From contig JAFIFU010000026.1 in the NCBI GenBank assembly GCA_020831885.1, positions 1 through 45,078 on the forward strand: DNA of 45,078 nucleotides, given 5' to 3'. Below are positions 1 to 45,078 of this stretch, in pieces (positions within the stretch are counted from its first letter, which is position 1; each line of letters starts with the position of its first letter). The notes under the pieces were generated by a model. It searched no databases. It was not told where the DNA came from and saw only the letters and a list, made by a program, of their open reading frames with translations. Position numbers and translations under genes: made by a program. The stretch comes from Ectothiorhodospiraceae bacterium (GTDB lineage: Bacteria > Pseudomonadota > Gammaproteobacteria > Nitrococcales > Aquisalimonadaceae).

Positions 1-3
1 GGT

Positions 4-168
4 GTAGGTCGGTAGCCGCCCGAAGGGCGGATCACCGACGTCATGGAAATACCGCGGCGTTACCGTCGGAGATCGTCGCTGCGCGCCGCTTCCGACCTGC
101 GCAGCGCCTCACCCAGGCGGCCCTGTACGGTCGGTCGGAAGCCCCGCGCAGCGGGGATCTCCGACATC
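4..168. repeat. Cluster of three REP-like palindromic units
   Basis: Three related imperfect palindromes lie just upstream of ampD: 4-42 (forward), 65-100 (reverse) and 134-168 (forward). Each has outer arms GTCGG and CCGAC, an inner GC-rich stem such as CCGCCC/GGGCGG with a short loop, and often a GTAGGTCGG lead and a GACATC or GACGTC tail. Unit 4-42 is almost identical to the one at 14328-14366. The layout of alternating orientation is like BIME clusters built from REP sequences mobilised by RAYT transposases in other gammaproteobacteria. No RAYT gene lies in this window, so that link is inference. The stems could also act as mRNA 3' structures for a gene left of the window. Confidence 0.75.
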
Positions 169-187
169 GATGCGGAGAGAAGACCCC

Positions 188-748
188 ATGTTTCGGGTGA
201 ATGTAGCCACCGGACTTGTGGAGCCGGCGAGGCAGGTGCCGTCCCCCAACCAGGACCAGCGGCCCGACCCGGACGATATCAGCCTGCTGGTCATCCACGG
301 GATCAGCCTGCCGCCGGGGGAATTCGGCGGCGGCTGGGTGGACGCTCTGTTCTGCAATACCCTGGATGTCACGGCGCACCCGTATTTTCGTGGGCTGGCG
401 GGTTTGCGTGTTTCCAGCCACCTGTTGATCGACCGCGCCGGGGGGTTGACCCAGTATGTGCCCTTGCATCGCCGTGCCTGGCATGCCGGGGTGTCATCCT
501 GGCGGGGCCGCGAACGATGCAATGATTTCGCCGTGGGCGTGGAACTGGAGGGAACGGATTCCACGCCCTACACGGAGCCCCAGTACCGGGTCCTGGCGGG
601 TCTGACGCGCGCGCTGCTGGCGGCGTACCCAAGACTCCTGCCGGACGCCATCGTGGGCCATTGCGATATCGCCCCGGGGCGCAAGACGGACCCGGGGCCG
701 GCATTCGATTGGAACGCTTACCGCCGGGCTCTCAGCCCGGAATCATGA
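188..748 (+). CDS. ampD: 1,6-anhydro-N-acetylmuramyl-L-alanine amidase AmpD
   Basis: This 186-residue cytoplasmic zinc amidase cleaves the stem peptide from 1,6-anhydroMurNAc during peptidoglycan recycling. In species with AmpR/AmpC it also keeps beta-lactamase inducers low. It is an amidase_2 (PGRP-like) domain. Likely zinc ligands are His37 (VIHG), His158 (GHCD) and Asp168 (TDPGP), with Glu119 (VGVELEG) matching the conserved acid. An in-frame ATG at 170 exists, but the ATG at 188 has GGAG at 174-177 and gives the family N-terminus. The gene converges on apaH and overlaps its 3' end by 17 nt. It lies about 10 kb from amgK and murU, which act downstream in the same recycling route. Confidence 0.95.
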   Translation: MFRVNVATGLVEPARQVPSPNQDQRPDPDDISLLVIHGISLPPGEFGGGWVDALFCNTLDVTAHPYFRGLAGLRVSSHLLIDRAGGLTQYVPLHRRAWHAGVSSWRGRERCNDFAVGVELEGTDSTPYTEPQYRVLAGLTRALLAAYPRLLPDAIVGHCDIAPGRKTDPGPAFDWNAYRRALSPES

Positions 749-1571
749 TGCCGGGGCAGTCCAGGCTGTAGCGCCGTCGTTCGCCATCCAGGCGAACCGC
801 GGTCAGTTGTCCTCCCCAGAGGCAACCGGTGTCCAGGGCCACCAGACCGTCCTGCTCGTAGAAGCCCAGGGTGGACCAGTGACCGGTCACCAGCGTCATG
901 CCGGGAGGCGGGCCGGCGCGCCGGGGCACCTGGAACCAGGGCAGATAACCCGGGGGCTGGCTACCGGGGCTGCCCTTGTAATCCAGCAGCAGCCGGCCTT
1001 CGGCATCGCAATAGCGCATGCGGGTGAAGGCGTTGATGATGAAGCGGAGCCGGTCCCAGCCTTGCAGCGTGTCCGACCAGATGCTGGGTTCGTTGCCGTA
1101 GAGGTGGTCCATCAGGGGTCGGAAGTCATCACCGGCCAGGGCCGTTTCCGCCTCCGCGGCGCATACCGCTGCCTGCTCCAGCGTCCAGCGCGGGTACAGG
1201 CCGGCGTGCAGCATGGTGTAGCCCAGGCGATCATCCCGATGGATCAGCGGCTGGTGCCGCAACCATTCCAGCAGTTCCTCACCATCGGGGGCGCTCAGAA
1301 CCTGGGCCAGTGTATCGGTGTTCTTCAGTTCCGAAGCTCCGGTCCAGGCCGCCAGCAGGTGGATGTCGTGATTGCCCAGCACGGTGATGGCCGCGTCACC
1401 CAGATCCCGGACGTGGCGCAGCACGTCCAGTGACTGCGGTCCCCGGTTGACCAGATCGCCGGTCAACCAGAGCCGGTCCCGGCCCGGGTCGAATTCGAGC
1501 ATCTCCAGCAGTCGCAGAAATTCGCTGTGACACCCCTGAATATCGCCGATGCAGTACACCGCCACGTCCAC
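732..1571 (-). CDS. apaH: Bis(5'-nucleosyl)-tetraphosphatase, symmetrical (ApaH)
   Basis: ApaH hydrolyses diadenosine tetraphosphate to two ADP and can remove Np4A caps from RNA. The 279-residue length matches the E. coli enzyme (about 280). The metallophosphatase motifs are in order: GDIQGCH at 9-15, GDLVNRGP at 38-45 and GNHD at 66-69. The start is GTG at 1571, preceded on the minus strand by GGGAG about 5 nt upstream. It follows apaG by 48 nt, the usual apaG-apaH order, and its 3' end overlaps ampD convergently. Confidence 0.95.
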   Translation of the reverse strand: MDVAVYCIGDIQGCHSEFLRLLEMLEFDPGRDRLWLTGDLVNRGPQSLDVLRHVRDLGDAAITVLGNHDIHLLAAWTGASELKNTDTLAQVLSAPDGEELLEWLRHQPLIHRDDRLGYTMLHAGLYPRWTLEQAAVCAAEAETALAGDDFRPLMDHLYGNEPSIWSDTLQGWDRLRFIINAFTRMRYCDAEGRLLLDYKGSPGSQPPGYLPWFQVPRRAGPPPGMTLVTGHWSTLGFYEQDGLVALDTGCLWGGQLTAVRLDGERRRYSLDCPGIMIPG

Positions 1572-1619
1572 TGCTCCCTGGTCGTTACCGACCTTGCTGA
1601 AGGTCAGTGCCGCCCCACA

Positions 1620-2003
1620 TCAGTGCAGACGGCGCGGCATGGCAAGGGTAAAGGGCGCGATCTCGGCCTGGAACGCCGTGCCGTCATCCGCGAGCATATC
1701 GTAACTACCCTCCATGCTGCCCACCGGCGTGGTCAGCATGGCGCCGCTGGTATAGCGGAACTGATCCCCCGGTTCCAGGTGGGGTTGCTCGCCAACCACG
1801 CCCTCCCCATCCACGGTGCGCGTGGTGCCGTGGGCGTCGGTGATCAGCCAGTGCCGGTTCAGCAGCCGTACCGGCACCTGTCCGGTATTGCGGATGGTAA
1901 CCGTATAGCTGAACACGTAGCGGTCCTGGTCCGGGTCGGATTCGTGCGCGAGATAGCAGGGTTCCACCTGAACCCGGACCTGGTAGCGTGCATTGTTTTG
2001 CAT
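1620..2003 (-). CDS. apaG: ApaG domain protein
   Basis: This 127-residue protein has the fibronectin-III-like ApaG fold. Visible conserved stretches are YVFSYTVTIRN, LLNRHWLITD and the PG-rich FRYTSGAMLTTPVGSMEGSY segment near the C-terminus. The biochemical role is unsettled; the family is tied genetically to ApaH and metal or stress phenotypes. A longer reading frame runs up to 2144, but the ATG at 2003 gives the usual size of about 125 residues; the 47 extra codons are low-complexity and overlap the tal 3' end. It lies 43 nt after tal and 48 nt before apaH, probably co-transcribed with both. Confidence 0.93.
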   Translation of the reverse strand: MQNNARYQVRVQVEPCYLAHESDPDQDRYVFSYTVTIRNTGQVPVRLLNRHWLITDAHGTTRTVDGEGVVGEQPHLEPGDQFRYTSGAMLTTPVGSMEGSYDMLADDGTAFQAEIAPFTLAMPRRLH

Positions 2004-2046
2004 GCGTCGTCCGTATCGACTGTCAGTGGAAAGGCCAGTGGCGGCC

Positions 2047-3171
2047 TCAGCCGGTGGCTCGGCCGCCGGGATCCATGCCGCGCACCTTGTCTCCGAGCCC
2101 GGCCAGAAGGTTGTCGAAGGAGTCGGCAAAGGCCTTAACGCCATCGGCTTCCAGCTTATCCGTCACCGCTTCGAGATCGATACCCAGCGCCGGCAGCTCC
2201 CGGATCAGTGCCGCTGCATCGTCCAGCCCGTCCGGGAGGCGCACCGCCGGGTCGCCGTGATCCAGGTAGGCGTCGTAGGTGGCCGGGGGCACCGTGTTGA
2301 CCGTGCGCGGCCCGATCAGGGCGTCCACATAGAGCACGTCGCTGTACTCGGGGTTCTTGGTGCCGGTGCTGGCCCAGAGTAGACGCTGTTCCTGGGCGCC
2401 CAGCCGGCGCAGCTCCTGGAAGCGCGGGCCGTCGAACAGGTCAAGGAAGTGGCGGTACGCCAGTTTGGCGTTGGCGATTGCCACGCGTCCGCGCCAGTCC
2501 TCCCGCTTGCCTTCCAGCTGAGGATCCACGGCGCTGTCCACGCGGCTGACGAAGAAGCTGGCCACCGAGGCCACGCCTTCCACGGGCAGGCCGCGACGTG
2601 CCCGCTCCTGCAGGCCGGTGATGAAGGCATCCGCCACCGCTTTGTAGCGGTCCACGGAAAACAGCAGGGTCACGTTGACGCTGATGCCTTCCCCGATGAG
2701 CGTTTCCACTGCGGGCAGGCCCTCCACCGTGGCCGGCACCTTGATCATGATGTTGGGGCGGTCGATCCATGCATGCAGCCGGCGCGCCTCGGCGACGGTG
2801 CCTTCGGTATTCCGGGCCAGGTGAGGGGAGACCTCGATGCTCACGTAGCCGTCGCGCTTGTCGGTGGCCTCATAGACCGGGCGCATCACGTCTGCCGCAT
2901 CCCGGATGTCAGCTACGGCCAGATGGTTGAACAATTCCGCCGCGTCGAGGCCCGGCTGCCGTCGCAGGATGTCCGCGATGACCGCATCGTACTGGTCTCC
3001 GCTGGAGATGGCCTTGTCGAAAATGGTGGGGTTCGACGTCACGCCCCGCAGGTCGTCCCGCTCCACCAGCCGGACCAGCTCGCCGGATTCCAGCATGCTC
3101 CGGTGGATGTTGTCGTACCAGACGCTTTGTCCCAGCGCGGTCAGTCGCTTCAGCGGATTCGGGGTGCTCAT
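2047..3171 (-). CDS. tal: Transaldolase, long form
   Basis: Transaldolase moves a dihydroxyacetone unit between sedoheptulose-7-phosphate and glyceraldehyde-3-phosphate in the non-oxidative pentose phosphate pathway. The protein has 374 residues, longer than E. coli TalB (about 317), and fits the long Tal subfamily also seen in cyanobacteria and actinobacteria. The family N-terminal motif RGVTSNPTIFDKAI is at 42-55, and the Schiff-base lysine is probably Lys144 in IMIKVPATVEG. An upstream ATG at 3222 would add 17 residues without family character; ATG 3171 gives the expected N-terminus (LKRLTALGQSVWYDNI). It stands directly upstream of apaG-apaH, an unusual neighbour for those genes. Confidence 0.93.
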   Translation of the reverse strand: MSTPNPLKRLTALGQSVWYDNIHRSMLESGELVRLVERDDLRGVTSNPTIFDKAISSGDQYDAVIADILRRQPGLDAAELFNHLAVADIRDAADVMRPVYEATDKRDGYVSIEVSPHLARNTEGTVAEARRLHAWIDRPNIMIKVPATVEGLPAVETLIGEGISVNVTLLFSVDRYKAVADAFITGLQERARRGLPVEGVASVASFFVSRVDSAVDPQLEGKREDWRGRVAIANAKLAYRHFLDLFDGPRFQELRRLGAQEQRLLWASTGTKNPEYSDVLYVDALIGPRTVNTVPPATYDAYLDHGDPAVRLPDGLDDAAALIRELPALGIDLEAVTDKLEADGVKAFADSFDNLLAGLGDKVRGMDPGGRATG

Positions 3172-3338
3172 GTTGGGTGAACCTTTGCCGTCGAGTGTAT
3201 TGCGGGTGCCCGGGCAGGGCACGGGATACCGGTCAGCGATGCGATAGTCTACCGGGAGTGACAGTGCCCGTGAAAGTCGCGTTCCCTCCGGCCCGTGTCA
3301 ACGTCGTGCCGCCGCGTTCGGGAAATGTTAACTCCGTC

Positions 3339-3368
3339 TTGTTTTTCGCCGGGAAGTTCTGGAATAAT
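3339..3368 (+). promoter_or_regulatory. Candidate sigma-70 promoter for the 30-codon gene
   Basis: TTGTTT (3339-3344) and AATAAT (3363-3368) are separated by 18 nt, inside a stretch that is far more AT-rich than the rest of the window. It would give a leader of roughly 90 nt before the ATG at 3466. This is a by-eye match only. Confidence 0.4.
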
Positions 3369-3465
3369 CAAAAACCTATGCTCCCCAGGTGGAGTGGATA
3401 CGTAAGTAGAAAGATAACAAGCTGTCCATCCTGTGGTGGAAGTTCGACTGTCTTGGAAGGAAGCC

Positions 3466-3558
3466 ATGACCAACCGTCCGAAGCGTTTTCCGAAGTTTGA
3501 TCCGCTGGCCCTGCTGGCCGTTGGTGTGGGTGTCGGTGTACTGATCACGCTGCTTTAA
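3466..3558 (+). CDS. Putative 30-residue single-span membrane miniprotein
   Basis: An open frame of 30 codons starts at ATG 3466 and ends at TAA 3556-3558. The predicted peptide has a basic, proline-containing head (MTNRPKRFPKFDP) followed by a 17-residue hydrophobic Gly/Val/Leu-rich segment that runs to the C-terminus, as in a single-pass inner-membrane protein with its N-terminus inside. It has a strong Shine-Dalgarno GGAAGG at 3456-3461, 4 nt before the ATG, and a candidate promoter about 100 nt upstream. It is the only plus-strand gene between ampD and amgK and faces uspA. I do not recognise the family and no function can be assigned. Supporting evidence is RBS, promoter, composition and isolation, not homology. 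Confidence 0.6.
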   Translation: MTNRPKRFPKFDPLALLAVGVGVGVLITLL

Positions 3559-3601
3559 GGAAGCACTGATCTATTCCCAGGGAATAGATCAGTGCTTCCT
3601 T
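3557..3601. repeat. 45-nt palindrome (22-bp arms), IS5-like ends and likely bidirectional terminator
   Basis: Arms 3557-3578 and 3580-3601 are perfect reverse complements around one central base. Each arm carries GGAAGCACTGATCTATTCCC, the repeat also found at 14371, 27758, 37996 and 45028. The left arm begins inside the stop codon of the miniprotein gene (TTTAA then GGAAGC). The palindrome lies between the convergent 3' ends of that gene and uspA, so the RNA hairpin could stop or protect both transcripts, although no long U-run follows. The shape is that of two terminal inverted repeats placed tip to tip, a minimal MITE-like element. No exact target duplication is visible: TTAA is on the left, TTGG on the right. 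Confidence 0.75.
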
Positions 3602-3664
3602 GGGCGCGAACAACGCGCATCCCCCGGGTATCGGTCGGTCGATCCGGCGGGTACGTTGTTGCGG

Positions 3665-4111
3665 TCAGACCCGAACGGCGAGCACATCACAGCGGGCGCC
3701 CTGAAGGACCGCACCGGCAGTGGACCCGAGCAGCAGCGCCAGTCCGTGGCGGCTGTGACTGCCGACCACGATCAGATCGCATTCCAGCGCGTGGGCGTGC
3801 TCCACGATCTCCTGCCGGGTATAGCCGGCACTGACCACGCACCGGGCGCGTTCCAGCCGGAAACGCTCGGCTACCCGCTGCAGGCGTGATTCCGCGGCGC
3901 GCATCATGTCCTCGTGGATATCCACCTGGGTGGAGCCGAGGAATTCCCCCATGCTGTCAATCGGGATGTGTTCCACCACATGCAGGAGGCAGATCTCGGC
4001 CCCGTGGAGCTGCGCGAGCTGGACGGCACGCGCGCAGACCGTGTCCGCATCCTCGCCGAAGTCCACACACAGCAGCAGGCGCTCGTAGGGTCTGGCTTCC
4101 GGTTCCGTCAT
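3665..4111 (-). CDS. Universal stress protein, UspA family
   Basis: A 148-residue single-domain Usp protein. The N-terminal strand LLLCVDFGEDAD carries the usual aspartate, and the C-terminal nucleotide-binding signature G-2x-G-9x-G-S/T is seen in VVGSHSRHGLALLLGSTAGAVL (about 116-137), so it is probably of the ATP-binding class. Usp proteins respond to starvation and membrane or oxidative stress; the partner here is unknown. The start ATG at 4111 has GAGG 5 nt upstream. It follows rsmA by 37 nt and so may be the last gene of the lptD-surA-pdxA-rsmA transcript, a position normally held by apaG. Confidence 0.9.
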   Translation of the reverse strand: MTEPEARPYERLLLCVDFGEDADTVCARAVQLAQLHGAEICLLHVVEHIPIDSMGEFLGSTQVDIHEDMMRAAESRLQRVAERFRLERARCVVSAGYTRQEIVEHAHALECDLIVVGSHSRHGLALLLGSTAGAVLQGARCDVLAVRV

Positions 4112-4148
4112 CTCCGCCTCGTCGTCCGCCTTGGGGATGGCTCACCCG

Positions 4149-4952
4149 TCATATCCTCAGTATATCGCGGTCGGATGCCCCGTTCGCCAGGCGGACGAAG
4201 TCCGCCACCGTCAACTGTTCCGGCCGTTGCCCCGGGTCGATACCCGCACGCTCCATGACCCCGGTGTCCAGCAGCCCCCGCAGGGCGTTGCGCAGAGTCT
4301 TGCGCCGCTGGGAAAACGCCTGCGCCACCAGCCGGGAGAGCAGTGCGGGATCCCGGGCCGGTTGCTCCGGCGGCCGCGGGCGCAGGCGGACAATGGCGGA
4401 TTCCACCCGCGGCGGTGGATGAAACGCGCCGGGATGGACCAGGAACAGCCGTTCCACCTGGCAGTGGTACTGGATCATCACGGACAGCCGCCCGTAGACC
4501 TTGCTGCCCGGTCCGGCGCGCATGCGGTCCACCACCTCTCTCTGCAGCATGAAGTGCATGTCGAGAATGCGCGGCGCCGCTTCCAGAATGTGGAACAGGA
4601 GCGGCGTGGAGATGTTGTAGGGCAGGTTGCCCACCACGCGGATCCGTTCGCAATCGGGCCGGACGCTGCCGAAATCGAAATCCAGCGCATCCCCCTGGTA
4701 GAGGTCCAGTGTGCCCAGCGTCTCCGCGCCGGCCTGCAGGCGGGGGATCAGGTCCCGGTCCATTTCAATGGCCACCAGCCGGCCGGCCCGTTCCAGCAAG
4801 GGGAACGTCAGCGCACCCTGCCCCGGGCCGATCTCCACCAGGCAGTCCTCCGGTTCCGGCCGGATGGCGGCGATGATCCGCCCGATCACCGAAGCGTCAT
4901 GCAGGAAGTTCTGACCGAACCGTTTTCGCGGCCTGTGGGGTATGTGGTTCAT
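4149..4952 (-). CDS. rsmA: 16S rRNA dimethyladenosine transferase RsmA (KsgA)
   Basis: RsmA uses S-adenosylmethionine to dimethylate A1518 and A1519 in helix 45 of 16S rRNA late in 30S assembly. The 267-residue protein has the family start RKRFGQNFLHD at 9-19, the SAM-binding loop VEIGPGQGALT and the catalytic NLPYNIS motif. An in-frame ATG at 4994 adds 14 residues with no ribosome-binding site; ATG 4952 matches the E. coli N-terminal length. It follows pdxA by 95 nt in the classic lptD-surA-pdxA-rsmA order, but the next gene is uspA, with apaG-apaH displaced beyond tal. Confidence 0.96.
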   Translation of the reverse strand: MNHIPHRPRKRFGQNFLHDASVIGRIIAAIRPEPEDCLVEIGPGQGALTFPLLERAGRLVAIEMDRDLIPRLQAGAETLGTLDLYQGDALDFDFGSVRPDCERIRVVGNLPYNISTPLLFHILEAAPRILDMHFMLQREVVDRMRAGPGSKVYGRLSVMIQYHCQVERLFLVHPGAFHPPPRVESAIVRLRPRPPEQPARDPALLSRLVAQAFSQRRKTLRNALRGLLDTGVMERAGIDPGQRPEQLTVADFVRLANGASDRDILRI

Positions 4953-5047
4953 GGGCGGATGATGCCATGGGGGAAGACGGGCGGGTAGCTTCATCCGGGG
5001 TTCCGGGGATCGCCGGGCCGACCTTTCGAAGCCAGAATGAAAAAAGC

Positions 5048-6028
5048 CTACAAGTAAGCCGCGCGTACCATGAGCAAGGCCTGTTGGATGGCGGCGGCAA
5101 GGCTGCCCGGGTCGATCTTGCCCGTTCCTGCCAGATCCAGGGCGGTGCCGTGGTCCACCGACGTGCGGATGATGGGGAGGCCCAGAGTGATGTTCATCGC
5201 ATGGCCGAAGCCCAGGTGCTTCAGCACCGGCAGGCCCTGATCATGGTACATGGCCAGTACGGCGTCGGCCCCTTCCAGGTTGTGGGGCGTGAACAGCGTA
5301 TCCGCCGGCAGCGGCCCCTCCAGGTTCAGCCCCTCGGCGCGCAGCTCCTCCAGCGCCGGGATGATCACGTCCAGTTCCTCCCGGCCCAGGTGGCCGCCTT
5401 CGCCGGCATGGGGGTTCAGGCCGCAGACGAGGATGCGGGGGGCGGGCAGCCCCATCCTGTTCCGCAGATCCCGGTCCAGAATGCGCAGCACCTGCCGCAG
5501 CAGCGGTCCGGTGATGGCATCGGCGACATGACGCAGCGGCAGATGGGTGGTGGCCAGTGCCACCCGCAGCGTGTCGGCTGCCAGCAGCATCACCGGGAAG
5601 GGGGCGCCGGTCAGTTCCGCGAAGTACTCGGTATGGCCGCTGAACGGGATCCCGGCGTCATTGATCACGCTTTTCTGCACCGGCCCGGTCACCACGGCGT
5701 GGAACCGGCCGTCCAGGCAACCGCGGCCGGCCAGCTCCAGCATGCGCAGCACCGGGCCGGCGTTTGCCGGATCCGGGATCCCCGGTGTGCAGGGCTGTCG
5801 CAGCGGCACGGGAAGCACGGTCAGCAGCCCGGGCTCATGGGCACGGGCGCTGCCGTCGTCCTCCCGCAGGCGCAGGGGCAGGCCCAGCATGCGGGCCCGC
5901 TGCTCCAGTAGCTCCGGGTCACCCACCGCCACCAGGCAGGCATCCAGCGGCTGCTGGGCCTGGATCACGGCCAGATCCGGGCCGATGCCCGCAGGTTCAC
6001 CCACCGTCAAAGCCAGGCGGGGCCGCAT
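5048..6028 (-). CDS. pdxA: 4-hydroxythreonine-4-phosphate dehydrogenase PdxA
   Basis: PdxA oxidises 4-phosphohydroxy-L-threonine with NAD in the DXP-dependent pyridoxal phosphate pathway. The 326-residue protein has the family features [12 protein letters not shown] near the N-terminus, the three metal-ligand histidine regions ([32 protein letters not shown]) and the C-terminal [17 protein letters not shown] 6028 follows the surA stop by 2 nt (TGACCATG), so the two are translationally coupled; a TTG two codons earlier is also possible. Confidence 0.95.
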
Positions 6029-6030
6029 GG

Positions 6031-7329
6031 TCAATCGTCCAGCCGCAGTTCCACGTAGGCGTCGTCCCGCATCCGCCTGAGCCAGCCTTCCAGGGTCTCC
6101 TCGCTTTTGCGTTCGCGGATTTGCTGGGTTGCGTAGGCACGCCGGTAATCCTCCGTGCTGTCGTGCTCACGGCGTTCCTGAACCTGCAGGATATGCCAGC
6201 CGAACTGGGTCTGGAACGGCTGGCTGATCTGGCCCGGTTCGAGCGCGTCCATGGTGTCCTCGAACACGGGCACGAACTGTCCCGGATTCGCCCATCCCAG
6301 GTCGCCGCCACGGGAGGCGCTGCCCGGATCATCCGAATGGGCGCGGGCAAGCGCCGAGAAGCTCTCGCCCTGGGCGATGCGGTCCCGCAGGGATTCCAGC
6401 CGCTGCCGGGCGTCATTGTCGTCCACCACCTCCGAGGTGCGAATCAGGATATGCCGCGCCCGGGTCTGGGTGACCACCCGGCTCTCGTCGCTGCGTATGC
6501 CGTCCAGTTTCACGATATGGAAGCCGCTGGGGCTGCGCAGGGCGTCGCTGACCTGACCGGTCTGCATGCCGCGCACCACGTCCTGGAAGACCGTGGGCAG
6601 TTCGCCCCCGCTGCGCCAACCCAGGTCGCCCCCTTCCAGTGCGTTGGCGGCGTCGGAGACGCGGGCGGCGGTTTCCGCGAAGTCGGCGCCGCCGCGAAGC
6701 TCTTCCACCAACGCCTCGGCGCGACCCCGCGCCTCGTCGATCTGCTCGGGGGAGGCGGCCTGGGGCGTGGCGATGAGAATATGGGACACCCGGTATTCCA
6801 GATCCTCCGTGGCCGCTGCGCTGGCCAGGTATTCGTCCACTTCCTGTTCGGTCACCTCCACGCTGCGTTCCACCTGCCGCTGATGCAGCCGCGAGATCAT
6901 GATGTCGTCCCGCAGGTCCTCCCGGAAACGGGCGAAGGAGATGCCCTCGCGCTGGAGCGCCTGCTGGAACTGGGTCAGGGTCATGTTGTTCTGTTCGGCC
7001 ACTCGGCGTACCGCCGCATTCAGCGTGTTATCGTCAACGGTGATGCCCATCCGTTCCGCCCGGGAAAGTTGAAGCCGTTTCATCACCAGGCGCTCCATCA
7101 CCTGGCGTTGCAGCTCCTCCCCGCTGGGCAGCCGGACGCCGGTGCCGCGGTACTGCTGGCGGACCGAGGCGATCTCCGCCTCCAGTTCCGAGGCCAGGAT
7201 GATGTCATCGTTGACCACCGCCACGATGCGGTCCAGCGTCTGCCCGGCGACGGTGGAACCCAGGCCGAGCATCAGTGTGAACAGTACCGCCGAGGTGGCG
7301 GCAATGAAGCGGGCCTTCGGTGGGCGCAT
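6031..7329 (-). CDS. surA: Periplasmic chaperone and peptidyl-prolyl isomerase SurA
   Basis: SurA carries unfolded outer-membrane beta-barrel proteins, including LptD, to the BAM complex. The 432-residue precursor has an N-terminal signal segment (hydrophobic core 9-28), the SurA N-domain starting [19 protein letters not shown], and two parvulin domains at roughly 180-285 ([11 protein letters not shown] to FHIVKLD) and 290-395 ([11 protein letters not shown] to GWHILQVQ). It starts 3 nt after the lptD stop, and its Shine-Dalgarno AGAGGTAAGG lies across the end of lptD, implying coupled translation. Confidence 0.96.
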
Positions 7330-7332
7330 GCC

Positions 7333-9618
7333 TTACCTCTGATAGCCGTAAATGGTGTCTTCCAGGAAATCCTCGACCCGGTCGCCCAGTCGACCCAGGC
7401 CGCGGAACTCGAACTGGAGCATGACCGAGCGTTCCGGTTCGTCGTCGAAGTCGTCGCGATAATAACGGCTCAGCAGCCGCACACTCCAGCAGCAATCCCG
7501 GTACTGTAGACCGCCGAAGTGCTCCAGTGTTCGCTCGTCCAGCATGGAATAGCGCCAGCCCCCCATCAGGTGCCAGCGTTGCGCCACCGGCCAGACCATG
7601 GCGATGTCCCTCTGCTCCAGGGTGCGGTCGCCGTCGCGGTCCAGTCGCGTGCGATAGGCGGTGCTGATGATGGCGTCGGCACGGGGGCGGTAGTTCAGCC
7701 GGGCGGCGCCGAACCGGGTCTGATCCTCGTCCGGATCCCACTGGAGCGCCGTACTGACGGTGAAACCCGCCGGGAGCGTGAGCCGGGCCTCGCCGATGAT
7801 ATCGGAACGGCCCCGGTCTTCCGGTTCCATGTCCGGCCGCAACTGGACTTCGCGGTCCTGGAAGTAGAACACCTGTGCGACGCCGGCGCGAAAGTACTCG
7901 CGTCCATCGCGACGGTTCAGGAACCGGCTGGTCAGGCCCGCCGTGAGCTGGTTCGCGTCCCCCATGCGGTCGGCGCCGGTGAAGCGGTTCTCGGCGAAGA
8001 ACTGGGCCAGGCTGGGATCGGTGCGCGAGGTGTCGAACAGGGGGATGTCGTCCTGATCCCGGCGCGGTACGTAAAGGTAGTACAGCCGGGGTTCCAGTGT
8101 CTGTCGCAAGGGGCGGTCGAAGGCGCTGAAGTGGCGCTCCAGGAAAACCCCCGTGTCCAGTGTGGCGACGGGCGTGACGCGGCTGATGGTTTCCTCACTG
8201 GCCGGATCCTCCACCCGGTCGAGATCGTACTGGGTCATGCGCAATGCCAGTCCCGGCCGGATGTAGCCCGCCTGGCGCTGGTACGGCAGACTGACCCGGG
8301 GGATGACATCCAGACGCGTGCCGGTATCCCGCCGGCGTGACGCGGGGTGGTCGAACCGGACCGCCTCGGCATCCAGGCGGTAGTCCACGAACACCGGTCC
8401 GGCCTCCGCCGGAAACGGTGTATGGCTCAGCGTGGCCTGGGGCAGTCGTTCGTAGGAGCGCCGCTCCTCGCTCAGGTTCGGGTTCAGGTTCTGGTAGATC
8501 TGGGCGCGCAGCCCGGTGGTGACATTCCCGCGGCGGTACCGGAGCGTGCCCTGGCTGCGCAACTGGCTGGTGCTGGCGGAGGTGAAATCGCGGCCGAAAT
8601 CGCGGAAATAGTCCTCGTCGCTGACCCGGTTCACGTCCAGACTGGCGTTCAGACCCCGCAGCGGGCTTGCCCGGTGCAGCCAGAACGCACCCCAACGGTC
8701 CTCTTCCCGCTGATTGTCATCGGGAAGGTAGGCCCCGCGCAGTTCGCCGCTCTGCCGGCGCTGCAGGTAGCGGAATTCCCCGTCCAGCAGGTAACCCCGC
8801 TTGCTCATGTAGCGCGGCGAGAGGGTGGCGTCATAGTTCGGCGCGATGTTCCAGTAGTAGGGTACGGTCAGATCGGTGCCGCTGCGGTCGGATTGTGCCA
8901 GTGTCGGCGGCAGGAAGCCGGACTTGCGGCGGTCGTCGATGGGAAAGTTCACGTAGGGCGCATAGGCCACAGGGACGCCCTTGATCGCCATGCGGGCATG
9001 CCAGGCTTCCCCGACCCCGGTTTCCTGATTCAGGCGCAGCCGGCTGACCCGCAGTTGCCAGAGTTCGTTGCCCGGTTCGCAGGTGGAGTAGGTGGCCCCG
9101 TGCAATTCGGCGAGCCCGGCATCCAGCAGGATGATCTTGCCCGCCTCACCCTGGGTAAGGGTTTCCGGCACCAGATAGCGGGCGAGATCCAGCTCGCCCC
9201 GGTCCTGATCCAGGAAAAAATAGCCCTGGCTGGCGCCGAGCTGGAGGCCGTCTTCTTCGTACTGGAGGTTGCCGCGGGCGTCGGCCCGTTGCGCGCGGCT
9301 GTCGTAACGGATTTCGTCCGCGCGGATGCGCTGGTCGGCGCGTTGCAGCTCCACGTTACCGGTGAAGCTGTATGTGCCGGATTCGCCGCGGTAACGCATG
9401 AAGTCGGCGTCGATCCGGGCCGGGGTCTCCGGGTCGCGGCGCGCGGCGGTGTCGGGCCGCAGGGTGGGTCGGTCCGGGTAGTCGATGCAGGCGGCCCAGC
9501 GGCCTCCTTCTCCGGACAGCAGCGGCCAGTCGCCCTGTTCCGCGTGGGCCGGGGCGGAATTCAGCCATGCGGCGGCGATGAGCAGCGCCAGCGTCGTAGT
9601 CCGTTTCGGGCGGCTCAC
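7333..9618 (-). CDS. lptD: LPS-assembly protein LptD
   Basis: LptD is the outer-membrane barrel that, with LptE, inserts lipopolysaccharide in the outer leaflet. With the GTG start at 9618 the precursor is 761 residues (E. coli 784) and opens with a normal signal peptide, basic SRPKR then a hydrophobic core ending SAPAHA. Four cysteines match the disulfide pattern needed for maturation: Cys44, Cys180 and the Cys709-Cys710 pair. The N-terminal OstA/LptA-like domain spans about 65-185, followed by the barrel. The frame is open to ATG 9780 but those 54 residues spoil the signal peptide and run into the inverted-repeat region. GGAG lies 15 nt upstream of the GTG, rather far, so the start is likely but not certain. 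Confidence 0.95.
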   Translation of the reverse strand: MSRPKRTTTLALLIAAAWLNSAPAHAEQGDWPLLSGEGGRWAACIDYPDRPTLRPDTAARRDPETPARIDADFMRYRGESGTYSFTGNVELQRADQRIRADEIRYDSRAQRADARGNLQYEEDGLQLGASQGYFFLDQDRGELDLARYLVPETLTQGEAGKIILLDAGLAELHGATYSTCEPGNELWQLRVSRLRLNQETGVGEAWHARMAIKGVPVAYAPYVNFPIDDRRKSGFLPPTLAQSDRSGTDLTVPYYWNIAPNYDATLSPRYMSKRGYLLDGEFRYLQRRQSGELRGAYLPDDNQREEDRWGAFWLHRASPLRGLNASLDVNRVSDEDYFRDFGRDFTSASTSQLRSQGTLRYRRGNVTTGLRAQIYQNLNPNLSEERRSYERLPQATLSHTPFPAEAGPVFVDYRLDAEAVRFDHPASRRRDTGTRLDVIPRVSLPYQRQAGYIRPGLALRMTQYDLDRVEDPASEETISRVTPVATLDTGVFLERHFSAFDRPLRQTLEPRLYYLYVPRRDQDDIPLFDTSRTDPSLAQFFAENRFTGADRMGDANQLTAGLTSRFLNRRDGREYFRAGVAQVFYFQDREVQLRPDMEPEDRGRSDIIGEARLTLPAGFTVSTALQWDPDEDQTRFGAARLNYRPRADAIISTAYRTRLDRDGDRTLEQRDIAMVWPVAQRWHLMGGWRYSMLDERTLEHFGGLQYRDCCWSVRLLSRYYRDDFDDEPERSVMLQFEFRGLGRLGDRVEDFLEDTIYGYQR

Positions 9619-10030
9619 GGTGAATGCGACTACTCTCCGGGGTCGGGCCGTTACAATCGCACAGAAGCAGGGGGGCATCAAACCGCCGACCTGACAGGCC
9701 TGGCGACGGTGGCATACACTGCCGGGGAGCGGCTTTGGGGCTTCGAGCGGCCGGGGATCGGGAACCTTTGCAGCGGACACGCCGTAAATACGTCCCTGTA
9801 GGCTTGTCGGCGAGATCCCTCTCGCCGACAGTCCGCTGCAAAGGTTCCCGATCCCCGGCCTTGCGGTGATGGTTGGGTCAGGTGTCGGGCTTCGTCATGG
9901 GAAGACGGCGTCGCATCGCAGGCCGTCGCGCGCCACCTCGGCCGTTCTAAGCCACCGGCCTCAGAGGCCTGGTGCGCCGCTGACAGACCACCGGCGTGCA
10001 GGTTCGCCGCGGGGTGGCAACTTGTACAAG
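9619..10030. other. Divergent intergenic region between lptD and amgK
   Basis: A 412-nt gap between two outward-facing operons. Its middle holds the inverted repeat at 9749-9860. Weak promoter-like words are present on the minus strand (TTGATG, then ATTGTA 18 nt later) but I cannot assign them with confidence. The palindrome CTTGTACAAG at 10021-10030 abuts the proposed amgK start. I see no convincing gene: the frames open here are extensions of lptD and amgK with unlikely amino-acid content. Confidence 0.6.
9749..9860. repeat. Perfect 30-bp inverted repeat enclosing a second hairpin (MITE-like)
   Basis: Arms 9749-9778 and 9831-9860 are perfect 30-nt reverse complements (core CCGGGGATCGGGAACC and its complement). 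The 52-nt interior starts ACGCCGTAAATACGTCCCTG and contains an 11-bp perfect hairpin, TGTCGGCGAGA (9805-9815) with TCTCGCCGACA (9820-9830), loop TCCC. The whole 112-nt unit has no coding potential. Length, perfect arms and position between divergent promoters fit a non-autonomous MITE-like repeat. I have an uncertain memory of similar interior sequence dispersed in other gammaproteobacterial genomes. No clear target duplication is seen at the edges. Confidence 0.8.
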
Positions 10031-13159
<3,129 letters not shown>

Positions 13160-13160
13160 G

Positions 13161-14180
13161 ATGAGCGGCGTGCCCTGTGAGTTGCAACACTATGATGGCA
13201 TTCCGGATGGATTCCTGGACGCCGGACCACGGGATCTGGCGGCGGTGCTGGGCGGACCGAGCCTGATCCGCCTGCCGGGTAAGCGGCGTCCGCCCTTGTT
13301 CGTCTCGGCCATCCTGCATGGTAATGAACCTGCGGGCCTGGAAGCGGTTCAGCGGCTGCTGCGTGCGCACCGGCGCGGGCCGCTGCCCCGGGAGTTGGTC
13401 ATCTTCGTCGGCAATGTTCATGCCGCCGCGGCAGGGGTGCGGCGGCTGGACGGACAGCCGGACTACAACCGGATCTGGCCCGGAACGGAGGAAACCGGCA
13501 CCCCGGAAGCCGACATGGCAGCGGAGGTGGTGCGCCTGGCGGGGCAGGACGGACTGTTCGCCAGCATCGACGTTCATAACAACACCGGTCTGAACCCCCA
13601 TTACGGCTGCATCAACCGCCTGGAAGCCCGCTTTCTGGGGCTTGCCTCCCTGTTCAGTCGCACGGTGGTGTACTTCACCCGGCCGCTTGGGGTGCAGTCC
13701 CTGGCCTTCGCGCCGCTCTGTCCGGCGGTGACCCTGGAATGCGGTCGTGCCGGCGACCGACGGGGCTCGGAACATGCCTTCGAATTCCTGGACGCGGTTC
13801 TGCACCTGCAGACCATCCCCGATCATCCCGCGCAGGACGATCTGGGCCTGTTCCGCACCGTGGCACGGGTCCGCATCCCGGAAACCCAGACCTTCGGATT
13901 CGGTGAACAAGCCCAAGGAATCCGTTTCTTCGAGGACCTGGAGCGGATGAATTTTCGGGAACTGCCCGCCGGCACGCCGATTGCCGCCTACACCGGGCCG
14001 GGTGTGCCGTTGCTGGTGGAGGACGACCAGGGCGAGGATGTGGCGGAGCGGTACTTCCGGGACGCGGGAGGGGAACTGGTGACCGCCCGGGGGTTCATGC
14101 CCAGTATGCTGACCCTGGATGAGCGGGTGATCCGCCAGGACTGCCTGTGCTACCTCATGGAGCGGCTCGCGCTGCCCTGA
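13161..14180 (+). CDS. AstE/AspA-family zinc carboxypeptidase-like hydrolase (M14)
   Basis: A 339-residue protein of the succinylglutamate desuccinylase/aspartoacylase family. The zinc site is recognisable as His53 and Glu56 in ILHGNEPAG, with His139 in SIDVHNNTG as third ligand; DYNRIWPG at 101-108 is the family's substrate-binding Asn-Arg motif. Members remove acyl groups from N-acyl amino acids; the substrate here is unknown, and no ast arginine-catabolism genes are nearby. ATG 13161 has GGAG 8 nt upstream and starts 1 nt after the GCS2 stop; ATG 13143 in the same frame would overlap that gene. It ends the amgK operon and is followed by REP-like repeats. Confidence 0.85.
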   Translation: MSGVPCELQHYDGIPDGFLDAGPRDLAAVLGGPSLIRLPGKRRPPLFVSAILHGNEPAGLEAVQRLLRAHRRGPLPRELVIFVGNVHAAAAGVRRLDGQPDYNRIWPGTEETGTPEADMAAEVVRLAGQDGLFASIDVHNNTGLNPHYGCINRLEARFLGLASLFSRTVVYFTRPLGVQSLAFAPLCPAVTLECGRAGDRRGSEHAFEFLDAVLHLQTIPDHPAQDDLGLFRTVARVRIPETQTFGFGEQAQGIRFFEDLERMNFRELPAGTPIAAYTGPGVPLLVEDDQGEDVAERYFRDAGGELVTARGFMPSMLTLDERVIRQDCLCYLMERLALP

Positions 14181-14208
14181 TCCCGGGCGGGATTGGTCCC
14201 ATGGGATT

Positions 14209-14366
14209 GTCGGAGATCCGAAACCACCGCCCCTGTCGGAGATCCCTGCTCCGCAGGGCTTCCGACCTACGCCGGCTTCCGGCCGGGCGCGTCGCCGCGG
14301 GCATTTCCCGTCGCCACGGGCTTTCCCGTAGGTCGGTAGCCGCGCGTAGCGCGGATCACCGACATC
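14209..14366. repeat. REP-like repeat cluster, second copy
   Basis: Between the M14-family gene and lipB are a partial unit (TGTCGGAGATCCG, 14209-14221), a complete reverse unit at 14235-14270 (GTCGGAGATCCCTG ... TTCCGACCTAC, with inner stem CCCTGC/GCAGGG) and a complete forward unit at 14328-14366 starting GTAGGTCGGTAGCCGCGCG. The last is almost the same as 4-42. The units sit at the convergent 3' ends of two operons, the usual REP location, where they can stabilise mRNA ends or limit read-through. Confidence 0.75.
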
Positions 14367-14370
14367 AAGG

Positions 14371-14383
14371 AGTGCTTCCTTAA
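14371..14383 (-). repeat. Truncated IS5-like end repeat over the lipB stop codon
   Basis: Read on the minus strand this is TTAA followed by GGAAGCACT, the first 9 bp of the repeat seen complete at 3557, 27758 and 45028. The TAA inside TTAA is the lipB stop codon. After GGAAGCACT the match is lost and the REP-like unit begins, so this copy looks like a truncated element. Confidence 0.6.
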
Positions 14384-15039
14384 CCCCCGCCCCGGGCAAC
14401 CGCCGGGAGGGACGCGCCGTTGTCGGACAGTAGTGCCAGCAGGTGCGGCAGCAGCCGGTCGGCGGCCTCGCGGACCATGCAGGACACCCCCAGGTCGCGA
14501 AGCTGGGTCACGGGCATGCCGGCATAACCGCAGGGATTGATCCGGCGGAAAGGTTCAAGATCCATATCCACGTTCAGGCTCAATCCGTGGTAGCTTGCCC
14601 CGCGACGGACCCGCAAGCCCAGCGCCGCCAGCTTCGCCCCGTCCACGTAGACGCCGGGCGCATCCGCCCGCGGTGCGGCGGTAATGCCGTGCTCCGCCGC
14701 CAGCCCCACCACCGCCTGCTCCAGGATGCGCACCAGACGCCGGATTCCCAGTTTCCGCCGGCGCACATCCAGCAGCACATAGACCACCAGTTGCCCCGGG
14801 CCGTGGTAGGTGACCTGGCCGCCCCGGTCCACCGGAATCACCGGAATATCCCCCGGCGCCAGCACATGCTCGGGTTTGCCGTTCAGCCCCAGGGTGAACA
14901 CCGGAGGATGCTCCAGTATCCAGAGTTCATCCGCCGTTTCGGGCCCGCGCTGTTCCGTAAAGTGCCGCATGGCCCGCCAGGTGTCCGGGTAGTCCACCCG
15001 GCCCAGGAAGCGTACGGCAGGCGTTGCATGGTCCGACAT
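14380..15039 (-). CDS. lipB: Octanoyl-[acyl carrier protein]:protein octanoyltransferase LipB
   Basis: LipB moves octanoate from acyl carrier protein to lipoyl domains, the first step of lipoate assembly. The 219-residue protein has [16 protein letters not shown] at 72-87, catalytic Lys136 ([12 protein letters not shown]) and catalytic Cys170 (INPCGYAGM). The ATG overlaps the ybeD stop by 1 nt (TAATG), the familiar dacA-ybeD-lipB order. lipA, often next, is absent; the region beyond is repeats and a convergent operon. The stop codon lies in a repeat end. Confidence 0.95.
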
Positions 15040-15308
15040 TACAGCGTCATCACCACCTGTGCATCGGCGTTCAGTGCCAGGTAGACCCGGTCAAGCTGCT
15101 CCTGACTGGTCGCGACGACGGTCACTGTCACCGATACGAAATTGCCACGGCGGCTGGCCGCGGTCTTCACACGCTGCTCGTCCAGGTCCGGCACGTGCTG
15201 CCGGACGATCTCAACGACCCGCAGGACGAAGTCGGGATCGGCGCGTCCCATCACCTTGATCGGGAAGTCGCAGGGAAACTCGATGGCGGATTCGCGTTGG
15301 TCAGTCAT
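15039..15308 (-). CDS. ybeD: YbeD/UPF0250 (DUF493) protein
   Basis: An 89-residue protein of the YbeD family, a small ACT-like fold ([14 protein letters not shown], then [22 protein letters not shown]). It is thought to be regulatory, but no role is established. The reading frame is open to 15416, but ATG 15308 gives the normal size. It lies 107 nt after dacA, and its stop overlaps the lipB start. Confidence 0.9.
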
Positions 15309-15415
15309 GGCAGAACATCGGGTAGCAAACAAAGCGGCGAATCGGAGGAGCCTGGAGGCCCGGCTCCCAGGCCGCTTCGAAGCCGAAGACGTCCGGCACA
15401 GGACCGTGCTCCCCA

Positions 15416-16570
15416 CTACTGGAACAGTAGCATCACCTCGTCCCAGAGCCGACCGAAAAAGCCGCCCTGCTCGGCATCCTCCAGCGCCACCAGCGTGGCC
15501 GTGTAAAGGGTTTCCCCCTCCAGGCGGATGTCCACCTCGCCCACGCGATCCCCCCGGGCGACCGGCGCCACGATGGGCGTGTTCAGGCGCATCACCGCAT
15601 TGAGGTTATCGTGCTGGCGCTGGGGGATGGTCACGTGGACCGGCTGCTCCACCCCCACCCGCAGGGTGTCGCTGGCCCCTTTCCACAAGCGCGCCTCGGT
15701 GACCGTATCGTCCACGCCGTACAGCTCGTAACTGCGGAAGAAACGGAAGCCGTAGTTCAACAGCGCCTGGGTCTGGTCGGCCCGGGCCTGGGGGCTGCTG
15801 GTGCCCATCACCACGGAAACCAGCCGCATTCCGTCCCGCATGGCCGAGGTGATGAGGTTGTACCCCGCCGTGCTGGTATGGCCGGTCTTCAGACCGTCAA
15901 CGGAATTATCCCGCCACAGCAGCATGTTGCGGTTGCGCTGGGTGATCTCGTTGTAGGTGAACTCCCGTTCCGAGTAGAACTGATAGTACCCGGGAAAACG
16001 ATCGATCATCGCCCGTGCCAGGATCGCCATGTCCCGGGCCGTGGTGTACTGGTCCGGATCGGGCCAGCCGGTGGCGTTGGTGAAGTTGGTCCCGGTCATG
16101 CCCAACTGCGAGGCATACTGGTTCATCAACTGGGCGAAGGTCTCCTCGTTGCCGGCGACGTGCTCCGCCAGCGCCACGCTGGCGTCGTTGCCGGACTGGA
16201 TGATCATGCCGCGGAGCAGATCCTCTACCGAGACCGTCCGCCCCACCTCGATGAACATCCGCGACCCTTCCATGCGCCAGGCACGCTCGCTGACCATGAC
16301 CTGTTCGTCCAGGCTCAGGTGTCCCGCTTCCAGTTCGCTGAACACCACAAAGGCCGTCATCACCTTCACCAGGCTGGCGGGCTCGCGCTGCTCGTCGACG
16401 TTGTGCTCCACCAGGGTGTGTCCGCTGCGCCCATCCATCAGGATATAGCTTGGTGCCGCCAGGGAGGGCGGAGAGGGGACGGGAACGGGCATGGTCTGGG
16501 CGCCGGCCAGGGATGGCAGCAGCATGGCGATGAGAGGCAGGATCAGGCGTGCAATGCTCGGGCGTTTCAT
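15416..16570 (-). CDS. dacA: D-alanyl-D-alanine carboxypeptidase, PBP5/6 type
   Basis: A low-molecular-mass penicillin-binding protein that removes the terminal D-alanine from pentapeptide stems in the periplasm. The 384-residue precursor has a signal peptide ending LAGAQ (about 25), the serine peptidase S11 domain with SLVK at 66-69 (nucleophile Ser66), SGN at 126-128 and KTG at 228-230, a PBP5 C-terminal beta domain, and a C-terminal amphipathic anchor ending GFFGRLWDEVMLLFQ. It follows rlpA by 21 nt. No clear Shine-Dalgarno precedes the ATG. Confidence 0.95.
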   Translation of the reverse strand: MKRPSIARLILPLIAMLLPSLAGAQTMPVPVPSPPSLAAPSYILMDGRSGHTLVEHNVDEQREPASLVKVMTAFVVFSELEAGHLSLDEQVMVSERAWRMEGSRMFIEVGRTVSVEDLLRGMIIQSGNDASVALAEHVAGNEETFAQLMNQYASQLGMTGTNFTNATGWPDPDQYTTARDMAILARAMIDRFPGYYQFYSEREFTYNEITQRNRNMLLWRDNSVDGLKTGHTSTAGYNLITSAMRDGMRLVSVVMGTSSPQARADQTQALLNYGFRFFRSYELYGVDDTVTEARLWKGASDTLRVGVEQPVHVTIPQRQHDNLNAVMRLNTPIVAPVARGDRVGEVDIRLEGETLYTATLVALEDAEQGGFFGRLWDEVMLLFQ

Positions 16571-16591
16571 GAGAGTGCGTATCCGTTTCGG

Positions 16592-17506
16592 TCAGGGGGC
16601 AATAACCAGGTGACGATCACCAAGGCCGCGTTCGCGCAATTGTTCGCTCAGCCGTTCCACGGCCGCCCGGCTCTCCAGCGGGCCGAGTCTGACCCGGTAG
16701 CGGGCGGCGCTGTCAGCGTCCGTATACAGGCTGACCGGTGCCAGGGCCATGCCGGATAACCGGCGTTTCAGGTTCTCCGCGTTCTGCCGCTGGGAAAAAG
16801 CACCGGCCTGCAGATACCAGGTATCCGCGCGGACCTCGCCCGGCATGCGCGCGGGTGCCACCGAGGCGGCGTTGCCGTTGTCGCTGCCGGGCTCGCTGGC
16901 CGCTGCTGGCCGCACGGCGTCTTCGCCGCCAGCCAGTCGCGGGGGCGCATCCTCCGGTGGCAGAGTCCGGCTCAGGGTCTGGATGCGGACACGGGCGGTG
17001 CCCTGGTCCACCATGCCCAGCCGGTCGGCGGCCGCGTAGGAGAGGTCGATGATGCGCCCGGGGGCAAAGGGGCCGCGGTCATTCACCCGGACAACCACGC
17101 TGCGCTGGTTCTCCAGGTTGGTCACGCGGACGTAGATGGGGATCGGCAACTCCTTGTGGGCCGCCGTCATGGCGTACATGTCGTAGGTTTCGCCACTGGA
17201 AGTGCGCCGGCCGTGGAACTTCTTTCCGTACCAGGAGGCCAGGCCCTCCTGCTCGAATTCCACCACGTCATCCATCACGTGGTAGGTCCGGCCGAATACC
17301 TGATACGACTCCGGGTTTCCATAGCGACTACGGGGTTCGTCCCGGGGTTCCGGCTCCGGGACACGGGAGAGGTCCGGCGGGTCGGCCGGGCCGTAGTCCA
17401 CGTCAGGGTCCTTTTCCGGCGGCTCCTCCCGGGGCGGCGTGGTGCTGCAGGCCGCCAGCAGGGCAAGCGCTGCCAGCAGCGACAGCAGACGCAGTGACAT
17501 GCTCAT
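16592..17506 (-). CDS. rlpA: Septal ring lytic transglycosylase lipoprotein RlpA
   Basis: A 304-residue lipoprotein with signal and lipobox LLAAC (Cys20), a proline-rich linker, the double-psi beta-barrel domain (EGLASWYGKKFHGRRTSSGE ... VRVNDRGPF, about 87-155) and a C-terminal SPOR domain (WYLQAGAFSQRQNAENLKR to the end). In Pseudomonas the DPBB domain cuts glycan strands lacking stem peptides, and SPOR recruits it to the septum. The ATG at 17506 overlaps the mltB stop (ATGA); a second ATG 6 nt later is also reasonable. Together with MltB and DacA it forms a wall-trimming set. Confidence 0.94.
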   Translation of the reverse strand: MSMSLRLLSLLAALALLAACSTTPPREEPPEKDPDVDYGPADPPDLSRVPEPEPRDEPRSRYGNPESYQVFGRTYHVMDDVVEFEQEGLASWYGKKFHGRRTSSGETYDMYAMTAAHKELPIPIYVRVTNLENQRSVVVRVNDRGPFAPGRIIDLSYAAADRLGMVDQGTARVRIQTLSRTLPPEDAPPRLAGGEDAVRPAAASEPGSDNGNAASVAPARMPGEVRADTWYLQAGAFSQRQNAENLKRRLSGMALAPVSLYTDADSAARYRVRLGPLESRAAVERLSEQLRERGLGDRHLVIAP

Positions 17507-18504
17507 TCTCCGCTCTCCCGCAGTTCACGAATGGCCTCGCTCAACTGATAGACGGCCAGCGCATAGAGGGGGCTGTGATTGTACCGGGTGATCACGTAAA
17601 AGTTGTGCAGCCCCACCCAGTACTCCTTGCCGTCCGCGCCGTCCAGCTCCATCAGCGTTGCCGGCATGTCGTCGGGCAGGTGCAGCTCGGGCTGCACACC
17701 GGCCGCCCGTAGCTCGCCCACCGTGGTGTAGGGCTGCCGGCCGCGGTTGGCCAGTTCCGAGATGTCGGCGTCATTGGCCAGGGTGGCCGGGCTCACCACC
17801 GGCTCGCCGTCGCGCCAGCGGTGCTGGCGGAAATAGTTGGCGACGCTCGCCACGGCGTCGGCGGTGCTGTTCATCAGGTCGCGCCGGCCGTCCCCGTCGC
17901 CATCCACCGCGTAGTGGCGGTAGCTGCTGGAAATGAACTGGGGAACCCCCATGGCTCCGGCGTAGGAGCCGCGGATCTCCAGCGGGTCCAGGCCCTCTTC
18001 GTCCACCAGCAGCATGAACTGCGCCAATTCCCGGGTGAAGAACTGGGAGCGGGGCGGGTAGTCGAAGGCCAGCGTCGCCAGGGCGTCCAGCACCCGGTGG
18101 CGTCCGCGATGCTGGCCGTAACGGGTCTCCACACCGATGATGGCCACCAGGATCGCGGGGGAGACCTCATACTCCTCCGCGATGCGGTGGATGAGTTCCT
18201 CGTGCCGGTTCCAGTACTCCGCCCCTTCGGCAATGCGATCCTCCCGCAGGAAGATCGGACGGTAGCGGTGCCAGGGCATGGCTTCGGCGGGCCGGGAGAT
18301 GGCGTCGATGATGTCCTGCTGATGCCGTGCCTCGGCAAGCAGTGCCTTCACCCGCGTGCGCTCCAGTCCGTGCTCCTGTTCCATGGTGTCAATGAATCGG
18401 CGGACTTCCGGTTCGCCGGGGTCAAAGCTTCCGGCGGTGATCTGAACGGACAGGGCAAGCCCTGTCGCCGCCACCAGTACCTTCAGCATTGGGCTGAACG
18501 TCAT
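17503..18504 (-). CDS. mltB: Lytic murein transglycosylase B
   Basis: A 333-residue MltB/Slt35-family enzyme that cleaves MurNAc-GlcNAc bonds to 1,6-anhydro products, the substrates of the AmpD recycling route. The signal peptide core is at about 7-24. Catalytic Glu126 is in GVETRYGQHRG, followed by the GSYAGAMGVPQFISSSYRHY motif and a calcium-type loop DGDGDGRRD. The start was set at ATG 18504; the frame continues to 18585 but that stretch does not look like a signal peptide. There is no clear lipobox, so it may be soluble (SltB-like) rather than a lipoprotein. Confidence 0.93.
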   Translation of the reverse strand: MTFSPMLKVLVAATGLALSVQITAGSFDPGEPEVRRFIDTMEQEHGLERTRVKALLAEARHQQDIIDAISRPAEAMPWHRYRPIFLREDRIAEGAEYWNRHEELIHRIAEEYEVSPAILVAIIGVETRYGQHRGRHRVLDALATLAFDYPPRSQFFTRELAQFMLLVDEEGLDPLEIRGSYAGAMGVPQFISSSYRHYAVDGDGDGRRDLMNSTADAVASVANYFRQHRWRDGEPVVSPATLANDADISELANRGRQPYTTVGELRAAGVQPELHLPDDMPATLMELDGADGKEYWVGLHNFYVITRYNHSPLYALAVYQLSEAIRELRESGE

Positions 18505-18593
18505 GTTGGATTCTCGCTGCCTGTTGCTGTTTTCGGGCCGGAGCCCTCGCCCCGGACAGAAGCTGCCATCTGTGTTCCGCGACATGTGACCCG

Positions 18594-19697
18594 TCAGGAG
18601 GCCCAGAGTTTCCGGTGGGTGTGAATGGACATGAGAATACCGAAGGCCGCCAGCAGCGTCACCATGGATGTGCCTCCATAGCTGATCAGAGGCAGCGGCA
18701 GGCCCACCACCGGCAGTATCCCGGAGACCATGCCGATGTTGACGAACACATACACGAAAAAGGTCAGCGCGACGCTGCCGGCCACCAGGCGGCCGAAGTT
18801 GTCCTGGGCATTGGCCGCAATGTAAAGGCCGCGGCCGATGATGAACAGGTACAGGCCCAACAGCAGAGCCACGCCGGTCAGCCCGAACTCCTCGCTGAAC
18901 ACGGCGAAGATGAAATCGGTGTGGCGTTCCGGAAGAAAATCCAGGTGGGACTGGGTGCCGTTGAGCCAGCCTTTCCCATAGATGCCCCCGGAGCCGATGG
19001 CGATCGTGGACTGAATGATGTGGTAGCCGGCACCCAGCGGATCCCGCTCCGGGTTGAACAGTGTCAGCACCCGTTGCTTCTGGTACTCATGCATGACGAA
19101 AAACCAGAAAACCGGAGCCAGCGCCGCCACACCACCGATCACGGTGAGCATTACACGCCAGCGCAGCCCGGCCAGGAACAGTACGAAGAAGCCCGCGGCG
19201 CCCACCAGCAGTGCGGTGCCGAGATCGGGCTGCAGCACGATCAGCCCCGTTGGCAGCGCGATCAGGATGGCGGCGACGATCACGTGGGGCAATCGCGGCG
19301 GGAGGTGGCGGTCGCTCAGGTACCAGGCGATCATCAGGGGAATGGCCAGCTTCATCAGCTCCGCTGGCTGGAAGCGGAAGAGGCCCACGTCCAGCCAGCG
19401 CTGAGCCCCCTTCCCCGTGGTGCCGAAAAACAGCACCAGTACCAGCATGCCGAGGGAGGCCAGGAACACCCAGGGTGCCCAGCGACGCAGTGTCAACGGC
19501 GGCACCTGGGCAACCACCAGCATGACGGCGAAGGCCAGTCCAAGCCGCATGAACTGGCGTTGCATGTCTCCCAGGCTTTGATTGGTGGCGCTGTAAAGGG
19601 TGATCAGCCCCACCCCGGAGAGCAGCAGCAGCGCCACCAGCAGCGTGCCGTCCAGATGCAGATGGCGCTGGGTGAAGCTGAGCTTGCTGTTGGGCAT
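18594..19697 (-). CDS. rodA: Rod-shape peptidoglycan glycosyltransferase RodA (SEDS)
   Basis: RodA polymerises lipid II during elongation and works with PBP2. The 367-residue protein has about ten membrane segments. SEDS landmarks include GAQRWLDVGLFRFQPAELMKL, LQPDLGTALL, QSTIAIGSGGIYGKGWLNG, FLPERHTDFIFAVFSEEFGL and the C-terminal PLPLISYGGTSM. ATG 19697 follows the mrdA stop by 1 nt, the standard mrdA-mrdB arrangement. Confidence 0.96.
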   Translation of the reverse strand: MPNSKLSFTQRHLHLDGTLLVALLLLSGVGLITLYSATNQSLGDMQRQFMRLGLAFAVMLVVAQVPPLTLRRWAPWVFLASLGMLVLVLFFGTTGKGAQRWLDVGLFRFQPAELMKLAIPLMIAWYLSDRHLPPRLPHVIVAAILIALPTGLIVLQPDLGTALLVGAAGFFVLFLAGLRWRVMLTVIGGVAALAPVFWFFVMHEYQKQRVLTLFNPERDPLGAGYHIIQSTIAIGSGGIYGKGWLNGTQSHLDFLPERHTDFIFAVFSEEFGLTGVALLLGLYLFIIGRGLYIAANAQDNFGRLVAGSVALTFFVYVFVNIGMVSGILPVVGLPLPLISYGGTSMVTLLAAFGILMSIHTHRKLWAS

Positions 19698-19698
19698 C

Positions 19699-21570
19699 TC
19701 AGGCCTCCGCCTTTCCGTACAGATCCATGTAGGCATCCAGGACTTTGCGCGCCATGGGCGCGGCGACGGCGCCGCCGCTGCCCCCGTTCTCCACGACCAC
19801 TGCCACGGCAACGCGGGGGTTGTCCAGCGGTGCAAAGCCATTGAACAGGGCATGGTCCCGCAGCCGCCGTTCAATCTCGTCCTCGTCGTATTCCTGGTCC
19901 GGGGCCAGACTGAACACCTGCGCCGTGCCGGTTTTTCCGGCCATCCGGTAGCCCAGGTTCTCGGCGATCCCGCGGGCGGTGCCGCGTCGGCCGTGCACCG
20001 TTTCCTCCAGCGATGCGAAGATGTGGTCCCAGAGGGCCCGGTCCCGAACCGAAACCAATTCCTGGAGTGGTTCCACTCCCAGTTCCCGGGTTTCCAGGGA
20101 ACCGTTGTCGTGAATCGCGCGAATGAGCCGGGGGGGCACGCCCTTGCCGCGATTGGCCAGTATGGCCGTGGCCTGTGCCAGTTGCAGGGGCGTTGTCAGG
20201 AAATAGCCCTGCCCGATACCCGTGATGATGGTCTCGCCGTGGAACCACGCCTCCCCGCGGGCGGCCCGTTTCCAGTCCCGGGATGGCAGGATTCCCGCCA
20301 GTTCGCCGGGCATGCCCAGCCCGGGACGGCTGCCGAAGCCGAACCGGGCCAGGAAGGCGTGCAGCCGGTCAATGCCCAGCCGGTAGGCCAGATCGTAGTA
20401 GTAAACATCACAGGATTGGGCCATGGCATCGATGAAGTTCATGTGGCCATGGCCCTGACGACGCCAGCAACGCCAGCGGTGACTGATGCCGGGCAGGGAG
20501 TAATGTCCCGGGCAGAACACGCGGTCGCGGGGCTCCACCGTTCCATGGTCCAGGCCGGCCAGCCCGATGAACGGCTTGATCGTGGAGCCAGGGGGGTACT
20601 GGCCGCGCAGCGCACGGTTGAACAGCGGTTTGTCGGGATCCGTCTGCAGGGAACGGTAGGTTTCCGCGTCCACCCCGTTGACGAACAGATTGGGGTCGTA
20701 CAGCGGCTTGCTGGCCAGGGCGAGGACGTCGCCGTTGCGGACGTCGATGGCGACGATGGAGCCCGCGAAATCCTCCAGCGCGTCTTCCGCGACCCGTTGC
20801 AGCCGGCTGTCGATGGTCAGATAGACATCCTGGCCCGGGTCGGGGCTGACCCGCTCCAGCGGGCGGATGACACGGCCCAGCGCGTTGGTTTCCACCCGCT
20901 GCAGGCCGGCATGGCCATGCAGCAGGTCCTCGAACTGCAGTTCGGCGCCGGTTTTTCCGGTATGGCTGGTGCCGGCGTAACGGCTTTGGTCCAGCCGCCG
21001 GACATCACGCTCATTGAGGCGGCCGACATAGCCCACCGCGTGGACCGCATGGGGGCCGTGGGGATAATGGCGCGTGAGTCGCGCTTCCACGTCCACGCCG
21101 GGGAAGCGGTGCCGGTGCACCGCGAACGCCGCGGTCTCGTCCTCATGCATGCGGACCTTCAGTGGAACCGCCTCGAAACGCCGGGAGCGGCGCAGCAGCG
21201 CGTGAAAACGTTCCAGCTCCCTCTCGGAAACCGGAATGATCGACCGTAGCCCGTCCAGCGTGGCGCTCAGGTCCGGCACCTGTTCGGGGGTGACCAGCAA
21301 CTGGAAGTTCGGCTGGTTCTCGGCCAGGATCAGGCCGTTGCGGTCGTGGATGAGGCCGCGGTTCGGTGGCACCGGCACCAGGCGCATGCGGTTGGCGTGG
21401 CTCAAGGTGGAATAGCGCTCATGCCCGGCCACCTGAAGCTGCAGCATGCGCCCGCCCAGCAGTCCCATGAGGCCCGTGACCCCGACCCCGGCCAGCACCG
21501 CACGCCGCGTGAACAGCGCCTGTTCGCGGCGGGAATCCTTGAGTCGTTCCCGGTCATCACCGCTGGCCAT
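19699..21570 (-). CDS. mrdA: Penicillin-binding protein 2 (elongasome transpeptidase)
   Basis: A class B PBP that crosslinks new peptidoglycan in the Rod complex. The 623-residue protein has an N-terminal membrane anchor (about 22-42), a pedestal domain, and the transpeptidase domain with STIK at 329-332 (nucleophile Ser329), SCD at 386-388 and KTGTAQ at 546-551. Spacings match E. coli PBP2. It starts 3 nt after the mreD stop. Confidence 0.96.
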   Translation of the reverse strand: MASGDDRERLKDSRREQALFTRRAVLAGVGVTGLMGLLGGRMLQLQVAGHERYSTLSHANRMRLVPVPPNRGLIHDRNGLILAENQPNFQLLVTPEQVPDLSATLDGLRSIIPVSERELERFHALLRRSRRFEAVPLKVRMHEDETAAFAVHRHRFPGVDVEARLTRHYPHGPHAVHAVGYVGRLNERDVRRLDQSRYAGTSHTGKTGAELQFEDLLHGHAGLQRVETNALGRVIRPLERVSPDPGQDVYLTIDSRLQRVAEDALEDFAGSIVAIDVRNGDVLALASKPLYDPNLFVNGVDAETYRSLQTDPDKPLFNRALRGQYPPGSTIKPFIGLAGLDHGTVEPRDRVFCPGHYSLPGISHRWRCWRRQGHGHMNFIDAMAQSCDVYYYDLAYRLGIDRLHAFLARFGFGSRPGLGMPGELAGILPSRDWKRAARGEAWFHGETIITGIGQGYFLTTPLQLAQATAILANRGKGVPPRLIRAIHDNGSLETRELGVEPLQELVSVRDRALWDHIFASLEETVHGRRGTARGIAENLGYRMAGKTGTAQVFSLAPDQEYDEDEIERRLRDHALFNGFAPLDNPRVAVAVVVENGGSGGAVAAPMARKVLDAYMDLYGKAEA

Positions 21571-21573
21571 GGT

Positions 21574-22062
21574 TTACTGAACCCCGTAGTAACGGCGCAC
21601 GCTGCGCATGATGACGAACAGCCAGGGCCAGACCAGCGTACCCACCAACGGCGGCAGCCAGTACTCCGGCCCCGGGTGCGGGCGTCCGATCAGGCCATTG
21701 ATCCAGATCTGAATGAGTTGTGTCATGGCCAGCAGCACAAGGACGATGCCGGCCTGTTGCATCAGCGGATAGACCCGGATCCGCTGGTGGAGTTTCACCA
21801 CCAGGTAGGTGAGCAGTACATAAGCCAGCGCGTGCTGTCCCAGCAGGGAACCCTGCAGCGCATCCTGCCCCAGCCCCGCCAGGAAGCCGACAACCACGCC
21901 AACGCGATGCGGCACCGCCATGCACCAGTAGATCAGGACCAGCGCCACCCATTCCGGGCGCGCCATGCGGGCCCAGTCGGGCAGCGGCAAGATGGTCAGG
22001 GCGTAGGCTGCCAGAATGCTCATCAGGATCACGGTTCCGCCGCGGTGTGGAGCCAGGGTCAT
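21574..22062 (-). CDS. mreD: Rod shape-determining protein MreD
   Basis: A 162-residue integral membrane protein with about five hydrophobic helices, the size and position expected of MreD. It bridges MreC and the RodA-PBP2 complex. Recognisable features are RPEWVALVLIYWCMAVPHRVGVVVGF and GLGQDALQGSLLGQHAL. The ATG at 22062 overlaps the mreC stop by 4 nt. Confidence 0.92.
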   Translation of the reverse strand: MTLAPHRGGTVILMSILAAYALTILPLPDWARMARPEWVALVLIYWCMAVPHRVGVVVGFLAGLGQDALQGSLLGQHALAYVLLTYLVVKLHQRIRVYPLMQQAGIVLVLLAMTQLIQIWINGLIGRPHPGPEYWLPPLVGTLVWPWLFVIMRSVRRYYGVQ

Positions 22063-23009
22063 GGAACCCCGTCCCCGTCCTGGAATCCCGCATCGTCCAT
22101 CGGCGCATCGCTGATCTCCTCGTAGTCGCCACCGCGTCGCCGGGTGCGGACCAGCAGCATTTCCCGGCTGCGGTCGAGTTTGGCTGTGGGTTCCGCCACC
22201 ACGCGGGCAAAGGGTTGCCCGGGCTCCCGAACCACTTCCGTGACCCGGGCCACCGGATAGCCCACGGGGAAGCCGCCACCCAGGCCGGAGCTCACCAGCA
22301 GATCGCCTTCACGGATGTCGGCATTGTTCGGCAGGTGGGGCAGTTCCAGTGCGCGCAGACTGCCGCTTCCGAATGCGATGGTCCGGAGCCCGTTGCGGTT
22401 CACCTGGATCGGGAGGGCGTGGCTGGGGTCGGTGATCAGACGCACCACGGCGCTGGACCGTCCCACCGTGTCCACCTGTCCCATGATGCCGTGGGCATCC
22501 AGCACCGGTTGGCCCGGGAACACACCGTGGCGGCTGCCCTTGTCCACCTGAATGATGTGCCGGTAGGGGTCCAGATCCACACGCATCAGTTCCGCAATGA
22601 GCACGGCTTCCTCCACCTCGTAGGAGGATTCCAGCAGGCTCTGCAGGCGGATATTCTCCCGCTCGAGCTGATCCAGGCGCTGCAGCCTGGCCTCGTAAAG
22701 CATGTGCTGGTTGCGCAGCCGGGCATTCTCTTCCAGAAGCGCACGGCGGCTGCTGAGCCGTTCGACCAGGTACTCCCCCATGTCGAAGGGGAGGTTGACC
22801 AGGAAATGCATCGGGTAGGCGGCGGTCTGCACGGCTTCACGGACCGGTGCGGAAAGGTGCTGGCGATGGTCGAGCGTCATCAGTCCCACCGACACCAGGG
22901 CCAGCAGGATCAGTCGGGTGGTCAGCGATGGGCCGCGAGCGAATAAGGGCTTGATAGGTCCACCCGTCGTTTGCCAATGTGCCGAAACCTGCCGCAGCTC
23001 CGACGGCAC
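22059..23009 (-). CDS. mreC: Rod shape-determining protein MreC
   Basis: A 316-residue periplasmic scaffold anchored by one N-terminal helix (about 30-46), then a coiled coil (about 85-130) and the MreC beta domain (GVFPGQPVLDAHGIMGQVD onward). It activates PBP2-RodA. The start is uncertain: GTG 23009 is the only standard start that covers the family motif KPLFARGPSLTTRL but it lacks a Shine-Dalgarno, and 17-18 non-family residues precede the motif. An ATC codon just before that motif has GGTGG upstream but would be a very rare start. Confidence 0.93.
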   Translation of the reverse strand: MPSELRQVSAHWQTTGGPIKPLFARGPSLTTRLILLALVSVGLMTLDHRQHLSAPVREAVQTAAYPMHFLVNLPFDMGEYLVERLSSRRALLEENARLRNQHMLYEARLQRLDQLERENIRLQSLLESSYEVEEAVLIAELMRVDLDPYRHIIQVDKGSRHGVFPGQPVLDAHGIMGQVDTVGRSSAVVRLITDPSHALPIQVNRNGLRTIAFGSGSLRALELPHLPNNADIREGDLLVSSGLGGGFPVGYPVARVTEVVREPGQPFARVVAEPTAKLDRSREMLLVRTRRRGGDYEEISDAPMDDAGFQDGDGVP

Positions 23010-23102
23010 TCATCATACCGCGGCTTATTATCATAAACCTTGAACTGGTCGAGCCCGAGAGGCTCTGTTCCGGTGCAGGGCGTGTCTGGAGTCGGGCGTG
23101 AC

Positions 23103-23140
23103 GGGCGCCGGCCGTTTCGAGGCCATCATTGCCGGCGCCC
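23103..23140 (-). promoter_or_regulatory. Stem-loop in the mreB-mreC spacer
   Basis: GGGCGCCGGC (23103-23112) pairs perfectly with GCCGGCGCCC (23131-23140) around an 18-nt loop, in the 177-nt spacer between mreB and mreC. No U-run follows in the minus-strand direction, so it is not a standard terminator. An attenuating or RNase-protecting hairpin that keeps MreB in excess over MreC and MreD would fit its place; that is inference. Confidence 0.45.
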
Positions 23141-23186
23141 CCACGCAGCCGTGCTCAAAGGCTGGTCGGCTTGGCAGTCGATTGCC

Positions 23187-24236
<1,050 letters not shown>

Positions 24237-24259
24237 CTACCTGTCCCAGCGAAGGCGCT

Positions 24260-24288
24260 AATCTAACAACGGGTTAGGGAATGGGCAA
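24260..24288 (-). promoter_or_regulatory. Candidate sigma-70 promoter for mreB
   Basis: On the minus strand TTGCCC (24283-24288) and TAGATT (24260-24265) are 17 nt apart, giving a leader of about 25 nt before mreB. By-eye match. Confidence 0.4.
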
Positions 24289-24360
24289 GCCGGTCAGGAC
24301 CAAGGCCGTGATATCCTTCACGGTTTCTTGTTCCGGTCTGGTCGGGATGCCCGGGCTTGT

Positions 24361-24389
24361 TTGCCATTGTGCACGGGATGCCGGAAAAT
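24361..24389 (+). promoter_or_regulatory. Candidate sigma-70 promoter for gatCAB
   Basis: TTGCCA (24361-24366) and GAAAAT (24384-24389) are separated by 17 nt, about 100 nt upstream of gatC in the divergent gap. By-eye match. Confidence 0.35.
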
Positions 24390-24489
24390 TGCGCCTTTTC
24401 CGTACGCCGGTTTGTCGCTCCGGCCTGCCACCAAACGGCAGAGCGAGGGGAGCGGCAAGCCCCCGCTGATGCCATCGACGGAGCCGTCC

Positions 24490-24777
24490 ATGTCACTGAG
24501 CAATGAGCAGGTCGAAAACATCGCCCATCTGGCGCGGTTGGGCGTGAATGAACAGGATCTGGACACCTACGCCGTCAATCTGTCCCGTATTCTGGAGTTC
24601 GTCGAAGCGCTGGGAACGGTGGACACCAGCGCGGTGGAGCCCTTGGCGCATCCCATTGACATGGTCCAGCGGCTGCGGCCGGACGAAGTCACTGAGTCCG
24701 ACCAGCGTGCGCTGTTCCAGTCTGTCGCACCCAGCGTGGAAGGCGGGCTTTATCTGGTGCCGCGGGTCATCGAATGA
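24490..24777 (+). CDS. gatC: Aspartyl/glutamyl-tRNA(Asn/Gln) amidotransferase subunit C
   Basis: The 95-residue clamp subunit that holds GatA and GatB together. Typical features are the start SLSNEQVENIAHLARLGV and the proline-bearing PLAHPIDMVQRLRPDEV. The ATG has GGAG 6 nt upstream (24480-24483); the frame continues upstream but without family residues. It begins the gatCAB operon. Confidence 0.95.
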   Translation: MSLSNEQVENIAHLARLGVNEQDLDTYAVNLSRILEFVEALGTVDTSAVEPLAHPIDMVQRLRPDEVTESDQRALFQSVAPSVEGGLYLVPRVIE

Positions 24778-24845
24778 GTCCGTCGCCCGTGCCCAACCCG
24801 CATGATATCTCATTCTATGATTAACCAGCGATTGGACGGATAGCC

Positions 24846-26306
24846 GTGAGCGTGCATGACAAGACCGTCTCCGAACTGGCTGCCGGGCTGGCGGCCGGCG
24901 ATTATTCCAGCGAGGAACTGACCCGCGCCTGCCTGCAGCGTATCCGGGAACAGGGCAGCGCACTCAACGCCTTCATCACCGTCACCGAGGAACAGGCCCT
25001 GGATGCCGCGCGTGTCGCCGACCAACAGCGGGCCGCCGGCCGGGCCGGCCCGCTCACTGGTGTGCCCGTGGCGCACAAGGATATTTTCTGCACCCGGGGG
25101 GTGCGCACCAGTTGCGGCTCCCGCATGCTGGACAACTTTGTCTCCCCGTACGATGCCCATGTGGTGGAGCGGCTGAACGCGGCGGGCATGGTGAGCCTGG
25201 GCAAGACCAACATGGATGAGTTCGCCATGGGCTCATCCAACGAAACCAGCTACTACGGACCGGTGAAGAACCCCTGGGATACCCGGGCGGTGCCCGGCGG
25301 ATCTTCCGGTGGTTCCGCGGCCGCGGTGGCGGCCCGTCTGGTGCCCGCCGCCACCGGCACCGATACCGGCGGCTCCATCCGGCAGCCGGCTGCCCTGTGT
25401 GGCATCACCGGGCTCAAGCCCACCTACGGCCGGGTCTCCCGCTATGGCATGATCGCCTTCGCCTCCAGCCTGGACCAGGCCGGTCCCATGGCCCGCACCG
25501 CGGAGGACTGTGCCCTGCTGCTGGAGGCCATGGCCGGTTTCGACCGGCGGGATTCCACCTGCGTGGATCAGCCGGTGCCCCGCTATGGCGAGGCACTGAA
25601 CCGGGATCTGGACGGGCTGACCATCGGTCTGCCCAAGGAGTATTTCGGCGAGGGGCTGGACGCGGACGTGGCCCGGGTGGTGGATGCGGCCATCGAGGAA
25701 TACCGGAAGCTTGGCGTCGCGTTCCGGGAGATCAGCCTGAAGAACACGGCACTGGCCGTTCCGGCCTACTATGTGATCGCCCCGGCCGAGTGTTCCTCCA
25801 ACCTGTCCCGCTTCGACGGTGTGCGCTTCGGCTATCGTTGCGAGAACCCGCGGGACCTGGAAGACCTGTACAAGCGCTCCCGGGGCGAGGCTTTCGGTGC
25901 CGAGGTGAAACGCCGCATTCTGGTGGGCACCTATGCACTGTCCGCCGGTTACTATGACGCCTACTACCTGAAGGCGCAGAAGGTGCGCCGCTTGATCCGC
26001 GACGATTTCCTGGCCGCCTTCAACCAGGTGGACCTGATCCTGGGTCCCACTTCGCCGACGGTGGCCTTCAACCTGGGCGAGCGGGCCGACGACCCGGTGA
26101 GCATGTACTTGTCCGATGTCTACACCATCGCCGTCAACCTGGCCGGTCTGCCGGGCATTTCCCATCCCGCCGGTTTCGCCCATGGTCGGCCGGTGGGCGT
26201 ACAACTGATCGGCGCCCACTTCGATGAGGCGCGCCTGCTGAATGCGGTCCACCGCTATCAGCAGGTGACGGACTGGCACACCCGGGCGCCCGAGGCGTTC
26301 GCCTGA
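24846..26306 (+). CDS. gatA: Aspartyl/glutamyl-tRNA(Asn/Gln) amidotransferase subunit A
   Basis: The glutaminase subunit that frees ammonia for amidation of Asp-tRNA(Asn) or Glu-tRNA(Gln). The 486-residue protein is an amidase-signature enzyme with Lys78 (AHKDIF), cis-Ser153 ([11 protein letters not shown]) and nucleophile Ser177 ([11 protein letters not shown]). It starts with GTG at 24846, with GGAT upstream. It ends 13 nt before the gatB start. Confidence 0.96.
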
Positions 26307-26315
26307 GGAGGTGAT
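26306..26315 (+). promoter_or_regulatory. Full-length Shine-Dalgarno of gatB
   Basis: AGGAGGTGAT is a perfect complement to the 16S rRNA 3' end and overlaps the last base of the gatA stop codon. It decides between three in-frame starts (GTG 26311, ATG 26314, ATG 26320) in favour of 26320, since the first two lie inside it. Confidence 0.8.
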
Positions 26316-26319
26316 GACA

Positions 26320-27756
26320 ATGGCATGGGAAGTGGTCATCGGGCTGGAAATCCACGCCCAGCTCGCCACCCGCAGCAAGATCTTCTCCGGCGCCTCAACC
26401 GCCTATGGCGCCGAACCCAACACCCAGGCCTGTGCCGTGGATCTGGGGCTGCCCGGGGTGCTGCCGGTGTTGAACGCCGAGGCCGTGAACATGGCCATCA
26501 AGTTCGGCCTGGCCACCGGCTGCACCATCGCGCCGCGCTCGGTGTTCGCCCGCAAGAATTACTTCTACCCGGACCTGCCCAAGGGCTACCAGATCAGCCA
26601 GTACGAGCTGCCCATCGTCCATAGCGGTGAGGTGCTTATTGCGCTGGAGGATGGCCGCAGCAAGCGCGTGGGGCTGACCCGTGCCCACTTGGAGGAGGAC
26701 GCCGGGAAGTCTCTGCACGAGGGCTTCGAGGGCGTAACCGGCATCGACCTGAACCGGGCCGGTACCCCATTGCTTGAGATTGTTTCCGAGCCGGACATGC
26801 GCTCCGCGAAGGAGGCGGTGGCCTATATGCGCAAAATCCATTCGCTGGTGCGCTACCTGGGCATCTGCGACGGCAACATGCAGGAAGGTTCGTTCCGCTG
26901 CGATGCCAACGTGTCCGTCCGGCCGAAGGGACAGGAGGAACTCGGCACCCGCACCGAGTTGAAGAACCTGAACTCGTTCCGTTTCATCGAGCGCGCCATC
27001 AACTTCGAGGTGGAGCGGCAGATCGACGTGATCGAATCGGGTGGCCAGGTGGTGCAGGAAACGCGCCTGTACGACGCCGATCGCAATGAGACGCGTTCCA
27101 TGCGCACCAAGGAAGAGGCCAACGACTACCGTTACTTCCCCGACCCGGACCTGTTGCCGGTGGAGATCGGGGAGGCGGACATCCAGCGCGCCCGGGCGGA
27201 GCTTCCGGAGCTGCCGGATGCCAAGCGGCAGCGGTTCATGGAGCAGTACGGGCTTTCCGAATCCGATGCCGGGCAGCTCACCGCCTCCCGGGAGCTGGCG
27301 GATTACTACGAGACCGTGGTGGAGGCCTCCGGCGGCGAGGGCAAGCTGTCCGCCAACTGGGTGATCGTGGAGCTGGGCGGGGCGTTGAACCGCGATGATC
27401 TGGATATCGCCGACAGCCCGGTTTCCGCCGCCCGACTCGGCGGCATGCTCAGGCGCATCACCGACAACACCATCTCCGGCAAGATCGCCAAGGATGTGTT
27501 CGATGCCATGTGGCGGGGCGAGGGCGATGCGGATGCGGTTATCGAGGCGAAGGGCCTCAAGCAGGTCACCGATGCCGGTGCCATCGAGGCCATGGTGGAC
27601 GAGGCCATCGCCGCCAATCCGAAGCAGGTGGAGCAGTACAAGGCGGGGAAGGAGAAGTTGCTGGGCTTCTTCGTGGGTCAGGTGATGAAGGCTTCCAAGG
27701 GCAAGGCCAACCCGGCCCAGGTCAACGAACTGCTGAAGAAGAAGCTCAGCGACTGA
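26320..27756 (+). CDS. gatB: Aspartyl/glutamyl-tRNA(Asn/Gln) amidotransferase subunit B
   Basis: GatB binds the misacylated tRNA, phosphorylates its side chain and uses ammonia channelled from GatA. The 478-residue protein has the opening [22 protein letters not shown], the [14 protein letters not shown] and [15 protein letters not shown] motifs, and the C-terminal tRNA-binding YqeY-like tail. It is the third gene of the operon. Its TGA stop is followed after 1 nt by a complete copy of the 20-bp repeat. Confidence 0.96.
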
Positions 27757-27757
27757 A

Positions 27758-27777
27758 GGAAGCACTGATCGATTCCC
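27758..27777 (+). repeat. IS5-like end repeat next to the gatB stop codon
   Basis: GGAAGCACTGATCGATTCCC differs at one position from the copies at 3559 and starts 1 nt after the gatB TGA. It is a single end with no partner in reverse orientation before hslO. Confidence 0.7.
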
Positions 27778-27786
27778 GTGGCCGGC

Positions 27787-27803
27787 GCCCGGCGCCGGGC
27801 TTT
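27787..27803 (+). terminator. Weak hairpin plus TTT after gatB
   Basis: The perfect palindrome GCCCGGCGCCGGGC (27787-27800) is followed by TTT. The stem is very GC-rich but the U-run is only three, so it may attenuate rather than stop transcription into hslO, whose start is 22 nt further on. Confidence 0.4.
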
Positions 27804-27821
27804 CCGGTCATGGAGGTCGCC

Positions 27822-28706
27822 ATGTCGGCGCCACCGGATCCGCAGGAGCGGTTTGTGGTCGAATTGGCCAACGTGCGGGGCGAGCTGATCCACCTGGATC
27901 AGACCTACCGCGAGGTGCTCAGTCGGCGCGCCTACCCGGAGCCGGTGGCCCGCCTGCTGGGCGAAGCCATGGCGGCGGCCGGGCTGCTGTCGTCGATCCT
28001 CAAGTTCCGGGGCTCATTGATCCTGCAGGTGCAGGGGGACGGCCCGATCACCATGCTGGTGGCCAATGCCAGCCACGATCAGGCCATGCGCGCCGTGGCG
28101 CGACACGAGGATGAGCCTGTTGGCGAGGGGGGGCTTCCCGAGCTGTGCCGGAACGGGTACCTGGCCATCACCATCGACCCGGAAGGGGATCGGGACCGCT
28201 ACCAGGGGATCGTCAGCCTGGACCGACCGGGCCTGGCGGAGGCGGTGGACAACTATTTCTCCCAGTCGGAACAGCTTCCGACCCGCGTCTGGCTGGCCTG
28301 CGATGGCAAGCGGGCTGCGGGTCTGCTGTTGCAGCGCCTGCCGGGAGAGGATCCGCACGGGGACGCCGACGCCTGGAACCGGGCCGAACAACTGGCGTCC
28401 ACGATCACCGGCGACGAACTGCTGGATCTGGACAGCCGGGAGATCATCCGCCGCCTGTTCCACGAGGAAACCATCCGGCTATTCGATCCCGTCCCGGTAC
28501 GATTCCATTGTTCCTGCTCCCGGGCGCGGCTGGCGGCGGCCATCCAGGCCATGGGGCGGGAGGAGGCGGAGAGCATACTGCGGGATGAAGGACTCATTCA
28601 TGCGGAATGCGATTTCTGCGGACAGGATTACACCTTCGATGCGGTGGACGTGGAACAGGCGTTCAGTGCCGGTGGCAGCGAACTCCCCGGGGATACGCAG
28701 CACTGA
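27822..28706 (+). CDS. hslO: Redox-regulated chaperone Hsp33
   Basis: Hsp33 is a cytoplasmic holdase switched on by oxidation: a C-terminal zinc centre loses zinc, forms disulfides and unfolds. The 294-residue protein keeps the four cysteines as CxC (230, 232) and CxxC (263, 266), almost the E. coli positions. Other matches are GPITMLVANAS and YQGIVSLDRPGLAEAVDNYFSQSEQLPTRVWLA. ATG 27822 has GGAGGT just upstream; ATG 27810 in frame lies before that site and is unlikely. It converges on moeB with a 6-nt gap. Confidence 0.95.
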   Translation: MSAPPDPQERFVVELANVRGELIHLDQTYREVLSRRAYPEPVARLLGEAMAAAGLLSSILKFRGSLILQVQGDGPITMLVANASHDQAMRAVARHEDEPVGEGGLPELCRNGYLAITIDPEGDRDRYQGIVSLDRPGLAEAVDNYFSQSEQLPTRVWLACDGKRAAGLLLQRLPGEDPHGDADAWNRAEQLASTITGDELLDLDSREIIRRLFHEETIRLFDPVPVRFHCSCSRARLAAAIQAMGREEAESILRDEGLIHAECDFCGQDYTFDAVDVEQAFSAGGSELPGDTQH

Positions 28707-28712
28707 TCCGGG

Positions 28713-29477
28713 CTACGCGTTTCCCTGGCGCGTGCCGCACACCGGGCAACCCGGATCCTTGGGTACCCGCACGCGCTGCCAGTCCCCGGTCCGGGCGTCC
28801 CACAGGGTAAGCCAGGTGGTGGTGTCCGGGCCGAACCCCGTGATCAGCCGCATGGCTTCCACCGCCTGCAGGCTGCCGATCACACCCACCACCGGCGCCA
28901 GCACGCCGTTTTCACTGCAGTTCAGGCGCTGATCCTCGGTGGTCCCCGGGGGGAACAGGCAGGCGTAGCAGGGATGGTCCGGCAGGTCCGGCCGGAACAC
29001 CGCGATCTGCCCCTCCAGACGGATCGCCGCGCCGGAAACCAGCGGCCGGCCGGCGGCCACACAGGCGGCGTTGATGGCAAAGCGGGTGGTGAAGTTGTCC
29101 GTGCCGTCCAGAACCAGGTCCACCTGCAGAAGTTGCTGGATCAGGGCATCCTGATCCAGTCGGTGTTGCAGCGTGGTGATCCGGGTGTCCGGGTTCAGCT
29201 CCCGCAGGCGCGCTGCGGCGGACTCCACCTTCGGCCGGCCGATGTCGCTGCTGCCGTGGACGATCTGCCGTTGCAGATTGGAGAGTTCCACCAGATCATC
29301 ATCCGCCAGCACCAGTTGTCCCACGCCACCGGCCGCCAGGTACATGGCGGCCGGGGAGCCCAGACCGCCCATGCCCACGATGAGCACCCGGGCGGCGGCC
29401 AGTTTCTGCTGCCCCTCCATATCCACTTCCGGCAGCATGATCTGGCGGCTGTAACGCAGTAACTGCTCATCATTCAT
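28713..29477 (-). CDS. moeB: Molybdopterin-synthase adenylyltransferase MoeB (HesA/MoeB/ThiF family)
   Basis: An E1-like enzyme that adenylates the C-terminal glycine of a sulfur-carrier protein, MoaD or ThiS. The 254-residue protein has the nucleotide motif VLIVGMGGLGSPAAMYLAAGGVG, catalytic DDDxVELSNLQRQ, the ATP-contacting arginines, and a zinc site CYAC with CPVC near the C-terminus. MoeB and ThiF are hard to separate by sequence; MoeB is favoured by the location next to prmC, as in Pseudomonas and E. coli relatives. ATG 29477 overlaps the prmC stop by 8 nt. Confidence 0.88.
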   Translation of the reverse strand: MNDEQLLRYSRQIMLPEVDMEGQQKLAAARVLIVGMGGLGSPAAMYLAAGGVGQLVLADDDLVELSNLQRQIVHGSSDIGRPKVESAAARLRELNPDTRITTLQHRLDQDALIQQLLQVDLVLDGTDNFTTRFAINAACVAAGRPLVSGAAIRLEGQIAVFRPDLPDHPCYACLFPPGTTEDQRLNCSENGVLAPVVGVIGSLQAVEAMRLITGFGPDTTTWLTLWDARTGDWQRVRVPKDPGCPVCGTRQGNA

Positions 29478-30321
29478 CGGCTGTCCCTCCGCCGTAGCGT
29501 CCTTCACTGATTCTTGGCAGGCCGGCCAGATCCCGGTGGCAGGCCAGTTCGGTGAAGCCGGCGCCCTGCAGCAATGCCCGCACCGCCTGCGCCTGGTCGT
29601 GGCCGTGCTCCAGCACCAGCCAGCCGCCCGCGCGCAGGTGGGCCGGTGCCTGGCGGATGATCAGGCGAAGGGCGGCCAGTCCGTCCGGGCCGGCCACCAG
29701 GGCCTGCCGCGGTTCGTGGCGAATGTCGCCCTGTTCCAGATGGGGGTCGTCTTCCGCCACATAGGGCGGGTTGGATGCGATCAGATGGAAGCGCCGACCC
29801 GACAGGGGCGCGAACCAGTCACCCTGCAGCCACTCCACCCGCAGGCGGCAGAGTTCACCGTTGGACCGGGCCACGGCAAGTGAGGCCTCGGACCGGTCCA
29901 CCGCGGTGATGTGGCATTCGGGTCGTTCACTGGCCAGCGCCAGGGCGATGGCGCCGCTGCCGGTGCCCAGGTCGCACAGATCCCGGGGGCTGGCCGGCGG
30001 GATGTGCGTCAGGCAGCGTTCCACAAGCAATTCGGTCTCCGGGCGGGGGATGAGCACGTCCGGATTCACCGCCAGATCCAGTGTCCAGAAGCCCCGGCGG
30101 CCCAGCAGATAGGCCACCGGTTCGCCGGCCAGCCGGCGGGCCAGCAGGGCGCGGATGGCGGACGCCTCCCGGGTGCTCAGCGGGTACTCGGGGCGGCTGA
30201 AACACAGGCTGCGGTCGACCCCCAGCACGTGGCAACCCAGCAGCTCGGCGTCCAGTCGCGGGCTGTCGGAAACCCCGGCCAGCAGCGAGGCGGATTCCCG
30301 CAGCAGTTCGCCCAGGGTCAT
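29470..30321 (-). CDS. prmC: Release factor glutamine methyltransferase PrmC (HemK)
   Basis: PrmC N5-methylates the glutamine of the GGQ motif in RF1 and RF2. The 283-residue protein has the N-terminal five-helix domain, the linker motif IPRPETELLVE (91-101), SAM-binding DLGTGSGAIALALA (117-130) and catalytic NPPY (184-187). It is usually beside prfA; here its substrate gene prfA is about 5 kb away beyond aroG-dksA-znuACB. The ATG follows the Trm112-like gene's stop by 1 nt. The prmC-Trm112 pairing is meaningful, because Trm112 proteins activate HemK-type methyltransferases in eukaryotes. Confidence 0.95.
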   Translation of the reverse strand: MTLGELLRESASLLAGVSDSPRLDAELLGCHVLGVDRSLCFSRPEYPLSTREASAIRALLARRLAGEPVAYLLGRRGFWTLDLAVNPDVLIPRPETELLVERCLTHIPPASPRDLCDLGTGSGAIALALASERPECHITAVDRSEASLAVARSNGELCRLRVEWLQGDWFAPLSGRRFHLIASNPPYVAEDDPHLEQGDIRHEPRQALVAGPDGLAALRLIIRQAPAHLRAGGWLVLEHGHDQAQAVRALLQGAGFTELACHRDLAGLPRISEGRYGGGTADE

Positions 30322-30322
30322 G

Positions 30323-30583
30323 TCAGTCCAGTGACCGGGCCGTGATGGCCCGTTCTTCCAGCATCACGGGGATTCCGTCGTCCACCGGGTAGATGCGTTC
30401 GCCGTTCTCGGTGATCAGCGCTTCCTTCAACGGTTCGCTCACGGCCTCACCGTCCGCCTGGGTCACGCGACCTTCCTCGATGGCGGCGTTAAGTCGCGCC
30501 AGTTCGTTGCGATTCATGGGGCGCACCGGGATCCGGGTCACCGGGCAGCACAGTATGTCGAGCAGTTTGCGGTCCAGCGCCAT
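30323..30583 (-). CDS. Trm112-like protein (YcaR/UPF0434 relative, extended form)
   Basis: An 86-residue protein with the Trm112 frame: N-terminal LDRKLLDILCCPVTRIPVRP and C-terminal ENGERIYPVDDGIPVMLEE. Between them is a helical insert of about 25 residues that E. coli YcaR (60 residues) lacks, and the zinc-ribbon CxxC is reduced to CPVT, as in the longer Xanthomonas-type proteins. Trm112 activates SAM-dependent methyltransferases in eukaryotes and archaea. It has an excellent Shine-Dalgarno (GAGGAGG) and is the first gene of the Trm112-prmC-moeB unit. Confidence 0.85.
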   Translation of the reverse strand: MALDRKLLDILCCPVTRIPVRPMNRNELARLNAAIEEGRVTQADGEAVSEPLKEALITENGERIYPVDDGIPVMLEERAITARSLD

Positions 30584-30847
30584 GTCCGGCCTCCTCAGGG
30601 AAACACTGGTCGTGTCGGCGTGCGTCGGGAAGTCAATCAGGCGCTTCACCGGCACTGTACGGGCGGGTACGCCGTGTGGTCATTCTACTGCAGTCCCGGG
30701 TGGGGCCGCGAGCCGCCGGGCGGCCCGGCGTGGAGTTTGCCGGCGAGTCCCGTTAACATGAGCGGGGTCACGCGGGCACATGAAGCAAGCCCGGGATTGT
30801 TGTCCGAAACATGCACGAGGCCCGATGGGGCCGAGGTGAAACGAGTC

Positions 30848-31945
30848 ATGGCTGATCCCGCATCGGTAAACAATGCCGTCGAAAACATCAACGTGATCGC
30901 GCAGGAGCTGCTGCCGACACCGGATGCCATCCACCGTGCGCTGCCGCTGACGGAAACGGCGCGCGACACGGTGCTGGTGGGCCGGCGGGTGGTGGAGAGC
31001 ATCCTGGACCGCCGCGACCACCGTGTGTTCCTGGTGGTGGGGCCGTGTTCCATCCATGACCTGGACGCCGCCCGCGACTACGCCGAACGACTGAAACGGC
31101 TGGCGGATGAGGTCAAGGACACGGTGTTCGTCGTCATGCGGGTGTACTTCGAGAAGCCGCGGACCACCGTGGGCTGGAAGGGACTGATCAACGATCCCTA
31201 CATGGACGATTCCTTCCGCATCGACGAGGGCTTGTACAAGGCCCGTGCGCTGCTGCTGGAGCTGGCGGAAATGGGCCTGCCCGCGGCCACGGAGGCGCTG
31301 GACCCCATCTCGCCCCAGTACCTGCAGGATCTGATCACCTGGACGGCCATCGGCGCCCGGACCACGGAGTCCCAGACCCATCGCGAGATGGCCAGTGGCC
31401 TGTCCACCCCGGTGGGGTTCAAGAACGGCACCGACGGCAGCCTGGAAGTGGCCATCAACGCGCTGCACTCGGTGGCGCATCCGCACAGCTTCCTGGGCAT
31501 CAACGGGCAGGGCCAGTGCGCCATCATCCGCACCCGGGGCAACCGCTACGGGCATGTGGTGCTGCGTGGCGGCAACGGTAAGCCCAACTATGATTCCGTG
31601 AGTATCGCCCTGTGCGAGCGCGAGCTGGCCGCGGCCGGACTACCGCTGAACCTGGTGGTGGACTGCAGCCACGCCAATTCCAGCAAGGACCCGGCCCTGC
31701 AACCCCTGGTGCTGGACAACCTGGTGAACCAGATCCAGGAAGGCAACCGTTCCATTGTCGGCATGATGGTGGAGAGCAACATCAATTGGGGTAACCAGAA
31801 GCTCACCGCCGATCCGGCGGATCTGCAGTACGGGGTCTCGGTGACCGACGCCTGCGTCGACTGGGAGACCACCGAGAAATCAGTGCGGGACATGGCGGCG
31901 CGTCTGCGGGATGTGCTGCCGAAGCGGATGGTCGCCGGGGGCTGA
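30848..31945 (+). CDS. aroG: 3-deoxy-7-phosphoheptulonate synthase, class I alpha (AroG/AroF type)
   Basis: Condenses phosphoenolpyruvate and erythrose-4-phosphate, the entry step of aromatic amino-acid synthesis. The 365-residue protein has VVGPCSIHDLDAARDYAERL (metal ligand Cys67), GARTTESQTHREMASGLS, GFKNGTDGS, DCSHANSSKD and the C-terminal SVTDACVDWETTE. Sequence alone does not settle which amino acid inhibits it. ATG 30848 is preceded by GAGGTGA at 30834-30840. The frame is open upstream (ATG 30758) but without an RBS. A terminator follows. Confidence 0.94.
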   Translation: MADPASVNNAVENINVIAQELLPTPDAIHRALPLTETARDTVLVGRRVVESILDRRDHRVFLVVGPCSIHDLDAARDYAERLKRLADEVKDTVFVVMRVYFEKPRTTVGWKGLINDPYMDDSFRIDEGLYKARALLLELAEMGLPAATEALDPISPQYLQDLITWTAIGARTTESQTHREMASGLSTPVGFKNGTDGSLEVAINALHSVAHPHSFLGINGQGQCAIIRTRGNRYGHVVLRGGNGKPNYDSVSIALCERELAAAGLPLNLVVDCSHANSSKDPALQPLVLDNLVNQIQEGNRSIVGMMVESNINWGNQKLTADPADLQYGVSVTDACVDWETTEKSVRDMAARLRDVLPKRMVAGG

Positions 31946-31949
31946 ATGG

Positions 31950-31966
31950 AACCCCGGCGGGGTTTT
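31950..31966 (+). terminator. Rho-independent terminator after aroG
   Basis: AACCCC (31950-31955), loop GGC, GGGGTT (31959-31964) and two further T lie 4 nt after the aroG stop. The stem is short but well formed. Confidence 0.65.
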
Positions 31967-32157
31967 GCCATCCAATCCAGGCACTGATATAAAGGGCCTG
32001 ATTTTCAGGCGGCTGCCGGTGAGAAGCCCTCGCGGGTGGGGAGCGGTTCCCGGCAGACGGGACGGCCGCGCCAGGGGATGGCGGGCTTGACGATCGGGGT
32101 GGAAGTCCCCTGGGTGGCCAGGGTCACGGCTACCGGCAACGGGTGGAGGATATTGAC

Positions 32158-32589
32158 ATGGAACACAAACATGCCCTTCCGGTGAAGGACTTCGCGCCGT
32201 ACGAGGAAACGCGCGGCGAGGAGTACATGAGTGATGCGCAACTGGAGCATTTCCGGGACCTGTTGTTGGCCTGGAAGCGGCAGCTCCAGGAGGAGGTGGA
32301 GCGTACCGTGCATCACATGCGGGACGACGCCACCAACTATGCCGACCCCGCGGACCGCGCCACCCAGGAGGAGGAGTTCGCGCTGGAACTGCGCACCAGG
32401 GATCGGGAGCGCAAACTGATCCGGAAGATCGATCAGACGCTGGAGAAAATCCGCAAGGATGACTACGGCTACTGCGAGCAGTGTGGCGTCGAAATCGGTC
32501 TGCGTCGGCTGGAGGCCCGCCCCACGGCCACGTTGTGCATCGACTGCAAAACCCTGGAGGAAATCCGGGAAAAGCAGCGCGTTGCCTGA
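32158..32589 (+). CDS. dksA: RNA polymerase-binding transcription factor DksA
   Basis: DksA enters the RNA polymerase secondary channel and, with ppGpp, represses rRNA promoters and activates amino-acid promoters. The 143-residue protein has the coiled-coil with DxxDxA tip (Asp63, Asp66), the conserved [21 protein letters not shown], and a four-cysteine zinc finger (Cys106, 109, 127, 130). The full zinc site marks it as the canonical form, not the Cys-poor DksA2 used under zinc limitation, even though znuACB follows. ATG 32158 has GGAGG at 32145-32149. Confidence 0.96.
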
Positions 32590-32640
32590 ACCCTGTGCAG
32601 CGTTCTCTCCGGGGCTGATCAGCCCAACCGGACCTCCATG

Positions 32641-32670
32641 GAAAGGCCCGCCTGGTGCGGGCCTTTCTCT
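32641..32670 (+). terminator. Rho-independent terminator after dksA
   Basis: GAAAGGCCCGC (32641-32651) and GCGGGCCTTTC (32657-32667) form an 11-bp stem with loop CTGGT and a T-rich end. The palindrome GGGCTGATCAGCCC at 32612-32625 lies just before it. Confidence 0.85.
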
Positions 32671-32706
32671 ATTGGGCGGCGCATGGCGATAGCGCGTGCA
32701 TCGGTT

Positions 32707-32725
32707 GATAATGTTATTATGTTTC
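32707..32725 (+). promoter_or_regulatory. Candidate Zur operator upstream of znuA
   Basis: GATAATGTTATTATGTTTC is an AT-rich island in GC-rich DNA 53 nt before znuA. Its left half (AATGTTAT) matches the gammaproteobacterial Zur-box half-site; the right half is degenerate. It contains possible -10 words (GATAAT, TATTAT), so a bound repressor would block the promoter. Regulation of znu genes by Zur is established in relatives; the site is a by-eye call. Confidence 0.45.
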
Positions 32726-32778
32726 GAAATCTCCGTCTTTCGGCTGGTTTGCGTGCTTTCCCAGGGAGGGTCAGACTG

Positions 32779-33678
32779 ATGTCACGCTTGCTATCGATGC
32801 TGTTGTTGTTCGCTTTTTCCGGCGCTTCCATGGCGGCCTCGCCACCGGTTCCCGTGACCGTGAGCGTTCCCCCTCAGGCCTATTTCGTGGAGGCCATCGG
32901 CGGTGATCGCGTTCAGGTCCGGTCCATGGTGGCTCCAGGGCAGTCCACCCACAGCTTCAGTCCGTCTCCGCGCCAGCTTCAGGCACTGGAGGATGCGCGG
33001 ATTTACGTCAAGGTGGGGCACCCGGAATACGTGTTCGAGTACCAGTTCATTCAGATGCTGGAACGGCGTGGCGCGGGGGTGCGCGTGGTGGACATGGCGG
33101 AGGATGTGGACTTCCGGCCCCTGGAGGCCCACGGGCATGACGGTCACCACCACCATCACCATGATGACCATGACGGACACCATGGTCACGGCGACAGCGA
33201 CCCGCATCTGTGGGTATCCCCGGCTATCGTGCGGGCGGCGGCGCCCCGCATTGCCGAAGCCCTTGAGGCGGCGGATCCGGAAGGGGCACCGGTGTACCGG
33301 GAACGGCTCAACGCTTTCCTGCTGGAACTGGATGCGCTGGATGCGGAGATCCGACAGCGTCTGAACGGGCTGGACCGGCGGGTCTTCCTGGTGAATCATC
33401 CCGCCTGGGGCTATTTCGCGGATGACTACGGCCTGCAGCAGATGGCCATCGAAGTGGACGGCAAGGATCCGTCGCCCGCGCAGTTGGCCCGGTTCATCGA
33501 CCGGGCCCGGGCGGAAAGCGTTCGTGTGGTATTCGTTCAGCCCGGATTCTCCCGGCGCAGCGCGGAGGTGATCGCCCGGGAACTGGATATCCGGCTGGTG
33601 GAGATGGACCCCATGAGCAAGGACTGGGGTGCGACCTTGCGCGCCCTGAGTCAGGCCCTGGAGGATGCCCTTTCGTGA
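32779..33678 (+). CDS. znuA: Zinc ABC transporter periplasmic binding protein ZnuA
   Basis: The 299-residue precursor has a signal peptide ending SGASMA and the cluster A-I binding-protein fold. Zinc ligands are His58 (QSTHSFSPSP), His143 (DPHLW), His207 (LVNHPAWGYFADDYGL) and Asp277 (EMDPMSKDW). A His/Asp-rich loop at about 118-138 (with six consecutive histidines) is the usual zinc-gathering loop. ATG 32779 has GGGAGG about 10 nt upstream. The stop overlaps znuC (GTGA). Confidence 0.95.
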   Translation: MSRLLSMLLLFAFSGASMAASPPVPVTVSVPPQAYFVEAIGGDRVQVRSMVAPGQSTHSFSPSPRQLQALEDARIYVKVGHPEYVFEYQFIQMLERRGAGVRVVDMAEDVDFRPLEAHGHDGHHHHHHDDHDGHHGHGDSDPHLWVSPAIVRAAAPRIAEALEAADPEGAPVYRERLNAFLLELDALDAEIRQRLNGLDRRVFLVNHPAWGYFADDYGLQQMAIEVDGKDPSPAQLARFIDRARAESVRVVFVQPGFSRRSAEVIARELDIRLVEMDPMSKDWGATLRALSQALEDALS

Positions 33679-34457
33679 GCGTGCTCGAACTCGGCCGGGA
33701 TTGCATGCTGGAAGTCCGCGGCGTGACATTCGGCTATGATGGCGAAGCGGTGCTGCAGAACGTGGATCTGCGCATCGGGCAACGGGATTTTCTTGCCATT
33801 ATCGGTCCCAACGGCGGGGGCAAGACCACGCTGCTGCGGGTGATCCTGGGGTTGGAACGGCCCTGGTGGGGGCAGGTGCACTGGTATCATCGTCCGTCCC
33901 GGGGCCGCATCGGCTACGTACCGCAGTTCTCCACGTTCGACCGTAACTTCCCGCTGAGTCTGGAAGACGCTGTGCTGATGGGGCGGCTGGGTCAACGCGG
34001 GCCGCTGCGTCGATATCACCGGGAAGACCGGCTGGCCGTGGCCCGGGTGCTGGAACGGCTGAAGCTCGCGGACCATGCCCGTTCCCCCATCGCCGAACTC
34101 TCCGGCGGCCAGATGCAGCGGGCCTTGATTGGCAGGGCGCTGGTGGCGGAGCCTGAGATTCTGTTTCTGGATGAACCCACGGCGTCGGTGGATGCGGAAA
34201 CCCGGACGGTGCTCTCGGCCCTCCTGCAGGAGCTCAACACCCGTATCCCCGTAGTGGTGATCACCCATGACGCCACCAGCATTGCGGCCCAGGTCAAGCA
34301 GATTGCCTGCGTGAACCGCCGTCTCTGGTATCACGGCAGCGGCGAACTCACGAATGAGCAACTGGAGGAGGCCTACGGCTGTCCGGTGGAACTGATCGCC
34401 CATGGCGTGCCGCACCGGGTGCTGGGTGAGCACAGCCATAGCCACCATGGGCACTGA
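33675..34457 (+). CDS. znuC: Zinc ABC transporter ATP-binding protein ZnuC
   Basis: The 260-residue ATPase of the importer: Walker A GPNGGGKTT, Q-loop VPQFSTFD, signature LSGGQMQRALIGRAL, Walker B EILFLDEPTASVD and switch histidine in VVVITHD. The C-terminus is histidine-rich (HSHSHHGH), a feature of several ZnuC proteins. GTG 33675 overlaps the znuA TGA. Confidence 0.95.
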   Translation: MSVLELGRDCMLEVRGVTFGYDGEAVLQNVDLRIGQRDFLAIIGPNGGGKTTLLRVILGLERPWWGQVHWYHRPSRGRIGYVPQFSTFDRNFPLSLEDAVLMGRLGQRGPLRRYHREDRLAVARVLERLKLADHARSPIAELSGGQMQRALIGRALVAEPEILFLDEPTASVDAETRTVLSALLQELNTRIPVVVITHDATSIAAQVKQIACVNRRLWYHGSGELTNEQLEEAYGCPVELIAHGVPHRVLGEHSHSHHGH

Positions 34458-34460
34458 GTC

Positions 34461-35306
34461 ATGGACGAACTGCGCCTGCTCTTCCGTTACGAGTTCATTC
34501 AGAACGCCGTGCTGGCGGGTCTGCTGGCCAGCGTGCTCTCCGGCCTGGTGGGCACCTTCGTCGTCGTCAAGCGTCTGGTGTTCATTGCCGGTGGTATCAG
34601 CCATGCCGCCTTTGCCGGGCTGGGCATCTGCTTTTATCTGGGCCTCAATCCGCTGATTGGCGCCGTGGCGGTGGCGGTGGTCGCCGCGGTGGTGCTGGCC
34701 TGGTTGGGCGAAGGAGGGGCCGGGCGGTCCCAGGATGCCTACATCGGCATTCTCTGGGCTGCGGGCATGGCCGTGGGCATCGTGTTCATCCACATGACGC
34801 CCGGCTATGCACCGGATCTGATGGTCTATCTGTTCGGTGACATCCTCACCGTGACCCGGAACGACGTCTATCTGCTGGCATCGCTGGTGGCCCTGGTGCT
34901 GCTGATCATGATGCTCCTGTACAAGGAGTTCGTGGCCGTTGCCTTTGACGAGACCTTTTCCCGGGTGCAGGGGATTCCGGTCCGTTTACTCACCATGTTG
35001 CTGCTGGTGCTGGTGGCGTTGTCGGTGATCATGCTCATTCAGGTGGTGGGAATCGTCCTGCTGATCGCGCTGTTCACCCTGCCGCCGGTGGTGGCCCTGA
35101 TGCTGGCGCTGCGCAGTTTTACATTGGTGCTGCTGGTGGCAGTGCTGCTGGCCATGCTGATGACCAGCGGCGGCCTGGCGGGTTCCTACTGGCTGGATAT
35201 CCCCTCCGGGCCGGCGATTGTTCTGTTTGGCGTCGTCATCGCCGCCCTGGTCCGGATTGCCGTCTGGCTGCGCAGTCGTCTTCGTTCAGGGGTTCCCGGC
35301 ATGTAG
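34461..35306 (+). CDS. znuB: Zinc ABC transporter permease ZnuB
   Basis: A 281-residue ABC-3 family permease with about eight membrane segments; motifs include FVVVKRLVFIAGGISHAAFAGLG and the cytoplasmic coupling stretch AVAFDETFSRVQGIP. It starts 3 nt after znuC. It is convergent with prfA; the 161-nt gap (35307-35467) shows no clear terminator or gene. Confidence 0.94.
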   Translation: MDELRLLFRYEFIQNAVLAGLLASVLSGLVGTFVVVKRLVFIAGGISHAAFAGLGICFYLGLNPLIGAVAVAVVAAVVLAWLGEGGAGRSQDAYIGILWAAGMAVGIVFIHMTPGYAPDLMVYLFGDILTVTRNDVYLLASLVALVLLIMMLLYKEFVAVAFDETFSRVQGIPVRLLTMLLLVLVALSVIMLIQVVGIVLLIALFTLPPVVALMLALRSFTLVLLVAVLLAMLMTSGGLAGSYWLDIPSGPAIVLFGVVIAALVRIAVWLRSRLRSGVPGM

Positions 35307-35467
35307 CCAGCGGTTTGCGGTCAGGGCGTCGTCGGCACGCCCCAAGGCCGGGGAGCGGGGAAGTGTGCTCCGGCCGGGTCGGAGCCTACCTGCGGTGCAG
35401 TGCAGGGACGGCCGGCGACGAAGCCCGCACGTTATTTCCAAGCGTATACTCGTTCCGGGGGGCAGAG

Positions 35468-36565
35468 TCAGGCGTTTTCCCGGGCCATTTCCGCCAGTTG
35501 CTCCGCCTGGTGTTCCTGGATCAGCGGATTGATCACCTGCTCCAGACCGCCCTGCATGACCTCTTCGAGCTTGTACAGCGTGAGATTGATGCGGTGGTCC
35601 GTGACCCGCCCCTGGGGAAAATTGTAGGTGCGGATGCGCTCGGAGCGGTCACCACTGCCCACCTGAAGCTTGCGCTGGGCACTCTGCTCCGCCACCTGCC
35701 GGTTGCGTTCCTCGGCCAGCAGCCGGGCCTGCAGCAGCGCCATGGCCTTCGCCCGGTTCTTGTGCTGCGAGCGTTCGTCCTGGCATTCCACCACGATACC
35801 GGACGGCAGATGGGTGATGCGGATGGCCGAATCAGTCTTGTTGACGTGCTGGCCGCCTGCTCCGGAGGCCCGGAAGGTGTCCACCTTCAGATCGGCGGTG
35901 TTGATCTCCACGGCATCCACTTCCTGGACTTCCGGCAGCACGGCCACCGTGCATGCGGAGGTGTGGATGCGGCCCTGGGACTCCGTTTCCGGCACTCGCT
36001 GCACCCGATGGGTGCCGGATTCGAACTTCAGTCGTGAATACGCGCCGTGGCCGATGATCCGGGCAATGACCTCCTTGTAGCCCCCGTGCTCCCCCTCGCT
36101 TTCGCTGATCAGCTCGACGCGCCAGCCCTGGGACTCCGCGTAGCGCGAGTACATGCGGAACAGATCCCCGGCAAACAGTGCCGCCTCGTCCCCCCCGGTG
36201 CCGGCGCGGATTTCCAGGAAAATGTTGGCCTGATCGTTGGGGTCCTCCGGGATCAGCAGCAGCTCCAGCGCCCGGCTCAATGCCTCCAGACGCTGTTCGG
36301 CCTCCGTGGCTTCCTCCCGGGCCATGTCCCGCAGCTCGGCGTCGCCCTCGTCCAGCATCTCGCGGGCACCGGCCAGGTCCGACTCCGCCTGGCCGTAGCG
36401 CTCGAAGGTCTGTACCAGTTCCTCCAGCCGCGCGTATTCCCGCGAAAGATCGCGAAACCGGTTCTGGTTGCCGATGATATCCGGGTCCGACAACAGGGCC
36501 GCGATTTCCTCGTAGCGCCCTTGCAGTTGTTCCAGTTTCCCCCGAATCGATGGCTTCAAGCTCAA
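35468..36565 (-). CDS. prfA: Peptide chain release factor 1
   Basis: RF1 reads UAA and UAG and triggers peptidyl-tRNA hydrolysis. The 365-residue protein has the PxT stop-codon anticodon as Pro192-Glu193-Thr194 (PAT in E. coli) and the catalytic GGQ at 237-239, target of PrmC. The start is TTG: TTG 36565 has AGAGG 5 nt upstream and overlaps the hemA stop (TTGA); a second TTG at 36559 would give the E. coli-like MKPSI start. There is no ATG nearby. Confidence 0.95.
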
Positions 36566-37869
36566 GGTTTCCTCTTGGCGGTCGGTAACGGGTGCCGCCG
36601 TTCATCCACGTCATTGTCGTTCAGGTCCAGCAGGTGGCGGGCGCACGCCAGCGTGGCCTTGTCGTTCTGCTCACCCGCTTCGCGCAAACGTGTGGTGGGG
36701 CCGTGCAGCAACCGGTTGGTCAGACTGTAGGCCAGGTAGCGCAGGGTCTCCTCCGGCGTTTCCCCATTGCCCAGGCGTCGCAGCGCCCGGTCCAGCACCA
36801 CATCCCGATGGGCCTCCGCGCTCTCACGAAACCGGCGGATGTCCGGCACCGTGTTCAACGAGCGCAGCCAGACCATGAAACGGTCCGCCTGCAATTCGAT
36901 GATTTCCTCGGCTTCCCGGGCTGCGTGGCGACGGGACCGCAGGTTCTCCTGGATGACATCCTGCAGGTCATCCACGGTGTAGAGGTACACGTCGTCCAGT
37001 TCGTCCACCTCCGGTTCGATGTCCCTTGGGACAGCGATGTCCACCATGAATATCGGTCGCCGGCGGCGCTTGCGCAGTGCCCGCTCCACGCTGCCCTTGC
37101 CCAGCAGGGGCAGCGGGCTGGCCGTGGAGGCGATCACGATGTCCGCTTCCGGCAGCCGATCAGGCAGCTCGGACAGGGGGATGGCATCCCCACCGTGCTC
37201 CGCCGCCAGTTCCTGGGCCCGCTCCCGGGTACGGTTCGCGACGATGAACCGCGTCAGCCCTTGCTGGCGCAGGTGGCGGGCGGTGAGTTCGATGGTCTCC
37301 CCGGCACCCAGCAGCAGGGCCGTGTAGCCGTCCAGCGGGCCGAAGATCTGCCGGGCAAGGCTGACAGCCGCGAAGGCCACGGAGACCGGGTTGGCGCCGA
37401 TACCCGTCTCCGTGCGCACCTGCTTCGAGACGGCGAAGCCGTGCTGGAACAGCCGGTCCAGCACTTGCCCCAGCGTGCCGGCGTGGGCGGCTTCCAGGTG
37501 CGCCGTACGGGCCTGACCGCCGATCTGCGGTTCCCCGAGGACCAGCGAGTCCAGACCGGGGATCACCCGCAGCAGGTGAAGGACGGCATCCCGTCCCTGA
37601 TGAACGTAGAGATAGGGGCGCAACCATTCCGGATCCACGGCGTGACTGCCGGCCAGCCAGTGCAGCACGGTATCCGCGTTGCTCACCGGCTCCATCACCG
37701 TGTAGACCTCGGTGCGGTTGCAGGTCGATATCACCGCTGCTTCGCGGACGCCAGGCCGTTCGGCCAGGGTCTGCAGAGCCTGTTGCAGGCCGTCCACGGG
37801 AAACGCCAGCCGCTCACGCACGTCCAGCGGGGCAGTCCTGTGATTAAGTCCGACAGCGCAGAGAGTCAT
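36562..37869 (-). CDS. hemA: Glutamyl-tRNA reductase HemA
   Basis: Reduces Glu-tRNA(Glu) to glutamate-1-semialdehyde, the first committed step of tetrapyrrole synthesis by the C5 route. The 435-residue protein begins [21 protein letters not shown], with catalytic Cys50 in STCNRTEVY, the [15 protein letters not shown] motif and an NADPH-binding domain ([17 protein letters not shown]). The usual length is about 420. GTG 37908 is an alternative upstream start; ATG 37869 matches the family. hemA-prfA order is conserved across gammaproteobacteria. Confidence 0.96.
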
Positions 37870-37965
37870 GGATCGGATCAGCGGCGTGGCCCTGGTGCGG
37901 CGTGACACGGAGACCTGTTGCGCCAGGCAAAAGCCCAGTGCGCCCAGTCATGGCTCGGCCGGTAA

Positions 37966-37994
37966 ATTGTCGGCATTTCGGCCGCCGAATACAA
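37966..37994 (-). promoter_or_regulatory. Candidate sigma-70 promoter for hemA
   Basis: On the minus strand TTGTAT (37989-37994) and GACAAT (37966-37971) are 17 nt apart. The -35 element abuts the dispersed repeat at 37996. Leader length would be about 90 nt. By-eye match. Confidence 0.35.
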
Positions 37995-37995
37995 G

Positions 37996-38038
37996 GGAAG
38001 CTCTGATCTGTTCCCAAGGGAAACCCTGATTCGCTCCC
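37996..38038 (+). repeat. Two degenerate IS5-like end repeats in the hemA/TPR gap
   Basis: GGAAGCTCTGATCTGTTCCC (37996-38015, 18 of 20 matches to consensus) is followed directly by a decayed direct copy, GGAAACCCTGATTCGCTCCC (38019-38038). They occupy part of the 324-nt divergent gap 37870-38193; the rest of the gap holds the two candidate promoters and nothing else I recognise. Confidence 0.6.
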
Positions 38039-38101
38039 CATTGTCCCAGGTACCAGGGCGGCCTCGGAGCTGTCGATGCCCGCGCTGAATCCCGTGTGTG
38101 G

Positions 38102-38131
38102 GGGACAGCCGCCGGTTGCAGTGGTTATAGT
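38102..38131 (+). promoter_or_regulatory. Candidate promoter for the TPR-lolB-ispE operon
   Basis: GGGACA (38102-38107) and TATAGT (38126-38131) with an 18-nt spacer, about 60 nt upstream of the TPR gene. By-eye match. Confidence 0.3.
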
Positions 38132-38193
38132 GTGGAAACTGTCCGCGGCTTGGTCTGCGGAAACGGGTAATGGACGGACCGAGGACTACAGGT

Positions 38194-39930
38194 ATGAGAG
38201 CAGGGTGGGGTGTCGGCCTGCTGGCGGTGCTGCTGCTTGGCGGATGTGCCGGAATGGGACCCGCCCAGGATGAATGGGCAGAGGATCCGCTGCGCGTGCT
38301 GGAGCGCCCCGCGCCGGCGCCGGAGGAAGAGGATCTGTATTTCCAGTTGCTGCTGGCGGAGTTCGCCGGAGCCCGCGGCCAGCTCGGGGCGGCGCTGGAT
38401 GCCTACCTCCGGGCCATGAACCTCACCCAGGACCCGGAAGTGGCCGCCCGTGCCACGCGCCTCTCCCTGTATGCCAACCGGGATGCGGACGGAATCCGCG
38501 CGGCGCGGCGCTGGGTGGAACTGGACCCGGACGAGATCGCCGCGCGCCAGGCCTTGGGCATGCTGTACGTACGCACCGGGGAGACCGAACGGGCCCGCCG
38601 CGAATTGCGCACGGTCCTGATGCAGGCCGGGGATCAGGCGGGAGATGCCATCGCGGAGCTCGGCGCGGGCATCGCCCGGGAAGAGGACCGGGACGCGGTT
38701 CTGGAGGTGTTGCAGGCACTGGCCGCGGAGTTTCCGGGGCTGCCGGAGGCGCAGCTTGTGCTGGCCCAGGCGGCGTTGCAGTCGGGGCGGCCGGAGCTGG
38801 CGCTGTCCGCTGCCCGGGAGGGTCTGCGGCGTGACCCGGATTCACGGCAGCTACAGGTCATGGAGGGTCAGGCCCTGCTGGAACTGGACCGGCTCGATGA
38901 CGGGATCGCCGTTTTCGAGGCCCTGGTGGAGCGTCGGCCGGGTGATGACGAACTGCGGCTTTACCTGGCCCGCGTTCTATTGCAGGCCGGCCGGGATCAG
39001 GACGCGCTGGTGCACTTCAAGCGCTTGCTGGAGGATCGCCCCAACGACGTGGGGGTGCTGTACGCCACCGGGCTGCTTACCCTGGAGGAAGGGCATCCGG
39101 ATCTGGCGCGACCGTATTTCCTGCGGTTGATCGAGCTCGGGGAACGGCGCAATGAAGCGGCGTTCTTCCTGGGACGGATCGCCGAGGACCTGGGTGATAT
39201 CCCTGATGCCATGGACTGGTATCGGCAGGTGCGGGGCGAGTACCGTCCCCAGGCCACGCTGCGTGCCGCGATACTACAGAAGGAGGCGGGTGATCTGGAA
39301 GCCGCGCGCACCACCCTGCGGGATTTTCGGCAACGTCATCCGGATGACGCCGTGCGCGGCTATCTGATCGAGGCGGATCTGCTGCGCCAGGCGGAGGCGC
39401 ACGATGAGGCGAAGGTCCTGTACGACCGGGCTCTGAGTCAGTATCCGGGCGACATGGAGCTGTTGTACGGTCGGGGCATCCTGCATGCAGTGCGTCGGGA
39501 TGTGGATCGCGCCGAAGCGGACTTCCGCGCGGTTCTGGAGCGCGATCCCGATCATGTGCATGCGCTCAATGCCCTGGGGTACACGCTGGTGGATCTCACC
39601 GATCGCGTGGAGGAGGGGTTTGCGCTGATTCGCCGCGCCTATGCCCAGGAGCCGGACAACGGCCCGATTCTGGACAGCATGGGCTGGGCCCACTTCCGCC
39701 TTGGCCGGTACGATCAGGCGCTGGACTATCTGCGGCGTGCCTACGATATCATGCCGGACCCGGAAGTGGCCGCTCACCTGGGCGAGGTGCTCTGGACCAT
39801 GGGGCAACGCGATCAGGCCCGGGATGCCTGGCGGAGAGGCCTGGAGCTGGACGCGGAGCACCCCGTGCTTCGTGACACGCTGGACCGGCTCGCCCCCGAG
39901 TTGCTGGACCGCGGGAATGCCGGAACATGA
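38194..39930 (+). CDS. Tetratricopeptide-repeat lipoprotein
   Basis: A 578-residue protein with a signal peptide and lipobox LLLGGC (Cys14) and then mostly TPR units along its length, with clear repeats near 60-200 and 430-560 (for example DPDHVHALNALGYTLVD and PDNGPILDSMGWAHFRLGRYDQAL). Homologous TPR proteins stand between hemA and lolB in Pseudomonas. The function is unproven; a lipid-anchored scaffold for envelope complexes fits. ATG 38194 has GAGG 9 nt upstream. The stop overlaps lolB (ATGA). Confidence 0.9.
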   Translation: MRAGWGVGLLAVLLLGGCAGMGPAQDEWAEDPLRVLERPAPAPEEEDLYFQLLLAEFAGARGQLGAALDAYLRAMNLTQDPEVAARATRLSLYANRDADGIRAARRWVELDPDEIAARQALGMLYVRTGETERARRELRTVLMQAGDQAGDAIAELGAGIAREEDRDAVLEVLQALAAEFPGLPEAQLVLAQAALQSGRPELALSAAREGLRRDPDSRQLQVMEGQALLELDRLDDGIAVFEALVERRPGDDELRLYLARVLLQAGRDQDALVHFKRLLEDRPNDVGVLYATGLLTLEEGHPDLARPYFLRLIELGERRNEAAFFLGRIAEDLGDIPDAMDWYRQVRGEYRPQATLRAAILQKEAGDLEAARTTLRDFRQRHPDDAVRGYLIEADLLRQAEAHDEAKVLYDRALSQYPGDMELLYGRGILHAVRRDVDRAEADFRAVLERDPDHVHALNALGYTLVDLTDRVEEGFALIRRAYAQEPDNGPILDSMGWAHFRLGRYDQALDYLRRAYDIMPDPEVAAHLGEVLWTMGQRDQARDAWRRGLELDAEHPVLRDTLDRLAPELLDRGNAGT

Positions 39931-40568
39931 CGGAGGCCATTGATCCCCATGCCCCCCGCCGGCAAGGTGCCGCCCGATTGCTGTGGGCGCTCGGACTGGG
40001 GTTGTTGCTCGCCGCCTGCGCCACGCCCCGGCCCGAGCCCGCGGTGCCGCCCGAGGCGCTGTTCGAGGACCGCCTGGATGCTCTTGCCGCACTCTCCGGC
40101 TGGGCCGTGAGCGGGCGTGCCGGTATCAGTGCCGGCACAGAGGCTGCCACCATGAGCCTGGACTGGCGCCAGATGGCCGGTGACTGGCAGTTGGACCTGC
40201 GCGGCCCGTTGGCCAGCGGTTCCGTCCGGCTCCAGCGCACGGCGGCGGGGGTAAGCCTGCGTACCGGCGACGGGCGGAGCGATCAGGCGGATGATGCCCA
40301 GGCGCTGCTCCACCGCTACACCGGTTTCGATCTGCCGGTGGAAGTACTGCAGGATTGGCTGATCGGCATCCCGGCGCCGGAATACGACGCACGTCTTGAT
40401 CTGGACGATGACGGCCTGCCGGTGCGCGTGGAACAACTGGGGTGGGTGATCCAGTATACCGCCTATGACCGTGTCAACGGTGTGCAGATGCCCGTCCGCG
40501 TGTTCATGGACGGCCCGGGAGTGGCCGTGCGGGTGTCCGTGTCCCGCTGGGAGCTGTTCCGTGACTGA
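39927..40568 (+). CDS. lolB: Outer-membrane lipoprotein receptor LolB
   Basis: LolB takes lipoproteins from LolA and inserts them in the outer membrane. The 213-residue precursor has a signal peptide with lipobox LLLAAC (Cys31) and LolB-type strands ([11 protein letters not shown] ... [28 protein letters not shown]). The exposed Leu loop is not obvious by eye. ATG 39927 overlaps the TPR stop; its stop lies 8 nt inside ispE. Confidence 0.93.
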
Positions 40569-41427
40569 CAGACCCTGGCCGGCGCCAGCCAAGCTCAACC
40601 TGTTCCTCCACATCACCGGCCGCCGACCGGATGGCTACCATACCCTGCAGACCCTGTTCCAGTTCCTCTCGGTGCAGGATGAGCTCCACGTCAATCCCCG
40701 GGATGATGGTGTCATCCGCCTCCGTGACCCGTTGCCCGGGGTTCCGCCGGAGCAGGACCTGGTGGTGCGGGCGGCTCGTCTGCTTCAGCGTGCCGCGGGA
40801 GTGCGACTGGGGGCTGACCTGGCGGTTACCAAGCGGCTACCCATGGGCGGTGGCCTGGGGGGCGGATCCTCGGATGCCGCCACCGTGCTGGTGGCGCTGA
40901 ACTTCCTGTGGCGCCTGCACTGGCCCTTGCCGCAACTGGCGGCGCTGGGTGCGCAGCTCGGTGCAGACGTGCCGGTTTTTGTTCACGGTCACGCGGCCTG
41001 GGCGGAGGGAGTCGGCGAGCAGTTGATCCCGATGGCGCCGGAGACGCCCTGGTACGTGGTGCTGGTGCCAGCATGTCATGTGAGTACCGCAGCCGTGTTC
41101 GGGGACCCGGAATTGACAAGGGATAGTCCGCTGACCACAATATCGGCCTTTCGATCCGGCGGGGGTCGGAACGATTGCGAAGCGGTGGTGCGCAGGCGTT
41201 ATCCTGCGGTCGCCCGGGCACTGGATGTGCTGGCCGAAGTCGGGGACTCCCGGCTCACTGGCACGGGTGCCTGTGTGTTCGCGCCGTTCCCGCGGCAGGA
41301 GGAGGCCGCCCGGGCTTTGACGCATTGCCGGGCAGCGGGGGTGTCCGGTTTCGTCGCCCGGGGCATTAACCGCTCGCCGCTGCTGGATCGGTTGCAGTCG
41401 GAGCAGCGGGCCGGCTGCAGCGGATAA
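40561..41427 (+). CDS. ispE: 4-diphosphocytidyl-2-C-methyl-D-erythritol kinase IspE
   Basis: Phosphorylates CDP-ME in the MEP isoprenoid pathway. The 288-residue GHMP kinase has [21 protein letters not shown] at the N-terminus, ATP-binding [17 protein letters not shown], and the C-terminal [19 protein letters not shown] 40561 overlaps lolB and has GGGAG about 8 nt upstream. It is followed by tRNA-Gln after 13 nt. Confidence 0.95.
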
Positions 41428-41440
41428 GCTGTTTAACCAC

Positions 41441-41515
41441 TGGGGTGTCGCCAAGCGGTAAGGCAACGGGTTTTGATCCCGTCATTCCCAGGTTCGAATC
41501 CTGGCACCCCAGCCA
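41441..41515 (+). tRNA. tRNA-Gln (anticodon UUG)
   Basis: The 75-nt sequence folds as a cloverleaf: acceptor TGGGGTG with CACCCCA, anticodon stem ACGGG/CCCGT with loop TTTTGAT (anticodon TTG), T-arm CCAGG-TTCGAAT-CCTGG, and an encoded CCA end (41513-41515). It lies between ispE and prs, the same place as tRNA-Gln in Pseudomonas, and is likely processed from their joint transcript. No separate terminator follows. Confidence 0.97.
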
Positions 41516-41551
41516 TATTCTCTACCGGCAGCTCTGACAGGCGGAATCGGC

Positions 41552-42508
41552 GTGACTGAAAACGGACGCATGATGGTCTTTGCGGGTAACGCCAACCCGC
41601 GACTTGCCCGGGCAATCACCGATAACCTCAAGAGCCGCCCCGGCTTCTGTGTCGTCAGCAAATTCAGCGACGGTGAGGTGATGGTGGAAATCGACGAGCA
41701 CGTCCGCGGCAAGGACGTGTTCATTGTCCAACCCACCTGCGCCCCCGCCAATGACAATCTGATGGAGCTGCTGGTTATCGCCGATGCGCTGCGCCGCTCC
41801 TCGGCGGCCCGCATCACCGCGGTGGTCCCGTATTACGGCTATGCGCGGCAGGACCGCCGGCCGCGCTCCCAGCGGGTGCCGATTTCCGCGAAACTGGTGG
41901 CGGACATGATCCAGGCCGCCGGGATCAACCGCGTGCTCACGGTTGATCTGCATGCGGACCAGATCCAGGGTTTCTTCAACGTTCCGGTGGATAACATCTA
42001 CGCGTCGCCCATCCTGCTGGGCGACATCTGGCGGCAGGTCTACCCGAACAAGATCGTGGTCTCGCCGGATGTGGGCGGCGTGGTGCGCGCCCGGGCCATT
42101 GCCAAACGCCTGGGCGATGCCGAACTGGCCATCATCGACAAGCGCCGGCCCAAGGCCAACGAGGCGCAGGTCATGAACATCATCGGCGATGTGCGCGGCA
42201 AGACGTGCATTATCGTGGATGACATCGTGGATACCGCCGGTACGCTGTGTAAGGCGGCCGGCGCGCTGAAGGATCATGGTGCCGAGCGCGTGGTGGCCTA
42301 CATCACCCATCCCGTGCTGTCCGGTAGTGCGGTGGAGAAGATCAGCGACTCCGGCCTGGATGAACTGGTGGTGACCGACACCATTCCGTTGTCGGAACAG
42401 GCCGAGGCCTGCGACCGCATCCGCCAGGTGAGTATCGCCGAGCTCCTGGCCGAGAGCATGCGTCGCATCAGCAGCGACGAATCGGTCAGCGAGCTGTTCG
42501 TGGAATAA
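41552..42508 (+). CDS. prs: Ribose-phosphate pyrophosphokinase (PRPP synthetase)
   Basis: Makes PRPP from ribose-5-phosphate and ATP for nucleotide, histidine and tryptophan synthesis. The 318-residue class I enzyme has [38 protein letters not shown] (flexible loop), [12 protein letters not shown] and the PRPP-binding [14 protein letters not shown] 41552 has AGGCGGAA upstream; ATG 41570 or 41573 would be closer to the E. coli N-terminus. It starts 36 nt after tRNA-Gln. Confidence 0.96.
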
Positions 42509-42509
42509 G

Positions 42510-42532
42510 CCCGGGGAGCTACAATCCCCGGG
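42510..42532 (+). terminator. Hairpin after prs without U-run
   Basis: CCCGGGGA (42510-42517) and TCCCCGGG (42525-42532) form an 8-bp stem with a 7-nt loop right after the prs stop. With no T-run it is more likely a processing or stability hairpin between prs and rplY than a full terminator. The rest of the 115-nt spacer holds the rplY leader. Confidence 0.5.
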
Positions 42533-42607
42533 ATCAGGTTCCGGCCATCCAGGCCGGGACATCACGCCTGAATCGCTCTGGTCGCGGGGTGGTTCGGGCT
42601 TCATTTG

Positions 42608-42624
42608 TTGTGAGGTAGTCACAA
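42608..42624 (+). promoter_or_regulatory. Inverted repeat around the rplY ribosome-binding site
   Basis: TTGTGA (42608-42613) and TCACAA (42619-42624) flank GGTAG. The Shine-Dalgarno GAGG (42612-42615) lies in the stem and loop, and the last base of the repeat is the A of the rplY ATG. In RNA this could present or mask the start site. It also resembles a CRP half-site pair, but with spacing 5 instead of 6 and inside the start codon, a CRP role is unlikely. Confidence 0.45.
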
Positions 42625-43295
42625 TGTCCGTTGAACTGAAACTGAACGCCGAATCGCGCGCCGATACGGGGAAAGGTGCGAGCCGCCGCCTGCGTCGCGC
42701 GAAGCAGGTGCCCGGCATCGTTTACGGTGCCGGCAAGGAACCGAAGATGATCCAGGTCAGCGCCTTCGAACTGGCGCGCCTGATGGAAACCGAGGCTTTC
42801 TACTCCCAGATCATCGATCTGATGGTGGACGGCAAGAAGCAGCAGAGCGTGTTGAAGGACATGCAGCGCCACCCCTTCAAGGATCGCGTCCTGCATGTGG
42901 ATTTCCAGCGGGTCAAGGCGGGCGAGAAGCTGCACGTGAGCGTGCCCGTGCACTTCCTGAATGAGGACACGTGCAAGGGGCTGAAGGCCGGGGGCGTGCT
43001 CCATCGGGACATGAACGAGGTTCCGATCATCTCCCTGCCCAAGGATCTGCCGGAATACCTGGAAGTGGATCTGGCGGATCTGGGCGTTGGCGACGCCATT
43101 CACCTGTCCCAGCTCACGCTGCCGGCGGGGGTGGAATTTGAGGCGTTCGCCCACGGCGGCGATGCCCACGATCATGACCTGCCGGTGGTCAGCATCGTGC
43201 AGCCGCGCGCGGCCCGCGCCGAGGAGGCCGGGGAAGAAGGTGAGGAAGCCGGAGCCGAGCCGGAAGAAGCCAACAAGGAAGAGGGCGGCGAGTAA
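42624..43295 (+). CDS. rplY: 50S ribosomal protein L25/general stress protein Ctc
   Basis: Binds 5S rRNA in the large subunit. The 223-residue form has the L25 domain (RADTGKGASRRLRRAKQVPGIVYG, 13-36) plus the TL5/Ctc C-terminal beta domain and a very acidic, Glu/Ala-rich tail of about 30 residues (from 192). E. coli L25 has only the first domain. Acidic tails are frequent in halophile-adapted proteins. It is 20 nt upstream of pth. Confidence 0.95.
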   Translation: MSVELKLNAESRADTGKGASRRLRRAKQVPGIVYGAGKEPKMIQVSAFELARLMETEAFYSQIIDLMVDGKKQQSVLKDMQRHPFKDRVLHVDFQRVKAGEKLHVSVPVHFLNEDTCKGLKAGGVLHRDMNEVPIISLPKDLPEYLEVDLADLGVGDAIHLSQLTLPAGVEFEAFAHGGDAHDHDLPVVSIVQPRAARAEEAGEEGEEAGAEPEEANKEEGGE

Positions 43296-43315
43296 CTCGC
43301 TGCCCCGGGCCTGCC

Positions 43316-43894
43316 ATGACCGACAGGATTCAACTGGTCGTCGGCCTGGGCAACCCGGGTGAGAAGTACCTTCAGACCCGCCACAATGCCGGATTCTGGT
43401 TCGCTGACGAACTGGTCCGGCGTTACGGCGGGTCGTTTCGTGAAGAGGCCCGCTACAAGGGTGCCTTGGCCAGGATCCGGGTCGACGGCACGGAGCTTGT
43501 GCTGCTGAAACCGCTCACCTTCATGAATCGGAGTGGCGCGTCGGTGGGTGCATACGCCCGGTTCTTCAAAATCCCGGTGGAGAATATCCTGGTCGCCCAC
43601 GATGAACTGGATCTGCCTCCCGGCACCTGCCGTCTGAAGTGGGGGGGCGGACACGGTGGACACAACGGCCTGCGGGACATCGCCCAGGTCATGGGGTCGC
43701 GGGAGTTCCTGCGTCTGCGGGTGGGCATCGGGCATCCGGGCGCCGCACCGCTGGTTACCAACTACGTGCTCGGCAAACCGTCGCCGGAGGACCGCGCCGC
43801 CATCCTGCGTTCACTGGACGATGCCGCGGATGTCATGCCCCTGGTGCTGGAGGGGCAGATGGACAAGGCCATGCAGCAGTTGCACACGCGCTAG
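43316..43894 (+). CDS. pth: Peptidyl-tRNA hydrolase
   Basis: Releases tRNA from prematurely dropped peptidyl-tRNA. The 192-residue enzyme has [21 protein letters not shown] (catalytic His23), [23 protein letters not shown] and [13 protein letters not shown]. It lies between rplY and ychF, a conserved order. Confidence 0.96.
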
Positions 43895-43935
43895 CCACCC
43901 GAGGCATTCGGGTCAACCAAAATTTCGAGGCAGTC

Positions 43936-45027
43936 ATGGGATTCAAGTGCGGCATCGTCGGCCTGCCCAACGTGGGCAAGTCCACCCTGTTCAATGCCCT
44001 TACCCGGAACGAGATTCCGGCCGAGAACTACCCCTTCTGCACCATCGACCCCAATGTGGGCATCGTCGCCGTGCCGGATCCCCGCCTGGACGTGCTGGCA
44101 TCCATAGTCAAGCCGCAACGGGTGGTTCCCACCACCATGGAGTTCGTTGACATTGCCGGGTTGGTGGCCGGGGCGTCCAAAGGGGAGGGGCTGGGGAACC
44201 AGTTCCTGGCGAATATCCGGGAGACGGATGCCATTGCCCACGTGGTGCGCTGCTTCCAGGATGACGACGTGCATCACGTGGCCGGGCGGGTGGATCCCCT
44301 GGACGATATCGAAACCATCAACACTGAGCTGGTGCTGGCTGACCTGGAGTCGGTTGAGCGGGCACTGCAGCGGGCGGAGAAGCAGTCCAAATCCGGAGAC
44401 AAGGAGATACTGGCGCGACGCGACCTGCTGCGCAAGCTGGCCGAATGGCTTGGCGCGGGCAACCCGGTGCGCACGTTGGAACTGGATGCGGAGGGGCGGA
44501 AACCGTTGCGCGAGCTTCATCTTCTTACCGATAAACCGGTGTTGTACGTGGCGAACGTGGCCGAGGATGGCTTCGACAACAACCCGGAGCTGGACCGGGT
44601 GCGGGAACTGGCCGCTTCCGAGGGTGCCGGTGTGGTCGCCCTGTGTGCCGCCATCGAGGCGGAACTCTCGGTGCTGGACGACGACGAGAAGCAGGAATTC
44701 CTGGCCGAGTACGGCCTGGAGGAACCGGGACTCAACCGCCTGATCCGCGCCGGCTACACCCTGCTGGGCCTGCGGACCTATTTCACCGCCGGCGAGAAGG
44801 AAGTGCGGGCCTGGACCATCCGCGCCGGGGATGCCGCACCCCAGGCCGCCGGCCGCATCCACACGGACTTCGAGCGGGGTTTCATCCGCGCCGCGGTGAT
44901 CAGCTACGATGACTTCGTCGCCTGCAAGGGGGAGGCCGGCGCCAAGGAAGCCGGCAAATTGCGCCTGGAGGGGAAGGACTACATCGTCCAGGAAGGCGAT
45001 GTGATCCACTTCCGCTTCAATGTCTAG
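43936..45027 (+). CDS. ychF: Redox-responsive ATPase/GTPase YchF (OLA1 type)
   Basis: A 363-residue Obg-like P-loop protein. It has G1 GLPNVGKST, the switch II motif [20 protein letters not shown], a NVAE motif in place of NKxD (the change linked to ATP preference), a coiled-coil insert and a C-terminal TGS domain ([16 protein letters not shown] to HFRFNV). It binds ribosomes and affects oxidative-stress responses in E. coli. ATG 43936 has GAGG 6 nt upstream; the frame is open upstream through the pth gene, which is a shadow. Confidence 0.96.
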
Positions 45028-45047
45028 GGAAGCGCTGATCTATTCCC
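45028..45047 (+). repeat. IS5-like end repeat abutting the ychF stop codon
   Basis: GGAAGCGCTGATCTATTCCC starts at the base after the ychF TAG; the preceding four bases are CTAG, a YTAR word. One mismatch to the palindrome arms at 3557-3601. The last 31 nt of the window (45048-45078) show nothing else I can name, and any reverse-oriented partner would lie outside. Confidence 0.7.
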
Positions 45048-45078
45048 ATGGTGCTCTGGCTTTGCAGCGTGTTCGGGG

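Follow-up and report, generated by a model that had tools for sequence, protein, structure and literature searches.

A predicted membrane miniprotein gene under purifying selection between tal and usp, with a putative wider family in Gammaproteobacteria

The window analyzed here, a whole stretch of 45,078 nucleotides (contig JAFIFU010000026.1 of an Ectothiorhodospiraceae bacterium), carries a very short gene in an AT-rich gap, with usp convergent and tal divergent to it (Table 1). Both neighbors lie on the minus strand and are identified by Pfam (PF00582 and PF00923), in agreement with a sequence-only reading of this DNA, which had placed a small gene on the plus strand between a pentose-phosphate gene and a stress-protein gene. 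LptD, SurA, PdxA, and ApaG of the surrounding block are also confirmed by Pfam. The gene that we call apaH matches only the general phosphoesterase domain PF00149 in Pfam, and its name is therefore our own reading.

The reading frame runs from ATG (3466-3468) to TAA (3556-3558), and its 30-aa product (window 3466-3558, plus strand) is MTNRPKRFPKFDPLALLAVGVGVGVLITLL. The residues ahead of the helix carry a net charge of +3, the most hydrophobic 18-residue segment begins at residue 13 (Kyte-Doolittle 2.46), and an AlphaFold2 model with three sequences as input places a helix at residues 13-29 (mean pLDDT 81, pTM 0.33); the basic head and the hydrophobic span to the C terminus that had been described from the letters are thus borne out, the helix as a prediction. 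With fewer than 50 residues and one membrane helix, the product falls into the predicted size class of small bitopic accessory membrane proteins. It lacks the layout of a Sec signal peptide, in that no cleavage site follows the hydrophobic core and the window protein stops where the helix ends. A longer version starting at GTG 3433 (41 aa) was rejected because the frame upstream of the ATG matches only the ribosome-site codons in G006, the nearest relative, and not other orthologs; an antisense ORF at 3249-3548 was set aside, since the codon pattern is that of a plus-strand frame.

Upstream of the gene, GC content is 0.46 across positions 3350-3449 versus mostly 0.6-0.7 in the surroundings, the contrast that the sequence-only reading had remarked upon. 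That reading had also described a strong ribosome-binding site and a promoter belonging to the gene itself, and both descriptions hold in part. The GGAAGG is present, with a spacing of 5 nt rather than the 4 nt given. As for the promoter, TTGTTT (3339-3344), 18 nt, and then TGG-AATAAT (3360-3368) read as the extended -10 type, and the exact TGGAATAATCA stands 100 to 126 nt ahead of the start codon in the window's genome (G000) and in G006, G007, and G001, with one copy in the whole 4.13-Mb genome; the upstream regions of the remaining five orthologs have no exact copy, and a consensus promoter scan of this upstream region found no site. From these letters we infer that TTGTTT and TGGAATAATCA may form an extended -10 promoter of the miniprotein gene. 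A TAGTCTAACGGTT-like stretch also lies upstream of tal (window about 3239-3256) and at the same place in G001, G002, G003, and G006; this may be the minus-strand promoter of tal.

Table 1. Features at and around the miniprotein gene (window coordinates)
Feature	Position	Strand	Basis
tal, transaldolase, divergent neighbor	2047..3165	-	Pfam PF00923, NCBIfam NF002881; neighbors in relatives
Possible -35 element TTGTTT, 3/6 to consensus	3339..3344	+	Sequence; CTGTTT in G006; missed by consensus promoter scan
Conserved extended -10-like TGGAATAATCA	3360..3370	+	Exact in 4/9 upstream regions, window's included; single exact genome copy
Shine-Dalgarno-like GGAAGG, gap to ATG 5 nt	3455..3460	+	Sequence; identical in G006
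Predicted membrane miniprotein gene, 30 codons plus stop	3466..3558	+	Orthologs; mostly third-position changes versus nearest; start shared, stop position similar
Conserved core, residues 10-30: K10-F11-D12 cap and single predicted helix with G24 (small, D+12) and T28 (D+16)	3493..3555	+	Hydrophobicity, AlphaFold2, motif rows
Perfect 22-nt inverted repeat, 1-nt center, overlapping last two stop-codon bases	3557..3601		Two dispersed-repeat ends back to back
usp, universal stress protein, convergent neighbor	3665..4111	-	Pfam PF00582; adjoins gene in relatives
ksgA/rsmA, member of conserved block	4149..4994	-	TIGR00755; block in relatives

The taxonomic-family sample comprised 14 genomes, and a protein search matched 10 of them at E<=1; the match in G002 was discounted as an unrelated 415-residue frame. 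Intact orthologs of 28-33 aa adjoin usp in eight of the 13 other family genomes, with identities to the window of 90% (G006), 70% (G013 and G007), and 47-60% (G012, G011, G004, G003, and G001), and none has a stop or frameshift inside the frame. An intact frame in near relatives was the test that the sequence-only reading had set for itself in advance, and it also called for a comparison of synonymous and nonsynonymous change. The window and G006 are separated by 16 synonymous and three nonsynonymous differences (pN/pS 0.07), with 15 of the 19 changes at codon position 3. When the same changes were placed at random, an outcome as conservative arose in 0 of 20,000 trials for G006, 0 of 20,000 for G013, and 38 of 20,000 for G007; the remaining 27 pairs among the eight compared sequences give pN/pS of 0.20-0.63 at synonymous sites near saturation. 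The miniprotein frame is under purifying selection in near relatives. Five of the 14 family genomes have ksgA and no significant profile match, so the gene is dispensable in some lineages: in G008, G009, and G010, ksgA adjoins apaG and neither usp nor tal was found between them, and in G002 and G005, which retain usp and tal, the gaps of about 280 and about 120 bases hold no such ORF.

Could the frame be a chance ORF? It is short, and the promoter scan was negative. The orthologs in the family, the permutation test, and the conserved chromosomal site led us to reject this explanation, the homology of the wider groups by hhalign (below) also speaks against it, and we leave it next to no probability. 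On sequence grounds, it is nearly certain that this is a real gene, which selection has maintained at a single chromosomal location.

Past the stop codon, the segment 3545-3620 (76 nt) folds at -45.6 kcal/mol (z -9.35), a strong hairpin between convergent genes. It is built from a dispersed repeat, GGAAGCACTGATCTATTCCC, which has 229 genome sites with three or fewer mismatches (0 for the reversed pattern) and lies in the window at 3557-3601, 27758-27777, 37996-38015, and 45028-45047; similar sites are also present in relatives. Among 30 loci that were read, an inverted partner lies 139-185 nt away in eight (a MITE-like arrangement), several copies are near contig ends, and 20 come after TAA, TAG, or TGA, 17 of those as TTAA or CTAG. 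The idea that the repeat marks gene ends was dropped, as the TTAA/CTAG pattern looks like target-site choice. Eight of the nine orthologs, the window's included, stop directly past the helix, and G004 does so three residues later. In the other orthologs the repeat was not found at the 3' end of the gene, and their stop is nevertheless similar; the ORF therefore does not owe its origin to the repeat. At that place, G006 has a GC-rich hairpin and then TTTT past the stop codon, which resembles a terminator (L033 after base 992). The hairpin just past the stop, together with some 91 nt from the inferred transcription start to the ATG, might suggest a regulatory RNA or leader in which the ORF is incidental. 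Selection on the codon pattern speaks against a sole RNA function, however, and the gene downstream, usp, is convergent; moreover, the hairpin is a dispersed repeat that is not seen behind the G006 gene, and the 3' hairpin region has no Rfam match at the gathering score. We hold this explanation to be very improbable.

How far does the gene extend beyond the family? At E<=1e-3, a first profile, made from the nine close orthologs, matched 18 of the 369 genomes in the class sample, the window's among them, and a broader profile, A4, made from 31 members, some of them from the same class sample, matched 60 of the 369 at E<=0.01, representing 48 of 272 genera. Within the order, 16 of 54 genomes matched at E<=1e-3, and three weaker matches (G053, G034, and G045) share the same site, giving at least 19 of 54. 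In a draw from the phylum, of unspecified class composition, 17 of 398 genomes matched at E<=1e-3, all from the same class; plasmid searches with the window peptide and one fau-linked member gave no match.

We read 60 loci. Of the 46 non-window A4 matches down to E 2.9e-4, these include 45 (the one passed over is a second match in G392), and the searches of the order and the family supplied the other 15. As far as the stretches show (neighbors by tblastn), 35 of the 60 lie in the block lptD-surA-pdxA-ksgA-(usp)-mini-(tal)-apaG-apaH, the same site as in the window, and in 28 of these the miniprotein gene is flanked by ksgA at one end and by apaG or apaH at the other. Every one of the 190 block genes seen runs on the strand opposite to it; extra genes can intervene, and the gap to the nearest block gene found reaches 3.6 kb. 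A further 13 of the 60 adjoin fau/ygfA and/or an EVE-domain gene, four adjoin a gene with PF13660 and PF05161, which we read as glycerate-kinase-like (gck), four adjoin tal only, and four are without an assigned site. The query genes fau, zapA, and EVE were checked by Pfam. The 15 further phylum matches (the 17 minus G000 and G014) all proved to adjoin fau and zapA. The location is thus conserved: the window gene sits at the ksgA-apaG block site, on the opposite strand, and this is one of several sites for the family.

The fau/EVE sister group (L224-L238 and 13 loci among L179-L207) is mostly 31-55 aa, ranging to 95, and also occurs in the 5.4- to 6.7-Mb genomes of one family; ORFs so short easily escape annotation. 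The ZapAB-ssrS-fau-EVE region, home of the fau-linked members, is covered by a published study whose main text contains neither "small membrane" nor "transmembrane" (0 occurrences each; PMC7641849). At the fau spot where the family sits in other genomes, the toxin-antitoxin pair ibsC/sibC is found in E. coli K-12 (L240 2352-2492), which may be a coincidence or a replacement. That shared spot, along with the small size, basic head, and single helix, fits a type I toxin-like hydrophobic peptide of the Ibs, TisB, or Hok kind under antisense RNA control. Toxins of type I, however, tend to have a patchy distribution and are often present in several copies, and here we find one significant copy in the genome, at a fixed site and with a conserved motif, which makes a toxin quite improbable in our estimation.

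Lengths vary considerably over the 60 loci, with start codons chosen by script: 38 are of 26-73 aa, one is of 95 aa, and 21 are of 98-165 aa. The 16 loci fetched from the window's order are uniformly short, at 28-35 aa. Of the 21 long forms (98-165 aa), all but one have Trp or Phe as the last residue, and in 20 an AxA-like site follows the helix by a lenient pattern. The long forms (among L164-L204), mostly in ksgA-apaG or tal context, look exported, with signal-peptide-like starts, and their ends, an alternating hydrophobic stretch and then Trp/Phe, resemble the last strand of an outer-membrane protein; L199, the sole long form without the Trp/Phe end, is shorter than its near relative L204.

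What short and long forms share is a motif. The rows compared number 62 (the 60 loci, the window, and G006); because they are related and profile-selected, the counts are descriptive. Asp stands at the helix start in 61 of 62, D12 in the window. Pro precedes it in 55 of 62, a majority and not an invariant, and the window (F11) and G006 carry Phe there; Lys or Arg stands ahead of the Pro position in 57. Farther along the helix come Leu at D+5 (55 of 62), Val at D+9 (50 of 62), Gly, Ala, or Ser at D+12 (62 of 62; G24 in the window), and Thr or Ser at D+16 (61 of 62; T28), all four on the same helix face. The net charge of the head is at least +1 in every row except L208 (0). Motif-anchored blocks, in which the row of L196, anchored on the wrong Asp, was retained, were compared by hhalign. 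The 18 short rows scored 36.9 against the 15 fau-linked rows and 44.6 against the 16 long rows, and the long rows scored 48.7 against the fau-linked ones; of 100 controls per test, in which head columns and helix columns were permuted separately, none reached the real score (maxima, 19.6, 26.8, and 26.7, respectively). The motif is conserved, and judged by it the window peptide belongs, as its short form, to a larger gammaproteobacterial family whose cap is usually [KR]-P-D, with other loci and long forms, which goes beyond anything the sequence-only reading had claimed.

The long forms invite two further explanations. In the first, the miniprotein is a signal-peptide remnant: an envelope protein of 98-165 aa would have lost its mature part, leaving a 30-residue rest that is decaying or merely occupies the export machinery. 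The long relatives, mostly at the same site, with their AxA-like site and Trp/Phe end (20 of 21 each), are what such an ancestor would look like. A remnant would hardly stay at 28-35 aa in all 16 fetched loci of the order, however, or remain under purifying selection in orthologs free of stops and frameshifts. Furthermore, head plus helix is better conserved than the remainder in 67 of 69 within-group pairs (groups that we chose ourselves, covering 35 of the 60 loci, with hydrophobic composition inflating identity somewhat), the opposite of what is expected of ordinary signal peptides, which should be less conserved than the mature part. We therefore consider a remnant improbable. In the second explanation, the helix is a specialized export or retention signal recognized by a dedicated factor (a protease, sorting, or assembly protein) in long envelope proteins and in the free peptide alike, and the free peptide signals to that factor. 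Short and long forms have the same helix, the block also contains lptD and surA, and the long forms end in an aromatic residue, as outer-membrane proteins do. Yet none of the 17 fau/EVE- and gck-linked loci (33-95 aa) has the Trp/Phe end, and the dedicated factor remains hypothetical. We think a specialized signal rather unlikely, and it overlaps the accessory protein described below.

Known families offer little by way of a name. The best Pfam match of the window peptide is Sec61_beta (PF03911), at 16.3 bits against a gathering cutoff of 27, and three of 31 members matched it at E<=1 (best E 0.0063); this identity was rejected as below the curated cutoff. The Sec61_beta profile has a short polar N-terminal part, then P, and then a single C-terminal helix, a shape that the miniproteins share. 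None of the members tried had a Pfam or NCBIfam match above the cutoff, four members searched against PHROGs gave one weak match (E 0.016), to a family with no function assigned, and the best match among solved structures (E 0.31) is at chance level. A search of open-licence PMC text found no paper naming such a family in its title or the start of its abstract, and motif strings were also unmatched. The family is unnamed in the protein-family libraries searched (Pfam, NCBIfam, and PHROGs).

CydX, AcrZ, KdpF, and MgtS are small single-pass inner-membrane accessory proteins of Proteobacteria. Like them, the miniprotein is under 50 aa, has one predicted helix, and is easily missed by annotation, and by analogy it would likely bind a partner. 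Compared by description, it is unlike them in having no adjoining membrane-complex gene and is set apart by its [KR]PD-type cap and small-xxx-Thr face. Collections of small bacterial proteins such as sORFdb (PMC11796252) and GMSC (PMC11364881) may hold members.

Based on these observations, we posit an accessory role for the miniprotein in the inner membrane, which it would cross once in N-in orientation, docking to a partner via its conserved helix face, a mechanism that we regard as on balance probable. In this mechanism, the basic N terminus would remain cytoplasmic, the one helix would span the membrane, and the C terminus would lie at the periplasmic face. The conserved unit would be made up of the helix with its one conserved face and of a cap (usually of the [KR]-P-D type) situated at the cytoplasmic edge; the charged cap would set register and topology, and the conserved face would most likely pack against a membrane partner, making the miniprotein an accessory subunit. 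Expression, topology, partner binding, and partner identity are all points that we infer. Against this mechanism stand the five of 14 family genomes without the gene and the fact that no partner gene is common to all members, the neighbors differing among the ksgA, fau, gck, and tal sites. The likelihoods that we attach to the competing explanations overlap and do not sum to one.

We speculate further, and tentatively, that one ancient helix module of fewer than 20 residues, with a cap that is usually [KR]PD and a small-xxx-Thr face, could serve in three roles across Gammaproteobacteria, all of them docking to one shared inner-membrane partner. The roles would be those of free miniproteins, of versions with a short tail next to the growth-phase region of fau/zapA (6S RNA), and of a membrane anchor or signal in small envelope proteins whose last residue is aromatic, as in outer-membrane proteins. 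The window gene would then be the module at its minimum. We see this as possible rather than probable.

In many gammaproteobacteria, then, a selected and positionally fixed miniprotein family lies among textbook housekeeping genes, ksgA, apaG, tal, and fau. How can a membrane helix of fewer than 20 residues outdo the protein attached to it in conservation? The family offers a test of that question, and in the search for a partner, the positions that hardly vary are obvious targets.
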